Shown here: positions 1 through 64,000 of the stretch, in pieces
Numbering within the stretch: position 1 is the stretch's first letter
Layout: each line of letters starts with the position of its first letter
Source: Natrinema ejinorense
Lineage (GTDB): Archaea; Halobacteriota; Halobacteria; Halobacteriales; Natrialbaceae
Reading direction: 5' to 3'
NCBI RefSeq assembly: GCF_002494345.1
Contig: NZ_NXNI01000001.1
Coordinates: 3,906,001-3,970,000 of the forward strand
Length of the DNA stretch: 64,000 bases
The notes under the pieces: model-generated
Seen by the model: the letters and a program-made list of their open reading frames with translations, nothing else
Told to the model about the DNA's origin: nothing
Database searches by the model: none
Program-made: the position numbers and the translations under genes

Positions 1-681
1 AAAGTTCGGAAGAACACGACGTATCGGGCGCTTCTCGACGAACTCATCGAGATGCCCCGCATTCGGAGAGCCATCAACTTGGACGAACTCCCGTCACCCT
101 CAACGTTGTGCAAAGCGTTCAACCGACTCGATATGGCTGTCTGGCGTGTTCTGCTTAACCTCTCGGTCACGCTTCTCCCGACTAACGGTATCGTTGGGAT
201 CGACGCTTCAGGGTTTGACCGGAGTCACGCCTCGAAACACTACACGAAGCGAACGAAGCTAACGATTCAGCAGTTGAAGGTGACTCTTCTGGTGGACACG
301 AGGTCGAACGCGATTATCGACGTACACGTAACGACGACACGAAAGCACGACTCAAAGATTGCACCGTCGCTCATCAAGCGGAATACCGGGGACGTAGCGG
401 TTCTCCTTGGCGACAAGGGATACGACGACCAGAAGGTTCGCGCAGTAGCCTGTGAGACCGGTGTTCGACCGCTCATCAAGCACCGCGAGTTTTCGTCGCT
501 CCACAAGGCGTGGAATGCTCGACTGGATGCTGATCTCTATGGTCAGCGTAGTCAGAACGAGACTGTGAACTCCCGACTCAAACGCAAGTACGGTGCGTTC
601 GTCCGGTCACGGCACTGGTGGAAACAGTTTCGAGAACTCGCTATCACCTGCGTTGTTCACAATATCGACCGATCATTCTAA
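1..681 (+). CDS. IS5-type transposase, 5' end cut by window edge
   Basis: DDE transposase of an insertion sequence. The frame is open from base 1 (first ATG at 52 but coding clearly upstream), so the N-terminus lies outside the window. Visible catalytic pattern: Asp in GIDASGF, Asp in LLGDKGYDD, and Glu in SQNETVNSRLKRKYG, with basic C-terminal residues, as in haloarchaeal IS5-family (ISH1-like) transposases. The C-terminal half looks intact and ends at a normal TAA. I could not identify the terminal inverted repeat or target duplication downstream, and the left end is missing. It marks the accessory character of the first 4 kb. Confidence 0.85.
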   Translation, partial: KVRKNTTYRALLDELIEMPRIRRAINLDELPSPSTLCKAFNRLDMAVWRVLLNLSVTLLPTNGIVGIDASGFDRSHASKHYTKRTKLTIQQLKVTLLVDTRSNAIIDVHVTTTRKHDSKIAPSLIKRNTGDVAVLLGDKGYDDQKVRAVACETGVRPLIKHREFSSLHKAWNARLDADLYGQRSQNETVNSRLKRKYGAFVRSRHWWKQFRELAITCVVHNIDRSF

Positions 682-975
682 CCGGTAGATACAGGCAAAC
701 CACCAAACAAGACTCCCGTAACACACCTACGTGGGCGATCGCCCCAACTTATCACGAACCCAAACGCTTCCACCCGGACTGGCGCTGCAAGCATGGGTCG
801 GCCAGCGTGAGGTCCGTAGACTCGTCCGGGACTCGTCCAGCAATGGGCGAGTCCCCGACGAGTGCCTGCGCGTTACGACCCCAGCTGGGACCCGGGTTAC
901 GACAGCGTAACGACCTCGCGTCGTTCCTCGACGCCACTCCAGCGGGTCGTTCAGGGCGCGACCCAACACATCCCT
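682..975. other. gene-free stretch with stem-loops
   Basis: No convincing gene between the transposase and the small membrane protein. The most distinctive structure is an imperfect 20-base inverted repeat, 819-838 against 845-864 with a 6-base loop (16 of 20 positions pair), followed by a shorter one, CGTTACG at 871-877 and CGTAACG at 906-912. Either could be an RNA structure, a bidirectional terminator or a decayed IS end; nothing decides between these. Confidence 0.4.
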
Positions 976-1158
976 TTATTGTTGGATTGCCTGTACGAGG
1001 TTGGTTCCGAGTAGATAGATGAGATAGGCGAGTATGCCGTATGAGAGGAAAAAGGAGACTTGTTGGAACCATCTGGCGGGTTGGTTCTCGAGGCTGTTTA
1101 TTAGTATCATTGCTGCTAAGGCAGCTAGAATGATAAATCGTCTGTCGTCTTTTTCCAT
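976..1158 (-). CDS. small two-helix membrane protein downstream of Tat-exported orphan
   Basis: A 60-residue hypothetical protein. After a charged start (MEKDDRR) there are two hydrophobic segments, about residues 8-23 and 34-57, separated by a polar ENQPARW loop. It lies 87 bases downstream of the Tat-exported protein at 1246-2145 on the same strand, so the two are probably co-transcribed. I do not recognise the family. The pairing of an exported protein with a tiny membrane protein could reflect an immunity, anchoring or export-helper role, but that is inference only. Confidence 0.6.
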   Translation of the reverse strand: MEKDDRRFIILAALAAMILINSLENQPARWFQQVSFFLSYGILAYLIYLLGTNLVQAIQQ

Positions 1159-1245
1159 GTTTGGGTTCGATTATTGCAGCGTAAAAATGGTGTTGGAATC
1201 GTGCGTGCTGTCCAGCGGTTCTTCGACAGTTCAACTGATGTATTT

Positions 1246-2145
1246 TCAGGTGTTGTCTGGGATTTCTTTCAGAGCATCTTTATTCCAAGAATCAGCTTCA
1301 ACTGGAATAGTGATGTCAACGGAGCTAGCATTTTTTGAAATGCTAGTGTTGAATATCGGGTCGAATTGGGAGACGTTGCCGATCGACCAGGTGTGTTCGA
1401 ACCGCGTCTGGACGTTTGCGGGGCCGTCTGCCTGACGTTCGATTTCGATATTTGCATGGCCGTACTGTCGCTGGGGCCAGTACACGCTGACGCCGGTGGA
1501 TTCCTGTGCGTGGTCGAAGATTCGGAATCCGATGCCGTTGTTGTAGTCACCGATGAGTGGGCCGTTGGACACCTCCATGTAGTCGACGTATTTTCCGCCT
1601 TCGAGGGTGTGGCCGTCGGTGTGGGTGACGGTCCCTGACGGCATGTCGTACTCGTGCGTGACTTCGTAGTCGAGGGAGTTGGGATCGTATTTGAAGTGGG
1701 AGTCGTCCCAGGCAAGAATCAGTGCGTCCGTGGGTTCGGGGCCATCGAAATCTGAGTTTCGGGTGAGGTTCCAGCCCGTACTGAGGTGCCAGACGCCATC
1801 GGTATAGGTTTCGTACAGGAGGGTGCTGATCTTGTTCGATTCGGGGTTGGTGAAGAAGTCTTGGGTTGAGATGCCATCTTCGTCGTTGGTTGAGTCTGCT
1901 GCGCTGGGGTCGTCGGAGATTGGGACGGAGTGTTCGGCGTGTTTGTGCGGGATGCCGGCGTCTTCGAGGATTTCAACTGCTTTGGAGGTCTCCTGTTTTT
2001 GGAAGAGGGTTTTTGCCTTTTCTCGTGGGTCGTCGGTGGTGGTTGCGGTTGCGAGACCGGTGGTCGCTGTGGTGCTGAGGGAGAGGGCGGACAGTTTCAG
2101 AGCGGTTCGTCTCGTCAAGTACCGCCCGGAATTACCATCGGCCAT
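1246..2145 (-). CDS. Tat-exported protein of unknown function
   Basis: A 299-residue protein with an N-terminal twin-arginine signal: LTRRTALKLSALSL then a moderately hydrophobic stretch ending near LATA, residues about 10-37. The mature part is acidic and lacks cysteines and membrane helices. Residues about 95-290 are rich in aromatic and Gly/Asp residues (for example WHLSTGWNLTR and YWPQRQYGH), suggesting a beta-rich extracellular domain. No known domain recognised. The gene is less GC-rich than the core genes and sits in an accessory stretch near a transposase. A small membrane protein follows on the same strand. Exported location is well supported; function is unknown. Confidence 0.7.
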   Translation of the reverse strand: MADGNSGRYLTRRTALKLSALSLSTTATTGLATATTTDDPREKAKTLFQKQETSKAVEILEDAGIPHKHAEHSVPISDDPSAADSTNDEDGISTQDFFTNPESNKISTLLYETYTDGVWHLSTGWNLTRNSDFDGPEPTDALILAWDDSHFKYDPNSLDYEVTHEYDMPSGTVTHTDGHTLEGGKYVDYMEVSNGPLIGDYNNGIGFRIFDHAQESTGVSVYWPQRQYGHANIEIERQADGPANVQTRFEHTWSIGNVSQFDPIFNTSISKNASSVDITIPVEADSWNKDALKEIPDNT

Positions 2146-2167
2146 GAAAATAGTAATTGTGAACTGA

Positions 2168-2487
2168 GGAACTAAAACATTGTGGAATTACTTTCCATTT
2201 GTTAAATAGAAACACACAGAGAATCACCCCAATGATGTCTGTAGAACCTCCGAAACACCTAAACAGGACCATACATACCGCACCCTACTCAATAATTGAC
2301 AGAGCGAGCCTTCCCTCTGGATGGCGGGCCTCAGTCCGGAACCCACCGATTCCTTGTTTTGGGAACGACGCCATATCTGGCGGTCGAGTTCACTGTCGAC
2401 GAATCCCATTAGTTCGCACGCCTACCTCACAGCAGTTTCATCAGATGAGATGTCTAACGAATAGGATTTCAACAGAGCCTAATTCTT
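2168..2487. other. gene-free AT-richer interval
   Basis: About 320 bases with no supported gene. It contains the promoter region of the Tat-exported protein at its left end (a TTTTAGT-like box near 2170 on the minus strand). The rest shows no repeat, tRNA or coding signal that I can defend; short open frames here have no protein-like features. Confidence 0.4.
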
Positions 2488-3174
2488 CTAAGACTCCGTA
2501 TTATCTGTCTCAACAGTTATGGCCAACTCTGTGGATAGATTTTCAGAGGAATGCTCTAATAGCTCATTGATTGTCTGAAGGCACCGTTCAATTTCGGACT
2601 CTAACTCATTTGGTGTCTTGTTTAGTGCCTCTACAGGATCTCCGTGTATCAGCTGATTTCTAAATTTTCGGAGGTGAACCATTTCACTTTTCAGCCCTTC
2701 GTCAATAATTCCCGTACGCAAAAGTAATTCTTCTCGGACAGTTTGGTTTAGATCTCTCTCTAAGAGATCCTGAGTCTTATTCGATTCCTTAAATTCATCA
2801 ACAATCATATGGTCTCTGAGAAGTTCTGCTGAATACTCTTGCATCATTTCCGACGCGATAGAAAACAGGAGTATTAACTTATCAGAACTAGTCTGAATGT
2901 TTCTAGCTTTTTGAGCCACAGCCCCTGCATCGTCACCGAGATCGTCAGAGATCATAGATATCTCGTCTTCAAATTCTGTGACTTCTTTGTAGGCGTCGGC
3001 AGCGACTTTTATAAGACGTAGTCGTGAGAGTGTACCTCTTGTCGCGTCCTTATCTTCTATATTTATTTCTTCAAACGATTCAGCATCATCCAAGATAATA
3101 TCCAAAATCAAACTGAATTCGATCCGTTCTGCTTCTTCAGGCTCAATGGTTTGCTCATCGAGTTCATTACTCAT
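2488..3174 (-). CDS. HEPN-like protein with Rx4H motif
   Basis: A 228-residue, helix-rich acidic protein. Near the C-terminus, residues 168-180 read HLRKFRNQLIHGD. R172-N-Q-L-I-H177 matches the R-(polar)-x(4-6)-H signature of HEPN domains, the RNase fold found in toxins, Abi systems and CRISPR effectors. No other domain is recognised; the first 100 residues are predicted all-helical. The gene is AT-richer than the core and lies downstream of another hypothetical gene on the same strand (3305-3781), separated by a hairpin at about 3254-3280. A role as toxin or antiviral effector is inferred from the motif and context. The non-catalytic HEPN-like alternative cannot be excluded. Confidence 0.65.
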   Translation of the reverse strand: MSNELDEQTIEPEEAERIEFSLILDIILDDAESFEEINIEDKDATRGTLSRLRLIKVAADAYKEVTEFEDEISMISDDLGDDAGAVAQKARNIQTSSDKLILLFSIASEMMQEYSAELLRDHMIVDEFKESNKTQDLLERDLNQTVREELLLRTGIIDEGLKSEMVHLRKFRNQLIHGDPVEALNKTPNELESEIERCLQTINELLEHSSENLSTELAITVETDNTES

Positions 3175-3253
3175 TGGTCAAAGACTGTGTTTTAGCCTAA
3201 AGAACATTCATGTCTGAATTCCCTCTCTAAGCAGGCTCGGTAAATTTTCACTA

Positions 3254-3280
3254 GCGCGGCGCACAGAGCGCGTGCCGCGC
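3254..3280. repeat. GC-rich hairpin between two accessory genes
   Basis: An imperfect inverted repeat in otherwise AT-rich DNA: GCGCGGCGCA-type left arm and CGTGCCGCGC right arm with a short loop. It lies after the stop of the 3305-3781 gene and before the start of the HEPN-like gene on the minus strand, so it may attenuate or terminate transcription between them. Confidence 0.45.
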
Positions 3281-3304
3281 AATTGCCCTTTCCCCTCAGG
3301 GGTA

Positions 3305-3781
3305 CTACTCCAGTTGAGACAGTGATTCTGAATGGACCTTCCTTGAAATATTGTAGAACCGATTCATTAACTCAAGATATTCCTCACTCTTTTCCACCGT
3401 AAGTGGGTCCATCTCAGTTCGAGGAGGTAGATTAAATTGATCTATATCCCACGCCACATTTTGAAGATTCCTTAGGTCATTTATCAATTCATCAGTAGCA
3501 AGCCCCGGTCTATTGATGTTGAATTGCCTGATTTCATTATCTGGAAGACGACCCTTGCAGCGTGTCGCGTTAGTATACGGGATTTCATCGCCCTTTTCGT
3601 AATCTTGAACATATTGTTCATATGACCGTATCGCCCTATCGGTTAATGAAACAACTTCATGATGGAATTCTCTCTTGTCCGTCTGGTTTTGAGACCGGCT
3701 TTCAAGCAGGAAGTCAACAATTTTGGGGGCAATACCGCCGATAATCGCTGCTGAAGCCGCAATGACCGATTCTGATGGCAT
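3305..3781 (-). CDS. hypothetical protein, possible membrane-associated partner of HEPN-like gene
   Basis: A 158-residue protein. The ATG at 3781 is chosen over an upstream GTG because a TTTTATT box lies about 28 bases upstream, which fits a leaderless haloarchaeal transcript. Residues about 5-24 form a weakly hydrophobic helix (SVIAASAAIIGGIAPKIVDF), perhaps a membrane anchor; the remainder is charged and helical (EVVSLTDRAIRSYEQYVQDY, KSEEYLELMNRFYNISRKV). No family recognised. It precedes the HEPN-like gene on the same strand and shares its AT-rich composition, so the two may form one accessory unit. Confidence 0.6.
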   Translation of the reverse strand: MPSESVIAASAAIIGGIAPKIVDFLLESRSQNQTDKREFHHEVVSLTDRAIRSYEQYVQDYEKGDEIPYTNATRCKGRLPDNEIRQFNINRPGLATDELINDLRNLQNVAWDIDQFNLPPRTEMDPLTVEKSEEYLELMNRFYNISRKVHSESLSQLE

Positions 3782-3897
3782 GATATACACTCAGATAGAT
3801 TGCCAATAAAAGCATGGAATACGACCCCCGTTTCATGTGATTCAACTGGAGGACTGCTGTGCGGAGGTGGGACGGGGCACTGTAATTTTTTGGTACT

Positions 3898-3911
3898 GTC
3901 CCCTTGGGGAC
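3898..3911. repeat. 14-base palindrome
   Basis: GTCCCC-TT-GGGGAC, a perfect 6-base stem with a 2-base loop. It sits 5 bases beyond the stop of the possible micro-ORF 3916-4008. A TTTTTT run lies at 3886-3891 on the plus strand. It may be an RNA hairpin or a protein site. Confidence 0.4.
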
Positions 3912-3915
3912 ACAG

Positions 3916-4008
3916 CTATCGATCCGCTACGATGATCTCGTCAGAATCGTCCTCGTCTTCGAGTTGTAGAATCGCCTCTTCGACTTCCTCCTGCGTCGCT
4001 TCGTCCAT
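3916..4008 (-). CDS. possible 30-residue acidic microprotein
   Basis: A short frame, ATG at 4006-4008, stop at 3916-3918, encoding about 30 residues with sequence MDEATQEEVEEAILQLEDED and ending EIIVADR. The very acidic composition and heptad-like leucine spacing are typical of haloarchaeal proteins, and the interval 3782-4148 holds no other gene. A TACTTGG-like box about 25 bases upstream could serve a leaderless start. No homologue is recognised, so this is a candidate only. Confidence 0.35.
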   Translation of the reverse strand: MDEATQEEVEEAILQLEDEDDSDEIIVADR

Positions 4009-4148
4009 TGGCTATCCCCTTACCAAGTATCTCGGAGGCAGACTCCGTAAAGTAGTCTCAGCGCATTCACACTGAGAAAATGCGCCCCTTCCTCAGAGCC
4101 GCCGCTCGGTCCGGTTCCGACGGTCCCAGCACTCTCGAGCACTACAGT

Positions 4149-5210
4149 TCACTCCCTTTCCGGCAGGGGATCAGTAAACAGATCCGCGGCCGGCGACACC
4201 CCCGACAGCGCGTCCGCGGCCAGCACCGCCGCCCCGCCCGTCCACGTCGGCCGCTCGCCCGGCCAGAACTCCTCGTCCTCGAACTGATACCCCGTCCAGA
4301 AGACCCCCTCGTCGTCGGTCCACTGGAAGAGCCACTCGTAGATCTCACGCGCGCGTTCTGCCTCGCCGACCGCGGCCAGCGACACGACCAGTTCGCAGGA
4401 TTCCGCGACGGTCACCCAGGGCTCGTCCGCCACGCAGCGACAGCCCAGTCCCGCCTCGAGGTAGCGATCCATCCCCGCCTCGAGGCGCTGTCGCGCCGGG
4501 TCGCCGCCCAGCACGCCACAGAGGACGGGATAGAACCAGTCCATCGCGTAGCGGGACTTGCTCTCCCACGTGCGATCGAAGCGGTCGGGCCGCTCGCGGA
4601 TCGCGGCACCGAGGTCGGCGCGGGCCGCGAGCCAGCGCTCGCGAGCGTCGGTGTGGCCCAGTTCCGCGGCGATCGCCGCCCCGCAGGCCAGGCTCTTGTA
4701 GATCGAGGCACAGCCGGCGACGAGGGCGTCCTCGTAGACCTCGCCGTCCGCGCCGACGGTCCAGTAGATCTCGCCGGTCGCGGCCTGCTGGGCGCAGGCG
4801 AATTCGAGGGCGTCGCGGACGGTCGGCCAGAGCGTCTCGAGGAACGCCCGCTCGCCGGTACACAGGTAGTGGTGCCAGACGCCGACCGCGACGTAGGCGC
4901 TGCGGTGGGTCTCCTTGCGGGGTTCGTCGCCGGCGTGTGCGCCGTCGCCCGCCTCGGCCTCGCCGTAGGTCGCCCACAGCGATCCGTCCTCGTGCTGGGC
5001 GTCGGCGATCCACCGGTAGGCCCGACGGGCGGCCTCGTGGCGCTCGGCGACCGACAGCCCCATCGCGCTCTCGACGTGATCCCAGGGATCGGCGGGGCCG
5101 TCGGGATACCAGGGGATGAGCCCGTCCGATCGCTGGACGCGTTCGATGTAGTCGACTGCGGGCGCGAGCTCCCAGTCGGCGAGCGACCGTCCCGAGGCGA
5201 CGTTGCTCAC
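4149..5210 (-). CDS. alpha/alpha-toroid protein (glycosidase- or prenyltransferase-like fold) of glycan operon
   Basis: About 353 residues. The start is the GTG at 5208-5210, which overlaps the TGA of the upstream methyltransferase in the pattern GTGA; an open frame runs further upstream but only as the shadow of that gene. Repeated helical segments with aromatic-rich motifs (DGLIPWYPDGPADPWDHVE, EDGSLWATYGEAEAG, WYWT-like segments, YAMDWFYPVLCGVLGG) indicate an alpha-helical toroid as in six-hairpin glycosidases and terpenoid cyclase/prenyltransferase-like proteins. Aromatic and acidic residues in these loops suggest sugar handling. It is third in an operon with a glycosyltransferase and a methyltransferase, so a role in making or trimming a glycoconjugate is likely; the exact reaction is unknown. 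Confidence 0.7.
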   Translation of the reverse strand: MSNVASGRSLADWELAPAVDYIERVQRSDGLIPWYPDGPADPWDHVESAMGLSVAERHEAARRAYRWIADAQHEDGSLWATYGEAEAGDGAHAGDEPRKETHRSAYVAVGVWHHYLCTGERAFLETLWPTVRDALEFACAQQAATGEIYWTVGADGEVYEDALVAGCASIYKSLACGAAIAAELGHTDARERWLAARADLGAAIRERPDRFDRTWESKSRYAMDWFYPVLCGVLGGDPARQRLEAGMDRYLEAGLGCRCVADEPWVTVAESCELVVSLAAVGEAERAREIYEWLFQWTDDEGVFWTGYQFEDEEFWPGERPTWTGGAAVLAADALSGVSPAADLFTDPLPERE

Positions 5211-5929
5211 GCCGCCCCCTCCAGCTGGAAGTAGTAGACGACGCTCTTCCCGACGACAGGATCGAGCGCCCGCTCGAGCAGCCGGACCGGGCGGGGGGAT
5301 TCCAGCACGTCCCACTCCAAAAACCGGTCGTAGGCCCGCAAGGGCAGCGGCGGGTCGCCCCGCTCGTCGCGGTCCCACCAGAGACACTTCAGCCACCAGT
5401 AGGGCGCGTGCAGGGCGTGGGCGAAGTGGCCGTCGACCCGCCGGAACCCGCGGTGTTCGATGGCGGCCTGTAACTCCTCGCGGTCGAAAATACGGACGTG
5501 ACCGCCCTCGACCTCGTGGTACTCGTCGGAGAGCGCCCAACAGACCCGCTCGGGGCCGGCTCGAGGCACGCTCACCGCGAGCGTGCCCCCTGGCGCACAG
5601 ACACGCCGGAGTTCGTCGATGGCGGCCTCGTAGTCGGGGATGTGCTCTAAGACCTCGGTACAGCAGACGACGTCGAACGCGCCGTCCTCGAAGGGGAGCC
5701 TGAGCGCGTCCCCCGACAGGAAGGTCACCGGCACGTCCGTCTCGCCGGCGATGTACTCCTCGTAGTCCGCCTGGGCCGCGTGCAGGCTCTCCCGTTCGAG
5801 GTCGAGCCCGACGACTTCGGCGACGTTCTCGAGGGCGGCGGCGTGGACGTGACGGCCCTCGCCACAACCGACGTCGAGGACGCGCAGACTCGGCGTCAGG
5901 GTCATCCGGTCGAAATCGATCGTCTCCAT
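5207..5929 (-). CDS. class I SAM-dependent methyltransferase
   Basis: A 240-residue protein with the Rossmann methyltransferase signature: motif I LDVGCGEGRHVHAA at about residues 18-31, acidic motif II residue in VVGLDLE, and VVCCTEVLEHIPDYE with the post-I/IV segment near residues 84-98. The C-terminal region contains several tryptophans (YWWLKCLWW) that may contact a membrane or lipid-linked substrate. The start codon lies one base after the stop of the glycosyltransferase gene and its own stop overlaps the next start, so the three genes are tightly coupled. Probable role: methylating a glycan or glycolipid made by this cluster. Confidence 0.85.
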   Translation of the reverse strand: METIDFDRMTLTPSLRVLDVGCGEGRHVHAAALENVAEVVGLDLERESLHAAQADYEEYIAGETDVPVTFLSGDALRLPFEDGAFDVVCCTEVLEHIPDYEAAIDELRRVCAPGGTLAVSVPRAGPERVCWALSDEYHEVEGGHVRIFDREELQAAIEHRGFRRVDGHFAHALHAPYWWLKCLWWDRDERGDPPLPLRAYDRFLEWDVLESPRPVRLLERALDPVVGKSVVYYFQLEGAA

Positions 5930-5930
5930 C

Positions 5931-7301
5931 TTATCCCACCTGTGACTGCGTTTCGATCGCGTTGCGGTACGTTCGGACCGTCTCGCGGGCGGCCCGATCC
6001 CAGTCGAACTCCTCGACGATGCGTTCGCGGCCCTGCTCGCCGAGGCGCTGACGGCGCTGCTCGTCCGTGAGCAGTTCCCGAATCCCCTCGGCTAACGCGT
6101 CGGGTTCGCCCGGTTCGACGAGTACCCCCGCGTCGCCGACCACTTCGGGGAGCGCGCCGCCGGTGGTGGCGACGACCGGAACGCCACAGGCCAGTGCCTC
6201 GCCGGCGGGGAGGCCGAAGCCCTCGTACAGCGACGGGACGACCGCCACGTCGGCGGTGCCGTAGAGCTCGATCATCCGCTCGTAGCTGATCTCGCTGTGG
6301 GTTTCGATCGCCTCCTCGATCCCGAGTTTCGAGACGAGTCGGGCACAGTCGCCGCCCTCGTCGAACTCCCCGACGACGACGAGTTCGGCGTCGACGTCTC
6401 CCCGAACGGTCGCGAAGGCCTCGAGCAGGTGTCGTGTTCCTTTCAGCGGGACGTCGGCGCTGACGGTCGTCATCACGCGCGGGCGGTCGTGCGTGCGCTC
6501 GCGGGGTTCGAACAGTTCGGTGTCGATCCCGTTGTAGACGACACGAACCGACTCGGGGTCGGCCCCGAAGTCGGTGACAGTGCGGTGTCTGGCCGATTCG
6601 GAGACGGTCAGGATGTGTGGGAGCTCCTGGACGACCTCGCGTTGCATCCGGAGGAAGCGATACCAGCGACGGATCAGCAGGCGTTCCCCCCAGCTATCGG
6701 CCGCGGCGAGGTCGGCCTCGCGGTCGACGGTGATCGGATGGTGGACGGTCGCCACGACCGGGTGGCCCCGCTCGCGGAGCGTGTTGAGGCCGTGACACAG
6801 CGACTGATTGTCGTGGACGACGTCGTACGACGGCTCCTGCTCCTCGAAGTAGTCGACGACCCGGCGGCCGAAGGCGTAGGGATCCGGAAAGCCACCGGTG
6901 AGCGCGCTGAGCCACTCGTAGAGCGCGAGGGGGTCGCCGAGATAGGCGGGCTCGAACTGTCCGAGCCTGTCGAGTTCGTCGACGATGTTCTCGCCGGGGA
7001 GTTTCACCAGTCCGACGTCGTCGTCGAGTTCGGGGTAGGGTTTCCCCGAGATCACGTCGACGGAGTGGCCGCGGGCGGTCAGCGCCCGACTCAGATATTT
7101 CACGTAGACGCCCTGTCCGCCGGAATACGGGTTCGATCGATAACTGAGGAGACAGATATCGAGGGACTCGTCGGCGACCCGCCCCGTCCCGGGCGTGGGC
7201 TCCGATTCCGCCGTCGCCCCCGCGGCGGTCGATCCGTCCGCCGACGCGGACGACGCGATCGTACTCCCCCGGAGAAGCCGTCTGAGCGTGCCAGTGACCA
7301 T
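5931..7301 (-). CDS. GT4-family glycosyltransferase
   Basis: A 456-residue retaining glycosyltransferase of the GT-B fold. After a low-complexity N-terminal extension of about 45 residues (Ser/Ala/Thr-rich) the N-domain starts at LDICLLSYRSNPYSGGQGVYV. The C-domain has the nucleotide-sugar binding segment PSLYEGFGLPAGEALACG, whose spaced glutamates (E-x7-E) are the GT4 hallmark. It is the first gene of a three-gene operon with a methyltransferase and a toroid-fold protein. Donor and acceptor cannot be told from sequence; cell-surface or lipid glycosylation is plausible. Confidence 0.88.
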   Translation of the reverse strand: MVTGTLRRLLRGSTIASSASADGSTAAGATAESEPTPGTGRVADESLDICLLSYRSNPYSGGQGVYVKYLSRALTARGHSVDVISGKPYPELDDDVGLVKLPGENIVDELDRLGQFEPAYLGDPLALYEWLSALTGGFPDPYAFGRRVVDYFEEQEPSYDVVHDNQSLCHGLNTLRERGHPVVATVHHPITVDREADLAAADSWGERLLIRRWYRFLRMQREVVQELPHILTVSESARHRTVTDFGADPESVRVVYNGIDTELFEPRERTHDRPRVMTTVSADVPLKGTRHLLEAFATVRGDVDAELVVVGEFDEGGDCARLVSKLGIEEAIETHSEISYERMIELYGTADVAVVPSLYEGFGLPAGEALACGVPVVATTGGALPEVVGDAGVLVEPGEPDALAEGIRELLTDEQRRQRLGEQGRERIVEEFDWDRAARETVRTYRNAIETQSQVG

Positions 7302-7539
7302 CGCAGTCTATCCTGCATGTGTGAGCACTCCCCTATAAACCTCCCGTTCGTGTACTGTTTTCCGGCGGCGTTCGGTCTCGAGCGGAGGCCATGCGCCGAT
7401 CGGGCTCGGGCACCGGCGTCGCCCTCCGTGGGCTCGAGTGCTCAGTCGCGGTCGGGTCCGTCGTGGTTTCGCGGCGGCTCCCTCGATGTGGTGTTTGCCC
7501 CCGGCTCCGGCCGGTGTCGGTCGGTTCGGCCGTCGAGTC

Positions 7540-8100
7540 TCACCGGACGTCCCGTCGCATCGCGATCTCGAACCACGGACAGAGCCGAAGCTGGCGGTAC
7601 CACTCCGGATTGGAGTGCAGTCGCTCGTAGGGGACCCACATCAGCCCGGCGACCTCCTCCTCGTTGGGGTCGAGGCTGCGGTCCGTCAGCGTCAGTTGCA
7701 AGACGGCACAGACCTCGTGTTCGACGCCCGCGTTCTCGAAGTAGCGTTTGTACTCGAAGCGATCCGTTAGCTCCAGGTCGTCGTACTGATCGGGGGTGAT
7801 CCCCAGTTCCTCCTCGAGTCGCTGGCGGGTCGCTTCCTCCTGGCTCTGTCCCTCGACGGGGTGGGAGGCGACGGTGCCGTCCCAGTACGTTCCCCAGAGA
7901 CGTTTGTCCGGCGCTCGCTGGGCGAGGAGAACGTTCCCCTCGCCGTCGAAGACCAGCGACGTGAAGGCCCGATGGCGGATTCCCTCGCCGGTATGGGCGT
8001 CGAGTCGGTTGACGAGTTCGAGTTCGGTGTCGTCGGCGTCGACGGCGATCACGTCCTGTCCGGCGTTCTCGTGTTGGAGGTCCTCCTCCGGCGTGCTCAT
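7540..8100 (-). CDS. type I isopentenyl-diphosphate isomerase-like Nudix protein lacking the catalytic Cys
   Basis: A 186-residue Nudix protein aligned by eye with IDI type I. The metal ligands are in place: H36 and H43 spaced as His25/His32 of the E. coli enzyme, H80 in ASHP, and the glutamates of EHEVCAVL. The helix SQEEATRQRLEEELG follows the family. However, where E. coli Idi has the catalytic cysteine in VCGHP, this protein reads VASHP (Ala78). Canonical isomerisation of IPP to DMAPP needs that thiol, so either this is a diverged isomerase or a Nudix hydrolase acting on isoprenoid diphosphates. Haloarchaea often carry a separate type II isomerase. Name by similarity only. Confidence 0.75.
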   Translation of the reverse strand: MSTPEEDLQHENAGQDVIAVDADDTELELVNRLDAHTGEGIRHRAFTSLVFDGEGNVLLAQRAPDKRLWGTYWDGTVASHPVEGQSQEEATRQRLEEELGITPDQYDDLELTDRFEYKRYFENAGVEHEVCAVLQLTLTDRSLDPNEEEVAGLMWVPYERLHSNPEWYRQLRLCPWFEIAMRRDVR

Positions 8101-8172
8101 AGTCGTACACTCACGACGACTCTTGAAACCAGTATCGTCTCGTCCCGACGGTTTCGAATCGATACAGTCCGT

Positions 8173-9126
8173 CTATCCGCGCGTCTCGAGGGGCCACCGC
8201 TTCCCGTCGTCCGGATCCGGTCGATAGCCATCGCCGACGGCGATGGTGAGCGTCGCCGGCTCCGTCCCGAGGTGGATCGTTTCGGTCTCGAGCATCTCGC
8301 CGTCGAGGCTGTACTCGATGGCGTCGGCGTGGCTCTCGATCACCAGCGACGACGCCCGACGGCGGACGATGTGCGTGCTTTTCTGGCCGAACAGGCCCTC
8401 GAGGGCCGCGCCGCCGAGCAGATCGGTCGTCGCCGCGTCCTCGATGATCGTCACCTCGAGGAGGCCGTCTTCGACGTTTGCCTGTGCGGTTCGCGCCCCG
8501 GTAAAGCGCCGACAGTTCCCGACGAGGACGAACAGCGCCTCGCCCTCCCAGGCCCGCGCCCGCTCGCCGTTGAGTCCCGTCGCGGTCTCCACTCGCAGCG
8601 GGAGCGAGTCGAACTCGCCGACCGTCTCGAGGGTGGTTTTCACGTAGGCGAGCACGCCCAGCTCCGCCTTGCTCTCGGTGGTCGTCTCGCTGCTCGCCTC
8701 GGCGGTGATCCCGCCGACACAGGAGTTGACGAACACCCGACCGTTCGCCGTGCCGACGTCGATCTCCCGCCGGCGGCCGTCCTCGACGACGGTAAAGGCG
8801 TGCTCGAGGCCCTCGATTCCGACGTTCGCGGCGAAGTTGTTCCCCGTCCCCGCGGGGACGACGGCGACGGCGGTCGTCTCGAGGGCCTCCGCGTCGGCGA
8901 TGCCGTTGACGACGGCGTTGAGCGTGCCGTCGCCGCCGGCCGCGGCGACGAGATCCGCGCTCGGGGCGGCCTCGCGGGCGAAGCGCTTCGCGTCGCCGCT
9001 CTCCTCGGTCGTCCGGACCTCGAACCCGTGTTCGGTCGCGAGGCCGACGACCTCGTCGACGTGATCCCCGCCCCCGCTGACGGGGTTGAGAACGAGAACG
9101 CGGCCGCTCGTCTCGTGAGATGGCAT
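8173..9126 (-). CDS. diacylglycerol/lipid kinase family protein
   Basis: A 317-residue protein of the DAGK/YegS lipid kinase family, which phosphorylates lipid alcohols with ATP. Motifs: LNPVSGGG near residues 12-19, AAAGGDGTLNAVVNG (the nucleotide-binding GGDGT loop) near 61-75, and VPAGTGNNFA near 89-98; the C-terminal half has the beta-sandwich typical of the family (EYSLDGEML). The start ATG at 9126 gives a leaderless-type N-terminus just before the fold; upstream sequence belongs to the divergent PHP gene. Probable role in archaeal membrane lipid metabolism; the substrate is not visible. Confidence 0.88.
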   Translation of the reverse strand: MPSHETSGRVLVLNPVSGGGDHVDEVVGLATEHGFEVRTTEESGDAKRFAREAAPSADLVAAAGGDGTLNAVVNGIADAEALETTAVAVVPAGTGNNFAANVGIEGLEHAFTVVEDGRRREIDVGTANGRVFVNSCVGGITAEASSETTTESKAELGVLAYVKTTLETVGEFDSLPLRVETATGLNGERARAWEGEALFVLVGNCRRFTGARTAQANVEDGLLEVTIIEDAATTDLLGGAALEGLFGQKSTHIVRRRASSLVIESHADAIEYSLDGEMLETETIHLGTEPATLTIAVGDGYRPDPDDGKRWPLETRG

Positions 9127-9180
9127 ACTGCAGCCCATGCCGGCCGCATCCAAAAGGATCTGGCCGGCGTTTGCCCCGGT

Positions 9181-9897
9181 ATGTATACGGTCGATCTCCA
9201 CGCGCACACGCGATTCTTCCACGGTCGGCGCTCGCTTGGCGACCGGTTCGATCCGCTGGGCGTTCGCTTGCTCGCCGGGATGGCCAAGCGCCGCGGCCTC
9301 GACGGCGTCGCGACGACGAACCACGATTACTACACGGCGTTCGATCCCTCCCCCGCGGTCGCGACGCTGCCGGGGATCGAGATCACGACCGACCGCGGCC
9401 ACGTCCTCGTCGTCGGCCCCGATCCCCCGGCGGCGACGAAACCCGGCGCGCTCTCCCCCGAGGAGGCGGTCGCGCTGGCACACGACCGGGACTGCGCCGC
9501 CATCGTCGCCCACCCGTTTCGGAACAGTACGGTGCGAGAACTCGAGGAGGTCCCCTTCGACGCGATCGAGGTCAACGGCAAACACCCCCGCTCGCAGCCG
9601 CTCGTGGAGGAACTGGCCGCCGAGCGGGACCTGCCGCTGGTCGGCGGCAGCGACGCCCACTACCCCTTCGAGGTGGGCCGGGCGTACACGGTCGTCGAAG
9701 CGGACCGGCTCACGCCCGAGTCGATCGTCGACGCGATCCGCAACGGCCGAGTGAGCGCACGGGTCGCCCGGTCCGGCTTCGACCGCCTGCTCCGTCGGGC
9801 CTACCGAGCGATCCACGAGCGCAAACACGTGATCGACGCGATCGAACGGCCGACGCCGGGTGTCGGGACGCCGCCAGGTGAAGAAGAGTCCGACTGA
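9181..9897 (+). CDS. PHP-domain metal-dependent phosphoesterase
   Basis: A 238-residue PHP protein. Metal ligands visible in order: H7 and H9 in DLHAHTRF, H48-D49 in TTNHDYY, E67 in GIEITT, His in VAHPF, and the closing GSDAHYP. This set matches trinuclear PHP phosphoesterases of the PhoP/YciV (COG0613) type. The start ATG at 9181 places DLHAH at the very N-terminus as usual; the open frame extending upstream is the antisense of the divergent lipid kinase. It is transcribed divergently from that kinase with 54 bases between start codons. The substrate (mono-, di- or nucleoside phosphate ester) is unknown. Confidence 0.85.
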   Translation: MYTVDLHAHTRFFHGRRSLGDRFDPLGVRLLAGMAKRRGLDGVATTNHDYYTAFDPSPAVATLPGIEITTDRGHVLVVGPDPPAATKPGALSPEEAVALAHDRDCAAIVAHPFRNSTVRELEEVPFDAIEVNGKHPRSQPLVEELAAERDLPLVGGSDAHYPFEVGRAYTVVEADRLTPESIVDAIRNGRVSARVARSGFDRLLRRAYRAIHERKHVIDAIERPTPGVGTPPGEEESD

Positions 9898-9964
9898 GAG
9901 ATGTCGATCAGTCTCCCTGTGATCTCAGTCTACTGATGTCGAACTATCCTATGGTCGCACTTAA

Positions 9965-11104
9965 TCAGTAATCAACACGAATACTAGAGTACCTAGTTCC
10001 CAGATCCTCTGGTTGATAAAACCTCTCTGCCGGCATGAAATTGGTTTGTGTAATACCTCCCTTAAGTCCGTTAAATGCTACCTCCATTCGAACACCAATT
10101 TCTATGTCACCTGATTCAATATCCGTAGTCATTTCATAATCCAAGTATGACTTGTCTCCTATGACACCATCATTAGGACCAAACTCCTCGTCCACATCAC
10201 CGCTATTTGTGAGATATGGTATTTCAGCTATACCTGTATCGACATCCATCAATAATGTTGATTCTTCGCCTGAATCATCTCTTATGAACCCTTCTGCTGT
10301 TACAGAACCTCCCATTCCAACAGTCGAAATCACTCCCATGATACTCCCATCATATTTTATTGTAGCATTAGAAATGTCCTCATCAACTGATTTCTCTTCA
10401 TAAACTTCTGCTGTAGCACTAGCGTCTACTGTTAAGTATGTACTTTGCTGTGCGACACCACATCTATTGTCACTAGTTTTATAATTTGCACCGACGGTGT
10501 TAATAACTGGGATCCCTTGGTCAAGGTCTTCTGTACCATCGTCTGAAGTACCAATATGCCATGATCCACTGTTTAGAGATATTGGGCTTGAATCCTGAGT
10601 AGGACCCTCGTTAGCAATGTATTCTTCTTCTTTTTCTGATGTTTTTCTTTCGAATTCATTCAATGAAAAATCCTTCTGATATTTTTCTCCATCTACTTTA
10701 TTAATTAATGTGGCTGATCCTGAGGGGGAGTGTGAATCGTTCACAGACATAGCGGACAGTTCTTGTTTTTCATCAAATTTAAGTATAGTCTCCGTACGTG
10801 TACTATATTCGTCCTCGAAATGGAGGTGTTGATGGAATTTCACCATGTCCATTTCGTAATCCTGATCGAATGCAGAATAACGTTTTCCAGTAGTGTCAAC
10901 GATGACTTCGTCTTCGTCATTCAAGAAATATCCACGTCCGATACGAAGCGTCCCGTGTTTCTCGATTAACTTCTTAATATGTTCTTGAGGATCTAATTCA
11001 GATCCGTTTTTTGATTTAGCAGAAGCTGTTCCTACCATTGTAGTACTGACTGTAACTATTCCTTTTATCGCGTCCCTTCGTGTTGGGAATCTATCTGATT
11101 CCAT
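9965..11104 (-). CDS. Tat-exported protein of unknown function in AT-rich islet
   Basis: A 379-residue protein with a twin-arginine signal at the start (FPTRRDAIKGIVTVSTTMVG, cleavage probably near ASAKS). The mature protein is acidic, with one cysteine in NRCGVAQQ and a middle to C-terminal region of alternating small and beta-branched residues (TYLTVDASATAEVYEE, GVISTVGMGGSVTAEG), suggesting a beta-structured secreted domain. No family recognised. Codon use is markedly AT-richer than neighbours on both sides, which points to recent acquisition. A four-helix membrane protein lies just upstream on the same strand. Confidence 0.7.
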   Translation of the reverse strand: MESDRFPTRRDAIKGIVTVSTTMVGTASAKSKNGSELDPQEHIKKLIEKHGTLRIGRGYFLNDEDEVIVDTTGKRYSAFDQDYEMDMVKFHQHLHFEDEYSTRTETILKFDEKQELSAMSVNDSHSPSGSATLINKVDGEKYQKDFSLNEFERKTSEKEEEYIANEGPTQDSSPISLNSGSWHIGTSDDGTEDLDQGIPVINTVGANYKTSDNRCGVAQQSTYLTVDASATAEVYEEKSVDEDISNATIKYDGSIMGVISTVGMGGSVTAEGFIRDDSGEESTLLMDVDTGIAEIPYLTNSGDVDEEFGPNDGVIGDKSYLDYEMTTDIESGDIEIGVRMEVAFNGLKGGITQTNFMPAERFYQPEDLGTRYSSIRVDY

Positions 11105-11202
11105 TCCATCTTCTACTCATGGGGTTATAGTATAAATAACTAATTATTCTATACTAAATTTTATTTGAGCCATAATTTATATAATATCCTGCTTAGGAGC
11201 CA

Positions 11203-11574
11203 TTATAAAAGCGACCACATAGTATTCCTGAAATAGACTACTACCAATAGATAGCTAACAATAAGAACGCCAGTAATACTGAAGATGCCAATTATGGCGG
11301 AAGGATTCCCATTCATCGTTTGTGTATATTCGTTTAGGATTCCGGAAACGACTGATATCGCGAGAATCACAGCCCACATAACCATAATCGCGTAGCCAAG
11401 TTCGTCAAGGTGCGACGTTCTTGTCGCGTGTATAAGGAGAAGGAATCCACTGCCAACCGGAAGAGCAATTAAAACGTTAGTTGTGGACGATACAAAAACA
11501 TAGCTAGCAAGACTAATTCCAGCACTATAAACAATAACCGTAAGTATGATACGAACCCAATACCGTACACCCAT
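11203..11574 (-). CDS. small four-helix membrane protein beside Tat-exported orphan
   Basis: A 123-residue membrane protein with four hydrophobic segments, approximately residues 6-27, 30-48, 58-80 and 92-118. I chose the ATG at 11572-11574 because the frame upstream begins only with TTG, and a TTTATAA-type TATA box (11613-11619, minus strand) lies about 40 bases ahead. The gene is AT-rich and lies about 100 bases upstream of the Tat-exported orphan, probably in one transcription unit. No family recognised. It mirrors the arrangement at 976-2145 (exported orphan plus small membrane protein), although the sequences are not alike. Confidence 0.65.
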   Translation of the reverse strand: MGVRYWVRIILTVIVYSAGISLASYVFVSSTTNVLIALPVGSGFLLLIHATRTSHLDELGYAIMVMWAVILAISVVSGILNEYTQTMNGNPSAIIGIFSITGVLIVSYLLVVVYFRNTMWSLL

Positions 11575-11924
11575 AATTAAATGAATGCTATAGGTATATT
11601 TCAATGTTTCCCTTTATAATAATTATTATATTAATGAATAGAATGTTATATAATAAATTTAACTACCCATTCTTATAGCTCTTGGTCACTATTCGCAAAT
11701 AAACGACCGATATCATCGACTATCTACTTTCATACATGCTCTAGAAAGAGTTTTCCGCGCATACGAGACTGCCTACGGTTATCGTCCCGATCGATATCGA
11801 ACTGCTCGCTAAAGCGTTCATCGGACCACTTTTCGAGCTGGCATATGCCTTCCAGCACGTGACCGTCGACCAGCGGCCGACCGGCCGGTTGGGAGCACTC
11901 GACTGACGTGTTCGACCGATCGTC
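11575..11924. other. gene-poor transition from AT-rich islet to core
   Basis: About 350 bases. The right part of the AT-rich islet (to about 11730) holds the promoter of the membrane protein gene. From 11730 to 11924 the minus strand has an open frame in register with the Lrp gene beyond its stop codon; it contains protein-like stretches (DGHVLEGICQLEKWSDE) but no good start codon. It may be a gene remnant, or chance. Confidence 0.35.
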
Positions 11925-12338
11925 CTAGCCGAGTTCCTCGTCCAGAATCAGCCGCGTCTTCGTGCTCACGACCTCCTCCTGATCGCGGGCCTTCGTGATC
12001 AGATCGTTGACCCCGCGCGTGTCCGCGGCGTCGACCACGAGGACGACGTCCTGTTCGCCCGAGACCATCCAGACGAAGTCGACCTCGTCCCACTCGGCCA
12101 TCCGCTCGGAGACCGCCTTGGTGTCGACGTCGACCGCGACGCTGATCTCGAGCATCGCCTGCACGTTGCCGGTCCGGGTCGAGATGGTAAAGCGCTCGAT
12201 GACGTCGTCGTCCATCATGCGCTCGACGCGGTTGCGGACGGTTCCCTCGCTCGTGCCGACCTCGTCGGCGATCTCGGTGTACGGCGTGCGGGCGTCTCGC
12301 CGGAGAATATCGAGGATCTGTCGGTCCAGGTCGTCCAT
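11925..12338 (-). CDS. Lrp/AsnC-family transcriptional regulator
   Basis: A 137-residue feast/famine regulator. Residues 1-60 form the winged helix-turn-helix (MDDLDRQILDILRRDARTPY, then EIADEVGTSEGTVRNRVERM); residues about 65-135 form the RAM ligand/oligomerisation domain (WMVSGEQDVVLVVDAAD). It is divergent from carA with 102 bases between starts. A perfect palindrome, TTACGA-AAA-TCGTAA at 12375-12389, lies between the two promoters, so it likely controls itself and carA. The ligand may be an amino acid or pathway intermediate such as arginine or a pyrimidine precursor, which is inference. Confidence 0.9.
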   Translation of the reverse strand: MDDLDRQILDILRRDARTPYTEIADEVGTSEGTVRNRVERMMDDDVIERFTISTRTGNVQAMLEISVAVDVDTKAVSERMAEWDEVDFVWMVSGEQDVVLVVDAADTRGVNDLITKARDQEEVVSTKTRLILDEELG

Positions 12339-12374
12339 GGAGATGCGTACCTACGTCGAACTCGCATTTACCGA

Positions 12375-12389
12375 TTACGAAAATCGTAA
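12375..12389. promoter_or_regulatory. perfect palindrome, probable Lrp-type operator
   Basis: TTACGA-AAA-TCGTAA, a 6-3-6 perfect inverted repeat. It lies immediately upstream of a TATA-like box for the Lrp gene (GGTAAAT, minus strand, about 12365-12372) and about 20 bases upstream of the CACTTATG box used by carA. A weaker copy, TACGT-AGA-TCGTA, is at 12428-12440, abutting the carA ATG at 12441. The half-site pattern resembles binding sites of archaeal Lrp-like factors. Confidence 0.6.
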
Positions 12390-12440
12390 CTGAGCTTCGA
12401 AGACAACACTTATGATGGTCCATCCGATACGTAGATCGTA

Positions 12441-13520
12441 ATGACGGAAGCCTACGTCGCACTGGAAGGCGGTCACGTACTCGAGGGGCGTGGTCGTGCG
12501 CCAGGAACGGCTCGCGGCGAAATCGTGTTTACAACAGCGTATACGGGCTACGAAGAGAGTCTGACTGATCCCTCTTACGAGGAACAGATCCTGACCTTCT
12601 CGTACCCCCTGATCGGTAACTACGGCGTCCGCGAGGAGCGGTTCGAGGACGACCGCGTCCACCCGCGTGGCGTCGTCGCGAAGGAACTCACCGAAGACGT
12701 CGTCGACTGGCTCGCAAGCGAGGGCGTCCCGGCCGTCGACCACCTCGACACGCGCGAGATCGTCACCGACATCCGCGACGGCGGCGCCATGAAGTGTGGC
12801 ATCGCCGTCGGTGAGGACGTCACCGAAGAAGACGCGCTGGCCGAGCTCGAGCAGTGCAAGGCCATGAGCGATCACACCGACATCGGCGCACAGGTCAGCG
12901 TCGACGAGCCGGTCGCCCACGGCGCGGACAACGACGGCGAGACGGTCGCCCTGATCGACTGCGGCGCGAAGGGCTCGATCATCAGTTCGCTGCTCGAGCG
13001 TGACGCGACCGTCCACGTGTTCCCCTACGACGCCGACGTCGCCGATGTCGAGGCCGTCGACCCCGATCTCCTGTTCATCTCGAACGGTCCCGGCGACCCG
13101 GTCAACTTCGAGGGGGCCATCACGCTCGTCGAGGAATTCGTCGAGGACACGCCCGTGGCCGGCATCTGTCTCGGCCAGCAGATCGTCGCCGAGGCGCTGG
13201 GCGGCTCGACCGAGAAGATGACCTTCGGTCACCGCGGCGTCAACCAGCCGGTCCTCGACCTCGAGTCGGGGCAGGTCGTCATGACCACCCAGAACCACGG
13301 CTACACCGTCGCCGACCCCGGCGAGCACCTCGAGGTCACGCAGATCAACGTCAACGACGACACGCCCGAAGGGATCGACGGCATCGAGTACGACGTGCTC
13401 ACCCGTCAGTACCACCCCGAAGCGAACCCCGGCCCCGAAGACACCCTCGACTTCTTCGACGACGTGCTCGCTATGGCTTCCGAGCGAGCGGACACGCGAG
13501 CGGTTCCCGCCGACGACTGA
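12441..13520 (+). CDS. carA: carbamoyl-phosphate synthase small (glutaminase) subunit
   Basis: A 359-residue class I glutamine amidotransferase subunit that supplies ammonia to CarB for carbamoyl phosphate, used in pyrimidine and arginine synthesis. The N-terminal CarA-specific domain (GEIVFTTAYTGYEESLTDPS, PLIGNYGV) covers residues about 1-140. The glutaminase domain follows with the nucleophile Cys243 in GICLGQQ and the His325/Glu327 pair in YHPE. Length is normal for the family. A CACTTATG box about 30 bases before the ATG indicates a leaderless transcript. carB is not in the window. Divergent from an Lrp regulator with a shared palindrome. Confidence 0.97.
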   Translation: MTEAYVALEGGHVLEGRGRAPGTARGEIVFTTAYTGYEESLTDPSYEEQILTFSYPLIGNYGVREERFEDDRVHPRGVVAKELTEDVVDWLASEGVPAVDHLDTREIVTDIRDGGAMKCGIAVGEDVTEEDALAELEQCKAMSDHTDIGAQVSVDEPVAHGADNDGETVALIDCGAKGSIISSLLERDATVHVFPYDADVADVEAVDPDLLFISNGPGDPVNFEGAITLVEEFVEDTPVAGICLGQQIVAEALGGSTEKMTFGHRGVNQPVLDLESGQVVMTTQNHGYTVADPGEHLEVTQINVNDDTPEGIDGIEYDVLTRQYHPEANPGPEDTLDFFDDVLAMASERADTRAVPADD

Positions 13521-13802
13521 CCGTCCGGTGGCTCCGTCGCTTCTCCACGATTTCCGCCACGCAGTGGCGACTCTCCGCCGACGTGGCTCGGCGACCGAGC
13601 CACGGGACGGCGACGAAGCCGTGTGCACGATCCGAGCCGCTATCGCGTCGTGAGCCCCGGTCGAAGCGCCTCGGCTCGAGGGTCGCTGTGACCGAACGGG
13701 CGCTCGAGGAAACGTGGACTCCGACTGTCGGGCATCGATCGGACGACCCGGCGATCGCACACGTCGCCGTGTTTTTAGCCGGTGGCCCGCTATCTGGAGC
13801 CA

Positions 13803-14057
13803 ATGAGCGGCATTATCGACACGATCAAACTCGCGGGAACGCTCGTCCTCGCGCTTCCCGCCGCGATCGCCGGGCTCGAACTCCTGCTCGTTCGGGACCA
13901 AACGGCCGTCGGCGTGGCGCTTCTGGGACTCGCGATCGGCCTCGTGGCCGTCCAACACTGGCTGACGATGCCCACTGACATTCCCGAACTGCTGGTCAAG
14001 CGAGTCGTCGGAACGGTCACGAAAGAGCCCGACACCGAACCCGACGACGAACGGTAG
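13803..14057 (+). CDS. small membrane protein, hypothetical
   Basis: An 84-residue protein with two hydrophobic helices (about residues 8-28 and 34-52), a short linker DIPELLVKRVVG and an acidic tail. The ATG at 13803 is preferred over one at 13782 because a GTTTTTAG box near 13770-13775 is at leaderless-promoter distance. It resembles short haloarchaeal conserved membrane proteins but I cannot name a family. Neighbours: carA upstream, the degenerate M24 gene convergent downstream. Confidence 0.65.
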   Translation: MSGIIDTIKLAGTLVLALPAAIAGLELLLVRDQTAVGVALLGLAIGLVAVQHWLTMPTDIPELLVKRVVGTVTKEPDTEPDDER

Positions 14058-14205
14058 CGACGGGTCGATCGCTCGCCGAGCGTTATCGCCTTCTCGAGTG
14101 GCACCCACCACTCGAACGACGCAGTTGGAGACGCTGTATCCGTCCGTCTGGCCGACAGTATCGTCCAACGGTCGACACTCCACGCCCCGCAACCCGCGGC
14201 GGCGG

Positions 14206-15372
14206 TCACTCCAGGAGCGCCGTCGGCTCGAGCGATTGCGACGGCGCGGCGAGCCAGTCGGGGCGCTCGCCCTCGCCGTGGACTGCGAGCACGTCGGCGA
14301 TCCGAATCCGACTCTCCGCACCGACCTGTCCGGCCACGTCGAGTCGAACCACGCTCCCCGGGCCGACGTCGTCACCGCCGTCGATCGGCCGTTCGAGGGG
14401 TTCGAGCCCGACACCGGACACCCGCGTTTCGATCGCGTCGTCCTCGCCGAACCCGAACGAGCGTACCTCCGCCTCGAGGTCGGCTGCGACGGCGGTCACC
14501 GATTCCGGTCCGGCGGTCAACATCGATCGCGCGGAGCGAAACGACTGCGTGACGCCGACGTGGACCCGCCGCTCGCGGCCGCCGTCGCTGTCGACGACGA
14601 GCGTCCGAACCAGCCCGCCGTAGTAGCCGGTCGGCCCGCGCGGCGCAGCCTCGAGAACGATCGGCTCGCCCGGTCGGAGCGGTTCATCGGGATCGGTTCC
14701 GTCCCTCGAGTCGGGATTGACGATAGTGTTCCCGACCGGAAACGCACCCGCGCGCACGATCGCCTCGTCGATGGCGGTCCGCAACCGGGTGGTCGTCAAC
14801 GGTTCGGCGTCGGTACTCGGCTCGCCGCCGGCCGCGAGCAGCCCGTCGGCGACCGTCGCATCCGCCAGTAGCGACGCCGCTCGGCGGATCCCGGCGGCGG
14901 CGGCTCGCTGGGCGGCCGCGATCGCCGTCCGCTCGCCGTCCGTCTTCGTCGTTCGCGCCCGCTCGAGGGCGTTCGTCGACGCCAATTCGACGCCCGCCCC
15001 CTCGAGATAGAGAGCGGCGTCGTGGGGCACTCGCGGTGGCGTCAGTACCGTCCCCTCGAGTCCGCGATCCGCGAGCGTCGTTGCGAGTCGCCGGGCGGGG
15101 TGCCCGCTCGCGTCGTCGCCCGCCGACCGGACGAGCCACTCGTCGTCGTCACCGACGTACGCGATCGCGGTGAGATCAGTGGGAGGCGTCGGGCAGACGT
15201 ACCGGATTCCAGGATCGCGAGCAGTGCCGACGTGGACGACGGCCGTGGCGTCGCGGTCCGCGAGTACCGTCGAGAAGACGTCGGCCGCGTGGTCGCGGCG
15301 CTCGCGGCCGACGTCGGGGCGATCACCGATCCGGCCGCCAGCCGTGGCGTCGCGGTCGGTCCGACCGGTCAC
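14206..15372 (-). CDS. M24 (aminopeptidase P/creatinase-like) paralogue with degraded metal site
   Basis: A 388-residue protein of M24 architecture: N-terminal creatinase-like domain (to about residue 150) and a pita-bread C-domain. Compared with active members, the first metal Asp (consensus DxG in the strand before GY..D.TRT) reads VLEAAPRG, the second Asp region reads YYGGLVRT, the GHGIG histidine region reads VSGVGLE, and the final glutamate motif (TIEPG) reads VRLDVAG. So most metal ligands are gone and a peptidase activity is unlikely; a binding or scaffold role is possible. Its start overlaps the stop of the helicase gene by 4 bases (ATGA), indicating co-expression. Confidence 0.75.
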   Translation of the reverse strand: MTGRTDRDATAGGRIGDRPDVGRERRDHAADVFSTVLADRDATAVVHVGTARDPGIRYVCPTPPTDLTAIAYVGDDDEWLVRSAGDDASGHPARRLATTLADRGLEGTVLTPPRVPHDAALYLEGAGVELASTNALERARTTKTDGERTAIAAAQRAAAAGIRRAASLLADATVADGLLAAGGEPSTDAEPLTTTRLRTAIDEAIVRAGAFPVGNTIVNPDSRDGTDPDEPLRPGEPIVLEAAPRGPTGYYGGLVRTLVVDSDGGRERRVHVGVTQSFRSARSMLTAGPESVTAVAADLEAEVRSFGFGEDDAIETRVSGVGLEPLERPIDGGDDVGPGSVVRLDVAGQVGAESRIRIADVLAVHGEGERPDWLAAPSQSLEPTALLE

Positions 15373-17243
15373 GGCGCTTCGGCTTCCGCCTCGAGCTCGT
15401 CCGCGTCCGCCTCGATGGGTTCCTGAGCCTGCTCGATCAGCTCCTCGAGCGTCGAGTCGGTTAGCCGATTCTGCAACAGGACGTCGATTGGGAGCGTCGG
15501 CGCGCCGTCGACGAGGTTCTCGAGCAAGACGAGGCGTTCGCGGGCGCGGGACATACCGACGTAGAAGACGCGGCGTTCGTTGTCCGTCAGCACGGGCACG
15601 GGCGAGGTGGTCTTGGTGAACTCCTCGCAGCCGGGGACCGCCTCGGGATCGTCGACGGTGGCAACCATCTGTTCGACGACCTTTTCGGTGAGATCGGTGC
15701 CGACGAACACGTGGTCCGCCTCGCGGCCCTTCGCGGAGTGGATCGTACCGACGCGGACGCGGTCGGTGTCCATTCCCTTGTACTCGCCGATCCCGAAGTA
15801 CGAGCGGACGCTCTTCTTCTGGAAGTTGGTGACTTTCCGGAGCATGTCGGCCGCCGAGGCGGGATCGGGCATGAACGGCGCGTGGTCGACGATGACCTCG
15901 CTGGGGATCATGAGTTGCTCCAGGTCGTCGATGCCGGCCTCCTCCTGGCGCTCGTCGATCTCGTCGAAGAGGGCGTCGCGATCGTTGGTACCGAACGCCG
16001 ACTCCTGGAGCATGTCGGCGAGTCGGCGGGCCTGCAGGCCGGTGACGTCCTCACCCGCGTCGATCGCCTCGACGGCGCGGACGTACTGGGTGAGCCGATC
16101 GGTCCACATCCGCTGGTCAGTCAGCGAGGTAAAGGGGACGCCCTCGGTGATGAACTCATCGATGAACTGGAACATCTGGTAGCGGGCCCGGAACAGCACC
16201 ATGATCGTGCCATCGCCCTCGACGAGCGTGCGCCGAACCATCCGGACGACGTCGAGCATCGAGCCGTTCGTGCGCGCCTCGACGGCACCGCCTTCGGTAC
16301 GTGGCTTGAGGTCCTTGTCCTGGCGGTGATCGATGTGACGGATCTCCTTGTTGACCGCGTTGAGCACGTTCGAGGGCAGCCGATAGGAGTTGGGAAGGAT
16401 GACGTCCTCGTCGACCTCCTCCTCGAGGAGCAATGCGGGGTCGGCACCCTGCCAGGAGTAGACGACCTGGTCGTCGTCGCCGGCGATCAGGACCTGCTCC
16501 ATGTGGGGTTTCCACTCCTCGTAGACGTCGTACTGCAGCGTGGTGATGTCCTGAAACTCGTCGATCACCAGGTAGTCGACGTTCGGCAGCAAGGATCGCT
16601 GTTTGACCCGCTCGAGCATGTCGGCGAAGCCGATCTTGCCGTGTTCGCCCTTGTAGGACCGCCAGGCCCGGATCGTCTCGGGAACGTCGATTCGGTCGTC
16701 GTCGCTGGGCCAGGTCGGGGTGTACTTGTTCCCCTCCTGGGCGTTGGGGTCGATCTCGGGCGGGAGACGGACTTCCTCTTCGTCCCACTGGAAGGGGACG
16801 TCGTACCAGTCCGACACCTCACGGCTGGTCCGCTGGAGCCACTGGCTCGTCGCGATGACCTTGTTGCCGATCGTCGTCGATCGAGCGGTTCGGCGGCCGG
16901 CACCCGAATACTCGTCCTCGTACTCGATGCCGTACTCCTCGCAGAACTCCTCTTTGTCCGACTCGCCGATAACGTCGCTCCGAGAGAGATCGAGCAGCTC
17001 GTAGGCCTTCGCGTGCATCGTACAGACGTTTCCCTGCAGCGCACGCGGGCTCTCGTCGAGCCGGTCTGCGAGACGCTCCCGAACCTCCTGTGCTGCCGCT
17101 CGCGTATACGAGACGACGAGAATATCCCGGAACGTAACGCCCTCCTGCTCGAGAATGTCCTCGACGTGGTCGAGAAGGGCAGTCGTCTTGCCGCTTCCCG
17201 GACCACCGAACAGGCGGGTGACCGTCGTGTCCGTCGTAGTCAT
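15369..17243 (-). CDS. UvrD/Rep-type superfamily 1 DNA helicase
   Basis: A 624-residue SF1A helicase. Motifs: Walker A GGPGSGKT at residues 13-20, motif Ia VVSYTRAAAQEV, Walker B VIDEFQDI, motif III LIAGDDDQVVYSWQGADP, motif IV LPNSYRLP, motif V GTIHSAKGREADHVFV and motif VI FYVGMSRARERL, followed by a low-complexity acidic tail. Complete set suggests an active 3'-5' translocase in DNA repair or restart. It overlaps the M24 paralogue by 4 bases. The start ATG at 17243 fits the family (GGPGSGKT within the first 20 residues). Confidence 0.92.
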   Translation of the reverse strand: MTTTDTTVTRLFGGPGSGKTTALLDHVEDILEQEGVTFRDILVVSYTRAAAQEVRERLADRLDESPRALQGNVCTMHAKAYELLDLSRSDVIGESDKEEFCEEYGIEYEDEYSGAGRRTARSTTIGNKVIATSQWLQRTSREVSDWYDVPFQWDEEEVRLPPEIDPNAQEGNKYTPTWPSDDDRIDVPETIRAWRSYKGEHGKIGFADMLERVKQRSLLPNVDYLVIDEFQDITTLQYDVYEEWKPHMEQVLIAGDDDQVVYSWQGADPALLLEEEVDEDVILPNSYRLPSNVLNAVNKEIRHIDHRQDKDLKPRTEGGAVEARTNGSMLDVVRMVRRTLVEGDGTIMVLFRARYQMFQFIDEFITEGVPFTSLTDQRMWTDRLTQYVRAVEAIDAGEDVTGLQARRLADMLQESAFGTNDRDALFDEIDERQEEAGIDDLEQLMIPSEVIVDHAPFMPDPASAADMLRKVTNFQKKSVRSYFGIGEYKGMDTDRVRVGTIHSAKGREADHVFVGTDLTEKVVEQMVATVDDPEAVPGCEEFTKTTSPVPVLTDNERRVFYVGMSRARERLVLLENLVDGAPTLPIDVLLQNRLTDSTLEELIEQAQEPIEADADELEAEAEAP

Positions 17244-17306
17244 TGTAGCTGTACAGGAGCGCGATACCTATAAGTGACGTGGGTTTTCTTCGACAGGAAC
17301 TGACGC

Positions 17307-17465
17307 TCAGGGATCGCGGGGAGAGCGGGCGTCTCGGACGTCGGCGCCGTCGCGGATCTTGTCCTGACAGTCCGGACACACGCGGGGGTCGTCGACACCG
17401 CGGGGGGTGAAGACGCGGGCGTACGTCTCGGTGACGAACGCGCCGCAGTTCTGGCATTCCGGCAT
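17307..17465 (-). CDS. 52-residue two-CxxC zinc microprotein
   Basis: A short gene with ATG at 17463-17465 and TGA at 17307-17309. The product begins MPECQNCGAFVTETYARVF, then TPRGVDDPRVCPDCQDKIRD. Two CxxC pairs (C4/C7 and C30/C33) make one zinc site. This pattern is common in small conserved haloarchaeal zinc-finger proteins and I recall close relatives annotated as a DUF family, but I cannot give the number with certainty. Standalone, upstream of the helicase on the same strand by about 60 bases. Confidence 0.8.
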   Translation of the reverse strand: MPECQNCGAFVTETYARVFTPRGVDDPRVCPDCQDKIRDGADVRDARSPRDP

Positions 17466-17578
17466 TGGTATTCCCACTGCGATGTGATCGATAAAAGGTT
17501 ATAATCCTGTCGAATTATCGGTGATAAAAATACGGGATAGTTACGCAGCGGCCGCCGTCGCTCGTCGCCACTGGAGGG

Positions 17579-17764
17579 TTACGGCGCCGGCTGCCACCCA
17601 CAGACGGTACAGGAACTCGCGGACGTATCGTGGAGGCCGCCACATTCGGGGCACTGCTTCTTGTTATACTCCTGCTCCCACCCTACTCGTTCGACCGAGT
17701 GACCGCGATCGGACAGGAATTGATCGATGACGTCGTCACCGGCATCAGTGGGTGAGGTTGCCAT
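17579..17764 (-). CDS. 61-residue zinc-finger microprotein
   Basis: ATG at 17762-17764. The product has an acidic helical N-terminus (DDVIDQFLSDRGHSVE), then CPECGGLHDTSASSCTVCGW: four cysteines in two CxxC pairs near the C-terminus form a rubredoxin-like or zinc-ribbon knuckle. A longer open frame upstream is the antisense of ubaA and is not used. Haloarchaeal genomes carry many such single zinc-ribbon proteins whose role is mostly unknown. Confidence 0.75.
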   Translation of the reverse strand: MATSPTDAGDDVIDQFLSDRGHSVERVGWEQEYNKKQCPECGGLHDTSASSCTVCGWQPAP

Positions 17765-17844
17765 AGGTGTGTGAAGGCACACCACGTTATTAAATCGTTG
17801 GGTCGCTGAAGATGCTGCCACCTCCGCGAGACCACACGTTGTTG

Positions 17845-17861
17845 CCCCGCCTACGGCGGGG
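17845..17861. repeat. perfect short hairpin upstream of ubaA
   Basis: CCCCGCC-TAC-GGCGGGG, a 7-base perfect stem with a 3-base loop, in the interval between the divergent zinc-finger gene and ubaA. It could be a 5' RNA structure, a protein site, or the end of an old IS200/IS605-type element, whose haloarchaeal ends have similar GC hairpins; no transposon gene is nearby. Confidence 0.4.
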
Positions 17862-17983
17862 AATATCCACGGTGCCATCGATCGACAGCGAACGCCACAC
17901 ATCCCACGAGTTCGAGCCATCGCTCTCTCGCGGAGACGACCCCGACCCGCGAACTTTTCTCGCTCTCGGCCCAACGGCTCAGT

Positions 17984-18820
17984 ATGAGCGACCTGCGCCT
18001 CGACGCAACGCAACTCGATCGCTACTCGAGACACGTCATCATGGACGAGATCGGTCCGGACGGCCAACAGCGGTTGCTCGAGAGCGCCGTCCTGGTCGTC
18101 GGCGCGGGCGGCCTCGGCTCGCCGGCGATCCAGTATCTCGCCGCCGCGGGGGTCGGCCGGCTGGGGATCGTCGACGACGACGTCGTCGAGCGCTCGAACC
18201 TGCAACGACAGATCGTCCACGGCGACGCCGACGTCGGCCGACCGAAAGTCGAGAGCGCCGCCGACTACGTGACGGCACTGAACCCCGACATCGACGTCGA
18301 GACCCACGAGATCCGCGTTACCGCCGACACGGTCGACGACCTCGTCGCGGAGTACGACGTCGTCCTGGACGCCAGCGACAACTTCGCGACCCGCTACCTG
18401 CTCAACGACCACTGCGTCCTCACTGAGACGCCGCTGTTCCACGGCGCGATCTACCGCTTCGAGGGCCAGATCACCTCCTTCACGAACGAGCGCGGCGGCG
18501 ACGAGCGGCGACCGTGCTACCGGTGTCTCTTCCCCGAAGCCCCCGAACCCGGCACCGTCCCCGACTGTGCCACAACGGGCGTCCTCGGCGTCCTCCCCGG
18601 CACCGTCGGCTGCATCCAGGCCACGGAGGTCGTCAAGTACCTGCTCGGGAAGGGCGATCTCCTCGAGGGTCGCCTCCTGCTGTACGACGCGATGGGCATG
18701 AGTTTCGAGGAAGTGCCGGTCCAGCCGAACCCGGCGTGTCCGGTCTGTGGCGACGACCCCGAGATCGAGTCCGTCTCGGACGTGGCCTACGAGGGGACCT
18801 GCGAAATTTCGGCCGACTGA
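17984..18820 (+). CDS. ubaA: E1-like SAMP-activating enzyme (MoeB/ThiF/UbaA family)
   Basis: A 278-residue adenylating enzyme that activates ubiquitin-like SAMP proteins for protein conjugation, tRNA thiolation and molybdopterin synthesis (established for Haloferax UbaA). Visible: nucleotide-binding VVGAGGLGSPAIQYLAAAG near residues 37-55, Arg finger region DDDVVERSNLQRQIVH, Asp switch DASDNFATRY, candidate catalytic Cys195 in PDCATTGVLG, and zinc pairs CYRC (about residues 177-180) and CPVC (about 252-255). Length matches single-domain UbaA without a rhodanese extension. The gene is alone on its strand. Confidence 0.92.
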   Translation: MSDLRLDATQLDRYSRHVIMDEIGPDGQQRLLESAVLVVGAGGLGSPAIQYLAAAGVGRLGIVDDDVVERSNLQRQIVHGDADVGRPKVESAADYVTALNPDIDVETHEIRVTADTVDDLVAEYDVVLDASDNFATRYLLNDHCVLTETPLFHGAIYRFEGQITSFTNERGGDERRPCYRCLFPEAPEPGTVPDCATTGVLGVLPGTVGCIQATEVVKYLLGKGDLLEGRLLLYDAMGMSFEEVPVQPNPACPVCGDDPEIESVSDVAYEGTCEISAD

Positions 18821-18833
18821 GCGGCGGGTCGCT

Positions 18834-19733
18834 CTACGTGCCGACGTACCGACGCCTGTGGGCGAGGTAGACCGCCGCCGAGACCCAGAGCGCGACGACG
18901 AACCCGTACACGCCGTCCCCCGACGGGTTCGCCGACTCCAGCACCGTCGCGAGCAGGTAGACGACGACGTAGGCGGCCAGCGGCACGCCGACGTACGTCC
19001 AGTAGTTGGGATTCCACTCGCGTCCCGTCTCGCGGAGGGTGACCGCGTCCTCGAAGAGCGCGACGGCCACGAAGACGGCGAACGGGATCAGCACGAGCAA
19101 CGCCAGCGCCGAGAGAACGAACACGGCACCGTTCTCGGGACCGACGGCGAACACGGAGAGCAGGACCGCCGGCGCGAAGACGAGGTACGCGGCGACCCAC
19201 CGCCACCAGCCGGAGACGTCGCCGTCCGCATCGGAATCCGCCCGGGAACGGGCCCTGTCTCGAGTCCGATCGACTCGCGTGACCAGCCAGTCGCCGACGG
19301 CCGCGCCGACGCCGCCGCCGAGCCCGAAGAGCGCGACGAGAAACGGGACGACGATCGGGAGCGCGACGGCAGCGACCGCCCTCTGCCAGCCCGAAAGCGT
19401 CCACGCGAGTTCGGCCGTGTAAGCGATCTCCCAGCCGATCGCCGGCGCGGAGCCGACGGCGCCGGCGACCACACCAGCCCGGCGGCTCACGGACGGTCGT
19501 TTGCCGTATCGAACGGCCTCGAGCAGACCGATGTCCCCGTCCTCGGCCGAGCGGTCGGCGTAGTGGAGGCCAGCGAGCAAGCCGGCGACGACGACGGCTT
19601 CGCCCGAAAACGACATCGGCGCGGACTCCCACGAGAGGGCGACGGTGAACGGAATCGACGCGAGACCGAGGAGGACCGCCGTTCGGAACCGCTCGTCGGA
19701 CAGGTCCGCGAGGGTGTTGCGAAGCGGGGGCAT
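18834..19733 (-). CDS. multi-pass membrane protein, hypothetical
   Basis: A 299-residue membrane protein. The N-terminal 60 residues include FRTAVLLGLASIPFTVALSW and a GEAVVVAGLLAGLHYADR helix pattern seen in haloarchaeal DUF5518-like proteins; further helices fall at about 85-112, 118-150, 180-230 and 245-290, giving perhaps seven. A charged Asp/Arg-rich loop (RTRDRARSRADSDADGD) separates the halves. Function unknown. It is convergent with ubaA, 14 bases apart. Confidence 0.65.
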   Translation of the reverse strand: MPPLRNTLADLSDERFRTAVLLGLASIPFTVALSWESAPMSFSGEAVVVAGLLAGLHYADRSAEDGDIGLLEAVRYGKRPSVSRRAGVVAGAVGSAPAIGWEIAYTAELAWTLSGWQRAVAAVALPIVVPFLVALFGLGGGVGAAVGDWLVTRVDRTRDRARSRADSDADGDVSGWWRWVAAYLVFAPAVLLSVFAVGPENGAVFVLSALALLVLIPFAVFVAVALFEDAVTLRETGREWNPNYWTYVGVPLAAYVVVYLLATVLESANPSGDGVYGFVVALWVSAAVYLAHRRRYVGT

Positions 19734-19826
19734 TGTAGTTAGCCGACTGTCAGATACAGCGACTATTCAAAGTACTCCTCGAGTCGACGCGCGATCCGGG
19801 CCCAGGGGCGGGAACCGGCTTCGCCG

Positions 19827-20798
19827 TCACCCGCTCGAGACGGTGCGTCCGAGCCTCGAGCGAACGACGGCGGGCAGTCGCACCGCGCCGGCGACGGCGA
19901 GACAGGAAGCGAACGCGGTGGTCCCCAGTTTGCCACCCGCCCCGGAGAGGGACGGCGCGACCGCGAGATAGACGAGGCCACAGAGGCAGCCGGCGGCGGC
20001 GACCTGGACCGTGGTCGCCAGTCGCTCGTCGCCCGACATTCCGACGAACGAAGCACAGAACGCGACCGCGGCCAGCGTCGACCCGAGTGCCGGGAAAAGC
20101 GGGGGGAGCGCGACGCCGGCGACGAGTCCGATCACGGCGGAGGCGACGACGGAACTGGCCCCGCCGTGGGTCCGAAGCGCGACGGTCGCGACCGCCGCGA
20201 CGCCGGCGACGGCGACCACCGGCAGGGCGAGTCGCGGCTCGAGCGCGCTGGCGGCGGCGTAGTCGACGTCGAGCAAGGCGACCGTCACGATGCAGCCAAA
20301 GAGCGCGATCGTCCCGTACTTACCACCGAAGCCGTCGAACGAGCCGGCCGTCGCGACGAACGCGAGGCCGGCGATCACCCCGGCGATCGCGACCCCCTCG
20401 AGCGACGGGAACACGGCCGGCGAGGCCATCCCGACGAACGTCCCGCAGTAGGCCGGGCCGTCGATTCGGGGGAGCCAGATGCCGACGAGCAAACCGACGG
20501 CGGCGGCGGCCAGGACCGGGCCGAGGCCGGCGTGAACGCTCAGGGCGTCGGTGACGACTGCCGCGACTGCGACCGCGACCGCGTCGACGGCGTCGTCTCG
20601 TGTGAGTCCACTCCTGTCGAGCCTCGAGAGCTGCCGTCGCTCCGTCGCGGCGACGACGGTTCCGGTGAGCCCGACACCGAGCGGGATGCCAACCGCACCG
20701 ACGTGGAGTTCGGGCGGCGCACGGACGGCACCGAGGAACAACGTGGCCGGCGTCACCAGCAACGCGAGGTAGCCGATGACTCGAATCGAACCGTACAC
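19827..20798 (-). CDS. multi-pass membrane protein with internal duplication
   Basis: A 323-residue, extremely hydrophobic protein with about nine to ten helices. Two halves share a pattern: AYCGTFVGMASPAVFP...GFGGKYGTIALFGC in the first and AFCASFVGMSGDERLA...GAGGKLGTTAFASC in the second. This indicates an internal repeat, as in many small transporters and channels with inverted or parallel topology. Family not recognised; transport or lipid-flipping roles are guesses. The gene stands alone on the minus strand. Confidence 0.65.
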   Translation of the reverse strand: MYGSIRVIGYLALLVTPATLFLGAVRAPPELHVGAVGIPLGVGLTGTVVAATERRQLSRLDRSGLTRDDAVDAVAVAVAAVVTDALSVHAGLGPVLAAAAVGLLVGIWLPRIDGPAYCGTFVGMASPAVFPSLEGVAIAGVIAGLAFVATAGSFDGFGGKYGTIALFGCIVTVALLDVDYAAASALEPRLALPVVAVAGVAAVATVALRTHGGASSVVASAVIGLVAGVALPPLFPALGSTLAAVAFCASFVGMSGDERLATTVQVAAAGCLCGLVYLAVAPSLSGAGGKLGTTAFASCLAVAGAVRLPAVVRSRLGRTVSSG

Positions 20799-20902
20799 AT
20801 CCGAACTCTCCCAAGGGAATCCGAGAGGGTTACGGTTCGGAGAACCTAGCGCCGGCTGTCAGATCGCGGGCGTGACAGGTCGACGGGCCGACACTCGAGG
20901 CC

Positions 20903-21688
20903 CTAGCTCCGTAACAGCCCGCCGTCGATGGGCACCTCTGTGCCGTTGACGAAACTCGCCCGCGGGCTCGAGAGGAAGGCGACGACGTCGCCGAGTTCTC
21001 GGGGGTCGCCGATGCGATCCATCGGGATTTCGCTCGCCATCGCCGTCAGCCCGTCCTCGTAGTCGTCGTAGGTCCCACGCTCGACGCCAGCCTCGATGAG
21101 TTCCTCGATCCGGGGCGTTTCGATCGTCCCTGGCAGGACCGCGTTGGCCCGGATGTCGGGTGCGAACTCCCGAGACACCGTCTTGACGAGCCCGATCACG
21201 CCCCGCCGCACCGAGTTCGAGAGCAGCAAGCCGTCCGCGACCTCCCGGACCGTTCGAGAGGTGATGCAGGTGATCGTTCCGTACTCGGACTCCAGTAAGT
21301 GCTCGTGGGCCGCCTCGATCGTCCAGACGACGCTCATCACCAGCAGGTCGTAGGCCTGGTACCAGTCCTGCTCGTCGGTCTCGAGAAACGTCGTACTCGG
21401 CGGTCCTCCCGAGGAGGTGACGACGTGATCGAGGCCGCCGAACGCCTCAACCGTCTCGCGAACGAGCCCCGACACGTCGTCGGGATCGGTGAGATCAGCC
21501 TGGACGGCCAGAACGTCGCCCGTCGCCGTCCCCGCGAGCTCCTCGCGGGCCGCCTCGAGACGCGTCTCGTCCCGACCACAGATCGCGACGTTTGCGCCCT
21601 CCTCGGCGAGTGCCCGTGCGCTCGCGAATCCGAGGCCGCTCGAGGCGGCGGTCACCAGTGCGCTGTTGCCGTCGAGTTCGAAGTCCAT
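20903..21688 (-). CDS. SDR-family protein lacking the canonical Tyr/Lys pair
   Basis: A 261-residue Rossmann protein of the short-chain dehydrogenase family. The start at 21688 (MDFELDG) is preferred over 21715 since the fold begins at ALVTAASSGLGFASARALAE. Cofactor motifs are normal (TAASSGLG; ADLTDP). In the active-site helix, where SDRs have YxxxK, alignment to the following GL(T/V) segment gives SNSVRRGVIGLVKTVSRE: Ser replaces Tyr and Arg replaces Lys. It belongs to the divergent SDR subgroup with an SNxxR-type motif, seen also in bacteria. A reductase role with altered chemistry is possible; the substrate is unknown. Confidence 0.8.
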   Translation of the reverse strand: MDFELDGNSALVTAASSGLGFASARALAEEGANVAICGRDETRLEAAREELAGTATGDVLAVQADLTDPDDVSGLVRETVEAFGGLDHVVTSSGGPPSTTFLETDEQDWYQAYDLLVMSVVWTIEAAHEHLLESEYGTITCITSRTVREVADGLLLSNSVRRGVIGLVKTVSREFAPDIRANAVLPGTIETPRIEELIEAGVERGTYDDYEDGLTAMASEIPMDRIGDPRELGDVVAFLSSPRASFVNGTEVPIDGGLLRS

Positions 21689-21740
21689 ACCGGCATCGAT
21701 GGCGGCGGCGTACAAATCTCTCTGGGAACCGGTATCGAAC

Positions 21741-22199
21741 TCACTCCTGGTGCCGAACGCGAACCATCCCCTCCGACGTGACCCCGACGATCAGCGGGGT
21801 CGACACCTGCCGGCCGGTGACGGCCGCCCCCGCGGCGTCGCTGACGATCTTCATCAGGTCCGGCGCGGTGTGATCGACCTTGACGCCGGCCTCGTCGCAG
21901 GCCTCGTATACCATCTGTGGAACGTCGTAGAGATCGGTTTCGGCCGGGACGCGAACCCGAACTGGTGCACGAAGCGCTTCGGCGAACGCGACCGTCTCGC
22001 GGGCTTTCGCGACGTTCTCGCGGGCACTCGATTCGATCGAGGAGACGTTCGCCCGCGAGGTTCCCAGCGCCGCGGCGATATCCGCCTGTGAGATGTCGCG
22101 TTCGCGCAGTGCGAGCACCTGTGCCTGCCGGTAGGTCAACACGCTCGTCTCGGGATCGAACCCGATCTCCGCGAGGAGTTCCTCGATGTCGTCGATCAC
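21741..22199 (-). CDS. Tfx-family DNA-binding protein
   Basis: A 152-residue archaeal regulator. Residues about 20-70 form a sigma-like helix-turn-helix (TYRQAQVLALRERDISQADI, then AALGTSRANVSSIESSARENV), as in the Methanothermobacter Tfx family. The C-terminal part (VRVRVPAETDLYDVPQMVYE, GAAVTGRQVSTPLIVGV) is the family's conserved ligand or pairing region. It is the gene immediately upstream of the SDR gene on the same strand, about 50 bases away, and may share its transcript. Target genes are not visible; Tfx proteins have been linked to molybdenum/formate metabolism in a methanogen. Confidence 0.85.
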   Translation of the reverse strand: MIDDIEELLAEIGFDPETSVLTYRQAQVLALRERDISQADIAAALGTSRANVSSIESSARENVAKARETVAFAEALRAPVRVRVPAETDLYDVPQMVYEACDEAGVKVDHTAPDLMKIVSDAAGAAVTGRQVSTPLIVGVTSEGMVRVRHQE

Positions 22200-22415
22200 G
22201 GCGACTCGCCTCGCTTGCGGTTACAGGCTCGCGTCTGCATACGACCATCTAGCCGTCGGCGGGATCAAAGCTTCCACGGTCCCGGCACCGCCGCTATCGG
22301 AGCCCCTGACAGTCTGTGCACACCTGATCGCACGACTGCGTTGCGATCAGCGCGTCAATCGTTTCAGGGGTACCTATAGTAACCCGGTCGAGGGCGATTG
22401 CTCGAGTGACGGCGC

Positions 22416-23408
22416 TCAGTACTCGAGTTCCCAGCGCTCCCCGTCGGTCGCGGCCAGTTCGTCCGACACGCCGTCGGCGAGGCGATACTCGGTGTCCTCG
22501 CGGACGACGGTGCCCGCCCGCTCGAGGTGTTCCAGGTGCGCGTAGGACTCGCCGGGACCGTGGAGGATGTGGATGCCCTCCAGGTCGCCGAACAGGTCGG
22601 CGCTGACCGTCCAGGTGTCGCAGGGCCCCTTCCGATCGAGGGCGTCGAGGACTCGCCAGGAGCGCTCCTCGTGGTGGTCGATGATGTGCCTGGCGCGATC
22701 GGCGGGGTCGTCGATCGGATCGCGATGGCCCGGCCACGCGCGGTCGTAGTCGGCGTCGACGATCCCCTGGAGCGCGCGGAGGTACTTCGCGAGTGGCTGC
22801 TCGACGCGAACGTCGGCCCCGCCGACGTTGGGCGTGTAGACGGGCAGCAACGCGTCCCCGGAGAAAACCGCCCGCCCGCCGTCGAGGTCCGCCTCGAACA
22901 TGCTGAGGCCGGCGGCGTGGCCGGACGTGTGGACGACCTCGAGTTCGGTGTCGTCGAACGAGAAGGTATCGCCGTCCTCGAACGCCGTCACGGTCGGCGT
23001 CTCGACCGTCGTCTCGCCGTCGGCCATGTGCTCGAGCAGGACCTCCTGCTTCGGCTCGGGCATCCCCCACTCCGCGAAGTATCGCTTCTGTCGATCGTAC
23101 ATCTCGTCCCAGGCGTCTTCGTCGCCCTCCACGAGCGCCGCGTCGTCGGCGTGGACGTACACCTCGGCACCGCTCTCGGCCTGAATCTCGCCGGCCAGTC
23201 CACAGTGATCGTGGTGCCAGTGGGTGAGGAAGATCCGGTCGACGTCGTCGAAGCCGAGTCGGCGGTCGGCGAGGGCGGCCTCGAGTTGCTCTCGCGTCGT
23301 CGCCATCCAGTCGCCGGTATCGATCAGTACCGTCTCCGAACCGTCCGAAAAGAGGTAGGCGTTGTTGTCCCCCTCGAACGCCGAGTTCGACAGCGAAATG
23401 CGTTCCAT
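22416..23408 (-). CDS. metallo-beta-lactamase-fold hydrolase
   Basis: A 330-residue MBL-superfamily hydrolase. The metal motif THWHHDH lies at residues 62-68 (H63, H65, D67, H68), followed downstream by HTSGHAAG, GDALLP and a late PGHRDPIDDP histidine. Extra C-terminal sequence (about residues 235-330) carries a winged-helix-like segment (LHGPGESYAHLEHLERAG) as in LACTB2/glyoxalase-like haloarchaeal members. Typical substrates in the family are thioesters, phosphodiesters or RNA; none is indicated. Transcribed in the same direction as the upstream TRAM protein with about 200 bases between. Confidence 0.85.
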   Translation of the reverse strand: MERISLSNSAFEGDNNAYLFSDGSETVLIDTGDWMATTREQLEAALADRRLGFDDVDRIFLTHWHHDHCGLAGEIQAESGAEVYVHADDAALVEGDEDAWDEMYDRQKRYFAEWGMPEPKQEVLLEHMADGETTVETPTVTAFEDGDTFSFDDTELEVVHTSGHAAGLSMFEADLDGGRAVFSGDALLPVYTPNVGGADVRVEQPLAKYLRALQGIVDADYDRAWPGHRDPIDDPADRARHIIDHHEERSWRVLDALDRKGPCDTWTVSADLFGDLEGIHILHGPGESYAHLEHLERAGTVVREDTEYRLADGVSDELAATDGERWELEY

Positions 23409-23607
23409 GAGGATCGATCCAACAGGAATCGAGAAAACGTTATGTGAAGCGGAACGTCGCGAACGGATGACCGCGGCCCGATCGTGCCCACCATACGTCG
23501 CCGTTCGTGCGACTGCGACGCGGCCGACGGGGCGATCTCACTGCATGGGTGACAGCGCGAACCCGACGAAGAAACCGGCTGCGCGAACTGTCCACTCGAG
23601 GGCGTCT

Positions 23608-24084
23608 TTACGAGCCCCAGAAGTTGTCACGGCTCCCGAGCCGCTCACGTTCGGGGCCGCCGTCGCCGTCGTCCGCATCGGTTTCGTCAGCGGCGACGTC
23701 GCCGTCCGTCCCGTCCGTTTCGTCCGTGTCCTCGGTCTCGCCGTCGGGAGTCATCGGCAGGAGTTCCAGTTCCTCGGCACGGGCGTGATTGCTGTGGACC
23801 CGTGTAATCTCGACTCGTGCACGAGCCTCCGGCAGGACGCCGTCGACCATGACGATAAACCCGTCGTCGGTTCGGCCGACACCGGCACCGCTTTCGTGCA
23901 TGTCGACGACGTCGATGACGACCTCTTCACCCGGCTTGACCGGCTGTGTCTTGAGGTCTTCGATCGGCTGGTTGTAGTGGTTACACCACTCCTTGCCACC
24001 CCGGTCACCGTAGTGTTGACATCCCATTCCCGAGATCCGTTCCGAGAAGATCGGGCAGTCATCTGCGAGTGGACAGTCTGCCAT
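23608..24084 (-). CDS. TRAM-domain protein with N-terminal cysteine cluster
   Basis: A 158-residue protein. The start at 24084 begins MADCPLADDCPIF. Residues 4-40 hold four cysteines (C4, C10, C23-region, C34-region) likely binding zinc. Residues about 50-105 form a TRAM domain (PVKPGEEVVIDVVDMHESGA, then GFIVMVDGVLPEARARVEITRV), an OB-fold RNA-binding module found in TrmA, MiaB and archaeal cold-response proteins. The C-terminus is a Thr/Asp/Glu low-complexity tail. In archaea single TRAM proteins act as RNA chaperones; here the cysteine cluster is an unusual addition but recurs in haloarchaeal relatives. Divergent from etfB. Confidence 0.82.
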   Translation of the reverse strand: MADCPLADDCPIFSERISGMGCQHYGDRGGKEWCNHYNQPIEDLKTQPVKPGEEVVIDVVDMHESGAGVGRTDDGFIVMVDGVLPEARARVEITRVHSNHARAEELELLPMTPDGETEDTDETDGTDGDVAADETDADDGDGGPERERLGSRDNFWGS

Positions 24085-24290
24085 GGTCGACACTACCAGC
24101 GGTGGCGTTAAACCGTTTCCGTCTTTGCGTTCGTGACCGCGTTCGAGTGAAATGCTGGTAGTCCACGTTGAACGAACCGACAGCAAGTCTAATCTCCGAG
24201 CGACGATTTGTGAATTCTGGAAACTGAACGCCTTCCACGCGACGGGCGGTTTCGAAAAGATTTACGGTATGGGCGTAGCAGTGACAGACG

Positions 24291-25082
24291 ATGAAAATTC
24301 TCGTTACGGTCAAAGAGGTGGCGACCGTCGAAGACGAGTTCGAGATCGACGGAACCGAGATCGCGGATCAGTATCTCGGTGCCGATTTGAACGAGTGGGA
24401 CGATTACGCGATCGAAGAGGCCGTCCAGCTCCAGGAAGGCGGCATCGCCGACGAGGTCGTCGCGGTCACCATCGGTCCGGAAGACTGTGAACAGACCATC
24501 CGTCAGGCCCTCGCGAAGGGTGCCGACCGCGCCGTCCGCGTCTGGGACGACGCGCTGGAGGACGTCGACCTCCTCGACGTCAACGCCAAGACGGAGATCC
24601 TCAGCGCCGTTATCGAGGAGGAAGACCCCGACCTCGTGCTCTCGGGCGTGCAGGCCGGCGACGACAGCTTCGCCGCGACCGGCGTCTCCGTCGCGGAGAA
24701 CATCGGCTTCCAGTGGGGAGCCGTCGTCAACCACCTCGAGCACGACCTCGAGGACGGCATCGCGTCCGTGCGACGCGAACTCGAGGGCGGCGTCGAGGAG
24801 CTGACGAACATCGATCTTCCCGCCGTATTGACGATCCAGACGGGGATCAACGAGCCCCGCTACGCCAGCCTCCGTGGCATCCGGCAGGCACAGCAGAAAC
24901 CGATGGACGTCCAGACGCTGGCCGACATCGGCGTCGACGAGAGCACCATCGAAACCGAACTCGAGCTGACGGACATGTACGAGCCCGAAAGTGAAAGCGA
25001 CGCGACGTTCTGGGAGGGCAGCGCCGAGGAGACGGCCTCGGAGCTGGGTGAACTGCTCCGTGACAAGGGGGTGGCACAATGA
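24291..25082 (+). CDS. etfB: electron transfer flavoprotein beta subunit
   Basis: A 263-residue ETF beta (FixA-type) subunit, which with EtfA carries FAD/AMP and passes electrons from acyl-CoA and other dehydrogenases to an ETF:quinone oxidoreductase. Visible features: KILVTVKEVATVEDEFEID at the start, SGVQAGDDSFAATGVSVAEN, and the ETF-beta signature near LPAVLTIQTGINEPRYASLR. The C-terminus carries an acidic extension (DMYEPESESDATFWEG). Its stop overlaps etfA's start by 4 bases (ATGA). Divergent from the TRAM gene. Confidence 0.95.
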   Translation: MKILVTVKEVATVEDEFEIDGTEIADQYLGADLNEWDDYAIEEAVQLQEGGIADEVVAVTIGPEDCEQTIRQALAKGADRAVRVWDDALEDVDLLDVNAKTEILSAVIEEEDPDLVLSGVQAGDDSFAATGVSVAENIGFQWGAVVNHLEHDLEDGIASVRRELEGGVEELTNIDLPAVLTIQTGINEPRYASLRGIRQAQQKPMDVQTLADIGVDESTIETELELTDMYEPESESDATFWEGSAEETASELGELLRDKGVAQ

Positions 25083-26035
25083 CGGACGTCCTCGCAGTCG
25101 CGGACCACCGACGTGGCGAACTGCGCGACGTCAGCTACGAGATCATCACCGCCGGTCGCCAGCTCGCCGACGAAACCGGCGGCGACCTCCACCTCGCCGT
25201 TATCAGCGGCACCGTCGACGACTTCGCCGACAAACTCAACCGCGAGGGCGTCGACGCGATCCACACCGTCTCCCACGGCGAGGAGTTCAACCACGATGTC
25301 TACACGCAGGCGATCACGCAGCTCTACGACGAGCTCGCCCCGCAGTACGTGCTGACGCCCAACAGCGTCAACGGGCTCGACTACGCGCCCGCGATCGCCA
25401 ATCAACTCGATCTCCCGGTCGTCACCGACACGATCGGCCTCGACAACGACGGCGAGACGCTCGTCGCGACCCGCGAGATGTACGGTGGCAAGGTCGAGAC
25501 GACGAACGAACTCGAGGGCGACGCCGTCGTCACCATCCGCGGTGCCGAGTGGCCCGCCGCTGAGGGAACCGGCGACGCCGCGATCGAGGCCTTCGACGCG
25601 GACATCGACGAAGACGCGATCGGGTCGACTGTCAACGGCTTCGAAGAAGTCGGCGGCGGCGACGTCGACATCAGCGAGGCCGACCTGCTGGTCTCGGTCG
25701 GCCGCGGGATCGAAGAAGAGGAGAACCTCGATCTGATCCGCGACCTTGCGGACACGCTCGGCGCGACACTGTCCTCGTCCCGTCCGATCGTCGACAACGG
25801 CTGGCTGCCCAAGAACCGGCAGGTCGGCCAGTCCGGAAAGGTCGTCACGCCCGACGTCTACATCGCTATCGGGATCTCCGGTGCAGTACAACACGTCGCC
25901 GGGATGAAAGGCTCCGATACGATCGTCGCGATCAACACGGACCCCAACGCGCCGATCATGGACATCGCCGACTACGCGATCGTCGACGACCTCTTCGACG
26001 TCGTGCCGGAACTCATCGAGGAGTTCGACGAATAA
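25079..26035 (+). CDS. etfA: electron transfer flavoprotein alpha subunit
   Basis: A 318-residue ETF alpha (FixB-type) subunit. The N-terminal domain starts VLAVADHRRGELRDVSYEII; the C-terminal FAD-binding domain has LLVSVGRGI, SSSRPIVDNGWLPKNRQVGQ, SGKVVTPDVYIAIGISGA, VQHVAGM and VAINTDPNAPIMDIADYAIV in the order expected. It completes the heterodimer encoded with etfB. The terminal coding sequence (GTCGTGCCGG...TTCGACGAA) is partly duplicated about 113 bases downstream, beyond a palindromic T5/A5 module. Confidence 0.95.
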   Translation: MTDVLAVADHRRGELRDVSYEIITAGRQLADETGGDLHLAVISGTVDDFADKLNREGVDAIHTVSHGEEFNHDVYTQAITQLYDELAPQYVLTPNSVNGLDYAPAIANQLDLPVVTDTIGLDNDGETLVATREMYGGKVETTNELEGDAVVTIRGAEWPAAEGTGDAAIEAFDADIDEDAIGSTVNGFEEVGGGDVDISEADLLVSVGRGIEEEENLDLIRDLADTLGATLSSSRPIVDNGWLPKNRQVGQSGKVVTPDVYIAIGISGAVQHVAGMKGSDTIVAINTDPNAPIMDIADYAIVDDLFDVVPELIEEFDE

Positions 26036-26143
26036 GCGGTTTTTCGGTCCAAATTTTTGCGCGAGCGGTCGCGAACTGAGCGAGCGACTCGAGCGGAAAA
26101 AGGTGGTCGCACGTCGTGTCGGACCGCATCGAGGAGTTCGACG
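26000..26143. repeat. duplicated etfA 3' end flanking a palindromic T5/A5 module
   Basis: The last 31 coding bases of etfA (26000-26030) recur at 26113-26143 with about four mismatches. Between them lies a module: GCGGTTTTTC, an AAATTTTTGCGCG segment, a GC-rich imperfect palindrome built on GAGCGG and GCGAGCG, then GAGCGGAAAAAGGTGG. The T-runs immediately after the stop codon would act as a terminator. The same arrangement occurs after the radical SAM gene at 35400-35698. Confidence 0.65.
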
Positions 26144-26435
26144 GGGAAGCGATAGCATCCGGCCGAACGGAATCGCGGCGCGTAGCGCCGCGGTGAAACG
26201 AGTGGCCGTTTCGATGGGATTGCAGTTGCGGTGGTGCACGCCGACTTTCTGCGACGCGTCCTCGGTGTCGGGCGGTCCACGCCACACGATCAGTTCCCGG
26301 TCGAGAGTGTCACCGTCGACTACTGGCGGCGATCCCGGTTTCTCGACCGGTGATATCGCCGTTCTATTGATAGCCAGCTAACTGTTCGGATCTTGCAGAC
26401 AGTATAGTTATATGGTATGAGTTGGATTCGGAGAT
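26036..26435. other. 400-base intergenic region after etfA
   Basis: Holds the T5/A5 module, the partial copy of the etfA end, a perfect hairpin CGCGGCGC-GTA-GCGCCGCG (26174-26192), and at its right end a strong TATA-type stretch (TATAGTTATAT near 26403-26413) at leaderless distance from the next start at 26436. No gene is supported. Confidence 0.55.
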
Positions 26436-27704
26436 ATGCCCGGACAATCGAATCGACGAACGCTGCTGTCTGGTCTCTGTACCGCTGGTCTCGGCGGTCT
26501 TGCCGGCTGTCTCAGTTCGGTACCCGGACTCGACTCGAACGATGCCGAGTCCGGGACCGACGTTGGTGGTACCGACCGGACGCTCAAACTCGGTATCATG
26601 CAACCGCTGAGCGGCAATCTCGAGTCGCTCGGGAAACCGATTCGAGACGCCGCAGAACTCCCGATCAAACAAGTACGAGACGACGTATCGCTCGACATCG
26701 ATTACACTGTCGTCGACACGGAAACGTCCCCGTCCGCGGGCGTTCAAGGCGCTTCCACGCTCGCCAACGAGGAGTACCCGATGGTCAACGGTCCGGCGGC
26801 GGCCGACGTGACGCTACAGGCGACACAGCAGGTACTCATTCCGTACCGGACCGTCTGCTGTTCGCCCAGCGCGACGTCGCCGACGATCACGTCGCTCAAC
26901 GACGCCGGTCTCGTCTTCCGGACCGCACTGTCGGACCGGCTGCAGGCGATCGTTCTGGCTCAGGAGGCGGCGAACGACCTCGGCCACGACAACGCCGCGA
27001 TCCTCTACGAGAACAACGACTACGGCTGGCAGTTGGGCCAGGCGTTCACGCGATCGTTCCAGCGCACACACGGCGGCACGGTCACGTCACAGGTCCCGCT
27101 GAAAGGCGACTCGAACTCCTACGACGCGGCCATCGAGCGGGCCAGGACGGACGATCCCGACCTGTTGCTCGTGATCGGCTATCCGGAGACCGGCGGCCAG
27201 GTACTCACTGACCTCGGTGCCGACGCCCCGGAAGACATCCTCGTTACCGACGGGATGCAAGATGGGGCCCTCCACGACGAGATCGATTACTCGCTCGACG
27301 GCATCCGCGGCACCGCGCCGCTGGTCAACGGGCCGGGTAACCAGACGTTCACGGAGCTATTCGAGGGCGAGTACGACACCGAACCGAGCATCTTCACGCC
27401 CCATTCGTACGACGCGAGCGCCGTCTTGCTGCTCGCGAACGCCTACGCTGGGCAAAACGACGGCCAAGCGATCGGCAGCGCCATGCCGGTTGTCACGACC
27501 GGAGACGGGAAGGAGATCACCCCGAACAACCTCGCGGAGGGAATCGAACTCGCGGCCGAGGGCGATGCCGTCACGTATCAGGGGGCGTCCGGCTCGGTTA
27601 ACTTCGACCAGAACGGCGACGTGACCGACGGCGTCATCCAGTACTGGGAGTTCGACGAAAGTGCTTCCGGCGGAATCGCCGAAATAGACCGGGTGAGTCC
27701 ATAA
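26436..27704 (+). CDS. chemotaxis-associated substrate-binding lipoprotein (Leu/Ile/Val-binding type)
   Basis: A 422-residue periplasmic-binding protein. Signal: RRTLLSGLCTAGLGGLAGC at the start, both a twin-arginine and a lipobox (LAGC), so it is exported and lipid-anchored. The body (LKLGIMQPLSGNLESLGKPI, then TVVDTETSPSAGVQGA and ILYENNDYGWQLGQAF) is type I fold of the branched-chain amino acid binding family. The next gene, a transducer, starts inside its stop codon (TAATG). This matches the Halobacterium BasB/BasT and CosB/CosT pairs, in which a bound ligand is presented to a transducer. No ABC permease is adjacent, which supports a sensing role. Ligand unproven. Confidence 0.88.
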   Translation: MPGQSNRRTLLSGLCTAGLGGLAGCLSSVPGLDSNDAESGTDVGGTDRTLKLGIMQPLSGNLESLGKPIRDAAELPIKQVRDDVSLDIDYTVVDTETSPSAGVQGASTLANEEYPMVNGPAAADVTLQATQQVLIPYRTVCCSPSATSPTITSLNDAGLVFRTALSDRLQAIVLAQEAANDLGHDNAAILYENNDYGWQLGQAFTRSFQRTHGGTVTSQVPLKGDSNSYDAAIERARTDDPDLLLVIGYPETGGQVLTDLGADAPEDILVTDGMQDGALHDEIDYSLDGIRGTAPLVNGPGNQTFTELFEGEYDTEPSIFTPHSYDASAVLLLANAYAGQNDGQAIGSAMPVVTTGDGKEITPNNLAEGIELAAEGDAVTYQGASGSVNFDQNGDVTDGVIQYWEFDESASGGIAEIDRVSP

Positions 27705-30253
27705 TGGTGTCGCTCGCATCGCTGGTGCCGTCGTTCATCAGGCGGCGGTACCTCCTGAAGTTCGTGGTCTCGATCCTGGCGGTCGTGCTCGTGATCGGGA
27801 GCGTCGGGGCGGTCAGCTACGTCCAGATCGACCAGACGGTCCGGACCGACTCGAACGAACAGCTCGAATCGACCGCCGAAACGCATGCGGATACGATCAG
27901 TAACTGGGTCGAGTCGATGCGCGTCCAGACCCGGACGGCGTCCGATTCGTCGGTCCTTCGGGAGGGCGATCCGCAGGCAGTCCAGGGCAAACTCGTCGAA
28001 GAGCAGGCCCGGATGGACGTCGACGTCCGTGCGATCCACTACGTCGACACCGAGAACAACGAGATCGTCACGAGCACGAACGCGGCTTACCGCGGCGAAT
28101 CGTTCGCCGATCTGGAGGAACCGTGGGCCACGGACGGCTTCGAGGACAACCTCGGACTCGACGAGTCCGTCTGGCACTCCCAGTCGGCCTACAAGTCGCC
28201 GAGCCTCGAGGATCAGGTGATGGCCTTCGCCAGTCCGGTCACCGACCGCGACGATCGGGCCGTCGTCATCATCGGCACCCTCGAGTATCAGGTCGACCAA
28301 CTCCACGAGGAGAACACGTCCGCCTCGACGGCCATCATCGGCGGCGACGGCGCGACAGTCTTCAAGGCCGAGTCGGCGTCGCTCGACGCTGACGCGGCCG
28401 ACAGCGATGCGGTCGAGGCTGCCCTCGGCGGCCGGATGACTCGTACCCAGGACGATGATGTCGTCCGGGCGTACGTCCCCGTGGGCAACACTCAGTGGGT
28501 CGCCGTCACGAGCGTCCCGGCGGAGCAAGCCTACGGCGTCGCGAACGATGTCGAGACCAACGTCATCACGATGGTGCTTGCGAGTCTGATCGCCCTCGGA
28601 GTCATCGGCGGCGTCCTCGGACGGCAGACCGTCGTCCCGCTGACTCGGCTCCGCGACCGGACGGCCGAGATGGAAGAAGGCAACCTCGACGTCGATCTCG
28701 AGACGAACCGTGTCGACGAGATCGGCCGGCTGTACGATGGCTTCGACAGCATGCGCACCTCGTTGCGAAACCAGATCGAGGCGGCCGAGGTCGCCCGTGA
28801 GGAGGCGGAAGCGGCCCGCGAGCAGACCGAATCGATGAATCGCCACCTCGAGATGAAAGCCGAGGAGTTCAGCAGCGTGATGGACGAGTGTGCCGACGGT
28901 GATCTAACCCAGCGGCTCGACCCCGAGAGCGAGAGCGAGGCGATGACCGATATCGCGGTCGCGTTCAACGAGATGCTCGTGGAACTCGAGGAGACGACGG
29001 CCAACGTCAAGGCCTTCGCCGACGAGGTGGCGGCGGCCAGCGAACAGGTGACTGCCAGCTCCGAGGAGGTTCGTTCGGCGTCACAGCAGGTTTCCGAGTC
29101 GATTCAGTCGATTTCGGACGGTGCGGACCGCCAGAACCAGAACCTGCAGTCGGTTAACCAAGAGATGAGTGACCTGTCGACGACGACTGAGGAGATCGCG
29201 GCCTCCTCGAACAACGTCGCCGACCTCGCGGAGCAGACGGCCGAAACTGGACGACTCGGTCGCCAAGCGGCACAGGAAGCGATCGACGGGATGCACGTGA
29301 TCGAATCGGAGTCGACCGATGCCGTCGATGCGATCCAGGACCTCGAAGAGGAGATGGCACAGGTCGACGAACTCGTCGAGTTCATCTCCGACGTCGCCCG
29401 CGAGACGAACATGCTCGCCCTGAACGCGAACATCGAAGCCTCGCGGGGCGACAGCGGCGAGGACGGCTCCGGGTTCGGTGCCGTCGCTACGCAGGTCAAG
29501 GAGTTGGCCGCGGACACGAAATCGACCGCCGAGGACATCGAACAGCGGTTAGAGCGGATCGACGAACAGACGACGGAAACGGCGACCGAGGTCCAGCGCA
29601 CCGCAGAGCGGATCTCGGAGCACGTCGGCTCCGTCGAAAACGCTGCGGAGGCGCTCGACGAGATCTCCCACTACGCCGATCGGACCAACGACGGCGTCCA
29701 GGAGATTTCCGCGGCGACCGAGGAACAAGCGGCCTCGACGCAGGAGGTCGTCGCCATGGTCTCGTCGGCGACGAACATCTCCGAAGCGACCGCGGCCGAA
29801 TCCCAGCGCGTCGCGGCGGCTGCCGAAGAGCAAACCTCCGCCCTTTCGGAGGTGTCGGAGAGTGCGAGTTCACTCACCGATCAGGCGGCACACCTGAGCG
29901 AGACGCTCGATCACTTCGAAACCGACCGAGCGGAAGACGTCTCCGTCGAGGGGTACGAATCCGACCACGAGATGTCCTTCGAGTTCGAGGAAACGAACAT
30001 CGACGGCGACGACATGGTTGAGAACCGTGATGGAAATCCCGATGCGGTGGCCAAGAGTATAACCGAGTCCGAACCGGACGACCGAGCATCGACGGAGGCC
30101 ACGAGGGGCGTGACCGACGCGGGAGACGGAAACGATGCCGACGAAGACGGGGCGGCCGAGACGGGAATCGAGTCCGAGTCGGAGGCCGACGACACGGACG
30201 CTGACGGGTCGTCGGACGACGAATTCACCTTCACTCAGTTCGACGACGAGTAA
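27704..30253 (+). CDS. methyl-accepting chemotaxis transducer (Htr)
   Basis: An 849-residue membrane transducer. TM1 lies at about residues 18-38; residues about 40-280 form an extracellular sensor (dCache-like); TM2 at about 286-306; HAMP (VVPLTRLRDRTAEMEEGNLD) follows; then a second HAMP-like helix pair and the cytoplasmic coiled coil with methylation helices (QNLQSVNQEMSDLSTTTEEI). The hairpin tip reads ETNMLALNANIEASRGDSGE and then GSGFGAVATQVKEL. Compared with IEAARAGE-GRGF in common receptors the tip looks two residues longer. An acidic tail ends the protein. It partners the binding lipoprotein by TAATG coupling, as BasT with BasB. Confidence 0.9.
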   Translation: MVSLASLVPSFIRRRYLLKFVVSILAVVLVIGSVGAVSYVQIDQTVRTDSNEQLESTAETHADTISNWVESMRVQTRTASDSSVLREGDPQAVQGKLVEEQARMDVDVRAIHYVDTENNEIVTSTNAAYRGESFADLEEPWATDGFEDNLGLDESVWHSQSAYKSPSLEDQVMAFASPVTDRDDRAVVIIGTLEYQVDQLHEENTSASTAIIGGDGATVFKAESASLDADAADSDAVEAALGGRMTRTQDDDVVRAYVPVGNTQWVAVTSVPAEQAYGVANDVETNVITMVLASLIALGVIGGVLGRQTVVPLTRLRDRTAEMEEGNLDVDLETNRVDEIGRLYDGFDSMRTSLRNQIEAAEVAREEAEAAREQTESMNRHLEMKAEEFSSVMDECADGDLTQRLDPESESEAMTDIAVAFNEMLVELEETTANVKAFADEVAAASEQVTASSEEVRSASQQVSESIQSISDGADRQNQNLQSVNQEMSDLSTTTEEIAASSNNVADLAEQTAETGRLGRQAAQEAIDGMHVIESESTDAVDAIQDLEEEMAQVDELVEFISDVARETNMLALNANIEASRGDSGEDGSGFGAVATQVKELAADTKSTAEDIEQRLERIDEQTTETATEVQRTAERISEHVGSVENAAEALDEISHYADRTNDGVQEISAATEEQAASTQEVVAMVSSATNISEATAAESQRVAAAAEEQTSALSEVSESASSLTDQAAHLSETLDHFETDRAEDVSVEGYESDHEMSFEFEETNIDGDDMVENRDGNPDAVAKSITESEPDDRASTEATRGVTDAGDGNDADEDGAAETGIESESEADDTDADGSSDDEFTFTQFDDE

Positions 30254-30262
30254 GACCGAGTC

Positions 30263-30277
30263 GACGGTCGAACCGTC
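30263..30277. terminator. hairpin after transducer gene
   Basis: GACGGT-CGA-ACCGTC, a perfect 6-base stem, directly after the transducer stop codon. The T-rich ACTTTTC that follows is both a candidate termination tail and part of the TACTTTT box (30281-30287) that lies 27 bases before the prenyl synthase start. Confidence 0.45.
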
Positions 30278-30310
30278 ACGTACTTTTCACCGCCGTCCTA
30301 AGCGCGGGTG

Positions 30311-31153
30311 ATGGAACTGCTGGAGCGCCGACGGGCGCTGATCGAGGAGCGTCTCGTCGAGGTAGTCGAGGGGGTCGAACCCGAGACGCTCAGCGACGAA
30401 GTGCGCCACGTTGCGCTCTCGGGCGGGAAGCGCGTCCGACCGATGGTGACGCTATTGGCCTGTGAGACCGTCGGCGGACGGGCCGAGGACGCAGTCGAGT
30501 TCGGCGTCGGGATCGAACTCGTTCACGCGGCCTCGCTGGTCGTCGACGACATCATCGACCGCTCGGAGCTGCGACGCGGGACGACCAGCGCCTGGGCCGA
30601 GTTCGGTCATGGCCCGGCGATCATCACCAGCGATGGGCTGCTCGGAGAGGCGTTCGCCCTGTTTTCGGCCGACCCGAACGCGACCCGCGTCGTCGCCGAA
30701 GCGATGGTCGAACTCGGCATCGGCGAGGCGACCGAACTGTCCGCCGAGCCGACCAACGAGGAAGAGTACATGACCCTGGCACGCCGCAAGACCGGGGCGC
30801 TGTTCCGGGCGGCGGCGGAACTCGGGGCGATCGCTGCCGACTCCGATCCCGTCACCGTCGAGGCACTGGGCGAGTACGCCGAACGAGTCGGTATCGCCTT
30901 CCAGATCAGAGACGACGTGCTCGATGCCGTCGCCGATCCCGAGGAACTGGGCAAACCGACCGGCAACGACGCAGCACTCGAGCGCCCGTCGGTCGTCCAG
31001 GTGACGGATCTCACGCCCGAGGAAGCCAACGCTCACGCCCGGCGGGAGGCCGATCGAGCGATCGACGCCCTGGATCGAGTCGAAGTCGCCGATCCCGAGG
31101 CCCGACAGTATTTGCTCGATCTCGCGGAATTCGTCGTCGAGCGCGAGCGATAA
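30311..31153 (+). CDS. idsA: short-chain polyprenyl diphosphate synthase (GGPP/FPP type)
   Basis: A 280-residue trans-prenyltransferase making GGPP (or FPP) for archaeal ether lipids and carotenoids. First aspartate-rich motif VVDDIID (D79, D80, D83) and second FQIRDDVLD near residues 198-206 are intact. The short first motif spacing (DDxxD without insert) is archaeal type. The ATG at 30311 is preferred over the GTG at 30308 because the TACTTTT box is 27 bases upstream. Chain length is not decided by what I see. The gene stands alone and reads toward the DUF373 gene. Confidence 0.9.
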   Translation: MELLERRRALIEERLVEVVEGVEPETLSDEVRHVALSGGKRVRPMVTLLACETVGGRAEDAVEFGVGIELVHAASLVVDDIIDRSELRRGTTSAWAEFGHGPAIITSDGLLGEAFALFSADPNATRVVAEAMVELGIGEATELSAEPTNEEEYMTLARRKTGALFRAAAELGAIAADSDPVTVEALGEYAERVGIAFQIRDDVLDAVADPEELGKPTGNDAALERPSVVQVTDLTPEEANAHARREADRAIDALDRVEVADPEARQYLLDLAEFVVERER

Positions 31154-31214
31154 GCGGCGACTCGCTCCGACACCGGCGAGCACCGCCGTTGGGTTCGCGG
31201 AGATCGGGTCCAGG

Positions 31215-32327
31215 TCAGACGCGTTCGGCCCGCGTCCCCTCTTCGCGGTCCGGATCGTCGAACCACGATTCTGCGACGGCGAAGGTAAGCGTGCTCATAA
31301 TTCCGAGCAGCGTCCCTGCCGTCAGTGCCGTCGCGAGATAGGTGATGCCCACCTCCTCGAGGAAGAACGCACTCACCGCATAGAGGACGATCGCGATCGA
31401 GACTACGTAGAAGGGGGCGTTGAGGTATCGCCACTCAAGCGAGCCGGCGATGTATTCGTCGGTGATCTGTCCGAGGCTGGTCGTCAGCCCCGCCGCGGCC
31501 AGCCAGAGGATCGAGCCGTTGACCAGTGCGGCGAGCATGACGGGAACCTCGAGGTCGCCGGCGGTCGATCGTTGGACTCCCTCGAGCGTGTCGACCCCGC
31601 TGACGCCGCCGAGGACGAACAGCGCCGCGGCGACGACGTACGCCAGCAGCGTCGTTCGGCCGGCGTACAGCGAGCGGCGGGCGCGTTCGACGGCGGTGTC
31701 CAGCCGGTCGCCGAGGCCGAGCCCGCGCGAGATGAGATAGAACCCAAGCAGCGCGGACGTCATTCCCAGTACGAACCCCGGCATGTCCAGGACGGTCCCG
31801 ATCAGCGCGAGCGGATAGATCAATAGGAGAATACCGAGGGGGATGAGGACCGTCCCGCGCGTCTCGGGGTCGTCTAACACCTGCTTGATCGTGTAGTACA
31901 TCGACTCGAGATCCTGTGCCTGCCGGACGACGACCCGCCGAACGCCGTCGATGGGGACACGCGAACGGATGATCGGGATGACGGACTCGTCCTGTGCGCC
32001 GTCCGTGACGACGAGGGTCGTGACGTCTTCCGCGGTCGAGAGACTCGCGAGGACGGTGTCGACTTCGTCGCCGACTTCCCGGTTGGCGCTGACGTCGCCC
32101 TGATCGTTACCGGTGACGACGGCGACTTCGACGTTCTCGTCGCGGTCGGCGAGGTCGTCGTAGACGTGCAATCCCTGAAAGATGACGTTGACGTCGGAGT
32201 CCTCCGGATCCGCGGTGGCGAGTGCGACCGCTGCCTCCTCGACTGGAGCGCGGCCGATAACCGGCGTCGAGAAACCGGTCTTCCGGCCGAGATCGTCGTC
32301 GAGATCGACACAGAGGACCAACAGCAT
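31215..32327 (-). CDS. DUF373-family membrane protein
   Basis: A 370-residue archaeal protein. Residues 1-140 form a soluble Rossmann-like domain starting MLLVLCVDLDDDLGRKTG and containing TPVIGRAPVEEAAVALATAD and VVTDGAQDESVIPII, then about six to seven membrane helices (residues about 160-345). The combination is the conserved archaeal DUF373 architecture; its function is unknown. It starts divergently from nothing nearby: the sensor kinase gene ends 70 bases upstream on the same strand, so the two could be co-transcribed. Confidence 0.85.
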   Translation of the reverse strand: MLLVLCVDLDDDLGRKTGFSTPVIGRAPVEEAAVALATADPEDSDVNVIFQGLHVYDDLADRDENVEVAVVTGNDQGDVSANREVGDEVDTVLASLSTAEDVTTLVVTDGAQDESVIPIIRSRVPIDGVRRVVVRQAQDLESMYYTIKQVLDDPETRGTVLIPLGILLLIYPLALIGTVLDMPGFVLGMTSALLGFYLISRGLGLGDRLDTAVERARRSLYAGRTTLLAYVVAAALFVLGGVSGVDTLEGVQRSTAGDLEVPVMLAALVNGSILWLAAAGLTTSLGQITDEYIAGSLEWRYLNAPFYVVSIAIVLYAVSAFFLEEVGITYLATALTAGTLLGIMSTLTFAVAESWFDDPDREEGTRAERV

Positions 32328-32397
32328 CGGGTCGTAGTTGTACGCCGCGGTATTTTTCTCTTCTGGGACGCCGAAACGGCGTCGATAGCAGTCGAAA

Positions 32398-34311
32398 TCA
32401 GCCGGAGCCGTCCCTCCCGGCGTCGGATTCGTCGGGTATCGATCCGACGTCGGCGTCGGACGTCGTCACGTTCGTGATCTCGAACCGAGCACCGCCGGCC
32501 GATCCGTTCCGAGCCGTGACCGACCAGCCGTGAGCCTCGGCGATTTCCGTGACGATCGCCAGCCCGAAGCCGGTCCCGTCCGGCTTCGTCGTATAGCCGA
32601 ACTCGAACACCGAGTCCGTATCGGCCGGCAGTCCCACGCCCGTGTCCTCGACGTAGAACCCACGTCGGCTCGTCTCGTCGCCGGTCGAGTCCCCATCAGC
32701 CGCGAGCGACCCGACGGTGACGACCAGCGGCTCCGTCTCGCCGGTGCCGGCCTCGTCGGTTCCATGCTTGACCGAATTTCGGAACAGGTTCTCGAACAGC
32801 GTCCGAAGTCGAGCGTCGTCGCCGTACACTCGCATCTCGCCGTCGATCTCGAGACGGGCACCACCGGTATCGACGGTCGACCACGCGTCGCGAGCCACGC
32901 CGGCAAGCGGGAGCCATTCCCGCTCGCCGATCGTTTTGCCCTGCCGGGCCAACTGCAACAGCCCGTCGACGAGTTCCCCCATCCGCGACAGCGACCACTG
33001 CAGTTCGTCGACGTGTCGACTGTCCAGTTGCTCGTCGAGGGGGTCGAGATGCCCCTGTGCGACGTTCAGCGGGTTTCGGAGGTCGTGGCTGACGAGGCTG
33101 GCGAACTGTTCGAGCCGGTCGTTCTGGCGCTCGAGTTCGCGTCGGTAGCGTTCCTGTTGGGTGATATCGCGGAACGCGTGGACGGTTCCGGCGAACTCGC
33201 CGTCCTCGAGCGGGAGCAATTTCGTATGGACATCGTAGATCCGTTCGTCGCCGTCGGGTCGGCGAAAGCGGACGTTGTACGTGGCTTTCTCGTCGTCGGT
33301 GTCCGCGGAGAGGAGCTGACGGACGGCCTCGATGTACTGATCGATCGTCGACTCGCGATAGTATCCGCGTTCGATGAGCGTCGGAAACGCCATCCCCAGG
33401 AGTTCGTCTTTGGTCTCCTCGAATTTGGACAGATACTCGTCGTTCAACCAGACGATAGTCGCGTCCGCATCGAGTACGAACAGCCCGAACGGTGCGGTCT
33501 CGAGGATCGTCTCGTCCCGGTAGCGTTCGCGGCGTCGTTCCTCGTGGCGTGTGAGTTTCCGAACGATGCCGATGGAGCCGGCGGGCTCGTCGTCGATATC
33601 CAGCGGTGCGACGCTCATCTCGCCGTCCCGTCGTCCATCCCCGGTTTCGAACGTCCACTCGAAGCGCGATCTCTCCGGGGGCGCTGCTGTGGTCTCTGGG
33701 TCCGACACATCGCTTGCACCTGCGGCCGTTTCGTCGGTGAGAAACGTCCCGATGGTCGACCCGAGCAGTCGATCTCGGTCGTACCCCAGCCAGTCGACCG
33801 CCGCGTCGTTTACCATCGTAATCGTCCCGTTCCGATCGAAGAGACAGATCGGGTCGGCAGCGTTCTCGACGACCGACCGGTACCGCTCGAGTTGCCGATC
33901 GATCTCCGCTCGACGGTCTTCCACACGGCGTTTCTCGACGGCGTTCTCGATTCGATGTGCGAGGACCGTATACTGGGCGGTGGCAGTCTCCTTTCGCAGG
34001 TAGTCGGTCACGCCGGCATCGATCGCCTTGCGTGCGATCTCCGCCGGATCAGCGCCCGTAACTAGGAGAAACGGGACGTCCGGATCGCGGTCACGGACGG
34101 CCTGGAAGAACTCGAGTCCGTTCATTCCGGGCATCTCGTAGTCGCTGATGAGACAGTCGACATCGACGTCGTCGAGGATCGCAAGCCCCGCACGCCCGCT
34201 GTCAGCGGTCGTTACGTCGAACTCGTCGTTCGTTCGCTCGAGGGCGGTCGCGAGGAAGTCGCGAACGCTCGGATCGTCGTCGACACACAGGACGTGGATC
34301 CTCGCTGACAT
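32398..34311 (-). CDS. hybrid response regulator/PAS/histidine kinase
   Basis: A 637-residue soluble signalling protein. Order: receiver domain (residues 1-120, phospho-acceptor D57 in LISDYEMPG, with Lys in YLRKE), two PAS domains (about 140-255 and 275-390), histidine kinase core with H409 in SLVSHDLRNPLN, N box FENLFRNSVKHG, G1 VEDTGVGLP and G2 TKPDGTGFGLAI. No membrane segment, so it senses an intracellular cue through PAS. Receiver at the N-terminus in front of PAS and kinase is a common haloarchaeal layout. Divergent from the radical SAM gene with 122 bases between starts. Confidence 0.92.
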   Translation of the reverse strand: MSARIHVLCVDDDPSVRDFLATALERTNDEFDVTTADSGRAGLAILDDVDVDCLISDYEMPGMNGLEFFQAVRDRDPDVPFLLVTGADPAEIARKAIDAGVTDYLRKETATAQYTVLAHRIENAVEKRRVEDRRAEIDRQLERYRSVVENAADPICLFDRNGTITMVNDAAVDWLGYDRDRLLGSTIGTFLTDETAAGASDVSDPETTAAPPERSRFEWTFETGDGRRDGEMSVAPLDIDDEPAGSIGIVRKLTRHEERRRERYRDETILETAPFGLFVLDADATIVWLNDEYLSKFEETKDELLGMAFPTLIERGYYRESTIDQYIEAVRQLLSADTDDEKATYNVRFRRPDGDERIYDVHTKLLPLEDGEFAGTVHAFRDITQQERYRRELERQNDRLEQFASLVSHDLRNPLNVAQGHLDPLDEQLDSRHVDELQWSLSRMGELVDGLLQLARQGKTIGEREWLPLAGVARDAWSTVDTGGARLEIDGEMRVYGDDARLRTLFENLFRNSVKHGTDEAGTGETEPLVVTVGSLAADGDSTGDETSRRGFYVEDTGVGLPADTDSVFEFGYTTKPDGTGFGLAIVTEIAEAHGWSVTARNGSAGGARFEITNVTTSDADVGSIPDESDAGRDGSG

Positions 34312-34433
34312 CGGCTGTTCTCCCTTCCATCCCCATCGTATAATAACATGTGGCTAGAAACGAGGCGTCGACACGCTCCAGTCCACTGCAGTTTCGCACG
34401 GCTTTTGAGGCTCGGGTGGCTACGTTCCGTCGA

Positions 34434-35429
34434 ATGATCTCGAAGGGCTGTGAGCAGTGTGCGAAAGGTGGCAAGATGGTGCTGTTCGTCTATGGCTACT
34501 GCGACCAGCGCGACTGCTTTTACTGCCCGCTCGGGGAGAACCGCAAGAACGTCACCGACGTCTACGCTAACGAGCGACTCGTCGAAGCGGACGAGGACGT
34601 GCTCACCGAGGCCCACCGAATGGACGCGCTGGGCACGTCGATCACCGGCGGCGAGCCCCAGGAGGCGCTCGGCCGGACCTGTCACTACCTCGAGTTGCTC
34701 AAAGACGAGTTCGGCGAGGATCACCACACCCACCTCTATACCGGTATCACCGGCGGCCGCGAGAACATGCGGCGACTCTCCGAGGCCGGCTTGGACGAGA
34801 TTCGGTTCCATCCGCCGTACGAACAGTGGGGGGACCTCCACGGGACCGAGTGGGAGGAGATCCTCTACATCGCCCGCGAAGAAGGGCTCACCCCCGCGTT
34901 CGAGATTCCAGGCATCCGCCCCGAGACGGAGTTCCTCGAACTCATCGACGAGGGCGCAGCCGAGTTCTGTAACGTCAACGAGTTCGAGATGAGCGACGGG
35001 AACTACCGACGGATGCAAGAACAAGGGTTCGAACTCAAGGAAGACCACATGAGCGCCGTCGACGGCTCCCGCGAAGAGATCCTCGAGGTGATGGGCGACC
35101 ACGAGAAGGTCTACTTCTGTACGTCCGTATTCAAGGACGCTGCCCAGCATCGTCGCCGCCTCAAACGCATGGCCCGCAACATCCGCCGCGAGTTCGACGA
35201 CGTCACCGACGACGGCACGCTCGTCTACGGCAAGACCCACGCCGACCCCGCGGAGTTCGAAGCCCTGGGCGTCCCCGAGGAGTTCTACACCGTCAAACCC
35301 GACCACGTCGAGGTCGCCTGGTGGCTCTTAGAGGAGATGATCGAGGACGGCGACCTCGACGACGGCGAAATCGTCGAGCAGTATCCGACCTACGACGGAC
35401 AGGTCGTCGAGCGGACGCCGTTAGCGTGA
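34434..35429 (+). CDS. radical SAM protein with CX4CX2C cluster motif
   Basis: A 331-residue radical SAM enzyme. The ATG at 34434 (MISKGCEQCAKGG) is used; the frame upstream is non-coding. The cluster motif is YGYCDQRDCFYCPLGENR: C23-x4-C28-x2-C31, one residue longer in the first gap than canonical CX3CX2C. GTSITGGEPQEAL matches the SAM-binding GGE motif. A further C6/C9 pair sits at the N-terminus. Archaeal members of this group are conserved but of unknown reaction. The C-terminal coding end (QVVERTPLA) is repeated twice downstream in non-coding DNA. Confidence 0.88.
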   Translation: MISKGCEQCAKGGKMVLFVYGYCDQRDCFYCPLGENRKNVTDVYANERLVEADEDVLTEAHRMDALGTSITGGEPQEALGRTCHYLELLKDEFGEDHHTHLYTGITGGRENMRRLSEAGLDEIRFHPPYEQWGDLHGTEWEEILYIAREEGLTPAFEIPGIRPETEFLELIDEGAAEFCNVNEFEMSDGNYRRMQEQGFELKEDHMSAVDGSREEILEVMGDHEKVYFCTSVFKDAAQHRRRLKRMARNIRREFDDVTDDGTLVYGKTHADPAEFEALGVPEEFYTVKPDHVEVAWWLLEEMIEDGDLDDGEIVEQYPTYDGQVVERTPLA

Positions 35430-35698
35430 GTACCGCGAGCGAGCGAAGCGAGTGAGCGGTTTTTTGGTGGAGATTTTTCGAGGAGGGTGAACGCAGTGAA
35501 CCCGACGAGAAAAAGGTCCACGTGGCAGGTCGTCGAGCGGACGCCGCTGGCATAAAGACCGCGAGCGAACGCGGTGAGCGAGCGGCTTTTTGATGGTGAT
35601 TTTTGGAGGTGGGTGAGCGAAGCGAACCCGACGAGAAAAAAGGTCCACGTGGCAGGTCGTCGAGCGGACGCCGCTAGCGGAGGACCGCGAGCGAACTG
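35400..35698. repeat. tandem array: two 126-127 base units plus partial third, carrying the radical SAM gene's 3' end
   Basis: Unit 1 35400-35525, unit 2 35526-35652, partial unit 3 35653-35698. Each unit begins with the coding end of the radical SAM gene (CAGGTCGTCGAGCGGACGCC, encoding QVVERTPLA), then a palindromic GCGAGCGA...GTGAGCGG segment, a T5-6 run, a second T5 run, an AACCCGACGAG segment, AAAAA and GGTCCACGTGG. Only the first copy is in the gene. Units differ at several positions, so the array is not recent. The T-runs make it a likely multi-hit terminator. Confidence 0.8.
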
Positions 35699-35858
35699 GG
35701 ATTCGCATCGATTGTGCACGCTATAACGATCGTCCCACAGCGTGCAACCCCCCGAATATGGCCGTCTCGAGACTATCGTGTCCCGTTCATCGCCGAGCGA
35801 GTCGGTGCCACTTATCCGGGTTGTAATAATGGCGGGTGTCCCGAAATGGGCGGCTACG

Positions 35859-36563
35859 ATGAAATCCCGAACCATAGCAGTCGTCGCGGTTGCACTGCTC
35901 GTCGCCCTCTCCGGGTGCAGTGCTCTCGGTGGATCGCAGGCGGATGACCAAGCGACCGAGTCCGATTCGGAGCCATTGAACGAAACCCAGTCGGAATCGA
36001 ACGGTTCCGACGACACAGAAACCGACACTAGCGACGACATCGAATCGAACGGAACTGCGAACGACACGGACGACGGAGACGACACTGCTGATGCGGAGTG
36101 GTCCCCGCCCGAGGAACCGAACCGTCCGATAGAAGACGAACGCGAGGATCGAATCGAATCCGTCGAGTTCGTCGACAAAGAACCCGTAGCGAGTGGTGAC
36201 GGCTACTCGAACTTCAACCTCGAGGTCGTTGCCAACACCAGCATGGAGGACGTCGATCCGCCGGAACACGGTGACGTGGAGGGTGAACCGTACTTCTTCG
36301 TCAAGATCAACGAGGACGAGCAGAAGCTACTCGAGCGAACGGATGAGGTTCGCATGGAAGAGAACGGGACGTTCCACATCGACGTTCGGCCGGCCGGTAT
36401 CGAAGAGTTCGGTGCGGGCTCGTTGACCGTCGAGGTTTTCCTGATGGACGAGGACAAAGACTGGGACGACATCTACGACTCCGTCGGCAGGGACATCCAG
36501 TACAACCCGGACGCGGACGACTCGTCCAGCACCGAGGACGGGTCGGAGACCAGCGAGAACTGA
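35859..36563 (+). CDS. secreted acidic lipoprotein, hypothetical
   Basis: About 234 residues. The start at 35859 gives MKSRTIAVVAVALLVALSGC, a Sec-type lipoprotein signal with lipobox LSGC at residues 17-20; an ATG 30 bases upstream is possible. Residues about 28-80 are a low-complexity Asp/Glu/Ser/Thr/Asn linker, typical of haloarchaeal surface proteins. The folded part (about 90-215) looks like an Ig or FxLYD-like beta domain (NFNLEVVANTSMEDVDPPEH, GTFHIDVRPAGIEEFGAG). No family assigned. The upstream 429 bases hold the repeat array and promoter only. Confidence 0.75.
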   Translation: MKSRTIAVVAVALLVALSGCSALGGSQADDQATESDSEPLNETQSESNGSDDTETDTSDDIESNGTANDTDDGDDTADAEWSPPEEPNRPIEDEREDRIESVEFVDKEPVASGDGYSNFNLEVVANTSMEDVDPPEHGDVEGEPYFFVKINEDEQKLLERTDEVRMEENGTFHIDVRPAGIEEFGAGSLTVEVFLMDEDKDWDDIYDSVGRDIQYNPDADDSSSTEDGSETSEN

Positions 36564-36599
36564 GCCTGCCGGCGGATCGACCGTCCCGGACCGAGACGA

Positions 36600-37937
36600 T
36601 CACTCCACCTCGGTCGGATCGACGCCCGGCAGCGTGATGAGGTTTTCCCGGCCGATCCGGAGCTTCTCGATCTCGTCGTCGTCGTCCATCTTCGAGAGGA
36701 GTTGTGAGACCTTGGCGTTCGACCAGCCGGTCTCCGTGACGATGGACGCCTGTTTCATCCGACCGCCGTTTCGTTTGAGCAATCGAAGGACGCGTTCCTC
36801 GTCGCTTAACAGTTCGGGATCGATTTCGTCGTCAACCGGTTCCTCGAACTCGAGGTGGGTGCCCGATCCGCCGTCGGTATCGGCGGCTGCGGGCGAGTCG
36901 ACCGCCGCGTTGGCGACCGGTTCGGCGCCCCCATCGCCGTGGGTCGTGGTCCCATCGGAACCGTTCCCGTCACGTTCGCGGGGATCGAGTCGCTTCAACA
37001 GCCCGAGTGGCCCGGTGGTTGCGAGCGACGCCAGCGGATCGGTCGCCCCCTCCCGGTCGTCGTCGGTCTTTCGCCTCGCGAGGACGTAGCCGCCAGCCCC
37101 GATGAGGGCGACGACTCCGAGCAGCGCAGCGATCAGCACGGTCGTATTCGAGTTCGGCGAATTCGGGCCAGCTCCCTGAAGGAGCGTCATCTCGAGCCCG
37201 TCCTCCTCGAAGTGATAGGGCCCGTTCCAGACGAGCGAGCCGTTTTCGGTCCCTGTCGGCGCGTCGACGAAGCCGTAGTTCTCCGGGGGTTCGATGACGA
37301 GCCGTTGCCAGCTCGCTAACGACTCGAACAGGAGTCCCTCGGTCGTCTGGAAGCTGTCGCCGACGCGAATCCGATCCCCGTCGACGGTTCCGAAATTCGT
37401 CCAGGTGAACGAATACGAAAGGATACCGACCCGGACATCGTCGCCGTTTGTGGCCGGTTCGTCGTCGGTATCGAGGGGTTCGATTCGTGCCCCGTCCCAG
37501 CCGGCGTTCTCGATGTCCATCTCGCGGCTGTTCGACTCGGCGACGCGGCTCGCGTACCGGTCGAACACTCGCGGATCGTACTGTGGGTCTCGCTGGCCCG
37601 CCATGACCGCGTCGGCGTAGTCGTGGAAGGTTTCGGCCTCGGAGTCGTCGGTCACGAGGAACCGGCTTTCGATATACCATTCGGCATCGCCATCGTCGGT
37701 GATTCGAACCCGGATCACCTGCCGCGTCTCGGGGCTCTCGAGGGGCGACGAGGACGATTGGAGGGCCGATACCGACTCTGGCTGCTCGAGGGCTAAGGCT
37801 GGGAAGGGAGACGTCGGCGGGGACCGCTCACCAGTCGTCGACGCAGGCGCCGACGGTGTGGCGGCGGCCACTGCCCCCAGACCGGACGTAGCGAGGAGGA
37901 CTGTGAGGGCGAGTGCGGCGGCGGTGGACATCCGCAT
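36600..37937 (-). CDS. membrane-anchored winged-helix regulator with extracellular domain
   Basis: A 445-residue protein: signal/first helix at residues 1-25 (MRMSTAAALALTVLLATSG), an extracellular beta-rich domain (about 60-260; VIRVRITDDGDAEWYIESRF, FDRYASRVAESN), a membrane helix near residues 272-295 (TVLIAALLGVVALIGAGGYV), an acidic linker, and a C-terminal winged-helix (about 385-440; LSDEERVLRLLKRNGGRMKQ, then SIVTETGWSNAKVSQLLSKM). Haloarchaea have a family with this layout (DUF7345/DUF7343 type as I recall). It probably senses surface conditions and binds DNA while in the membrane. Divergent from the exported protein at 38107. Confidence 0.8.
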   Translation of the reverse strand: MRMSTAAALALTVLLATSGLGAVAAATPSAPASTTGERSPPTSPFPALALEQPESVSALQSSSSPLESPETRQVIRVRITDDGDAEWYIESRFLVTDDSEAETFHDYADAVMAGQRDPQYDPRVFDRYASRVAESNSREMDIENAGWDGARIEPLDTDDEPATNGDDVRVGILSYSFTWTNFGTVDGDRIRVGDSFQTTEGLLFESLASWQRLVIEPPENYGFVDAPTGTENGSLVWNGPYHFEEDGLEMTLLQGAGPNSPNSNTTVLIAALLGVVALIGAGGYVLARRKTDDDREGATDPLASLATTGPLGLLKRLDPRERDGNGSDGTTTHGDGGAEPVANAAVDSPAAADTDGGSGTHLEFEEPVDDEIDPELLSDEERVLRLLKRNGGRMKQASIVTETGWSNAKVSQLLSKMDDDDEIEKLRIGRENLITLPGVDPTEVE

Positions 37938-38106
37938 GTGTACCAATTGGGTGGTTTCCACGGGGAAAAAACACTTTCCATCGATAATAAACTCCTTCTG
38001 ACGCGGCTGAACGGCGTAATACGTCGTAACCGGGTCTGTAACGGGCGTCTCCGTGCCTGACCGATAGACGACCAGTTTTTGTATCAGGAGGCCATACGGT
38101 GTGGCG

Positions 38107-39336
38107 ATGAACAACGCGACGCCTGCCCTCCTCGCGTTCCTCCTCGTCCTCTCGCTGCCTGCGATGACCGTCGTCGCAGCGGCCCCTAGCGGCGAGCGCC
38201 TCGACGGATCGGCGGCGACCCTCCAGCAGGAACTCCCGGATCGAACGGCCCCGGTCGAGGCCGAGAACACGACCAACCGTCTCCCCTTGACCGGTGACGT
38301 CAGAAGCGAGTACACCGACTACGGGAGCGGCCTCGGGCTGGTTTTCGCGAATGCCGACGACGAACTCAGGCTCGACTACGAGCAGTACACGCTCGTCGAC
38401 GACGAGTTCGACGATGCAACCACTGAGCAGCAAGCAGCGATGGTCCAGCAGGCCTACGAGCGTATCAACGAACGGGCCGACGAACTCGAGCAACGCGAGC
38501 GCGAGGCGGTACGAGCATACGCAGCCGGCGAGCAATCGACGAACGAACTCCTCCAGACGTTGCTGCGAAACCACAAGGAGGCGGCGATGCTGGCCGATAC
38601 CCTTCGGGAACTCGAGGGACGAGCAAACCAGGTCTCCGGGTATTCGCTGCCGGCTGACTACTCCGACTACAAGACCCTGGAGTACCATCGAACGCCGCTC
38701 CGAGAGAACCTCGAAGCACTCACCGATCGGCCGACACGCGGGAGCGGACTCGACGTGACCGTCTCGGCTTCACAGACGGGGTACAGCCTCGCGATGGTAG
38801 ACGGGGACCGATACCTCGTCGAAACGGCCAGATTCGATAATCGCGACCAAACTGGCTCGAACCAGCTCGACCACAGCGACGCGTACAATCACGCGGAGGA
38901 CCTCTACCCATGGGCCTCCAGCGACGACGGGCCCCACTTCCAGGAAAACAGTCCTGATCACTACTGGGCGGAGCCGAAGCTTGATCAGGGCCGGCTCGAT
39001 TTCTACTTCAATACCCAGACCGGAAACGTCTATCGCGAGACACAGGAACTGACCACACAATCGCTCCCCGTAACGGACGAGACGACGCGGTCCAATGACG
39101 GGCTCGAGCTGTCGATCAACGAGACGCCGCCGGCGGAGAACGTTAACAGTCCGATCGAGGTGACGGTGACCGACCAGGCGACCGGCGAACCCGAGCAGGC
39201 AACCATCATCATTGACGGGATCGAAATCGGGAAAACCGGCGAGGACGGGTCGCTGTGGATCGTTCCAACCCTCGGCCAATCAGAGCTGACGGCACGGACT
39301 GCAAACGGGACCGTCAACGCGACGATCACGTCCTAA
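38107..39336 (+). CDS. exported coiled-coil protein, hypothetical
   Basis: About 409 residues. N-terminal Sec signal (ATPALLAFLLVLSLPAMTVVAAAP) followed by an acidic, helical domain (about residues 95-210) with coiled-coil heptads (ERINERADELEQREREAVRA), then beta-rich C-terminal domain ending in a PEGA/Ig-like strand set (PIEVTVTDQATGEPEQATII). Either GTG 38101 or ATG 38107 can start it. It resembles haloarchaeal DUF7096-type proteins that accompany the membrane-anchored winged-helix family; the divergent neighbour at 36600-37937 is such a protein, so the two may act together. Confidence 0.72.
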   Translation: MNNATPALLAFLLVLSLPAMTVVAAAPSGERLDGSAATLQQELPDRTAPVEAENTTNRLPLTGDVRSEYTDYGSGLGLVFANADDELRLDYEQYTLVDDEFDDATTEQQAAMVQQAYERINERADELEQREREAVRAYAAGEQSTNELLQTLLRNHKEAAMLADTLRELEGRANQVSGYSLPADYSDYKTLEYHRTPLRENLEALTDRPTRGSGLDVTVSASQTGYSLAMVDGDRYLVETARFDNRDQTGSNQLDHSDAYNHAEDLYPWASSDDGPHFQENSPDHYWAEPKLDQGRLDFYFNTQTGNVYRETQELTTQSLPVTDETTRSNDGLELSINETPPAENVNSPIEVTVTDQATGEPEQATIIIDGIEIGKTGEDGSLWIVPTLGQSELTARTANGTVNATITS

Positions 39337-39442
39337 TTCGGTGTGTCCGGACGGAGTCACGATTCGGCTTCGACCCGGGAACGTGTTTTTCCACGTCTGG
39401 GTTGACTGTCATTTATACGCGAAGGAGCGGCCAGAGCGATGC

Positions 39443-39949
39443 GTGATCCCAAAGCGGTTCCGTCCCCGACGACGCTCCACTTCGAGCGCGCCACGCGCGG
39501 TGAGCCCGCTCGTCGGCGTCCTCGCGTTGCTCGCAATTACCGTCTGCCTGGCGACGGTGGTCGCGGTCGGCGTCGGCGCATGGTCACTCGAGGCTCCCGG
39601 TCCGACGGCGACGTTCGAACTCTCGGCCGACGGCGACCGCTCCTCGATCACGATCGAGCACGTCGCCGGTGATCCCGTCGACGTCGAGGCACTCTCGGTG
39701 ACGATCGCGATAAACGGGACGGAACTCACCGAACAGCCGCCCGTCCCGTTCGTCGGCGCGAGCGGGTTCAATGGCTCACCCGAGGGCCCGTTCAATCGGG
39801 AGGCCGATCCGGAGTGGACGGCGGGAGAACGGGCCGGCGTGTCCGTCGCCGAGACGAACTCTCCGACGCTCGAGACGGACGATTCGATCACCGTCTCGCT
39901 CGACGTCGACGGCCGCCGGATCGCCGAACTCGAGACGACGGTCCGATGA
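39443..39949 (+). CDS. type IV pilin-like protein
   Basis: A 168-residue archaeal pilin-type protein. The GTG at 39443 is chosen because a TTTATA box at 39412-39417 lies 26-31 bases upstream. The N-terminus is basic (IPKRFRPRRRSTSSAPRAVS) and leads to a pilin hydrophobic helix (SPLVGVLALLAITVCLATVV). The RAVSPLVG segment is a PibD prepilin peptidase site of the haloarchaeal type. The remainder is a beta-rich, acidic extracellular domain. It is a minor or secreted pilin; no assembly genes are adjacent. Confidence 0.82.
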   Translation: MIPKRFRPRRRSTSSAPRAVSPLVGVLALLAITVCLATVVAVGVGAWSLEAPGPTATFELSADGDRSSITIEHVAGDPVDVEALSVTIAINGTELTEQPPVPFVGASGFNGSPEGPFNREADPEWTAGERAGVSVAETNSPTLETDDSITVSLDVDGRRIAELETTVR

Positions 39950-39970
39950 GGTCCGCTCGGCCCCGGGGCG

Positions 39971-40594
39971 TCACTCGGGTGCGCGTCCGATCGTCGTGAT
40001 CGCGACGTCGGGGTCGTAGGACGGACCCATGAACGCGTGTTTCACGTCCTCGAAACCGGCGGTTTTGAACATCTCGTCGGCCTCGTACTCGTCGTAAAAG
40101 AGCATGATCGAGTCGGCCAGCAGCTGGCTGATGACGTTGTCGGGATAGTTCGGGCCGACGACGAGCACCTGGCCGCCGGGTTTGAGCACGCGACGGAATT
40201 CCCGCAGCGCGAGGATCGGGGTCGGCCAGTACTCGATCGAACCCGACGACCAGACGACGTCGAACGTGTCCGTCGCAAACGGCAGCCGTTCGGCATCGCC
40301 GCGGTGGAAGTGAACCGGCGGCGCGCGTTTGCCGAACTTCTCGTAGGCCTGTTCGAGTTGGTGTTCGCTCTGGTCGAGCGCGTAGACCTCGTCGACGTGC
40401 TCGAGCAGCCCTTCGGTGGCGAAGCCGGTGCCACAGCCGACGTCGAGGACCGTCATGTCGTCCTCGATGTCGAGCAACGAAAGCGCCGCGGTGCGCATGT
40501 CCTCGGTCCAGATGAACGGGTTCACCTGATCGTAGACCCGTGAGAGGTACTTATAGAACAGTCGAGCACGGGCCTTGTTCTCGAGAAGTCCCAT
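39971..40594 (-). CDS. SAM-dependent methyltransferase, quinone/prenyl-type
   Basis: A 207-residue methyltransferase. The ATG at 40594 gives MGLLENKARARLFYKYLSRV. SAM motif TVLDVGCGTGFATEGL near residues 47-62; downstream FDVVWSSGSIEYWPTP and the conserved VLVVGPNYPDN. The pattern (YDQVNPFIWTEDMR) is close to MPBQ/MSBQ and menaquinone C-methyltransferases, which in haloarchaea probably methylate menaquinone. It lies just upstream of, and divergent from, the ATP synthase operon. Substrate by similarity only. Confidence 0.78.
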   Translation of the reverse strand: MGLLENKARARLFYKYLSRVYDQVNPFIWTEDMRTAALSLLDIEDDMTVLDVGCGTGFATEGLLEHVDEVYALDQSEHQLEQAYEKFGKRAPPVHFHRGDAERLPFATDTFDVVWSSGSIEYWPTPILALREFRRVLKPGGQVLVVGPNYPDNVISQLLADSIMLFYDEYEADEMFKTAGFEDVKHAFMGPSYDPDVAITTIGRAPE

Positions 40595-40751
40595 TAGTGA
40601 GGGGTTTCGATCGGATCGGCATATGTCTGCCGTTCCCGACGCTGTGAAGGCGAAGTAAAACGTGATTATCGTCCGTTCGGGCTCGGATCGCGCTGAGTCA
40701 CTTTCGCAACTACCATATACGCGCTCTGGCAAACGTCCGACTGCTTAGAAT

Positions 40752-41084
40752 ATGCCGAGGCCAGAGGTTCTCGAACGAATTAAGTCGGCGGAGGAAGAGG
40801 CCGACGAGATCGTCGCATTGGCAGACAACGACCGCGACGAGCGGATAGCCGAGGCCCGGGAACGTGCCGAGGAGATTCGCACGGAAGCGGAACAGGAGGC
40901 CAGGGAGCTCAAAGAGCGCCGCCTGGAGGAGGCTCGCGAGGAGATCGATGCGGAGTGCGAGCAGGTCCTCGAAGCAGGCGAACAGGAGCGTGAGGAACTC
41001 GCCGAGCGCGCCCGGAAACGGGTCGGCGACGTGACCGACCACGTCGTCGACCTGTTCCAGGAGGACGTCCATGCTCAGACCTGA
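40752..41084 (+). CDS. atpH: A-type ATP synthase subunit H (peripheral stalk)
   Basis: A 110-residue, almost purely helical coiled coil (EEEADEIVALADNDRDERIA, ELKERRLEEAREEIDAECEQ) ending in a short globular stretch. This is the A-type ATP synthase subunit H/G-like stalk protein, pairing with subunit E to hold the motor to subunit I. First gene of the atp operon; a TATA-like CATATAC (about 40715-40722) lies about 33 bases ahead. Its stop overlaps the start of atpI by 14 bases. Confidence 0.92.
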   Translation: MPRPEVLERIKSAEEEADEIVALADNDRDERIAEARERAEEIRTEAEQEARELKERRLEEAREEIDAECEQVLEAGEQEREELAERARKRVGDVTDHVVDLFQEDVHAQT

Positions 41085-43332
41085 GCGTATGAGCAAGGTC
41101 TCGGTGACCGGTTCCAGGCGCGTCATGCCCACGGTCATCGAGGCGGTCCACGAGCTGAGTCTCGTCCACCTCTCGGACTACGACGGCTCCTGGGACGGAT
41201 TCGACAACGGCGACCCGATGACGGGTGCCGACGACGCATCCGAGAAGCTGGTGACCGTCCGCGCCCTCGAGAGTACCCTCGAGCTATCGGCCGACGAGGC
41301 CGATCCGGGGACGCTCGAGGAGGGCTGGGAAGCCCGGCTCGAGGAGATCCGAACGCGGATCAACGACCTCGACGACCGCCGCGTGGAGATCAACGACGAA
41401 CTGCGGCAGGTCGACGAGAAGATCGACCGCGTGGCACCCTTTGCGGAACTCGGTATCGACCTCGACCTGCTGTCGGGGTACGAGACGGTCGACGTGCTCG
41501 TCGGCGAGGGCCCCCTCGAGGAAGTCGAGGCTGCCGTCGACGCGTCCGACGACGTTCGGGCGTTCGAGACGTTCACCGGTGGCGACGTCGTGGCTATCGT
41601 GGCCGCGCCCGCCGAGGGAGCCGACGAGGAGCCGATCGACGACGCCCTGGTCGGCGTCGAGTTCACCCGCTACGAGGTGCCCGACACCGAACAGAGTCCC
41701 GAGGACTACGTCGCGGACCTCGAGAGCCGGAAGCGGGACCTCGAGTCCCAACTCGAAGAGATCGACGCGGAGCTCGCGGAGATCAAACAGGAGGAAGCGG
41801 CCTTCCTCCTGCGAGTCGAGGAGGAACTGACGATCGAGGTCCAGCAGGCGGAAGCGCCGCTGCAGTTCGCGACGACGGACCACGCGTTCGTCGCCGAAGG
41901 CTGGCTTCCCTCCGAGGAGTACGACCGACTCGTCGCCACGCTGAACGACGCGGTCGGCGACAGTGTCGAAACCGAAGAACTCGTCAGAGCCGATTACAAC
42001 GACGAGGGGTATCCGACGCGGACGGAAGACGTCGACCACGGCGGCTCCGGCGGTGCCGAGGAGACGACCGAGGAGGAAAAGCGGGAGGCCGCGACGCAGG
42101 AGGCGATCGCCGACGGCGGTACGACCGCTGCCAGCGGCGATGTCGTGACGATGGTCGACGAACCGCCGGTCATTCAGGACAACACCGGCCCCGCGAAGCC
42201 CTTCGAGTTCCTGTTGCGGCTGATCGACCGGCCCAAGTACAGCGAACTCGACCCGACGATCGTCCTGCTGTTGACGTTCCCGGCGTTCTACGGCTTCATG
42301 CTGGGCGACCTCGGCTACGGGATGATCTACACAACCGCCGGCTTCCTCATGTACAGCCGGTTCGACGAGGACATCATCCGAAGTCTGGGTGCGATCGGCA
42401 TGTGGGCCGGCGGGTTCACGATGCTGTTCGGCGTCCTCTACGGCGAGTTCTTCGGGATGCACTTCCTGGGAGACATCGTCTTTGGCGGGAGTCCGCCGTT
42501 GCACAAGGGACTGCAGCCCGTGTACGCGAACTACGGAACGACGTGGCTGATGGTGAGCGTCCTGATCGGACTGGCCCACCTTACCCTCGGGTACGCCTTC
42601 GGCTTCTTCAACGATCTCGATCACGGCGTCGGCGATGCGTTCCTCGAGAACGGCTCGTGGGCGCTGCTCATGATCGGCGTCTGGGTCTGGATCTTCAGTC
42701 GCCACGGTGAGAGCGTCAAGCCGGAGTTCCTGTTCACCTCGTTCGGGAACGGCTCCGAGGCGGCGTTCGAACTCGGATTCACCGGCTTCGCCACCGAAAT
42801 CGGGATGTACGTCGGACTCCCGCTCATCGCGATCGGGTTCGTGACGATGGTCTACGGCGAAGTCAAACACTACGGCGTCCTCGGCATCATCATCGGCGGG
42901 CTCGAGAGCTTCAACGTCCTCGGAGACGTGCTCTCGTACCTGCGGATCGCGGCGGTCATCCTGGCGAAGGCGGGCATGGCGTTCGTCGTCAACATGCTCT
43001 TCTTCGGGGTGTACGTCGTCGAGACCGATCACGGCGCGGAGTGGCACTTCGGTACCAGCCACGCACCCCAGCACATGCTCGAACAGGGGACCTACCACGG
43101 TCACGAAGTGTCCGAGGTCATGTTCGGCGGCCTGCTCCACGGCGGTCTCGTGATGGCCATCCTCGGCGTGGTCATCCTCGTCGTGGGTCACATCGTCGTC
43201 CTCCTGCTCGGCATTACGAGCGCCGGCCTGCAGGGGATCCGTCTCGAGTACGTCGAGTTCTTCAATCGGTTCTACGAGGGCGGTGGCCGGAAGTTCGAAC
43301 CCTTCGGTGGGATTCGATCCGACGACGACTGA
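41071..43332 (+). CDS. atpI: A-type ATP synthase subunit I (membrane stator)
   Basis: A 753-residue stator subunit forming the ion half-channel beside the K ring. The N-terminal cytoplasmic half contains long coiled coils (about residues 70-260). The C-terminal half has about eight membrane helices; the conserved arginine-region helix is near SYLRIAAVILAKAGMAFVVN. The linker between halves is acidic with a Thr/Glu stretch (GGAEETTEEEKREAATQEA). Length fits haloarchaeal subunit I, somewhat longer than most bacteria. Confidence 0.95.
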   Translation: MLRPERMSKVSVTGSRRVMPTVIEAVHELSLVHLSDYDGSWDGFDNGDPMTGADDASEKLVTVRALESTLELSADEADPGTLEEGWEARLEEIRTRINDLDDRRVEINDELRQVDEKIDRVAPFAELGIDLDLLSGYETVDVLVGEGPLEEVEAAVDASDDVRAFETFTGGDVVAIVAAPAEGADEEPIDDALVGVEFTRYEVPDTEQSPEDYVADLESRKRDLESQLEEIDAELAEIKQEEAAFLLRVEEELTIEVQQAEAPLQFATTDHAFVAEGWLPSEEYDRLVATLNDAVGDSVETEELVRADYNDEGYPTRTEDVDHGGSGGAEETTEEEKREAATQEAIADGGTTAASGDVVTMVDEPPVIQDNTGPAKPFEFLLRLIDRPKYSELDPTIVLLLTFPAFYGFMLGDLGYGMIYTTAGFLMYSRFDEDIIRSLGAIGMWAGGFTMLFGVLYGEFFGMHFLGDIVFGGSPPLHKGLQPVYANYGTTWLMVSVLIGLAHLTLGYAFGFFNDLDHGVGDAFLENGSWALLMIGVWVWIFSRHGESVKPEFLFTSFGNGSEAAFELGFTGFATEIGMYVGLPLIAIGFVTMVYGEVKHYGVLGIIIGGLESFNVLGDVLSYLRIAAVILAKAGMAFVVNMLFFGVYVVETDHGAEWHFGTSHAPQHMLEQGTYHGHEVSEVMFGGLLHGGLVMAILGVVILVVGHIVVLLLGITSAGLQGIRLEYVEFFNRFYEGGGRKFEPFGGIRSDDD

Positions 43333-43407
43333 CGTCGCCGGCCACCACGCCACGGACTCGTTCCGCGTGGCAATCGGGCACGCATTCCGGGACCTTCATC
43401 GAAAGGG

Positions 43408-43432
43408 TAATACCTCTGGATACCGAGTATTA
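43408..43432. repeat. inverted repeat in atpI-atpK gap
   Basis: TAATAC (43408-43413) and GTATTA (43427-43432) form a 6-base stem with a 13-base loop, in the 203-base gap between atpI and atpK, the largest in the operon. A GTTTTAAG box near 43471-43478 may be an internal promoter boosting atpK, which is needed in about ten copies per complex. Confidence 0.4.
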
Positions 43433-43535
43433 ACGGCTACGCCGGTGAAATCGGCGGTTTAGTTTGGGAAGTTTTAAGAACACGCTGGGGAGTAGTACCA
43501 CCTGTCCGGTTGCAAAACCACGAGGAAACTCAATC

Positions 43536-43817
43536 ATGACAATCGAAACTCTACCCGAGGTCGCATTTGCACTGAACAGTTTCGCAGAGAACGTCGTACT
43601 GCAGCAGGGTGGCGGTGGCCCGATGCTCGAGCAGGGAGGGGCTGCGGCGATCGGTATCGGTCTCGCAGCTATCGGCGCGGGCTATGCGGAGCGAGCGATC
43701 GGTGCGTCGGTCGTCGGGGCACTCGCCGAGGACTCCATCTCGCCGGGTATCGGGATTCTCCTGACGGTCCTGCCCGAGACGCTCGTGATCTTCGCACTGG
43801 TCGCGCTCTTCGTCTAA
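43536..43817 (+). CDS. atpK: A-type ATP synthase subunit K (proteolipid ring)
   Basis: A 93-residue two-helix c-type subunit. The ATG at 43536 gives a short N-terminal stretch before GAAAIGIGLAAIGAGYAERA. The first helix (about 39-60) has the GxGxAxxGxG packing pattern. The second helix carries the ion-binding carboxylate, the Glu in LTVLPETLVIFALVALF. A separate promoter may be present in the preceding gap. Ion is expected to be H+. Confidence 0.95.
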   Translation: MTIETLPEVAFALNSFAENVVLQQGGGGPMLEQGGAAAIGIGLAAIGAGYAERAIGASVVGALAEDSISPGIGILLTVLPETLVIFALVALFV

Positions 43818-43842
43818 AGCGTCCCCATCGAACTTTCTTACA

Positions 43843-44424
43843 ATGAGTCTGGACACAGTCGTTGAGGACATTCGAGAAGAGGCTCACGCGCGTGCGGAGG
43901 ACATCCGCAGTGAGGGCGAAACGCGCGCCGAAGAGATCGAGTCAGCCGCCCGAGAGGACGCCGACGAGATCATCGCCGACGCCGAAGCCGAGGTCGAGAG
44001 CGAGATCGAGCAGTTGCGCGAACAGCGACTCTCCAGCGCGAAGCTGGAGGCGAAACAGAAACGACTGGAGGCACGCCGCGACGCCCTCGCGGAGGTCCGC
44101 GACGCGGTCGAGGACGAACTCGCCGCTCTCGAGGGAGACACCCGCGAAGCGCTCACTCGTGACCTGCTCGAGGCGGCGACGGTCGAATTCGACGAGGGCG
44201 ACGACGTCAACGTCTACGGCCGCAGCGACGACGAAGAGGTGCTCGAATCGATCCTCGAGGAGTACGACGGCTACCAGTACGCCGGCGGGTACGACTGTCT
44301 CGGCGGCGTCGTCGTCGAGAGCGACCAGTCCCGTGTCCGCGTCAACAACACGTTCGACTCGGTGCTCGAGGACGTATGGGAAGACAATCTCCAGGAAATC
44401 AGCAACAGACTCTTCGAGCAATGA
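43843..44424 (+). CDS. atpE: A-type ATP synthase subunit E (peripheral stalk)
   Basis: A 193-residue stalk subunit. The N-terminal 100 residues are a coiled coil (EDIREEAHARAEDIRSEGET) that pairs with subunit H; the C-terminal domain ends with GGVVVESDQSRVRVNNTFD, the usual E-subunit head motif. The stop overlaps the atpC start in ATGA. Confidence 0.94.
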   Translation: MSLDTVVEDIREEAHARAEDIRSEGETRAEEIESAAREDADEIIADAEAEVESEIEQLREQRLSSAKLEAKQKRLEARRDALAEVRDAVEDELAALEGDTREALTRDLLEAATVEFDEGDDVNVYGRSDDEEVLESILEEYDGYQYAGGYDCLGGVVVESDQSRVRVNNTFDSVLEDVWEDNLQEISNRLFEQ

Positions 44425-45473
44425 GTACGGGTGCCTCGAATCCGGAGTACGTGAACGCTCGCGTTCGCTCGCGTCGAGCGGCGATGTTGTCCGACGAGGA
44501 TTACCGAAAGCTGATCCGGATGGGGCCGAGCGAGATCGCACGGTTCATGGAGGAGACGGAGTACGAGCGCGAGATCAACGAGCTCGGAACGCGGTTCTCG
44601 GGCGTCGACCTGATCGAGTACGCGCTCAACCGCAACCTCGCGAAGCACTTCGACGACTTGCTCGAGTGGTCGGAGGGGAAACTCTACGACCGCATCGTTC
44701 GGTACCTCCGGAAGTTCGACGTCTGGAACCTGAAGACGATCATCCGTGGCATCTACACGGATACCGACCCCGAGGATATTCGGACGGACCTCATTCGCGC
44801 TGGCGAACTCGATGACGGGACGATCGATCGGCTCGTCGAGGTCGACTCGATCGAGGACGTCATCGAACTGCTCGATGGGACGATCTTCGCCGAGCAGCTC
44901 GAAGTCGCATTCGAGGAGTACGAAGAGAGCGGCGCGCTCGTCCCCCTCGAGAACGCGCTCGATCGGGCGTTCTACGAGAACTTGCTCGCGGATCTCGGTC
45001 GGCCCCAGGAGGGGCCGGAAGCGAAGTACGTCGAGTTCCTCGAGGCCGAGATCGACTTCCGGAACGCCCGGAACGCGTTGCGTCTCGCGCGAAGCGGTTC
45101 GGATCTCGATCCCGCGGCCTACTACATCGAGGGTGGCGTGTTGTTCGACGAGTCGGATCTGAACCGGTTGGTCGGTGACTACGACGCCCTCGTCGATCAC
45201 ATCGCCGAGAACAAACGCTACGGCGACCGCCTCTCGGGGGCGCTCGACCGACTGCGGGATGCTGACAGCCTTATACAGTTCGAGCACGCACTTGACGCTG
45301 CGTTGCTCGAGTACGCGGACCTGCTTTCGAGCGTGTATCCGACCTCGATCTCACCCGTTCTGTCGTTCGTTCTCGGGAAGGAACGCGAGGTCGAGAACAT
45401 CCGCGCCATCGCGCGGGGTCGCGAGGTCGGACTCGACGAAACCGAGATCGAAGAGGAGCTGGTGATCCTATGA
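44421..45473 (+). CDS. atpC: A-type ATP synthase subunit C
   Basis: A 350-residue subunit C (V-type d homologue) that forms the socket joining the central rotor to the K ring. All helical with the conserved YVNARVRSRRAAMLSDEDYR start, LIEYALNRNLAKHFDDLL and a terminal KEREVENIRAIARG motif. Start ATG at 44421 overlaps atpE; stop overlaps atpF by 4 bases. Confidence 0.94.
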   Translation: MSTGASNPEYVNARVRSRRAAMLSDEDYRKLIRMGPSEIARFMEETEYEREINELGTRFSGVDLIEYALNRNLAKHFDDLLEWSEGKLYDRIVRYLRKFDVWNLKTIIRGIYTDTDPEDIRTDLIRAGELDDGTIDRLVEVDSIEDVIELLDGTIFAEQLEVAFEEYEESGALVPLENALDRAFYENLLADLGRPQEGPEAKYVEFLEAEIDFRNARNALRLARSGSDLDPAAYYIEGGVLFDESDLNRLVGDYDALVDHIAENKRYGDRLSGALDRLRDADSLIQFEHALDAALLEYADLLSSVYPTSISPVLSFVLGKEREVENIRAIARGREVGLDETEIEEELVIL

Positions 45474-45802
45474 GCCAGGAAATCGCAGTCGTTGGCAGTC
45501 CGGAGTTTACGACCGGCTTCCGCCTCGCTGGCGTCCGTCGGTTCGAGAACGTCCCGGACGACGAGAAGGACGAACGGCTGGACGACGCTGCAACGACAGC
45601 CCTCGAAGACGAGGGCGTCGGGATCGTCGTCATGCACGACGACGACCTCGAGCACCTGTCGCGAAACGTTCGCCAGGAAGTCGAGACGAGCGTCGAGCCG
45701 GTCGTCGTCACGATCGGCAGCGGTACGGGAGGCGGCGGGCTGCGCGACCAGATCAAACGCGCGATCGGGATCGACCTGATGGACGAGGACGAAGACAGCT
45801 AA
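45470..45802 (+). CDS. atpF: A-type ATP synthase subunit F
   Basis: A 110-residue Rossmann-like central-stalk subunit with IAVVGSPEFTTGFRLAGVRR at the start and IVVMHDDDLEHLSRNVRQEV in the middle. It binds the rotor shaft with subunit D and regulates coupling. Overlaps atpC by 4 bases and is followed 4 bases later by atpA. Confidence 0.94.
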   Translation: MSQEIAVVGSPEFTTGFRLAGVRRFENVPDDEKDERLDDAATTALEDEGVGIVVMHDDDLEHLSRNVRQEVETSVEPVVVTIGSGTGGGGLRDQIKRAIGIDLMDEDEDS

Positions 45803-45805
45803 ACT

Positions 45806-47569
<1,764 letters not shown>

Positions 47570-47571
47570 CG

Positions 47572-48981
47572 ATGAAAGAGTACCAGACTATCACGGAAAT
47601 CAGCGGTCCGCTGGTGTTCGCCGAGGTCGACGAGCCGGTCGGTTACGACGAGATCGTCGAGATCGAGACCGAAGACGGGCGAACGCTGCGCGGCCAGGTG
47701 CTGGAATCGAGCGAAGGGATCGTCTCGATCCAGGTGTTCGAAGGCACGGGCGGGATCGACCGCAACGCCTCCGTTCGCTTCCTGGGCGAGACGATGAAAA
47801 TGCCGGTCACCGAGGACCTGCTCGGACGGGTGCTCGACGGCTCCGGGAACCCGATCGACGGCGGTCCGGAGATCGTCCCCGACAAGCGCCAAGACATCGT
47901 CGGGAAAGCGATCAACCCCTACTCGCGGGAGTACCCAGAGGAGTTCATCCAGACCGGCGTCTCTGCCATCGACGGCATGAACACGCTGGTTCGGGGGCAG
48001 AAGCTCCCGATCTTCTCCGGCTCGGGGCTTCCACACAACGAACTTGCACTCCAGATCGCCCGCCAGGCGACCGTCCCCGAAGAGGACGAGTCCGGCGAGG
48101 GCTCGGAGTTCGCAGTCATCTTCGGTGCGATGGGAATCACCGCCGAGGAGGCAAACGAGTTCATGGACGACTTCGAGCGCACCGGCGCGCTCGAGCGCTC
48201 GGTCGTCTTCATGAACCTCGCGGACGACCCCGCAGTCGAGCGGCAGGTCACCCCGCGACTCGCGCTCACCACGGCCGAGTACCTGGCCTTCGAGAAGGAC
48301 TACCACGTCCTCGTCATCCTGACGGACATGACCAACTACTGTGAGGCACTGCGCGAGATCGGTGCCGCACGCGAGGAGGTCCCGGGTCGCCGTGGCTACC
48401 CCGGATACATGTACACCGACCTGGCACAGCTCTACGAGCGCGCCGGTCGTATCGAGGGCAAGGATGGGTCGGTCACGCAGATCCCGATCCTGACGATGCC
48501 CGGCGACGACGACACGCACCCGATTCCCGACCTGACCGGCTACATTACCGAGGGTCAGATCATGATGGATCGCGACCTCAACAGTCAGGGGATCGAGCCG
48601 CCGGTCAACGTCCTGCCCAGCCTCTCGCGGCTGATGGACGACGGGATCGGCGAGGGCCTGACCCGCGAAGACCACGGCGACGTCTCCGACCAGATGTACG
48701 CCGCCTACGCGGAGGGTGAGGACCTGCGCGACCTCGTGAACATCGTCGGTCGCGAAGCGCTCTCCGAGCGGGACAACAAGTTCCTCGACTTCGCCGACCG
48801 CTTCGAGGAGGAGTTCGTCCAGCAGGGGTACGACACCAACCGCTCGATCGACGACACGCTCGAGGTCGGCTGGGACCTGCTCTCGGACCTCCCCAAAGAG
48901 GCGCTCAACCGCATCGACGAGGACCTCATCGACGAGCACTACCGCGAGGACGAGACGGCCGAAGCCGTGCAGGCGGACTGA
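47572..48981 (+). CDS. atpB: A-type ATP synthase regulatory/nucleotide subunit B
   Basis: A 469-residue non-catalytic subunit B. It starts [20 protein letters not shown], carries the degenerate P-loop [12 protein letters not shown] typical of B subunits (no GKT), and [20 protein letters not shown]. Only 2 bases separate it from atpA. A hairpin plus T-run follows at once, so the operon transcript probably ends here, before the rhodopsin gene. In other haloarchaea atpD is close to atpB; here it is 8.9 kb away. Confidence 0.97.
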
Positions 48982-48983
48982 TC

Positions 48984-49014
48984 GTCGCAGGTCCGCTGCG
49001 ACGCGACGCTTTTT
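48984..49014 (+). terminator. hairpin and T-run after atpB
   Basis: GTCGCAG (48984-48990), loop GTCCG, CTGCGAC (48996-49002), followed by CTTTTTG with five T at 49010-49014. It lies just 3 bases after the atpB stop. This gives a clear end to the main atp operon and separates its transcription from bop. Confidence 0.65.
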
Positions 49015-49168
49015 GCCGTTGGATCGGGACGCTTCCGACTCGAGTAGTCGCTCGTCTCCGAGCGGCTTCGATACTCCTTCGACCGCTATCGGACGGCTAA
49101 ACCGTCTGAGGACGGCGAACCGTGACTAGTTCCACGACGGAATCCTCGGGCTCGATCCGGCGAAACGC

Positions 49169-49195
49169 ACCTACCCTGTTTGGCGTTTCATTATT
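49169..49195 (+). promoter_or_regulatory. bop promoter: Bat-type UAS plus TATA-like box
   Basis: ACCTACCCTGTTTGG at 49169-49183 fits the spaced core of the Halobacterium bop upstream activator sequence as I recall it (ACC, seven variable bases, TTnGG), bound by the oxygen- and light-responsive regulator Bat. Directly behind it, TTTCATTATT at 49186-49195 is a weak TATA-like box 27-36 bases before the bop ATG at 49222, as in a leaderless or nearly leaderless transcript. A second ACCGTGACTAGTT-like stretch at 49119-49131 contains the ACTAGTT core. No bat gene is in the window. Confidence 0.6.
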
Positions 49196-49221
49196 GTCGG
49201 CTGTTACCTAGACCCACAGAC

Positions 49222-49953
49222 ATGGCACCACCAGGTGCTGAGTCGATATGGCTGTGGATCGGTACGCTCGGGATGACCCTCGGGATGGTGTACTTCATCG
49301 CCAGCGGCTGGAACCTGCGGGATCCCGAGCAGGAACTGTTCTACGTCATCACGATCTTCATCACCGCCATCGCGGCGGCGTCGTACTTCGCGATGGCGAC
49401 CGGCTTCGGCCTGACGGAGATCGAGGTGGCGGGAGAGACCCTCGACATCTACTGGGCCAGATACGCCGACTGGCTGTTCACGACGCCGTTGTTGTTACTC
49501 GACCTGGCGCTGCTCGCCAGAGCCGATCGGAACACGATATACACCCTCGTCGGGCTGGACGTGTTCATGATCGCCACCGGGCTGGGCGGTGCGTTAGCGA
49601 CGGCGGCCGTCGTCTTCCGGCTCACGTGGTGGGGTATCAGCACTGCGGCGCTGTTGTTCTTGCTGTACTTCCTGGTGCGATCGCTGGACGAACTCTCCGG
49701 AGGCCTTCCGGCGGAAGTCTCCACCCTGGTGAACCGACTCCAGAACCTGCTGATCGTGTTGTGGATCGCGTACCCGGTCGTGTGGCTCGTCGGGACCGAG
49801 GGACTCGGTATCCTCCCGCTGTACTGGGAGACCGCGGCGTTCATGATGCTCGACCTCTCCGCGAAGGTCGGATTCGGATTCGTGTTGCTCCGGAGCCACT
49901 CGGTGCTCGACGCTGCGACCGACATCTCGCGTGCGCGGGCGACGGCTCCGTAA
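49222..49953 (+). CDS. bop: bacteriorhodopsin-type proton pump (bacterio-opsin)
   Basis: A 243-residue seven-helix opsin. The pumping residues are intact: RYADWLFTTPLLLLDLALLA carries the counterion Asp83, Thr87 and the proton donor Asp94 (D85, T89, D96 in Halobacterium numbering). Asp211 and the retinal lysine Lys215 lie in LDLSAKVGFG; the release-group Glu193 and Glu203 are in GTEG and YWET. The DTD motif marks an outward light-driven H+ pump, closer to crux/deltarhodopsins than to a sensory type. It follows the ATP synthase operon and precedes the Brp-type retinal enzyme. Confidence 0.96.
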   Translation: MAPPGAESIWLWIGTLGMTLGMVYFIASGWNLRDPEQELFYVITIFITAIAAASYFAMATGFGLTEIEVAGETLDIYWARYADWLFTTPLLLLDLALLARADRNTIYTLVGLDVFMIATGLGGALATAAVVFRLTWWGISTAALLFLLYFLVRSLDELSGGLPAEVSTLVNRLQNLLIVLWIAYPVVWLVGTEGLGILPLYWETAAFMMLDLSAKVGFGFVLLRSHSVLDAATDISRARATAP

Positions 49954-50144
49954 GTCCCACCAGCGATCCCCGCTCGAGACTCACACGACGTGACCGCCAC
50001 CGCGACCATCCGACGCCGGCCCGTCGGAACGGGTGGTCCCGAACCAAACATGTCTCCAACCCACCCCGCCACGGACGCCGAATTCCGGGCCACGAACCTC
50101 TTTAGCGCTCACGGGCTAGTACCGGACGAGTTGGTGATCCCACG

Positions 50145-51206
50145 GTGGCAGTAGATCGATTCGCCGGCTTCTCGTCGGCCAGCCGCCGGCGTCTCCGAAC
50201 GGCTCTCCTGGTCCCCTCGTGGGTCGTCGTCGCCGTGCTCGTCGTCACAGTCGCCGCGGGAGCGACGATCCCACCCGGAGTACAGTACGTCCCGCTCGCG
50301 CTGAGCGTCGTCGTCTTCGGGCTGCCACACGGGGCCGTCGATCACCTCGCCGTCGCCCGCGCTCGAGGCACGACCCCGACCCGGCGAGGCGTACTCGCCG
50401 TGGGGGCCCTCTACCTCCTGCTGGGCGGTGCCTACGCCGCTCTCTGGTTTTTCGCTCCCGTTTTCGCAGCCGTCGCGTTCATCGCGATGACGTGGTTCCA
50501 CTGGGGGCAAGGGGACCTCCACGCTGCAGTGACGTTCGCCGGGGGCGACCACCTCGAGACGCGCGTTCAGCGCGTCCTGTTCGTGGTCGTCCGCGGCGGC
50601 CTGCCGATGCTGGTCCCGCTGCTCGGCTTTCCGGAGACGTATCGGCGCGTCCTGACGGCGTTCGTCGCGCTGTTCGGCGAGGGGTCGCTGGGCAGTTGGG
50701 AACAGCTCTTCGAACCGAGGGTGCGGCTCGTACTCGGGGGCGGATTCCTCGCGCTGACGATCGTGACCCTGACGCTGGGTCGTCTCCGCGCCGGCGCGAA
50801 CGACCGCGGGTGGCGGATCGATGCTGCCGAGACAGTCCTCCTGTGGATCTACTTCCTGACGGTGCCGCCGTTGCTCGCCGTGGGGACGTACTTCCCGCTG
50901 TGGCACGCGATCCGACACGTCGCGCGACTCCTGTTGGTCGACGACGACGCGGCCGACGCGCTCCGGTCCGGTCGGTGGCTCCCCGCACTCGGTCGGTTCG
51001 CGCGGGACGCCGCCCCGCTGTCCGCCCTGTCGGTCGTGTTGCTTGCCGGATTCGCCGTCGCCGTCCCGGGCGATCCCCGATCCGACCTCGGCATCGCGGC
51101 GTTGTATCTCGTCTTCGTCGCCGTGTTGACTCTCCCCCACATCGTCGTCGTCTCGGCGATGGATCGAGCCGAAGGCGTGTGGCGGCCCGGCAAGCCGGGG
51201 CGGTAG
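50145..51206 (+). CDS. brp: Brp/Blh-family beta-carotene 15,15'-dioxygenase (retinal synthase)
   Basis: A 353-residue membrane enzyme that cleaves beta-carotene to two retinal molecules. About eight helices. The histidine ligands for the iron are in GLPHGAVDH (about residues 60-68), TWFHWGQGD, PLWHAIRHVA and TLPHIVVVS, the four conserved family motifs. A GTG start at 50145 is used. Encoded right behind bop with a 190-base gap, giving a complete opsin plus chromophore unit; lycopene cyclase and earlier carotenoid genes are not in the window. Confidence 0.92.
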   Translation: MAVDRFAGFSSASRRRLRTALLVPSWVVVAVLVVTVAAGATIPPGVQYVPLALSVVVFGLPHGAVDHLAVARARGTTPTRRGVLAVGALYLLLGGAYAALWFFAPVFAAVAFIAMTWFHWGQGDLHAAVTFAGGDHLETRVQRVLFVVVRGGLPMLVPLLGFPETYRRVLTAFVALFGEGSLGSWEQLFEPRVRLVLGGGFLALTIVTLTLGRLRAGANDRGWRIDAAETVLLWIYFLTVPPLLAVGTYFPLWHAIRHVARLLLVDDDAADALRSGRWLPALGRFARDAAPLSALSVVLLAGFAVAVPGDPRSDLGIAALYLVFVAVLTLPHIVVVSAMDRAEGVWRPGKPGR

Positions 51207-51295
51207 CGTCGGGTCGACGGCGGCGGCCACAGGAACTGTCAGGTAATGTAACAAATCGAAACAACCGTATACCTCGTTGATTAATTGTGGTATGT

Positions 51296-52909
51296 ATGCA
51301 CAAACCATTGCTCGTCCCGGAGTTCTTAGACCGGGCACGAACGCACTACGGCGACGACGAGGCGGTGGTCGCCACCACGGGCGAACGGTTCACGTACGAC
51401 GAACTCGGCGAGCGAGCCGACCGATTTTCCGCGGCGCTGCAGGAGCGAGGGATCGAGAAGGGCGATCGGGTCGCCGTCCTCGACCCGAACACGCACTATC
51501 ACCTCGAGGCGGCCTACGGGATCATGCAACTCGGGGCGGTTCACACCCCGCTGAACTACCGGCTCACGCCCGACGACTTCGAGTACATCCTGTCGGACGC
51601 GGGCGTCGACGCCATCTACGCCGACTACGACTTCGCCGACAGGATCGAGGAGATCCGCGACGAGGTACCGACGGAGACGTTCGTCACGAACGACGCGGAT
51701 GCCGTGGACGGCGATTGGGAATCGTTTGACGCGGTACTCGAGGACGCGGGCACCGACTACGAGCGCCCCGAGATGGCCGAGGACGAGATCATCACGATCA
51801 ACTACACCTCGGGAACGACGGGCGATCCGAAGGGGGTCTGCCGAACGCATCGCTGCGAGACGATCCACGCCTACTTGCTGGTCGGCCATCAGGAGATCGC
51901 GGACGACGACGTCTACCTGTGGACGCTGCCGATGTTCCACGCGAACGGCTGGGGCCACATCTTCGCGGTGACGGGAATCGGCGCGAAACACGTCTGCACG
52001 CGCGGTATCGACGCCGGGGAGATCTTCGAGACCGTGCGATCCGAGGACGTCTCGTACATGTGCGGTGCGCCGACGGTGTTGAACATGCTGATCGACCACT
52101 ACGAAGAGCACGAGCCGGAGACGACCGGCGAGCGGGACGTGCGGCTCGCGACCGCGGGCAGTGCGCCGCCGGAGGCGACCATCCGGACCGTCGAGGACGA
52201 GTTCGGCTGGTACCTGAAACACGTCTACGGGGCGACCGAGACCGGGCCGCTGATCACGACCTCCGACGCGCGCCGACACTTCGCGGACGACAGCGACGAC
52301 CGATTCCGGATCAAGAAACGGCAGGGATTGGCCTATCTCGGAACGGAAATCCGCGTCGTCGACGAGGACGGCGCGGACGTTCCCCACGACGACGAAACCC
52401 TCGGCGAGGTCGTCGTCCGTGGCAACCAGATCATGGAGAAGTACTGGGAGAAACCCGAGGCGACCGAGGAGGCCTTCACCGACCGACTCGAGGGATACTA
52501 CCACACCGGCGACCTCGCGACGATCGACGAGAACGGCATGATCGCGATTCAAGACCGGAAGAAGGACATCATCATTTCGGGCGGGGAGAACATCTCGAGT
52601 ATCGAACTCGAGGACACCCTGTTCGACCACCCCGAGGTGTCGGACGTGGCGGTGATTCCAGCGCCCAGCGACGAGTGGGGTGAGACGCCGAAGGCGTTCG
52701 TCGTCCCGGACAGCGGTGATCCGGCCGATCCGGACGTGACGGCACGCGACCTCGAGGCCTTCACGCGGGAGAACCTCGCGGGGTACAAGACCGTCCACCG
52801 GGTCGAGTTCGTCGAGGAATTGCCGACGACCGCGACGGGCAAAGTGCAGAAATACGAACTCCGTCAGGAGGAGTGGGAGGACGAAGAACGAATGGTCGGA
52901 CAGGGGTAA
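51296..52909 (+). CDS. long/medium-chain acyl-CoA synthetase (AMP-binding)
   Basis: A 537-residue ANL-superfamily ligase that adenylates a carboxylic acid and forms an acyl-CoA. Motifs: ITINYTSGTTGDPKGV (P-loop-like A3), YGATETGP (A5), YYHTGDLATIDENG (A7/A8), and a terminal TATGKVQKYEL lysine (A10). The ATG at 51296 is chosen because a GTATAC box lies about 26 bases before it. Resembles AlkK-type medium-chain fatty-acyl-CoA synthetases. It links to beta-oxidation and ETF elsewhere in the window, but is not in an operon with them. Confidence 0.9.
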   Translation: MHKPLLVPEFLDRARTHYGDDEAVVATTGERFTYDELGERADRFSAALQERGIEKGDRVAVLDPNTHYHLEAAYGIMQLGAVHTPLNYRLTPDDFEYILSDAGVDAIYADYDFADRIEEIRDEVPTETFVTNDADAVDGDWESFDAVLEDAGTDYERPEMAEDEIITINYTSGTTGDPKGVCRTHRCETIHAYLLVGHQEIADDDVYLWTLPMFHANGWGHIFAVTGIGAKHVCTRGIDAGEIFETVRSEDVSYMCGAPTVLNMLIDHYEEHEPETTGERDVRLATAGSAPPEATIRTVEDEFGWYLKHVYGATETGPLITTSDARRHFADDSDDRFRIKKRQGLAYLGTEIRVVDEDGADVPHDDETLGEVVVRGNQIMEKYWEKPEATEEAFTDRLEGYYHTGDLATIDENGMIAIQDRKKDIIISGGENISSIELEDTLFDHPEVSDVAVIPAPSDEWGETPKAFVVPDSGDPADPDVTARDLEAFTRENLAGYKTVHRVEFVEELPTTATGKVQKYELRQEEWEDEERMVGQG

Positions 52910-53058
52910 GCCGAACCCGAGAAGCGGACCGCTCTCCTAACAGCTCGATCGAGTCGTTCGAAAGTGTCGCCGAGCGATATGTTCCGCTCCGAGACACTAT
53001 ATAGGATCATATTTCTAACATAGCAACGGCTTAGTGTCTCTTGTCGGCTTGCGTATCT

Positions 53059-54204
53059 ATGTCCGAGTCGACAGGGACGACGCGGCGATCGGTGCTTGCG
53101 AGTGGCGTGACTGCGAGTACGCTCTCGGTTGCAGGGTGTCTGGGCGATTTCGTCGGTGGGAGCGGCGGCCAGACCTACACGGTCGGTCACGGCGAGTACG
53201 AAACGGAGGTCGACGCCGCGGCGTTCCCCGAGGAGCTACAGATCTACTGCGTCCAGACCGGGTGGTCGAACTGGGGGGCCGTCATGGAAGCCTTCGAAGA
53301 GGAGTATGGCATCCCACTCTACGACGCGCAGGGATCGTCGGGCGAGGCCCTCGAGGACATGCGAGCCAACGCGCAGAACCCGACCCACTCGGCGTACAAC
53401 GGCGGCTACTCCTTTGGCCTCGAGGCGATGAACGACGAGTTGACGACCGAGTACAAGCCGGCGAACTGGGACGTGGTCCCCGACGATCTGAAGACCGACA
53501 ACGGCCACGTGACCGCGACGCGGCAGATGACGACCGCGGTGACCTACCGGGCGGACGTCTACGAGGAGCGGGGGTTGGACGCCCCCGAAACGTGGGAGGA
53601 CCTGAAACATCCCGACATCGCGAAGGACCTGGCCTTTACGCCGCCACACACCGCCAACGGACAGGCCTCCGCGCTATCGGTCAACCGGGCCTACGGCGGC
53701 GATCTGGACGATCTCGATCCGGTCATCGAGTACCACGAGGCGATCGCCGAGCACGGCGCGGACTTCCGACGCAACGTCGAGGGACCGATGACTGCGGGCG
53801 AGATCTCGACGGTCATCGAGTACGACTACACCGGGCTGAACCTCAAGTACAACAACGAGGAGTTCGACGAGGACCAGATCGAGGTCGCGATCCTCGAGGG
53901 GCCCGAGGGGGAACCGGGCGCGATGAACGTCCCCTACGGCTACGCCCTGTTGCGAAACGCGCCAAATCCCGAGGCGGCGAAGCTGTTCATGGACTACGTC
54001 CTGACCGAGGACTGCCAGAAGCTGTTCTTCGACGCCTACGTCCGTCCGATCCGGGCGAACGAACTCGACCAGCCCGACGAGTTCCCGGACCAGTCGTCCT
54101 ACGAGGCGGCGGGATTCACGATCGATCAGGAGGAACTCGTCTCGAAGCAAGCCGACATTCAAGAAACGCTCGTCGACCGAACCCCGCTACAGGGAGCCCA
54201 GTGA
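53059..54204 (+). CDS. ABC importer substrate-binding lipoprotein (Fe3+/polyamine-type)
   Basis: A 381-residue binding protein. The ATG at 53059 gives a Tat and lipobox signal (TRRSVLASGVTASTLSVAGC) with the lipid cysteine near residue 31. The fold is the family 1/2-like extracellular solute-binding type (QTGWSNWGAVMEAFEEEYGI, DAQGSSGEALEDMRANA, YGGDLDDLDPVIEYHEAI). Such proteins serve iron, polyamine, thiamine or phosphonate importers, and the ligand is not evident. First of a four-gene importer operon with two permeases and an ATPase. Confidence 0.86.
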   Translation: MSESTGTTRRSVLASGVTASTLSVAGCLGDFVGGSGGQTYTVGHGEYETEVDAAAFPEELQIYCVQTGWSNWGAVMEAFEEEYGIPLYDAQGSSGEALEDMRANAQNPTHSAYNGGYSFGLEAMNDELTTEYKPANWDVVPDDLKTDNGHVTATRQMTTAVTYRADVYEERGLDAPETWEDLKHPDIAKDLAFTPPHTANGQASALSVNRAYGGDLDDLDPVIEYHEAIAEHGADFRRNVEGPMTAGEISTVIEYDYTGLNLKYNNEEFDEDQIEVAILEGPEGEPGAMNVPYGYALLRNAPNPEAAKLFMDYVLTEDCQKLFFDAYVRPIRANELDQPDEFPDQSSYEAAGFTIDQEELVSKQADIQETLVDRTPLQGAQ

Positions 54205-54213
54205 GAGCACGGT

Positions 54214-55137
54214 ATGTCTCTTCGGCAATCGATGTCGGCGTCGGTCCGTCGAGTCGCGACGCTTGCCGTCGCGACTGCCCGCCCGACGACCGAACGCGAC
54301 CGCGAACGCCGGCGGATCGCGATCATGTGTCTGCCCTTCTTCGTCCTCGCGATAGTTGCGGGGTTCGTCCCGCTCGCGATGCTGGCACGGATCAGCCTCG
54401 CCGAGGACACGATCTGGATGACGGGCTGGTCGCTCGAGGCCTGGCGAACCCTCGCGACGACCGCCGAGTACCGGGGGGTCGCCTGGAACACGCTGTGGTT
54501 CGTCGGGCTGGCGACGCTGGTCAGCGTCGCACTCGGCGTGGCCGTCACCCACGTCCTCGAGAAGTACGACCTCCCCGCCGAGCGGGCCGTCGTCGCGGCG
54601 GTCTCGTTCCCGATCGCGCTGCCGGGGATCATCGTCGCGTATCTGATCGTCGTCCTCCTGGGCCGACAGGGGCTGATGACGAACGCCGTGGCGGTCGCGA
54701 CGGGGCAGAGCGCGCTCGATCTGGCGAGTGCGACCGCAATCAGCGGACTGTTCCTCGGCTACGTCTACTCGCTGCTGCCGCGAGCGACGATGGTGCTTCG
54801 TGGGACCTACGCCGAGGTCAACACGCAGGCCGAGGAAGCGGCCCGCGCACTCGGTGCGAGCCGCTGGGAGACGTTCTATCACGTGACGCTCCCCGAAATT
54901 CGACCGGGAATCGTCGCGGCGGCGATCCTCACGTTCCGTTCCGGGCTCGCGATCTTCGGGACCGTCCTGATCCTGCAGAGTCACCGCGTGATCACGCTCC
55001 AGATACACGAGGAGACGAGCGTCGGCTCGTACCAGCCCGACGTCGCGGCCGCGATCGGGCTCGTCTACGTCGTCTTCATCGTCGCGTTCACGTTCGTCGG
55101 GCTGCGGTTCGTCGAGAACGACACGGTGGGGATCTGA
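54214..55137 (+). CDS. ABC importer permease 1
   Basis: A 307-residue membrane permease with six predicted helices. The EAA loop, which contacts the ATPase, reads EEAARALGASRWETFYHVTL. It starts 9 bases after the binding-protein gene and ends 2 bases before the second permease. Belongs to the binding-protein-dependent inner-membrane family of Fe3+/spermidine-type systems. Confidence 0.88.
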   Translation: MSLRQSMSASVRRVATLAVATARPTTERDRERRRIAIMCLPFFVLAIVAGFVPLAMLARISLAEDTIWMTGWSLEAWRTLATTAEYRGVAWNTLWFVGLATLVSVALGVAVTHVLEKYDLPAERAVVAAVSFPIALPGIIVAYLIVVLLGRQGLMTNAVAVATGQSALDLASATAISGLFLGYVYSLLPRATMVLRGTYAEVNTQAEEAARALGASRWETFYHVTLPEIRPGIVAAAILTFRSGLAIFGTVLILQSHRVITLQIHEETSVGSYQPDVAAAIGLVYVVFIVAFTFVGLRFVENDTVGI

Positions 55138-55138
55138 G

Positions 55139-56089
55139 ATGACCGACCCTATCGAGCCGACGACCGCGGCCGACGACTCGAGCGTGGGGACCGGGGCTGA
55201 CCGACCGGAGACACGCTCCGATGGCGGTACTGTCACCGCCGACGCGTCCGCGGAGTGGTCGCGGTCAGGATCCGCGCTGTCGACCATGCTCGGTCGACCG
55301 ATCCTCGTCGGCGTCGTCTCGATCGTCGTCGCGTTCCTGACCGTCCCCGTCGTCGTCACGTTCGTCTCCTCGTTCGCTCAGTCGGCGACGGGCGTCGTCC
55401 CGCGGGGATTCGTCACCCTCGAGCACTGGCGACAGGTGCTTGGCTTCGGTGACTACGGCGTCCGGACGAACGCGATTCCGGGCCTCGCGTTCAGTCTCGC
55501 CATCGCGACCGGTGGGATGCTCTTGAACGTAGTGATCGGGGTCCCCATCGCGTACGCGCTCGCGCGGTACGAGTTTTTCGCACGGGACTGGGTGAACACG
55601 GTCGCGATCCTGCCGCTCGTTCCGGGGCTGATCCTCGGCATCGCCTTCGTCCAGACCTACCCCGAGTTCGGCCGTTCGGCGTTCGGGTTGATCGCGGGCT
55701 ATTGCCTGCTCAAATCGCCGTACATGGTCCTGACAGTACAGAGTTCGTTCCAGTCGATGGACCTCGTCCGCCTCGAGGAGAGCGCCCGGTCGTTGGGCGC
55801 ATCGTGGCCCCGGACGTTCCTGACGATCGTCGTACCACACGCTAAGCGGGGGATCGTGGCGGGCTCGATTATCACCTGGACGCTCGCGGCCGCGGAGTTC
55901 AACTTCACGTACATGGTCGCGAGCGGGAGCCCGGACCCGTTCGCGATCTTCCTCTATCGGAACATCTCGAACGCGACCCATCTGCAGTCCGCGGCGGCCG
56001 TCTCGGTGTATTTCCTGATCGTCGTCGCCGCGATCCTCGTCTTGCAGTGGCTTGGCAGTAGTGGATTCACGACCGTACGACAACGATGA
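55139..56089 (+). CDS. ABC importer permease 2
   Basis: A 316-residue permease with six helices after a charged, Thr/Asp-rich N-terminal extension of about 45 residues. The EAA loop reads EESARSLGASWPRTFLTIVV. With permease 1 it forms a heterodimeric channel. The downstream ATPase gene begins about 97 bases later. Confidence 0.88.
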   Translation: MTDPIEPTTAADDSSVGTGADRPETRSDGGTVTADASAEWSRSGSALSTMLGRPILVGVVSIVVAFLTVPVVVTFVSSFAQSATGVVPRGFVTLEHWRQVLGFGDYGVRTNAIPGLAFSLAIATGGMLLNVVIGVPIAYALARYEFFARDWVNTVAILPLVPGLILGIAFVQTYPEFGRSAFGLIAGYCLLKSPYMVLTVQSSFQSMDLVRLEESARSLGASWPRTFLTIVVPHAKRGIVAGSIITWTLAAAEFNFTYMVASGSPDPFAIFLYRNISNATHLQSAAAVSVYFLIVVAAILVLQWLGSSGFTTVRQR

Positions 56090-56186
56090 GACTGATACAC
56101 ACGCTCACTGGCGGCTCGGAACCGGCATCGATCGATCGCGGACGACACCGCGCTCGAACTGGCTCCACGGACCGGGGTGGTCGTTC

Positions 56187-57206
56187 GTGAGCCGGATCAC
56201 CCTCGAGTCGCTGACCAAGGCCTACGGCGACGAGGTCGCCGTCGACGGGATCGACTTGACGATCCGCGACGGGGAGATACTCGGCATCGTCGGTCCGTCG
56301 GGCTGCGGGAAGACGACGACGTTGCGAACCATCGCGGGCTTCGAGACGCCGAGCGACGGGCGAGTGCTGTTCGACGGCGTCGACGTCACCCACGTCCCGC
56401 CGGAGGAACGCAACGTCGGGCTGGTCTTCCAGTCCTACGCCCTGTTCGACACCATGACCGTCCGCGAGAACGTCGCCTTCGGGCCGAAGATGCAGGGCGT
56501 CCCGAAGGCCGAGCGCCGCGAGCGGGCCGACGAACTGCTCGCCATGCTCGACATCGCCGAGCTGGCCGACCGCGACCCGACGACTCTCTCGGGGGGCCAA
56601 CAACAGCGGGTCGGCCTCGCACGGGCGCTCGCGATCGAACCCCGCGTCCTCCTGCTCGACGAACCGATGACGGGGCTGGACGCGGAACTCAAGACGCGCC
56701 TGCGCGAGGAAGTCGGCGACCTGCTGGCCGACCTCGAGGTCACCGCCCTCTACGTCACGCACGATCAGGAGGAGGCCATGGCGATGTGCGACCGGATCGC
56801 CGTCCTCGCGGAGGGGACCGTCGAACAGGTGGGGACGCCCGCGGAGATCTACCGCCGTCCCGCGAACACTTTCGTCGCGAACTTCGTCGGGAGTTCGACC
56901 CTGCTCGAGGGGACGGCGACGAACGGGCACGTCGATCTCGGGTTCGCGCAACTCCCGGTCACAGCCCGAACGGACGGCGACGTGACGGTCGCGGTCCGCC
57001 CCGAGGCGTTCGAGGTCGGGTCGGGACCGATCCACGCCGAAGTCGCCGACGCGACCTATCTCGGCGATCGGACCCACCTCTCGGCGACGCTCCCGGACGA
57101 GACGACCGTGACGCTACGCGCCGATGGGATCGACGACTATCGAGCCGGCGACTCCCTGGCGCTCTCGATCGACGAGGATCGGGTTCACGTCCTCGAGTCG
57201 GGATAG
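56187..57206 (+). CDS. ABC importer ATPase (PotA/FbpC-type)
   Basis: A 339-residue ATPase. The GTG at 56187 (VSRITLESLTKAYGDE) is chosen because no in-frame start lies between the permease stop and this codon and the family begins here. Motifs: Walker A GPSGCGKTT, Q-loop VFQSYALF, signature LSGGQQQRVGLARALAI, Walker B LLLDEPMTGLD, H-loop THD. A C-terminal TOBE domain (AVRPEAFEVG) is typical of PotA/FbpC. Completes the importer. Confidence 0.92.
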   Translation: MSRITLESLTKAYGDEVAVDGIDLTIRDGEILGIVGPSGCGKTTTLRTIAGFETPSDGRVLFDGVDVTHVPPEERNVGLVFQSYALFDTMTVRENVAFGPKMQGVPKAERRERADELLAMLDIAELADRDPTTLSGGQQQRVGLARALAIEPRVLLLDEPMTGLDAELKTRLREEVGDLLADLEVTALYVTHDQEEAMAMCDRIAVLAEGTVEQVGTPAEIYRRPANTFVANFVGSSTLLEGTATNGHVDLGFAQLPVTARTDGDVTVAVRPEAFEVGSGPIHAEVADATYLGDRTHLSATLPDETTVTLRADGIDDYRAGDSLALSIDEDRVHVLESG

Positions 57207-57248
57207 CGGCGTCGACGCGTAGCGACGGTCGCGGCGAGAACGCCCGGG

Positions 57249-57473
57249 CTACGTCCGTCGATCGCCCCACCCGTCGCGGTCGTCGGCGGCGGAACGGTCC
57301 GTGCCGTCAGTCGAGCGTGCCGTATCGCGGCCGCCGCGCTCCTTCGCGATCCGTTCCGCCTCCGCGCGGTCGACCACCGTCGGGTCCGACGTTTCCCGAC
57401 TGATCGCCAGCCAGAGGACGAGCGGAACCGCCAGGGACGCGAGGACGACGAGGATACCGAGAGCGGCGGACAT
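57249..57473 (-). CDS. small membrane-anchored hypothetical protein
   Basis: A 74-residue protein with one helix (about residues 2-24; GILVVLASLAVPLVLWLAIS) and a charged Arg/Asp-rich tail. The ATG at 57473 is the natural start, because upstream sequence belongs to the divergent zinc-ribbon gene. Conserved-looking haloarchaeal type, function unknown. Confidence 0.6.
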   Translation of the reverse strand: MSAALGILVVLASLAVPLVLWLAISRETSDPTVVDRAEAERIAKERGGRDTARSTDGTDRSAADDRDGWGDRRT

Positions 57474-57537
57474 GGCGTGGCGTTCACTCGTGGAGCCGTG
57501 CACAAAGATTTTGTGAACTGACACGAAACCGTCGACT

Positions 57538-57741
57538 ATGAGAGACGACGATCGCGGCTGTCCGAAGTGCGACCACACGGAGACGGAGATCGACGAGATC
57601 GCGACGACCGGGGGCGGGCTCTCGAAGATGTTCGACATCCAAAACCGCCGTTTTCACGTCGTGAGCTGTACGAACTGCGGCTATTCGGAACTCTACAAGG
57701 GACAGTCGTCGGGAGACATGATCGACCTGTTTCTCGGGTAG
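57538..57741 (+). CDS. zinc-ribbon nucleic-acid-binding protein
   Basis: A 67-residue protein with CPKC (C8/C11) and CTNC (about residues 44-47), followed by GYSELYK. This is the one-domain zinc ribbon often annotated as nucleic-acid-binding (zinc_ribbon type, PF09855-like). Function not established. It lies 111 bases ahead of atpD on the same strand. Confidence 0.8.
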   Translation: MRDDDRGCPKCDHTETEIDEIATTGGGLSKMFDIQNRRFHVVSCTNCGYSELYKGQSSGDMIDLFLG

Positions 57742-57807
57742 GAACCCGTCCCCGAGCGCGACTCGCGACGCCGATTTCCCCACGTTGAGCGCGAGCAGTG
57801 CGCGGAA

Positions 57808-57825
57808 AACTGTAAACAGTTATCC
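57808..57825 (+). promoter_or_regulatory. atpD promoter with palindrome
   Basis: AACTGTAAACAGTT (57808-57821) is a 5-4-5 inverted repeat overlapping the TTATCC-type box (57820-57825) that stands 27-32 bases before the atpD ATG at 57852. It suggests that atpD has its own, possibly regulated, promoter, since it has been separated from the other atp genes. Confidence 0.5.
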
Positions 57826-57851
57826 GACTGGGGCCGCTATCCCCCCACAAG

Positions 57852-58595
57852 ATGGCCAACGACGTCAAGCCCACCCGCAAGAACTTGATGGCGATCGAGG
57901 ATCGCATCGAGCTCTCCGAGCGGGGCCACGGCACCCTCGAGAAGAAACGCGACGGGCTGATCATGGAGTTCATGGACATCCTGGACAAGGCACAGGACGT
58001 CCGTGGCGACCTCGCACAGGACTACGAGGACGCCCAGAAGAAGATCAACATGGCCCGCGCGATGGAAGGTGACGTCGCGGTTCGCGGTGCCGCGGCGGCG
58101 CTGCAGGAACACCCCGAGATCACCACCGAGTCCAAGAACATCATGGGCGTCGTCGTCCCACAGATCGAGTCCTCGCGGGTCTCCAAGAGCCTCGATCAGC
58201 GCGGCTACGGGATCATGGGCACCTCCGCCCGCATCGACGAGGCCGCCGAAGCCTACGAGGACCTCTTGGAGAGCATCATCCTCGCCGCCGAGGTCGAGAC
58301 GGCGATGAAAAAGATGCTCCGCGAGATCGAGACCACCAAGCGACGCGTCAACGCCCTCGAGTTCAAGCTCCTGCCGGAGCTCTACGACAACCAGGAGTAC
58401 ATCGAGCAGAAACTCGAGGAACAGGAGCGCGAGGAGACGTTCCGCCTGAAGAAGATCAAGGAGAAGAAAGAGGCCGAAGAGAAGGCAGAGCGAGAGGCCG
58501 AGGCGGCCGCCGCCGAAGAAGCGGAAGCAAAACAGGACGAACTCGAAGACGTGCAGCCGGATACGGCCGCGCAGTCGCCCGCGGCGAACCAGTAA
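57852..58595 (+). CDS. atpD: A-type ATP synthase subunit D (central rotor shaft), detached from the operon
   Basis: A 247-residue subunit D. Long coiled coil with the family start [32 protein letters not shown]-type middle ([16 protein letters not shown]), [17 protein letters not shown] near residues 160-176 and an Ala/Glu/Lys-rich acidic tail. It is required for rotation in the A1 head and would normally sit right after atpB. Here it lies 8.9 kb from atpB, behind rhodopsin and transport genes, with its own promoter. Confidence 0.95.
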
Positions 58596-58652
58596 GGCGC
58601 ACCGACCGCCTTCCCGCCCTCGATCCGATATTCACCCGCGTTCTCGATCCCG

Positions 58653-59075
58653 ATGACCTGTCCCGACTGCGGCACGGCTGTCGTTTCGTTTTCAGTTCCG
58701 GACGAGTACCGCGCTGACGCGCCGTCGGAGGCCGCTGTCGTTTCGTTCTGTCCGCGCTGTCTGCGCCTCGAGCCAACGCCGGACGCGACGCTCGACGCGG
58801 CCGGAAACGGAGCCGTGGATCGCGAGCCCGACTTTTTGCGCGTCAGCGACGCCTTCCCCACTACCCCCGAGCGTGCGATCCCGCTTGCGCTCGCGGTCGG
58901 TCTGTGTTCGTCGCTCGCGACGAACCGCGCCGCGATCGAACCCCTGCTCGAGGCGGTCGAACGAGCCGGGACGGATCCGTTGCTCGTCCTCGATCGGCTC
59001 AGTGCCGATCCGTCGGTCGAGCCAGCGATCGATCTCGAACGGCGGAGCCACCAGCTCGAACAGCTACTGTATTGA
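58653..59075 (+). CDS. conserved haloarchaeal protein with N-terminal zinc knuckle (DUF6276-like)
   Basis: A 140-residue protein. CPDC (C3/C6) and CPRC (about residues 33-36) make a zinc site, followed by a helical domain (ERAIPLALAVGLCSSLATNR, AAIEPLLEAVERAGTDPLLV). I recall relatives as DUF6276, function unknown. It is convergent with the 59076-59471 gene, their stops adjoining. Confidence 0.75.
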   Translation: MTCPDCGTAVVSFSVPDEYRADAPSEAAVVSFCPRCLRLEPTPDATLDAAGNGAVDREPDFLRVSDAFPTTPERAIPLALAVGLCSSLATNRAAIEPLLEAVERAGTDPLLVLDRLSADPSVEPAIDLERRSHQLEQLLY

Positions 59076-59471
59076 TTACTTCCCGGTCGGCCGCACGTTG
59101 TTGCTGACGGCCTGTTTCACCTGCAGGGCGGCGCTGGCGGCCAGCCCGCGGGCGACTTCGTCGCGTTCGTCGGCGGTGATGACCTCTTCGGCGGCCGCCT
59201 CCTCCAGGTCGGGCGTAAAGCCGGCACTGACGGCGTGGCCGACCGGCGGGCGGACCGCGACGGTGACCTGTGGCCCGGTCATCCCGCTCGAGACGTCTGC
59301 GTCGACGACGTACTCGCTGGGAAGGAACTCGCGGGTTCGGGCGGCGATCCGCGAGACGTCGCGGTGGAGCAGTCGTTTCTGCGTACTCGAGAGGTCCGGA
59401 ACGTCCGCCGCTGCACGCTGCCCAGCACCAGTCTCGCCCGGTAGCCCTGCGTACGGCGTATTTCCGTTCAT
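59076..59471 (-). CDS. conserved haloarchaeal protein (DUF5811-like)
   Basis: A 131-residue protein starting MNGNTPYAGLPGETGAGQRA, then a domain with SSTQKRLLHRDVSRIAARTR, conserved ADVSSGMTGPQVTVAVRPPV, and a helical end VITADERDEVARGLAASA. I recall similar haloarchaeal proteins as DUF5811. Function unknown. 55 bases from the arginine decarboxylase gene upstream on the same strand. Confidence 0.75.
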   Translation of the reverse strand: MNGNTPYAGLPGETGAGQRAAADVPDLSSTQKRLLHRDVSRIAARTREFLPSEYVVDADVSSGMTGPQVTVAVRPPVGHAVSAGFTPDLEEAAAEEVITADERDEVARGLAASAALQVKQAVSNNVRPTGK

Positions 59472-59525
59472 GAGAAGTGTGTACCCGTAGCAATGTGCCG
59501 CCGGTTCAAAAGGGTTCGCCTTCAG

Positions 59526-60011
59526 TCAATCCGAGAGGATCGGCTCGCTCTCGCCGTAGACCGCGAGTACGACCGCCGTCGTGTGTGCTCCCGACTCGGC
59601 CTGTTGGCTCTCGACGGCGACCGCCGAATCGCCAAACTCCCACTCGCGCAGGTCCTGTCCCGCGGCCAGTCCCTCGCGGACCCGGCGTTCGACGGTCTCG
59701 TGATCCATCTCGCCCGCGGTTTCGTAGAACAGCCCCGGGCCGTCGTCGACCGACTGGGTCCACGCGAGCGCGGCGCTTACGCGGCCGGGACCGGCGGTGG
59801 TGGCTCGAGCCTCGACGACGGTCAGGCGCTCGCCGGCGGGGCCGAGATCGGGCGCGGTGCCGACGGCTTCGACGGGGGTCTCAGCGGGGATCATCGAGGA
59901 AACCGAGACGAGGTTGTAGTTCTCGATGCCGGCCTCCGCGAGCGCGGCATCGTAGGAGGCCATCGCCGTGGGAGCCGATGCCGACCCCCAGACGACTCGA
60001 ATCGTGCTCAT
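59526..60011 (-). CDS. pdaD: pyruvoyl-dependent arginine decarboxylase
   Basis: A 161-residue PvlArgDC that converts arginine to agmatine for polyamine and agmatidine (tRNA-Ile) formation. The self-cleavage site lies in NLVSVSSMIPAETP: cleavage before Ser39 would create the pyruvoyl group. Active-site features GSASAPTAMASYDAAL at the start and WEFGDSAVAVES follow the family. Full length compared with methanogen enzymes. Confidence 0.9.
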   Translation of the reverse strand: MSTIRVVWGSASAPTAMASYDAALAEAGIENYNLVSVSSMIPAETPVEAVGTAPDLGPAGERLTVVEARATTAGPGRVSAALAWTQSVDDGPGLFYETAGEMDHETVERRVREGLAAGQDLREWEFGDSAVAVESQQAESGAHTTAVVLAVYGESEPILSD

Positions 60012-60315
60012 ATTGGTTTTTAGGGGCGAACAGCGTAAGGCGTTGCGATCTCGTGACCTGTGTATTGTTTGGATCGAATACCAATTTTATTCCGGTATAA
60101 TATGCAGTAATTCACACCCCTACCCCATCATCTACACCATCTTATGTCCAAATATCAAATGTAATCTGTAATTGTAGGATATTCGTTATGGTTATAGCAG
60201 ACAAACACAATGATATTTGATGTTTTTGCAGCATATTTGGACGACCATATCATTATTTTAATTTTACTCTATAAGATGAATTTATATGTATGTCCACGGC
60301 ATTGTTATATGAAGA
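60012..60315. other. AT-rich intergenic region before an exported orphan
   Basis: About 300 bases, visibly AT-richer than the flanks. It has the promoter of the next gene (TTTATATG at 60281-60288, 28-35 bases before the ATG at 60316) and a matched pair CAAATATCA (60149-60157)/TGATATTTG (60211-60219). No gene is supported. Confidence 0.45.
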
Positions 60316-61134
60316 ATGAAAGGCTTCAATCGCAGAACGTTGATCAAACGAAGCGTTGGCACAGTTATTGGAACAACAGTCGTTTCTGGGTCGTCAGTAG
60401 CGGCCGAGTCGAACTCAAGCGATGAGAAGGGAGAGGATGAGACAATTCATGGCAACATGAAGGTGACCGATTCCGACCTCTCAAAAGCAGAATTCAGAGA
60501 AAAGAGAAGTAACAACTCCGGGTTCTCGGTGCAAGCAACTGCTCCAGATCATGATGTGGATTCCGAAATGATCTGGGTAGACGCCATGACAGGTGAGATT
60601 GACTTGTCCAACGCTATCCGGAACGATGGAAAGGTTGAGACGGGACTTCGAGTATACCGAGCTCCTGAGAAGATTAATGATAGTTATATTTATATGGTCC
60701 TCATGGATCTTCAGTGGAAGCCAGACTCCGGAGTCGGAGATCATCCATGGCTGAAAGATCAGAGCATGAAATTTGAGACGGACGATTACGACATAATCTT
60801 CCGTGACGCCGATCCATTAGGTGAATTGTATAAACGTGAGCGAGGATACGACGTTTCTGTAGGAGCTACGCTTCCGTCCGGGGCTGGCGTCTCCCTTGGG
60901 AGTACAGTATACGTGAAAGACGGTATCCAACACTGTAATCGAGATCTAGATCAAGGTGGACATTACGAGATGGTGTTTGATGGAGACGATCATCAGGCGT
61001 ACGATCCACTTACGTCGGTATCTGTAGTAGATATTCAAGCAGATGAGAAGTTCACTGGATCGTCAGATATTACAAGCAATTTTGACTGGGATGCAGAGGC
61101 ACATTCCAATATGGACGCAACGAGGAACGACTAA
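60316..61134 (+). CDS. Tat-exported orphan protein
   Basis: A 272-residue protein with a twin-arginine signal (NRRTLIKRSVGTVIGTTVVS) and cleavage near VAAES. The mature part is polar, with GDHPWLKDQSMKFETDDYD and a Gly/Ser-rich GYDVSVGATLPSGAGVSLGS stretch; one cysteine only. No family recognised. It is AT-rich against the flanks and isolated, which suggests acquisition. No small membrane partner follows; the next gene is a PQQ-type lipoprotein. Confidence 0.68.
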   Translation: MKGFNRRTLIKRSVGTVIGTTVVSGSSVAAESNSSDEKGEDETIHGNMKVTDSDLSKAEFREKRSNNSGFSVQATAPDHDVDSEMIWVDAMTGEIDLSNAIRNDGKVETGLRVYRAPEKINDSYIYMVLMDLQWKPDSGVGDHPWLKDQSMKFETDDYDIIFRDADPLGELYKRERGYDVSVGATLPSGAGVSLGSTVYVKDGIQHCNRDLDQGGHYEMVFDGDDHQAYDPLTSVSVVDIQADEKFTGSSDITSNFDWDAEAHSNMDATRND

Positions 61135-61173
61135 GACTATAACCATTCACGCCAATTTTTATAACTGAGTGAA

Positions 61174-62343
61174 ATGAAACGTAGAGCATACCTAGCGGGA
61201 ACACTCCCCCTTTTGACGGCCGGATGCACGTCGCTCGCCGAAATGAACGACTCCGGTCCGGCGTTCGTCCAGACAGACGAGTGGCCCACTGATGGATATG
61301 ACTTGGCACGAACGAGTGTGAGTCCGCAGTCCGACCCAGTTTCGCTCTCGTCGGGTCAGCGCTGGTCGGTCGAGATCGGCAGCGAGATACGGTCCACGCC
61401 GATCGTCGTCGATGGACGGGTGTACGTCCACGATAGGGGCGCGGGGAAAACCGCTTGCCTCGATGAACACACCGGAGAAGTGCTGTGGAAGCGATCGACC
61501 GGCGGGAGAGACCATCTCGCAGCGCCGGCAGTCGACGGCGGGCGCGTGTACCTGAACGGACGCGGCGAGCGGACGGCACTCGCGCTGGATGCAGAGACGG
61601 GCGATACGGAGTGGACGTTCCCGACCACGCACGGGTCCCGTTCGATCGCGTGTGTCGACGGAACCGTCTTCGTCGGCAGCGACGACGAGGGGGCGGCGCT
61701 CATCGCACTCGAGGCCGAGACCGGGCGGGAGCAGTGGTCGGTCGACGTCGGGAGCGAACTCTTCGGGCCGCCGGCGATCGTCGACGGAACCGTCTACGCC
61801 GGTTCGACGAACAGCCGCGTACTCGCGCTGGATGCCGATGACGGCACGGAACGCTGGCAGTTCGATGCGAGCGGAGGCGTCGTCGCAGCCCCGACCGTTC
61901 GCGACGGCACCGTCTACGTCGGCACCCAGAGCGGTATCGTCCACGCACTCGATCGGGAAACCGGGACGGAAGAGTGGAACAGCGGAGCCGGCGAGCTGGG
62001 CATGCTGTACCCGTCACCGGCGGTCGACGACGACCTACTGGTCGTCGGAACGTGGAACACGGGCGAGGTTCGAGCGTTCGAGCCGCACTCGGGACGAGAA
62101 CGGTGGCGGGCGGACGATCTCAAGCAGATCGTGTACGTGACATCTCCGGTCATCGCCGGCGATCGCGTCTACTTCGGGTCCGATGACGGACTGCACGCCA
62201 TCGATCGCGACACGGGCGAGCACCGCGAGAAGTTGCAGGCGGATGCCGCGGGTGGAATGCAATCGTCACCTGCGGTCGTCAACGACACGGTATACGTCGG
62301 CGACAACGAGGGCACCGTCCACGCGGTCTCGAAAACGGAGTAG
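61174..62343 (+). CDS. PQQ-like beta-propeller lipoprotein
   Basis: A 389-residue lipoprotein. Signal with lipobox near LTAGC at residues 14-18, then six to seven repeats of the form PxxxDGTVYxGxxxxxxxALDxxTGxxxW (for example GTVYAGSTNSRVLALDADDG), the BamB/PQQ propeller pattern. Haloarchaea have many such surface propellers, probably structural or protein-assembly related. No PQQ ligands are evident. The gene is GC-rich unlike the preceding orphan. Confidence 0.85.
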   Translation: MKRRAYLAGTLPLLTAGCTSLAEMNDSGPAFVQTDEWPTDGYDLARTSVSPQSDPVSLSSGQRWSVEIGSEIRSTPIVVDGRVYVHDRGAGKTACLDEHTGEVLWKRSTGGRDHLAAPAVDGGRVYLNGRGERTALALDAETGDTEWTFPTTHGSRSIACVDGTVFVGSDDEGAALIALEAETGREQWSVDVGSELFGPPAIVDGTVYAGSTNSRVLALDADDGTERWQFDASGGVVAAPTVRDGTVYVGTQSGIVHALDRETGTEEWNSGAGELGMLYPSPAVDDDLLVVGTWNTGEVRAFEPHSGRERWRADDLKQIVYVTSPVIAGDRVYFGSDDGLHAIDRDTGEHREKLQADAAGGMQSSPAVVNDTVYVGDNEGTVHAVSKTE

Positions 62344-62401
62344 GCGAACGGCGACAGTCAGAGCAGAATTCGATTCGACGGGAAACTCGGTCCGGCTTTC
62401 G

Positions 62402-63631
62402 TTACTGATAGAAGTAACCGGCCGAGGAGATCACGTCGCTCGAGTCGTCTTTCTCGATCTTCTCTAAGGCCTCGGTGAAGTCCTGATGGGAGACTTCGTT
62501 GCGGTCGTTGCGGATGGCGAACATGCCGGCTTCGGTGGCGAGGCTCTCGATTTCGGCCCCGGAGTAGCCGTCGGTGTCGTCGGCGAGGTCGGCGAAGTCG
62601 ACGCCGTCGGCGACGTTCATCGTGCGGGTGTGGATCTGCAGGATCTGTTCGCGGCCGTCGCGGTCGGGTTCGGGGACTTCGATGAGGCGGTCGAACCGGC
62701 CGGGCCGGAGGATCGCGCGGTCGAGCATGTCGAAGCGGTTGGTTGCGGCGATGATGCGGACCTCGCCGCGGGCCTCGAAGCCGTCCATTTCGCTCAGGAG
62801 TTGCATCATGGTTCGCTGGACCTCGGCGTCGCCGGAGGTCTTGGATTCGGTGCGCCGCGAAGCGATGGCGTCGATCTCGTCAATGAAGATGATGGCGGGC
62901 TGGCGCTCGCGAGCCATCTCGAAGAGGTCGCGGACGAGCCGCGAGCCCTCGCCGATGAACTTGCGGACGAGTTCCGAGCCGGCCATCTTGATGAAGGTGG
63001 CGTCGGTCTCGTTGGCGACGGCTTTGGCGAGCATCGTCTTGCCCGTCCCCGGCGGCCCGTAGAGGAGGACGCCGCTCGGTGGGTCGATCCCGACCTCGTC
63101 GAACAGTTCGGGCTCGGCGAGGGGCTGCTCGACGGCTTCGCGGACTTCCCGGACCTGCTCGTCGATGCCGCCGATGTCGGCGTAGGTGACCGCCGGCTTC
63201 GCGGTGATCTCCATCGACTGGGCGCGTGCGTCGGTCTCGGTGTTGAGGATCGTCTGGATCGCAAAGGAGTCGTTGACCGCGACCCGATCGCCGGGTTCGA
63301 TGCGGTCGCCGATACGCGAGGAGACGTCGGTGAGCACCTCCTGGTTGTTCCCGTGTTGTTTGACGATGACCTGGTCGTCGAGGACGTCCTCGACCGTCGC
63401 GATGTACAGCGACGAACTCTTCAGCGTCTCGTTTTCGCGTTCGACGCGGTCGACCTTCTCCCGGAGGCGCTCGCGGCGGTCCTCGGCGTCGTCGAGCTGT
63501 TCGGACAGCTGGTCGTTGACGTCGACGAGGTCCTCGTAGTGCCCGCGGAGCGCCTCGAGCCGCTCGTCGTCGGGGAGATCTGAGTCGATATCGCGGTGAG
63601 GTCGGTCTGGAATAGACGGGCTTCGAGACAT
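62402..63631 (-). CDS. pan: proteasome-activating nucleotidase
   Basis: A 409-residue AAA ATPase that unfolds substrates for the 20S proteasome. N-terminal coiled coil (about residues 25-75; DLVDVNDQLSEQLDDAEDRR), OB domain (about 76-145), then the AAA core with Walker A GPPGTGKT at 192-199, Walker B IIFIDEIDAI, sensor-1 IIAATNRFD and arginine finger region ILRPGRFDR. The C-terminus ends FYQ, a HbYX motif that docks into and opens the proteasome gate. The stop TAA sits 58 bases downstream of the PQQ gene's convergent end. Confidence 0.95.
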   Translation of the reverse strand: MSRSPSIPDRPHRDIDSDLPDDERLEALRGHYEDLVDVNDQLSEQLDDAEDRRERLREKVDRVERENETLKSSSLYIATVEDVLDDQVIVKQHGNNQEVLTDVSSRIGDRIEPGDRVAVNDSFAIQTILNTETDARAQSMEITAKPAVTYADIGGIDEQVREVREAVEQPLAEPELFDEVGIDPPSGVLLYGPPGTGKTMLAKAVANETDATFIKMAGSELVRKFIGEGSRLVRDLFEMARERQPAIIFIDEIDAIASRRTESKTSGDAEVQRTMMQLLSEMDGFEARGEVRIIAATNRFDMLDRAILRPGRFDRLIEVPEPDRDGREQILQIHTRTMNVADGVDFADLADDTDGYSGAEIESLATEAGMFAIRNDRNEVSHQDFTEALEKIEKDDSSDVISSAGYFYQ

Positions 63632-63776
63632 CCTGATATACCCCGATAGGATTCCGACAGTAAATGTGCCTTTGGGTCCCGGAGGGATTTCGCCCGGACA
63701 CGATCACGCGCCGCGAGACTGTCGGCTGCACGTCCCGTTTGGACGGATCGCCGGTACGGGGCGCTCGAACGGACGA

Positions 63777-64000
63777 TCAGGCCAGCAGCGACTCGAATTC
63801 CTCGAGTCGGTCGCCGTAGGTCTCGAGAGCGCGATCGATCGGTTCCGAACTGCTCATGTCGACGCCGGCGATCCGGAGCAGTTCGAGCGGGTACTCCCGG
63901 GAGCCCCGGCGGAGGAACTCGAGGTAGTCGTCGGCGGCGGACTGGCCGTCCTCGAGGATGGTGTCGACGATCGCGAGCGCCGCCGAAATGCCGGTCGCGT
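63777..64000 (-). CDS. pepF: oligoendopeptidase F, C-terminal end (cut by window)
   Basis: The last 73 codons of a minus-strand gene; the rest lies beyond the window. The C-terminus reads ATGISAALAIVDTILEDGQS, then EFLRRGSREYPLELLRIAGV, DMSSSEPIDRALETYGDRLE and EFESLLA. This is the conserved end of M3B-family oligoendopeptidase F zinc peptidases. The HExxH motif is outside the window. Confidence 0.88.
   Translation of the reverse strand, partial: ATGISAALAIVDTILEDGQSAADDYLEFLRRGSREYPLELLRIAGVDMSSSEPIDRALETYGDRLEEFESLLA

Follow-up and report, generated by a model that had tools for sequence, protein, structure and literature searches.

A tandem array of gene 3' ends downstream of a radical SAM gene of Natrinema ejinorense and its possible relationship to a dispersed haloarchaeal gene-end cassette

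The array behind the radical SAM gene

The DNA analyzed in the present study is a stretch of 64,000 nucleotides of the genome of Natrinema ejinorense (the window). A gene of the radical SAM superfamily (34350..35429, plus strand; 359 amino acids), recognized from its ORF, Pfam and relatives, ends with QVVERTPLA and TGA, and its last 27 nucleotides together with the stop codon open a tandem array. The protein scored 27.9 bits against Pfam Radical_SAM, just under the cut-off of 29.5, and none of the NCBIfam models matched it. Relatives were detected in 53 of the 61 genomes searched, most of them with 81–96% identity.

TRF placed the array at 35400–35696 with a period of 126, 2.3 copies and 85% matches. 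Its score of 436 was the best of five arrays in the window, the rest of which scored 62 or less. The units start at 35400, 35526 and 35653, spaced by 126 and 127 bases, and the third ends at approximately 35696. An earlier note on this DNA had described two full units of 126 and 127 bases and a partial third, and TRF, a repeat search and direct reading all agreed with this description. Units 1 and 2 are 83% identical over 115 nucleotides. Each unit opens with the gene end QVVERTPLA, and ORF and repeat comparisons bore out that only that of unit 1 is coding; the two further segments match at 24–26 of 27 nucleotides. The GAGCGA palindrome, the T6 and T5 runs, the A5 and A6 runs and GGTCCACGTGG were also present as noted.

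We refer to the proximal gene 3' end and its stop codon as A, to the palindromic element as E and to the gene-end copy distal to E as A'. A unit consists of the gene 3' end and stop codon, a hairpin with a T-run, E and then the gene 3' end again, all on the plus strand. A (35400..35429) is the functional end, with 27 coding nucleotides and TGA. It is followed by hairpin 1 (CCGC...GCGG) and T6 (35433..35465, the T6 at 35460), which is terminator-like and folds at −12.8 kcal/mol (z −1.76). E copy 1 (35466..35525) reads GGTGGAGATTTTT...GAAAAAGGTCC and then ACGTGG. Folding and arm covariation identify it as an imperfect palindrome with T5 on each strand (T5 at 35474), and none of 200 shuffles folded as well (z −4.87). 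The second gene-end copy, A' (35526..35555), was recognized from the sequence, the repeats and a family pattern search; it is non-coding and has its own TAA. The remainder of unit 2 (35556..35652) holds a segment similar to hairpin 1, T5 (35587–35591), a degenerate E copy 2 (35592–35646) and ACGTGG. The third and most distal gene-end copy, with a truncated start of hairpin 1 (35653..35696), is followed by native downstream sequence. An Rfam scan of the region returned nothing but a chance viral hairpin, which scored far below its threshold and lay outside the array on the opposite strand.

E and the hairpins are likely to act as a transcription terminator, possibly on both strands, because E folds better than its shuffles, T-runs occur on both of its strands and transcription terminates at T stretches in Haloferax volcanii. 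Intergenic termination in that archaeon is marked mainly by the T stretch; some of the sites have a hairpin upstream, and the secondary termination sites that were mapped number 487, at distances of 11–150 nucleotides (PMC7237163). Judged by sequence, the hairpin followed by a T-run, repeated in the array, fits the tandem terminators proposed in the earlier note.

The same layout, with three gene-end copies at 126-base steps, occurs in another genome of the species (G108). Therefore, an assembly error, which the earlier note had named as what would refute the array, is unlikely. Units 1 and 2 read identical in G108, whereas those of the window have diverged, and thus the units turn over within the species. 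A family-wide pattern search revealed downstream gene-end copies in many genomes of the family; copies also occur at the radical SAM gene of two Halobacterium loci (L100 and L106). Among the matches listed, the copies of this gene end are at most a few hundred bases away from the gene, apart from a few distant matches with one mismatch, whose sequence is different. The flank beyond A' differs between species.

Several other observations were made around this gene. Natrarchaeobius chitinivorans AArcht7 (L073; G097:C24:3635-4279) carries six radical SAM gene ends at 124-nucleotide steps, five of which are exact over the 25-nucleotide pattern. Long runs of further GAGCGA-type palindromes occupy the spacer 3' of the gene at L003 and L009, suggesting that palindromic repeats of other kinds accumulate at this downstream site. 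In the window, the array is followed by a lipobox-like ORF (35742–36563, plus strand) that some relatives have and others lack, and by a convergent gene (36600–38315, minus strand) that matches DUF7345 and DUF7343.

The palindromic element and its occurrence at other genes

A genome search for the module, as the earlier note had suggested, recovered the same layout behind six other genes of this genome, encoding diphthine-ligase-like, PheT, SDR (short-chain dehydrogenase), OTC-like (ornithine carbamoyltransferase), IleS and EtfA proteins (names read from the sequences rather than obtained by a family search). At these six loci, a hairpin and T-run are followed by GGTSSAGATTTTT, a palindromic middle, AAAAAGGTS'S' and the gene's own end, usually with a stop codon. 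The etfA-like gene lies in the window (ORF 25079–26035, plus strand). A repeat scan located its proximal 3' end and stop codon at 25998..26035 and a distal, decaying copy of 33 nucleotides at 26111..26143, at an offset of 113. The genome search and folding placed T5 (26040–26044) and E, reading GGTCCAAATTTTT...GGAAAAAGGTGG, between them (26040..26106). At the etfA-like locus of G108 (L241), the right arm of E and the gene-end copy are missing.

E is an imperfect palindrome of approximately 55–70 bases that reads GGTSSAGATTTTT...AAAAAGGTS'S' with a variable middle, where SS and S'S' denote the two letters that follow GGT on the left and right arms. The two pairs of letters complement each other in 108 of 114 instances, although instances from related species are not independent; the combinations CC/GG, CG/CG, GC/GC and GG/CC are all represented. 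E folds better than its shuffles as RNA (z −2.4 to −4.9) and as DNA (z −2.0 to −4.0), and it carries T5–T6 runs on both strands. We rejected the idea that E arose by perfect fold-back template switching, since identical mismatches between the arms (GA against GG) recur at most loci and in most species.

The association with gene ends was also apparent in an unbiased scan of 464 kb (the window and 20 evenly spaced chromosome stretches) that took in every kind of direct repeat at short range. The repeats with a T...A spacer lay at the ends of four genes, flanking E in each case; the other repeats had no T...A spacer and looked like tRNA or internal repeats. Where a gene-end copy was found, it mostly started 6–8 nucleotides past AAAAAGGT (109 instances at 39 putative genes, from automatic ORF calls), and mismatched pairs of gene ends and downstream regions, used as a control, yielded 5 matches in 310. 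The start inside the gene is nearly fixed across species, at −45 in ileS, mostly −35 in pheT and approximately −48 to −51 in OTC. This near-constancy points to one or few origins for the arrangement of each gene, and it is better explained by a single, ancient event in each gene than by insertions that continue at fresh sites. An exception is the radical SAM gene, with at least three classes of start, mostly −30 but also −49/−51 and −60.

Gene-end copies do not accompany every E. They were found at 12 of 27 loci sampled outside the genus, and E stood without a detectable copy at 25 of 44 sites, those of the CG/CG type especially. One such E lies near 822634 in the genome of the window (G000:C1:822604-822695, L112) and another at G108:C1:563043 (L167). 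Both are of the CG/CG type and lie upstream of an apparent minus-strand gene end.

An exact gapped pattern for E was too strict and missed known copies in the genome itself. The distribution of E was counted by its left-arm pattern with at most one mismatch and with the reversed pattern as the control. Within the genus, 28 of 29 genomes had matches, with 0–14 per genome and none for the control. Among complete genomes of Halobacteria, 88 of 145 had matches, representing 45 of 58 genera, and the reversed-pattern controls were near zero. Three related genomes, G014, G001 and G009 (Natrinema gari, N. pallidum and N. altunense), have 0–1 copies, as opposed to up to 14 elsewhere in the genus, as if the family had been lost or not maintained in these genomes. 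A lost helper could be the reason. The left-arm pattern had 34 matches in the viral collection, none with the right arm, and hence no complete E; since none has the right arm, these matches are probably due to chance. A search of the literature, with partial coverage, did not find GGTCCAGATTTTT or anything relevant on duplicated haloarchaeal gene ends, and within this coverage we found no earlier description of a hairpin element bracketed by gene-end copies.

The native gene end

Some alleles lack E and have a single gene end. At pheT and SDR, G108 is empty in this sense, whereas the genome of the window (G000) has the filled allele. The single end of G108 and the sequence after its stop codon correspond to the distal copy with its flank in G000 rather than to the proximal copy. 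A match to the distal copy was likewise obtained for pheT in G010 versus G027 and for SDR in G011 versus G014 and G001. In these contrasts, the post-stop flank of the empty allele scored 47–60 with the distal flank, 7–26 with the proximal flank and 12 or less with shuffles. Therefore, the proximal end and E sit between the gene body and the native end. However, these empty alleles could equally be explained as deletions by recombination between A and A', since both routes give the same single-copy allele. A test for import tracts at SDR and pheT, in which differences between G000 and G108 were counted per 60 nucleotides, did not reveal a clear tract.

The differences between A and A' are distributed as in coding sequence. 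In 71 instances at 21 genes, with frames from automatic ORF calls and with related species not being independent cases, we counted 43, 29 and 150 differences at codon positions 1, 2 and 3, respectively (150 of 222 at third positions). The third-position fraction was 0.68 (0.59–0.74 by bootstrap over genes), while a neutral duplicate predicts approximately 0.5 or less. Between species, A' differs from A' by 0.174/0.101/0.326 at the three codon positions, compared with 0.113/0.057/0.358 for A and A. The earlier note took the divergence between units as a sign that the array has persisted; this reading is too simple, as differences between A and A' fall mostly at third codon positions and A' behaves in a coding-like manner between species. 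Third-position distances to empty alleles, over these short coding ends, were about equal, at 0.358 for A and 0.336 for A'. The distance of A' was 0.195 to its own A and 0.35 to the A of other species. Since empty alleles match the distal copy and its flank and the differences are biased to third positions, the distal copy appears to be a coding end that was displaced recently and not an old, decaying duplicate. Repeated conversion together with the import of foreign alleles into A only is a weaker alternative for this pattern.

Origin of the cassette and comparison with known systems

We regard the chances as about even that the array is a tandemly expanded form of a dispersed haloarchaeal "gene-end cassette", in which E acts as a terminator and the proximal end with E spreads by recombination. 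The added part would be A and E, inserted ahead of the native end. A donor with the order gene body, A, E and A' would recombine with a recipient, using the gene body as the left homology arm and A' as the right. The exchange would keep the reading frame and push the native end of the recipient downstream as the new A', and thus the gene would stay intact and gain a terminator. Spread between strains and species would occur mainly by homologous recombination, and recombination between A and A' could remove E cleanly. Gene transfer between haloarchaeal lineages is well documented (for example, PMC4500145). At the radical SAM gene, further exchange of units may have led to the 2.3 units of the window and to the two identical units and remnant of the conspecific genome. 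The nearly fixed start within each gene, the E copies that stand without a gene-end copy and the possible origin of the empty alleles by deletion weigh against this reading. The origin by slippage or recombination proposed in the earlier note thus stands in part: unit turnover within the species supports recombination, while one-off slippage does not agree with the dispersal of E at unrelated genes.

A bolder version, which we advance tentatively, is that E is an actively spreading, protein-free selfish "gene-end" element that carries a spare host 3' end and is possibly helped by an enzyme. Each transfer would swap the tail of the recipient harmlessly, displace the native tail and thereby supply the right-hand homology arm for the next transfer.

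A plain tandem duplication, one per gene, running from inside the coding end to the right arm of E and promoted by the hairpin terminator, is a possible but doubtful explanation; conversion would then keep A' similar to A, and A' would otherwise be neutral. Multi-unit arrays do exist (the window, L073 with at least four extra copies at 124-nucleotide steps, and G108 with two identical units), the copy start is nearly fixed for each gene, and A' is nearer to its own A than to that of other species at third positions (0.195 versus 0.35). However, duplication leaves unexplained why the same palindrome forms the unit border at many unrelated genes. Moreover, at 0.68 the third-position share lies above the 0.5 that a neutral A' would give, the distal copies appear to carry more coding-type differences than conversion from A could supply, and the proximal and distal flanks differ in the empty-allele contrasts, with the distal alone being native. 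We consider it unlikely that E is instead a non-autonomous mobile element of transcript 3' ends that makes a long target-site duplication of approximately 25–120 nucleotides, for example through target-primed copying of E RNA. The defined right end (AAAAAGGTSSRTG), the dispersed copies and the near-fixed junction speak for such an element, as do the variable presence of E within species and the reach of the duplication to the T-run in young-looking cases. However, a transposase or reverse transcriptase partner for E is not known, start positions are common to species and recent jumps to new genes were not seen, and the viral collection holds no complete E (34 left-arm and 0 right-arm matches). 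In addition, the length and variability of the duplication are not known from the target duplications of DNA transposons.

Two further explanations appear much less probable. A' may be kept for a function of its own, whereby opposite-strand transcripts through A' would stop at the other T-run of E and yield an antisense RNA to the mRNA 3' end. T5–T6 runs do occur on both strands of E, A' lies directly upstream of the minus-strand run, and A' sequences stay gene-like. Nevertheless, RNA pairing would not produce a codon-position bias and the flank beyond A' varies between species, and we judge this function very improbable. Integrative elements whose attachment sites are gene 3' ends usually leave a duplicated gene end behind. 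However, the repeated sequence is gene-specific while E is common to all, and the radical SAM end is copied at most a few hundred bases away from its gene among the matches listed. That the cassettes are what remains of such elements is scarcely credible. An attachment-site origin was itself rejected at the radical SAM gene, as the family-wide pattern search revealed no large element between gene-end copies among the matches listed.

If the cassette reading is correct, a terminator cassette that can be removed would stand behind many genes of haloarchaea and rewrite the final codons of essential ones, for example ileS and pheT, and the histories of gene ends would differ from those of gene bodies. 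It would also provide a natural system to measure interspecies recombination at defined sites and a common 3' signal for testing haloarchaeal termination on both strands.

The cassette shares features with several known systems. Similar to archaeal intrinsic terminators, which have a T-stretch and sometimes a hairpin, it has a hairpin and then T5–T6 just past the stop codon, and close secondary sites are common in the Haloferax volcanii map (PMC7237163); however, no known terminator is reported to consist of a conserved, dispersed palindrome with a gene-end copy beside it. MITEs and REP/BIME are also short, palindromic, non-coding, dispersed and sometimes tandem, and E has the inverted terminal arms of MITEs (108 of 114 arm pairs). 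In contrast, the repeats that flank E are gene-specific and range from approximately 25 to 120 nucleotides, and no transposase associated with E is known. E is outside the definition of a MITE because it has no short target duplication of constant length.

The nearest known case is that of the mobile ORF elements of fungal mitochondria that replace gene 3' ends, described for atp6 of Allomyces and for atp6, atp9, cox2 and nad3 of Glomus sp. (PMC3630166). In these elements, the insert brings a functional in-frame gene end, and the native end comes to lie on its downstream side (PMC3630166); the empty-allele contrasts likewise place the native copy of the duplicated 3' end downstream of the insert in haloarchaea. 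The native fungal copy matches close relatives, and differences between relatives are largely synonymous (PMC3630166), the latter being a further likeness. In haloarchaea, the distal flank is clearly native, and over the short coding ends A and A' are about equally close to empty alleles. However, the fungal inserts encode a LAGLIDADG or GIY-YIG endonuclease of approximately 400–1000 nucleotides (PMC3630166), whereas the haloarchaeal insert is a non-coding palindrome of approximately 55–150 nucleotides on an archaeal chromosome, too short for a homing endonuclease, and the haloarchaeal gene ends are far less diverged than the fungal mitochondrial ones. If the present interpretation holds, the gene-end cassette would be a protein-free counterpart, in prokaryotes, of the fungal mitochondrial elements that replace gene 3' ends.

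Follow-up and report, generated by a model that had tools for sequence, protein, structure and literature searches.

The gene at positions 34434–35429 of the window, by which we mean the whole 64,000-nucleotide stretch of Natrinema ejinorense DNA analysed here, encodes a protein that reads as a radical SAM enzyme and carries a cysteine motif one residue longer than the canonical form. This raises the question of whether the lengthened motif marks a separate group of enzymes, as suggested by the original prediction, or a change within a larger family, and which substrate the members of this family may act upon.

A widespread, nearly always single-copy radical SAM family

The frame translates without an inner stop as MISKGCEQC...YGYCDQRDCFYCPLG, and the translation places C6/C9 and C23-X4-C28-X2-C31 exactly as predicted (Table 1). 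The ORF list offers an alternative start, GTG at 34350; the start at M1 is plausible, since MISKGC is conserved and the residue preceding M1 differs between species. A genome search found a single copy of the gene in the source genome.

Table 1. Features at and upstream of the radical SAM gene, in window positions.
Feature	Position	Strand	Basis or remark
Polyprenyl synthetase (PF00348)	30308..31153	+	Upstream, same strand as radical SAM gene
DUF373 protein, between polyprenyl synthetase and radical SAM gene	31215..32327	-	E 3.1e-116
Radical SAM protein gene	34434..35429	+	331 aa plus stop; orthologs found
C6-EQ-C9 codons, N-terminal CxxC	34449..34460	+	Invariant in 31-member alignment
C23-DQRD-C28-FY-C31 codons, predicted [4Fe-4S]/SAM site, CX4CX2C	34500..34526	+	Translation, ortholog motifs, alignment
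Q25 codon, one-residue insertion	34506..34508	+	MAFFT places Q25 opposite a gap in non-halophile members
T71-G72-G73-E74 codons, GGE-type motif	34644..34655	+	T71, G72, G73 invariant; E74 in at least 90%
C229 codon, sixth invariant cysteine	35118..35120	+	31-member alignment

The assignment to the radical SAM superfamily held up: the profile domain PF04055 is recognisable in the window protein (E 3.2e-06; 27.9 bits, slightly below the curated Pfam cut-off of 29.5) and in 31 of 31 diverse family members, with E values up to 0.01 and a best of 1.7e-16. The family is probably COG2108, described as archaeal and 'related to pyruvate formate-lyase activating enzyme'; this description fits an archaeal family with a PFL-activase-like radical SAM domain. 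Among the members read here CX4CX2C is confined to the halophile branch. Our literature search found no paper recognisably about this archaeal radical SAM family; the term COG2108 occurs in one paper on gut flora.

Of the 392 phylum genomes, 317 have a member of the family, as do 292 of the 320 good ones, nearly always as one match; the remaining 75, including 28 good ones, gave no match. Among the gene-less genomes listed (20 of the 75), one belongs to the same order (G134), and the others to families f14, f15, f16, f20, f22 and f23. The G134 genome (family f5) is 98% complete and retains UppS and TIGR01210. In a contig scan, the best 80 of 297 relatives were all from halophiles, with 85–97% identity to the window protein, the closest in named genomes lying on Natrinema contigs; the non-halophile orthologs in our alignment A1 are 34–49% identical to it. 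A plasmid search found no copy of the gene, and none of the 17 stretches of viral contigs that fit a pattern encodes a relative.

Six invariant cysteines

Because 55 halophile orthologs average 91% column identity, with C6, C9, C23, C28 and C31 invariant, the cysteine pattern is not a product of chance. Alignment A1, which comprises 31 diverse members, extends the invariant set to C6, C9, C23, C28, C31 and C229, and includes T71-G72-G73, H126, N180, N182, E185, K234-D235, Q238, R242, R245, G261-T262 and others among the further invariant positions. The GGE-type motif T71-G72-G73-E74 presumably serves SAM binding.

The N-terminal CxxC noted in the original prediction is thus real and family-wide. 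That C6/C9 may form a second zinc or auxiliary cluster site is a reasonable idea on this alignment; such a site, if present, would be a trait of the whole family, as both residues are invariant in the 31 members, and C229 may belong to it as the third cysteine.

The AlphaFold model of the whole protein was poor (pLDDT 61, pTM 0.54), with all six cysteines in stretches below 50. Residues about 1–250 of this model aligned with the radical SAM structures of viperin (Z 11.7; 200 residues, rmsd 3.6), NifB (Z 11.0), BioB (Z 11.0) and PFL-activating enzyme (Z 10.8; 199 residues, rmsd 4.0), and nearly as well with the unrelated tryptophan synthase alpha barrels (Z up to 10.4). Modelled alone, the C-terminal part reached pLDDT 73, and its best PDB match had an E value of only 0.51.

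A probable single insertion in the halophile lineage

The motif of the window protein, CDQRDCFYC (CX4CX2C), departs from the canonical CX3CX2C spacing, and the same lengthened form was read in 112 of 112 loci of the same order (L001–L112, in which some species are present twice, from two collections), whereas all 27 loci from other families (L113–L139) carry CX3CX2C, as in CGKNCFYC. These counts cover 139 of 140 loci, L140 being excluded as a 3' fragment. Even the divergent halophile locus L112, 56% identical, keeps the longer spacing (CPNRGCFYC). The reading of the motif as lengthened by one residue is borne out.

In an IQ-TREE analysis of 47 rows, from which the extra residue had been removed, a branch with 100/100 support separated the 20 halophile rows from the rest; L135 and L137, absent from alignment A1, are present in this tree. 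On it, the length of the motif has to change once, at the halophile base. Given the clean split of the motif forms and this one change, the simplest history is a single insertion in the halophile lineage, within one orthologous family. Family membership, the distribution of the motif and the six invariant cysteines are shown at the level of sequence; for the single origin of the insertion, the support comes from the tree.

The proposal that CX4CX2C defines a separate enzyme group was accordingly rejected, as the other members of the same family read here have CX3CX2C and the insertion lies inside it. A variant motif throughout the family, of the HmdB or PhnJ type, is contradicted by the canonical form of all 27 non-halophile members read. 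Of the enzymes with which the protein had been compared, Dph2 differs from it far more in architecture. HmdB has CX5CX2C throughout its family (PMC3087415), a pattern at odds with a variant restricted to the halophile branch, and ThiC likewise has a far more different architecture (PMC4389238).

Prenyl-chain synthases recur beside the gene

Outside the halophiles, the gene for UppS (cis-prenyltransferase) follows the radical SAM gene co-directionally at +1 or +2 in 24 of 37 regions, from 10 of 18 families, and a 25th UppS, masked by a false ORF in an f12 region, brings the count to 25 of 37. The neighbour regions were called by a greedy longest-ORF procedure, which missed this UppS and, in L169, placed a false ORF where DUF2551 was expected. 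The identity of UppS was verified for one member (PF01255 and TIGR00055), and with several UppS neighbours the frames overlap by one base. DUF2551 lies at +1 in 17 loci.

In both f36 regions, the gene directly upstream encodes a second type of prenyl synthase, PF00348. In 56 of 81 halophile loci, the window included, a PF00348 enzyme is encoded 1.2–5.1 kb upstream on the same strand (blastp E < 1e-30 to the two f36 proteins). Of the 25 others, 2 have short flanks and 23, with a full flank, lack the PF00348 gene. When the f36 enzyme was searched, in one direction, against three halophile genomes, its top match in all three was the PF00348 copy neighbouring the radical SAM gene (173–179 bits; next copy, no more than 89.2). 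By reading only, a long ORF at 32398–34311, also between the polyprenyl synthetase and the radical SAM gene of the window, resembles a sensor kinase. Two of the three f17 regions have a UbiD relative ahead of the radical SAM gene.

We also observed that many genomes encode, besides a full UppS, a protein that matches only the C-terminal half of PF01255 (L151 8730–9380; positions 92–219) and that in some f28 and f21 regions converges on UppS. This protein could be the non-catalytic partner of a two-part cis-prenyltransferase.

The tie to UppS is not tight, since 14 of the 15 genomes searched that lack the radical SAM gene still have UppS, which in 7 of the 15 sits next to DUF2551, and since one 86% complete genome (G007) has the radical SAM gene and no UppS match. 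In three gene-bearing halophile genomes that were searched, UppS lies far from the radical SAM gene.

Possible substrates: RNA, a translation component or an isoprenoid

The neighbourhood also contains genes of translation and RNA metabolism, which are consistent with an alternative that keeps the family and cluster chemistry and has RNA or part of the translation machinery as substrate; the basic, invariant K234, R242 and R245, which follow C229, and the C-terminal domain would then bind a tRNA or rRNA. Seven of the 37 non-halophile regions, belonging to four families, have LysRS at -1. Both f13 regions have aRF1 downstream, and each of the four f28 regions has Dph5 at +3; SepRS is beside the gene on the opposite strand in an f10 region, and RtcB in f16. 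A widespread, nearly always single-copy and slowly changing gene would suit such a role, as would its retention in halophiles, most of which are aerobic. Against this, each translation gene occurs in few lineages, whereas 12 of 18 non-halophile families have a prenyl synthase, UppS or PF00348, next to the radical SAM gene; the C-terminal model matched nothing in the PDB better than E 0.51, and the radical SAM gene is missing from the genomes counted above. We consider an RNA-linked substrate unlikely on balance, if a serious contender.

An isoprenoid-linked substrate is our best guess, weakly held and not much ahead of an RNA substrate; it is based on gene order, that is, on the recurrence of UppS and PF00348 enzymes beside the radical SAM gene.

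Consequences of the longer loop for the reaction

It could also be argued that the insertion altered the reaction, so that the halophile enzymes would differ in catalysis from their CX3CX2C orthologs. The stem branch below the halophiles is long (0.77 changes per column), and several residues around the motif are halophile-only in the alignment, both of which would fit such a change. However, halophile proteins shift strongly in composition anyway, and the remaining invariant positions, including the six cysteines and the C-terminal motifs, are common to both groups. Moreover, the longer spacing has been described in other radical SAM enzymes: GenD1 and GenK, putative cobalamin radical SAM methylases, are described with the same CX4CX2C (PMC4340712), and a review of M. 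marburgensis genes treats a motif of the form 'CX3CX2C or CX4CX2C' as characteristic of radical SAM proteins (PMC3087415). A changed reaction in halophiles thus appears improbable. Unlike GenK and GenD1, the window protein has no cobalamin-binding domain found by Pfam, and the likeness is one of spacing, with no sequence kinship shown. Another parallel is QueE, which also has a lengthened first spacer and keeps a canonical cluster (PMC4389238); it differs in having CX14CX2C and in making 7-carboxy-7-deazaguanine.

Comparison with known radical SAM enzymes

In NCBIfam, the window protein reached no curated cut-off (NF045502, 17.5 of 125 bits; TIGR02109, 13 of 381.35 bits), falling below those of the equivalogs MoaA, BioB, PFLA, PqqE, HxsC and others, and PDB sequence searches gave best E values of only 0.21 and 0.0099. 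Family members showed weak profile similarity to HxsC (28 of 31, best 4.4e-12), PFLA (21 of 31) and archaeal MoaA (20 of 31), from which the window protein is set apart by its scores under the cut-offs, its extra C-terminal part, the CxxC and C229.

An identity with RaSEA was rejected: TIGR01210, which we take to be the RaSEA (archaeosine) model, matches another gene of the source genome (G000:C1:1037673-1038641), and the window protein had no TIGR01210 match in a search with E up to 1. That the gene encodes a sequence-divergent version of one of the known radical SAM enzymes for cofactors or RNA, such as RaSEA, MoaA or PFL activase, is very improbable, the weak profile matches being outweighed by the scores under every cut-off and by the separate TIGR01210 gene.

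A tandem repeat at the 3' end of the gene

At 35400–35696 of the window, the 3' end of the gene (its last 30 bases, with the codons for QVVERTPLA) and about 100 further bases are tandemly repeated, with a period of 126 and 2.3 copies. The repeat unit contains a terminator-like element with a palindrome rich in GC and runs of T. The gene's own 20-base word near its end occurs in 2 to 6 copies in 22 of 81 halophile loci, with six copies in L053 spaced exactly 124 bases apart. The element core and the 3'-end duplication tend to go together: in a stricter test of the 81 loci, 18 had both, 3 the duplication without the core, 6 the core without the duplication, and 54 neither. The core is dispersed: of seven genomes, the source genome has 7 copies (within one mismatch), G018 has 7, and the remaining five have none.

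A separate observation concerns L188 789–1414 (G393:C1:2229600-2231900), where the 3' end of an unrelated gene, which ends ...RAIDRKAPITVVPS, forms an array together with an element of similar type, in 3.1 copies of a 205-base unit with a 100% match; the ORF just downstream, on the other strand, may encode a TnpB-like protein. Two other places with the element, L187 and L190, have no tandem array. The element may duplicate the 3' ends of genes more widely, L187 and L190 being places where it stands without an array.

Discussion

Taken together, these results suggest that the gene encodes the version found in halophiles of an ancient archaeal radical SAM enzyme, one that almost every genome possessing it has in single copy. 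This is an explanation which, taken whole with its cluster chemistry and its isoprenoid substrate, we hold with evenly divided confidence. Normal radical SAM chemistry would be expected from the family: C23, C28 and C31, on a loop one residue longer, would bind an ordinary [4Fe-4S] cluster, and SAM would bind the open iron of the cluster and, on cleavage, yield a 5'-deoxyadenosyl radical. The lengthening of the loop would have been neutral or structural, would date from the ancestor of the halophiles and would have left the chemistry as it was. A second metal site would be built from C6/C9, with C229 as a possible participant; alternatively, C229 may work in the active site. Most speculatively, the radical might act on a product of the prenyl-chain pathway, for instance a polyprenyl or other isoprenoid. 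The full combination, a reaction in the metabolism of isoprenoids or polyprenyl carriers, widespread in the phylum and catalysed by a radical SAM enzyme with a C6/C9/C229 second metal site and a loop lengthened once in the halophile ancestor, is a tentative proposal and rather doubtful in its entirety.

For radical SAM enzymes, the halophile insertion would provide a natural test of how far the cluster loop can vary while the reaction stays the same. For the family itself, a gene kept as a single copy in most of the phylum should serve something central, yet it is without an assigned reaction, and its gene order offers a first testable lead, which points to prenyl-chain metabolism.
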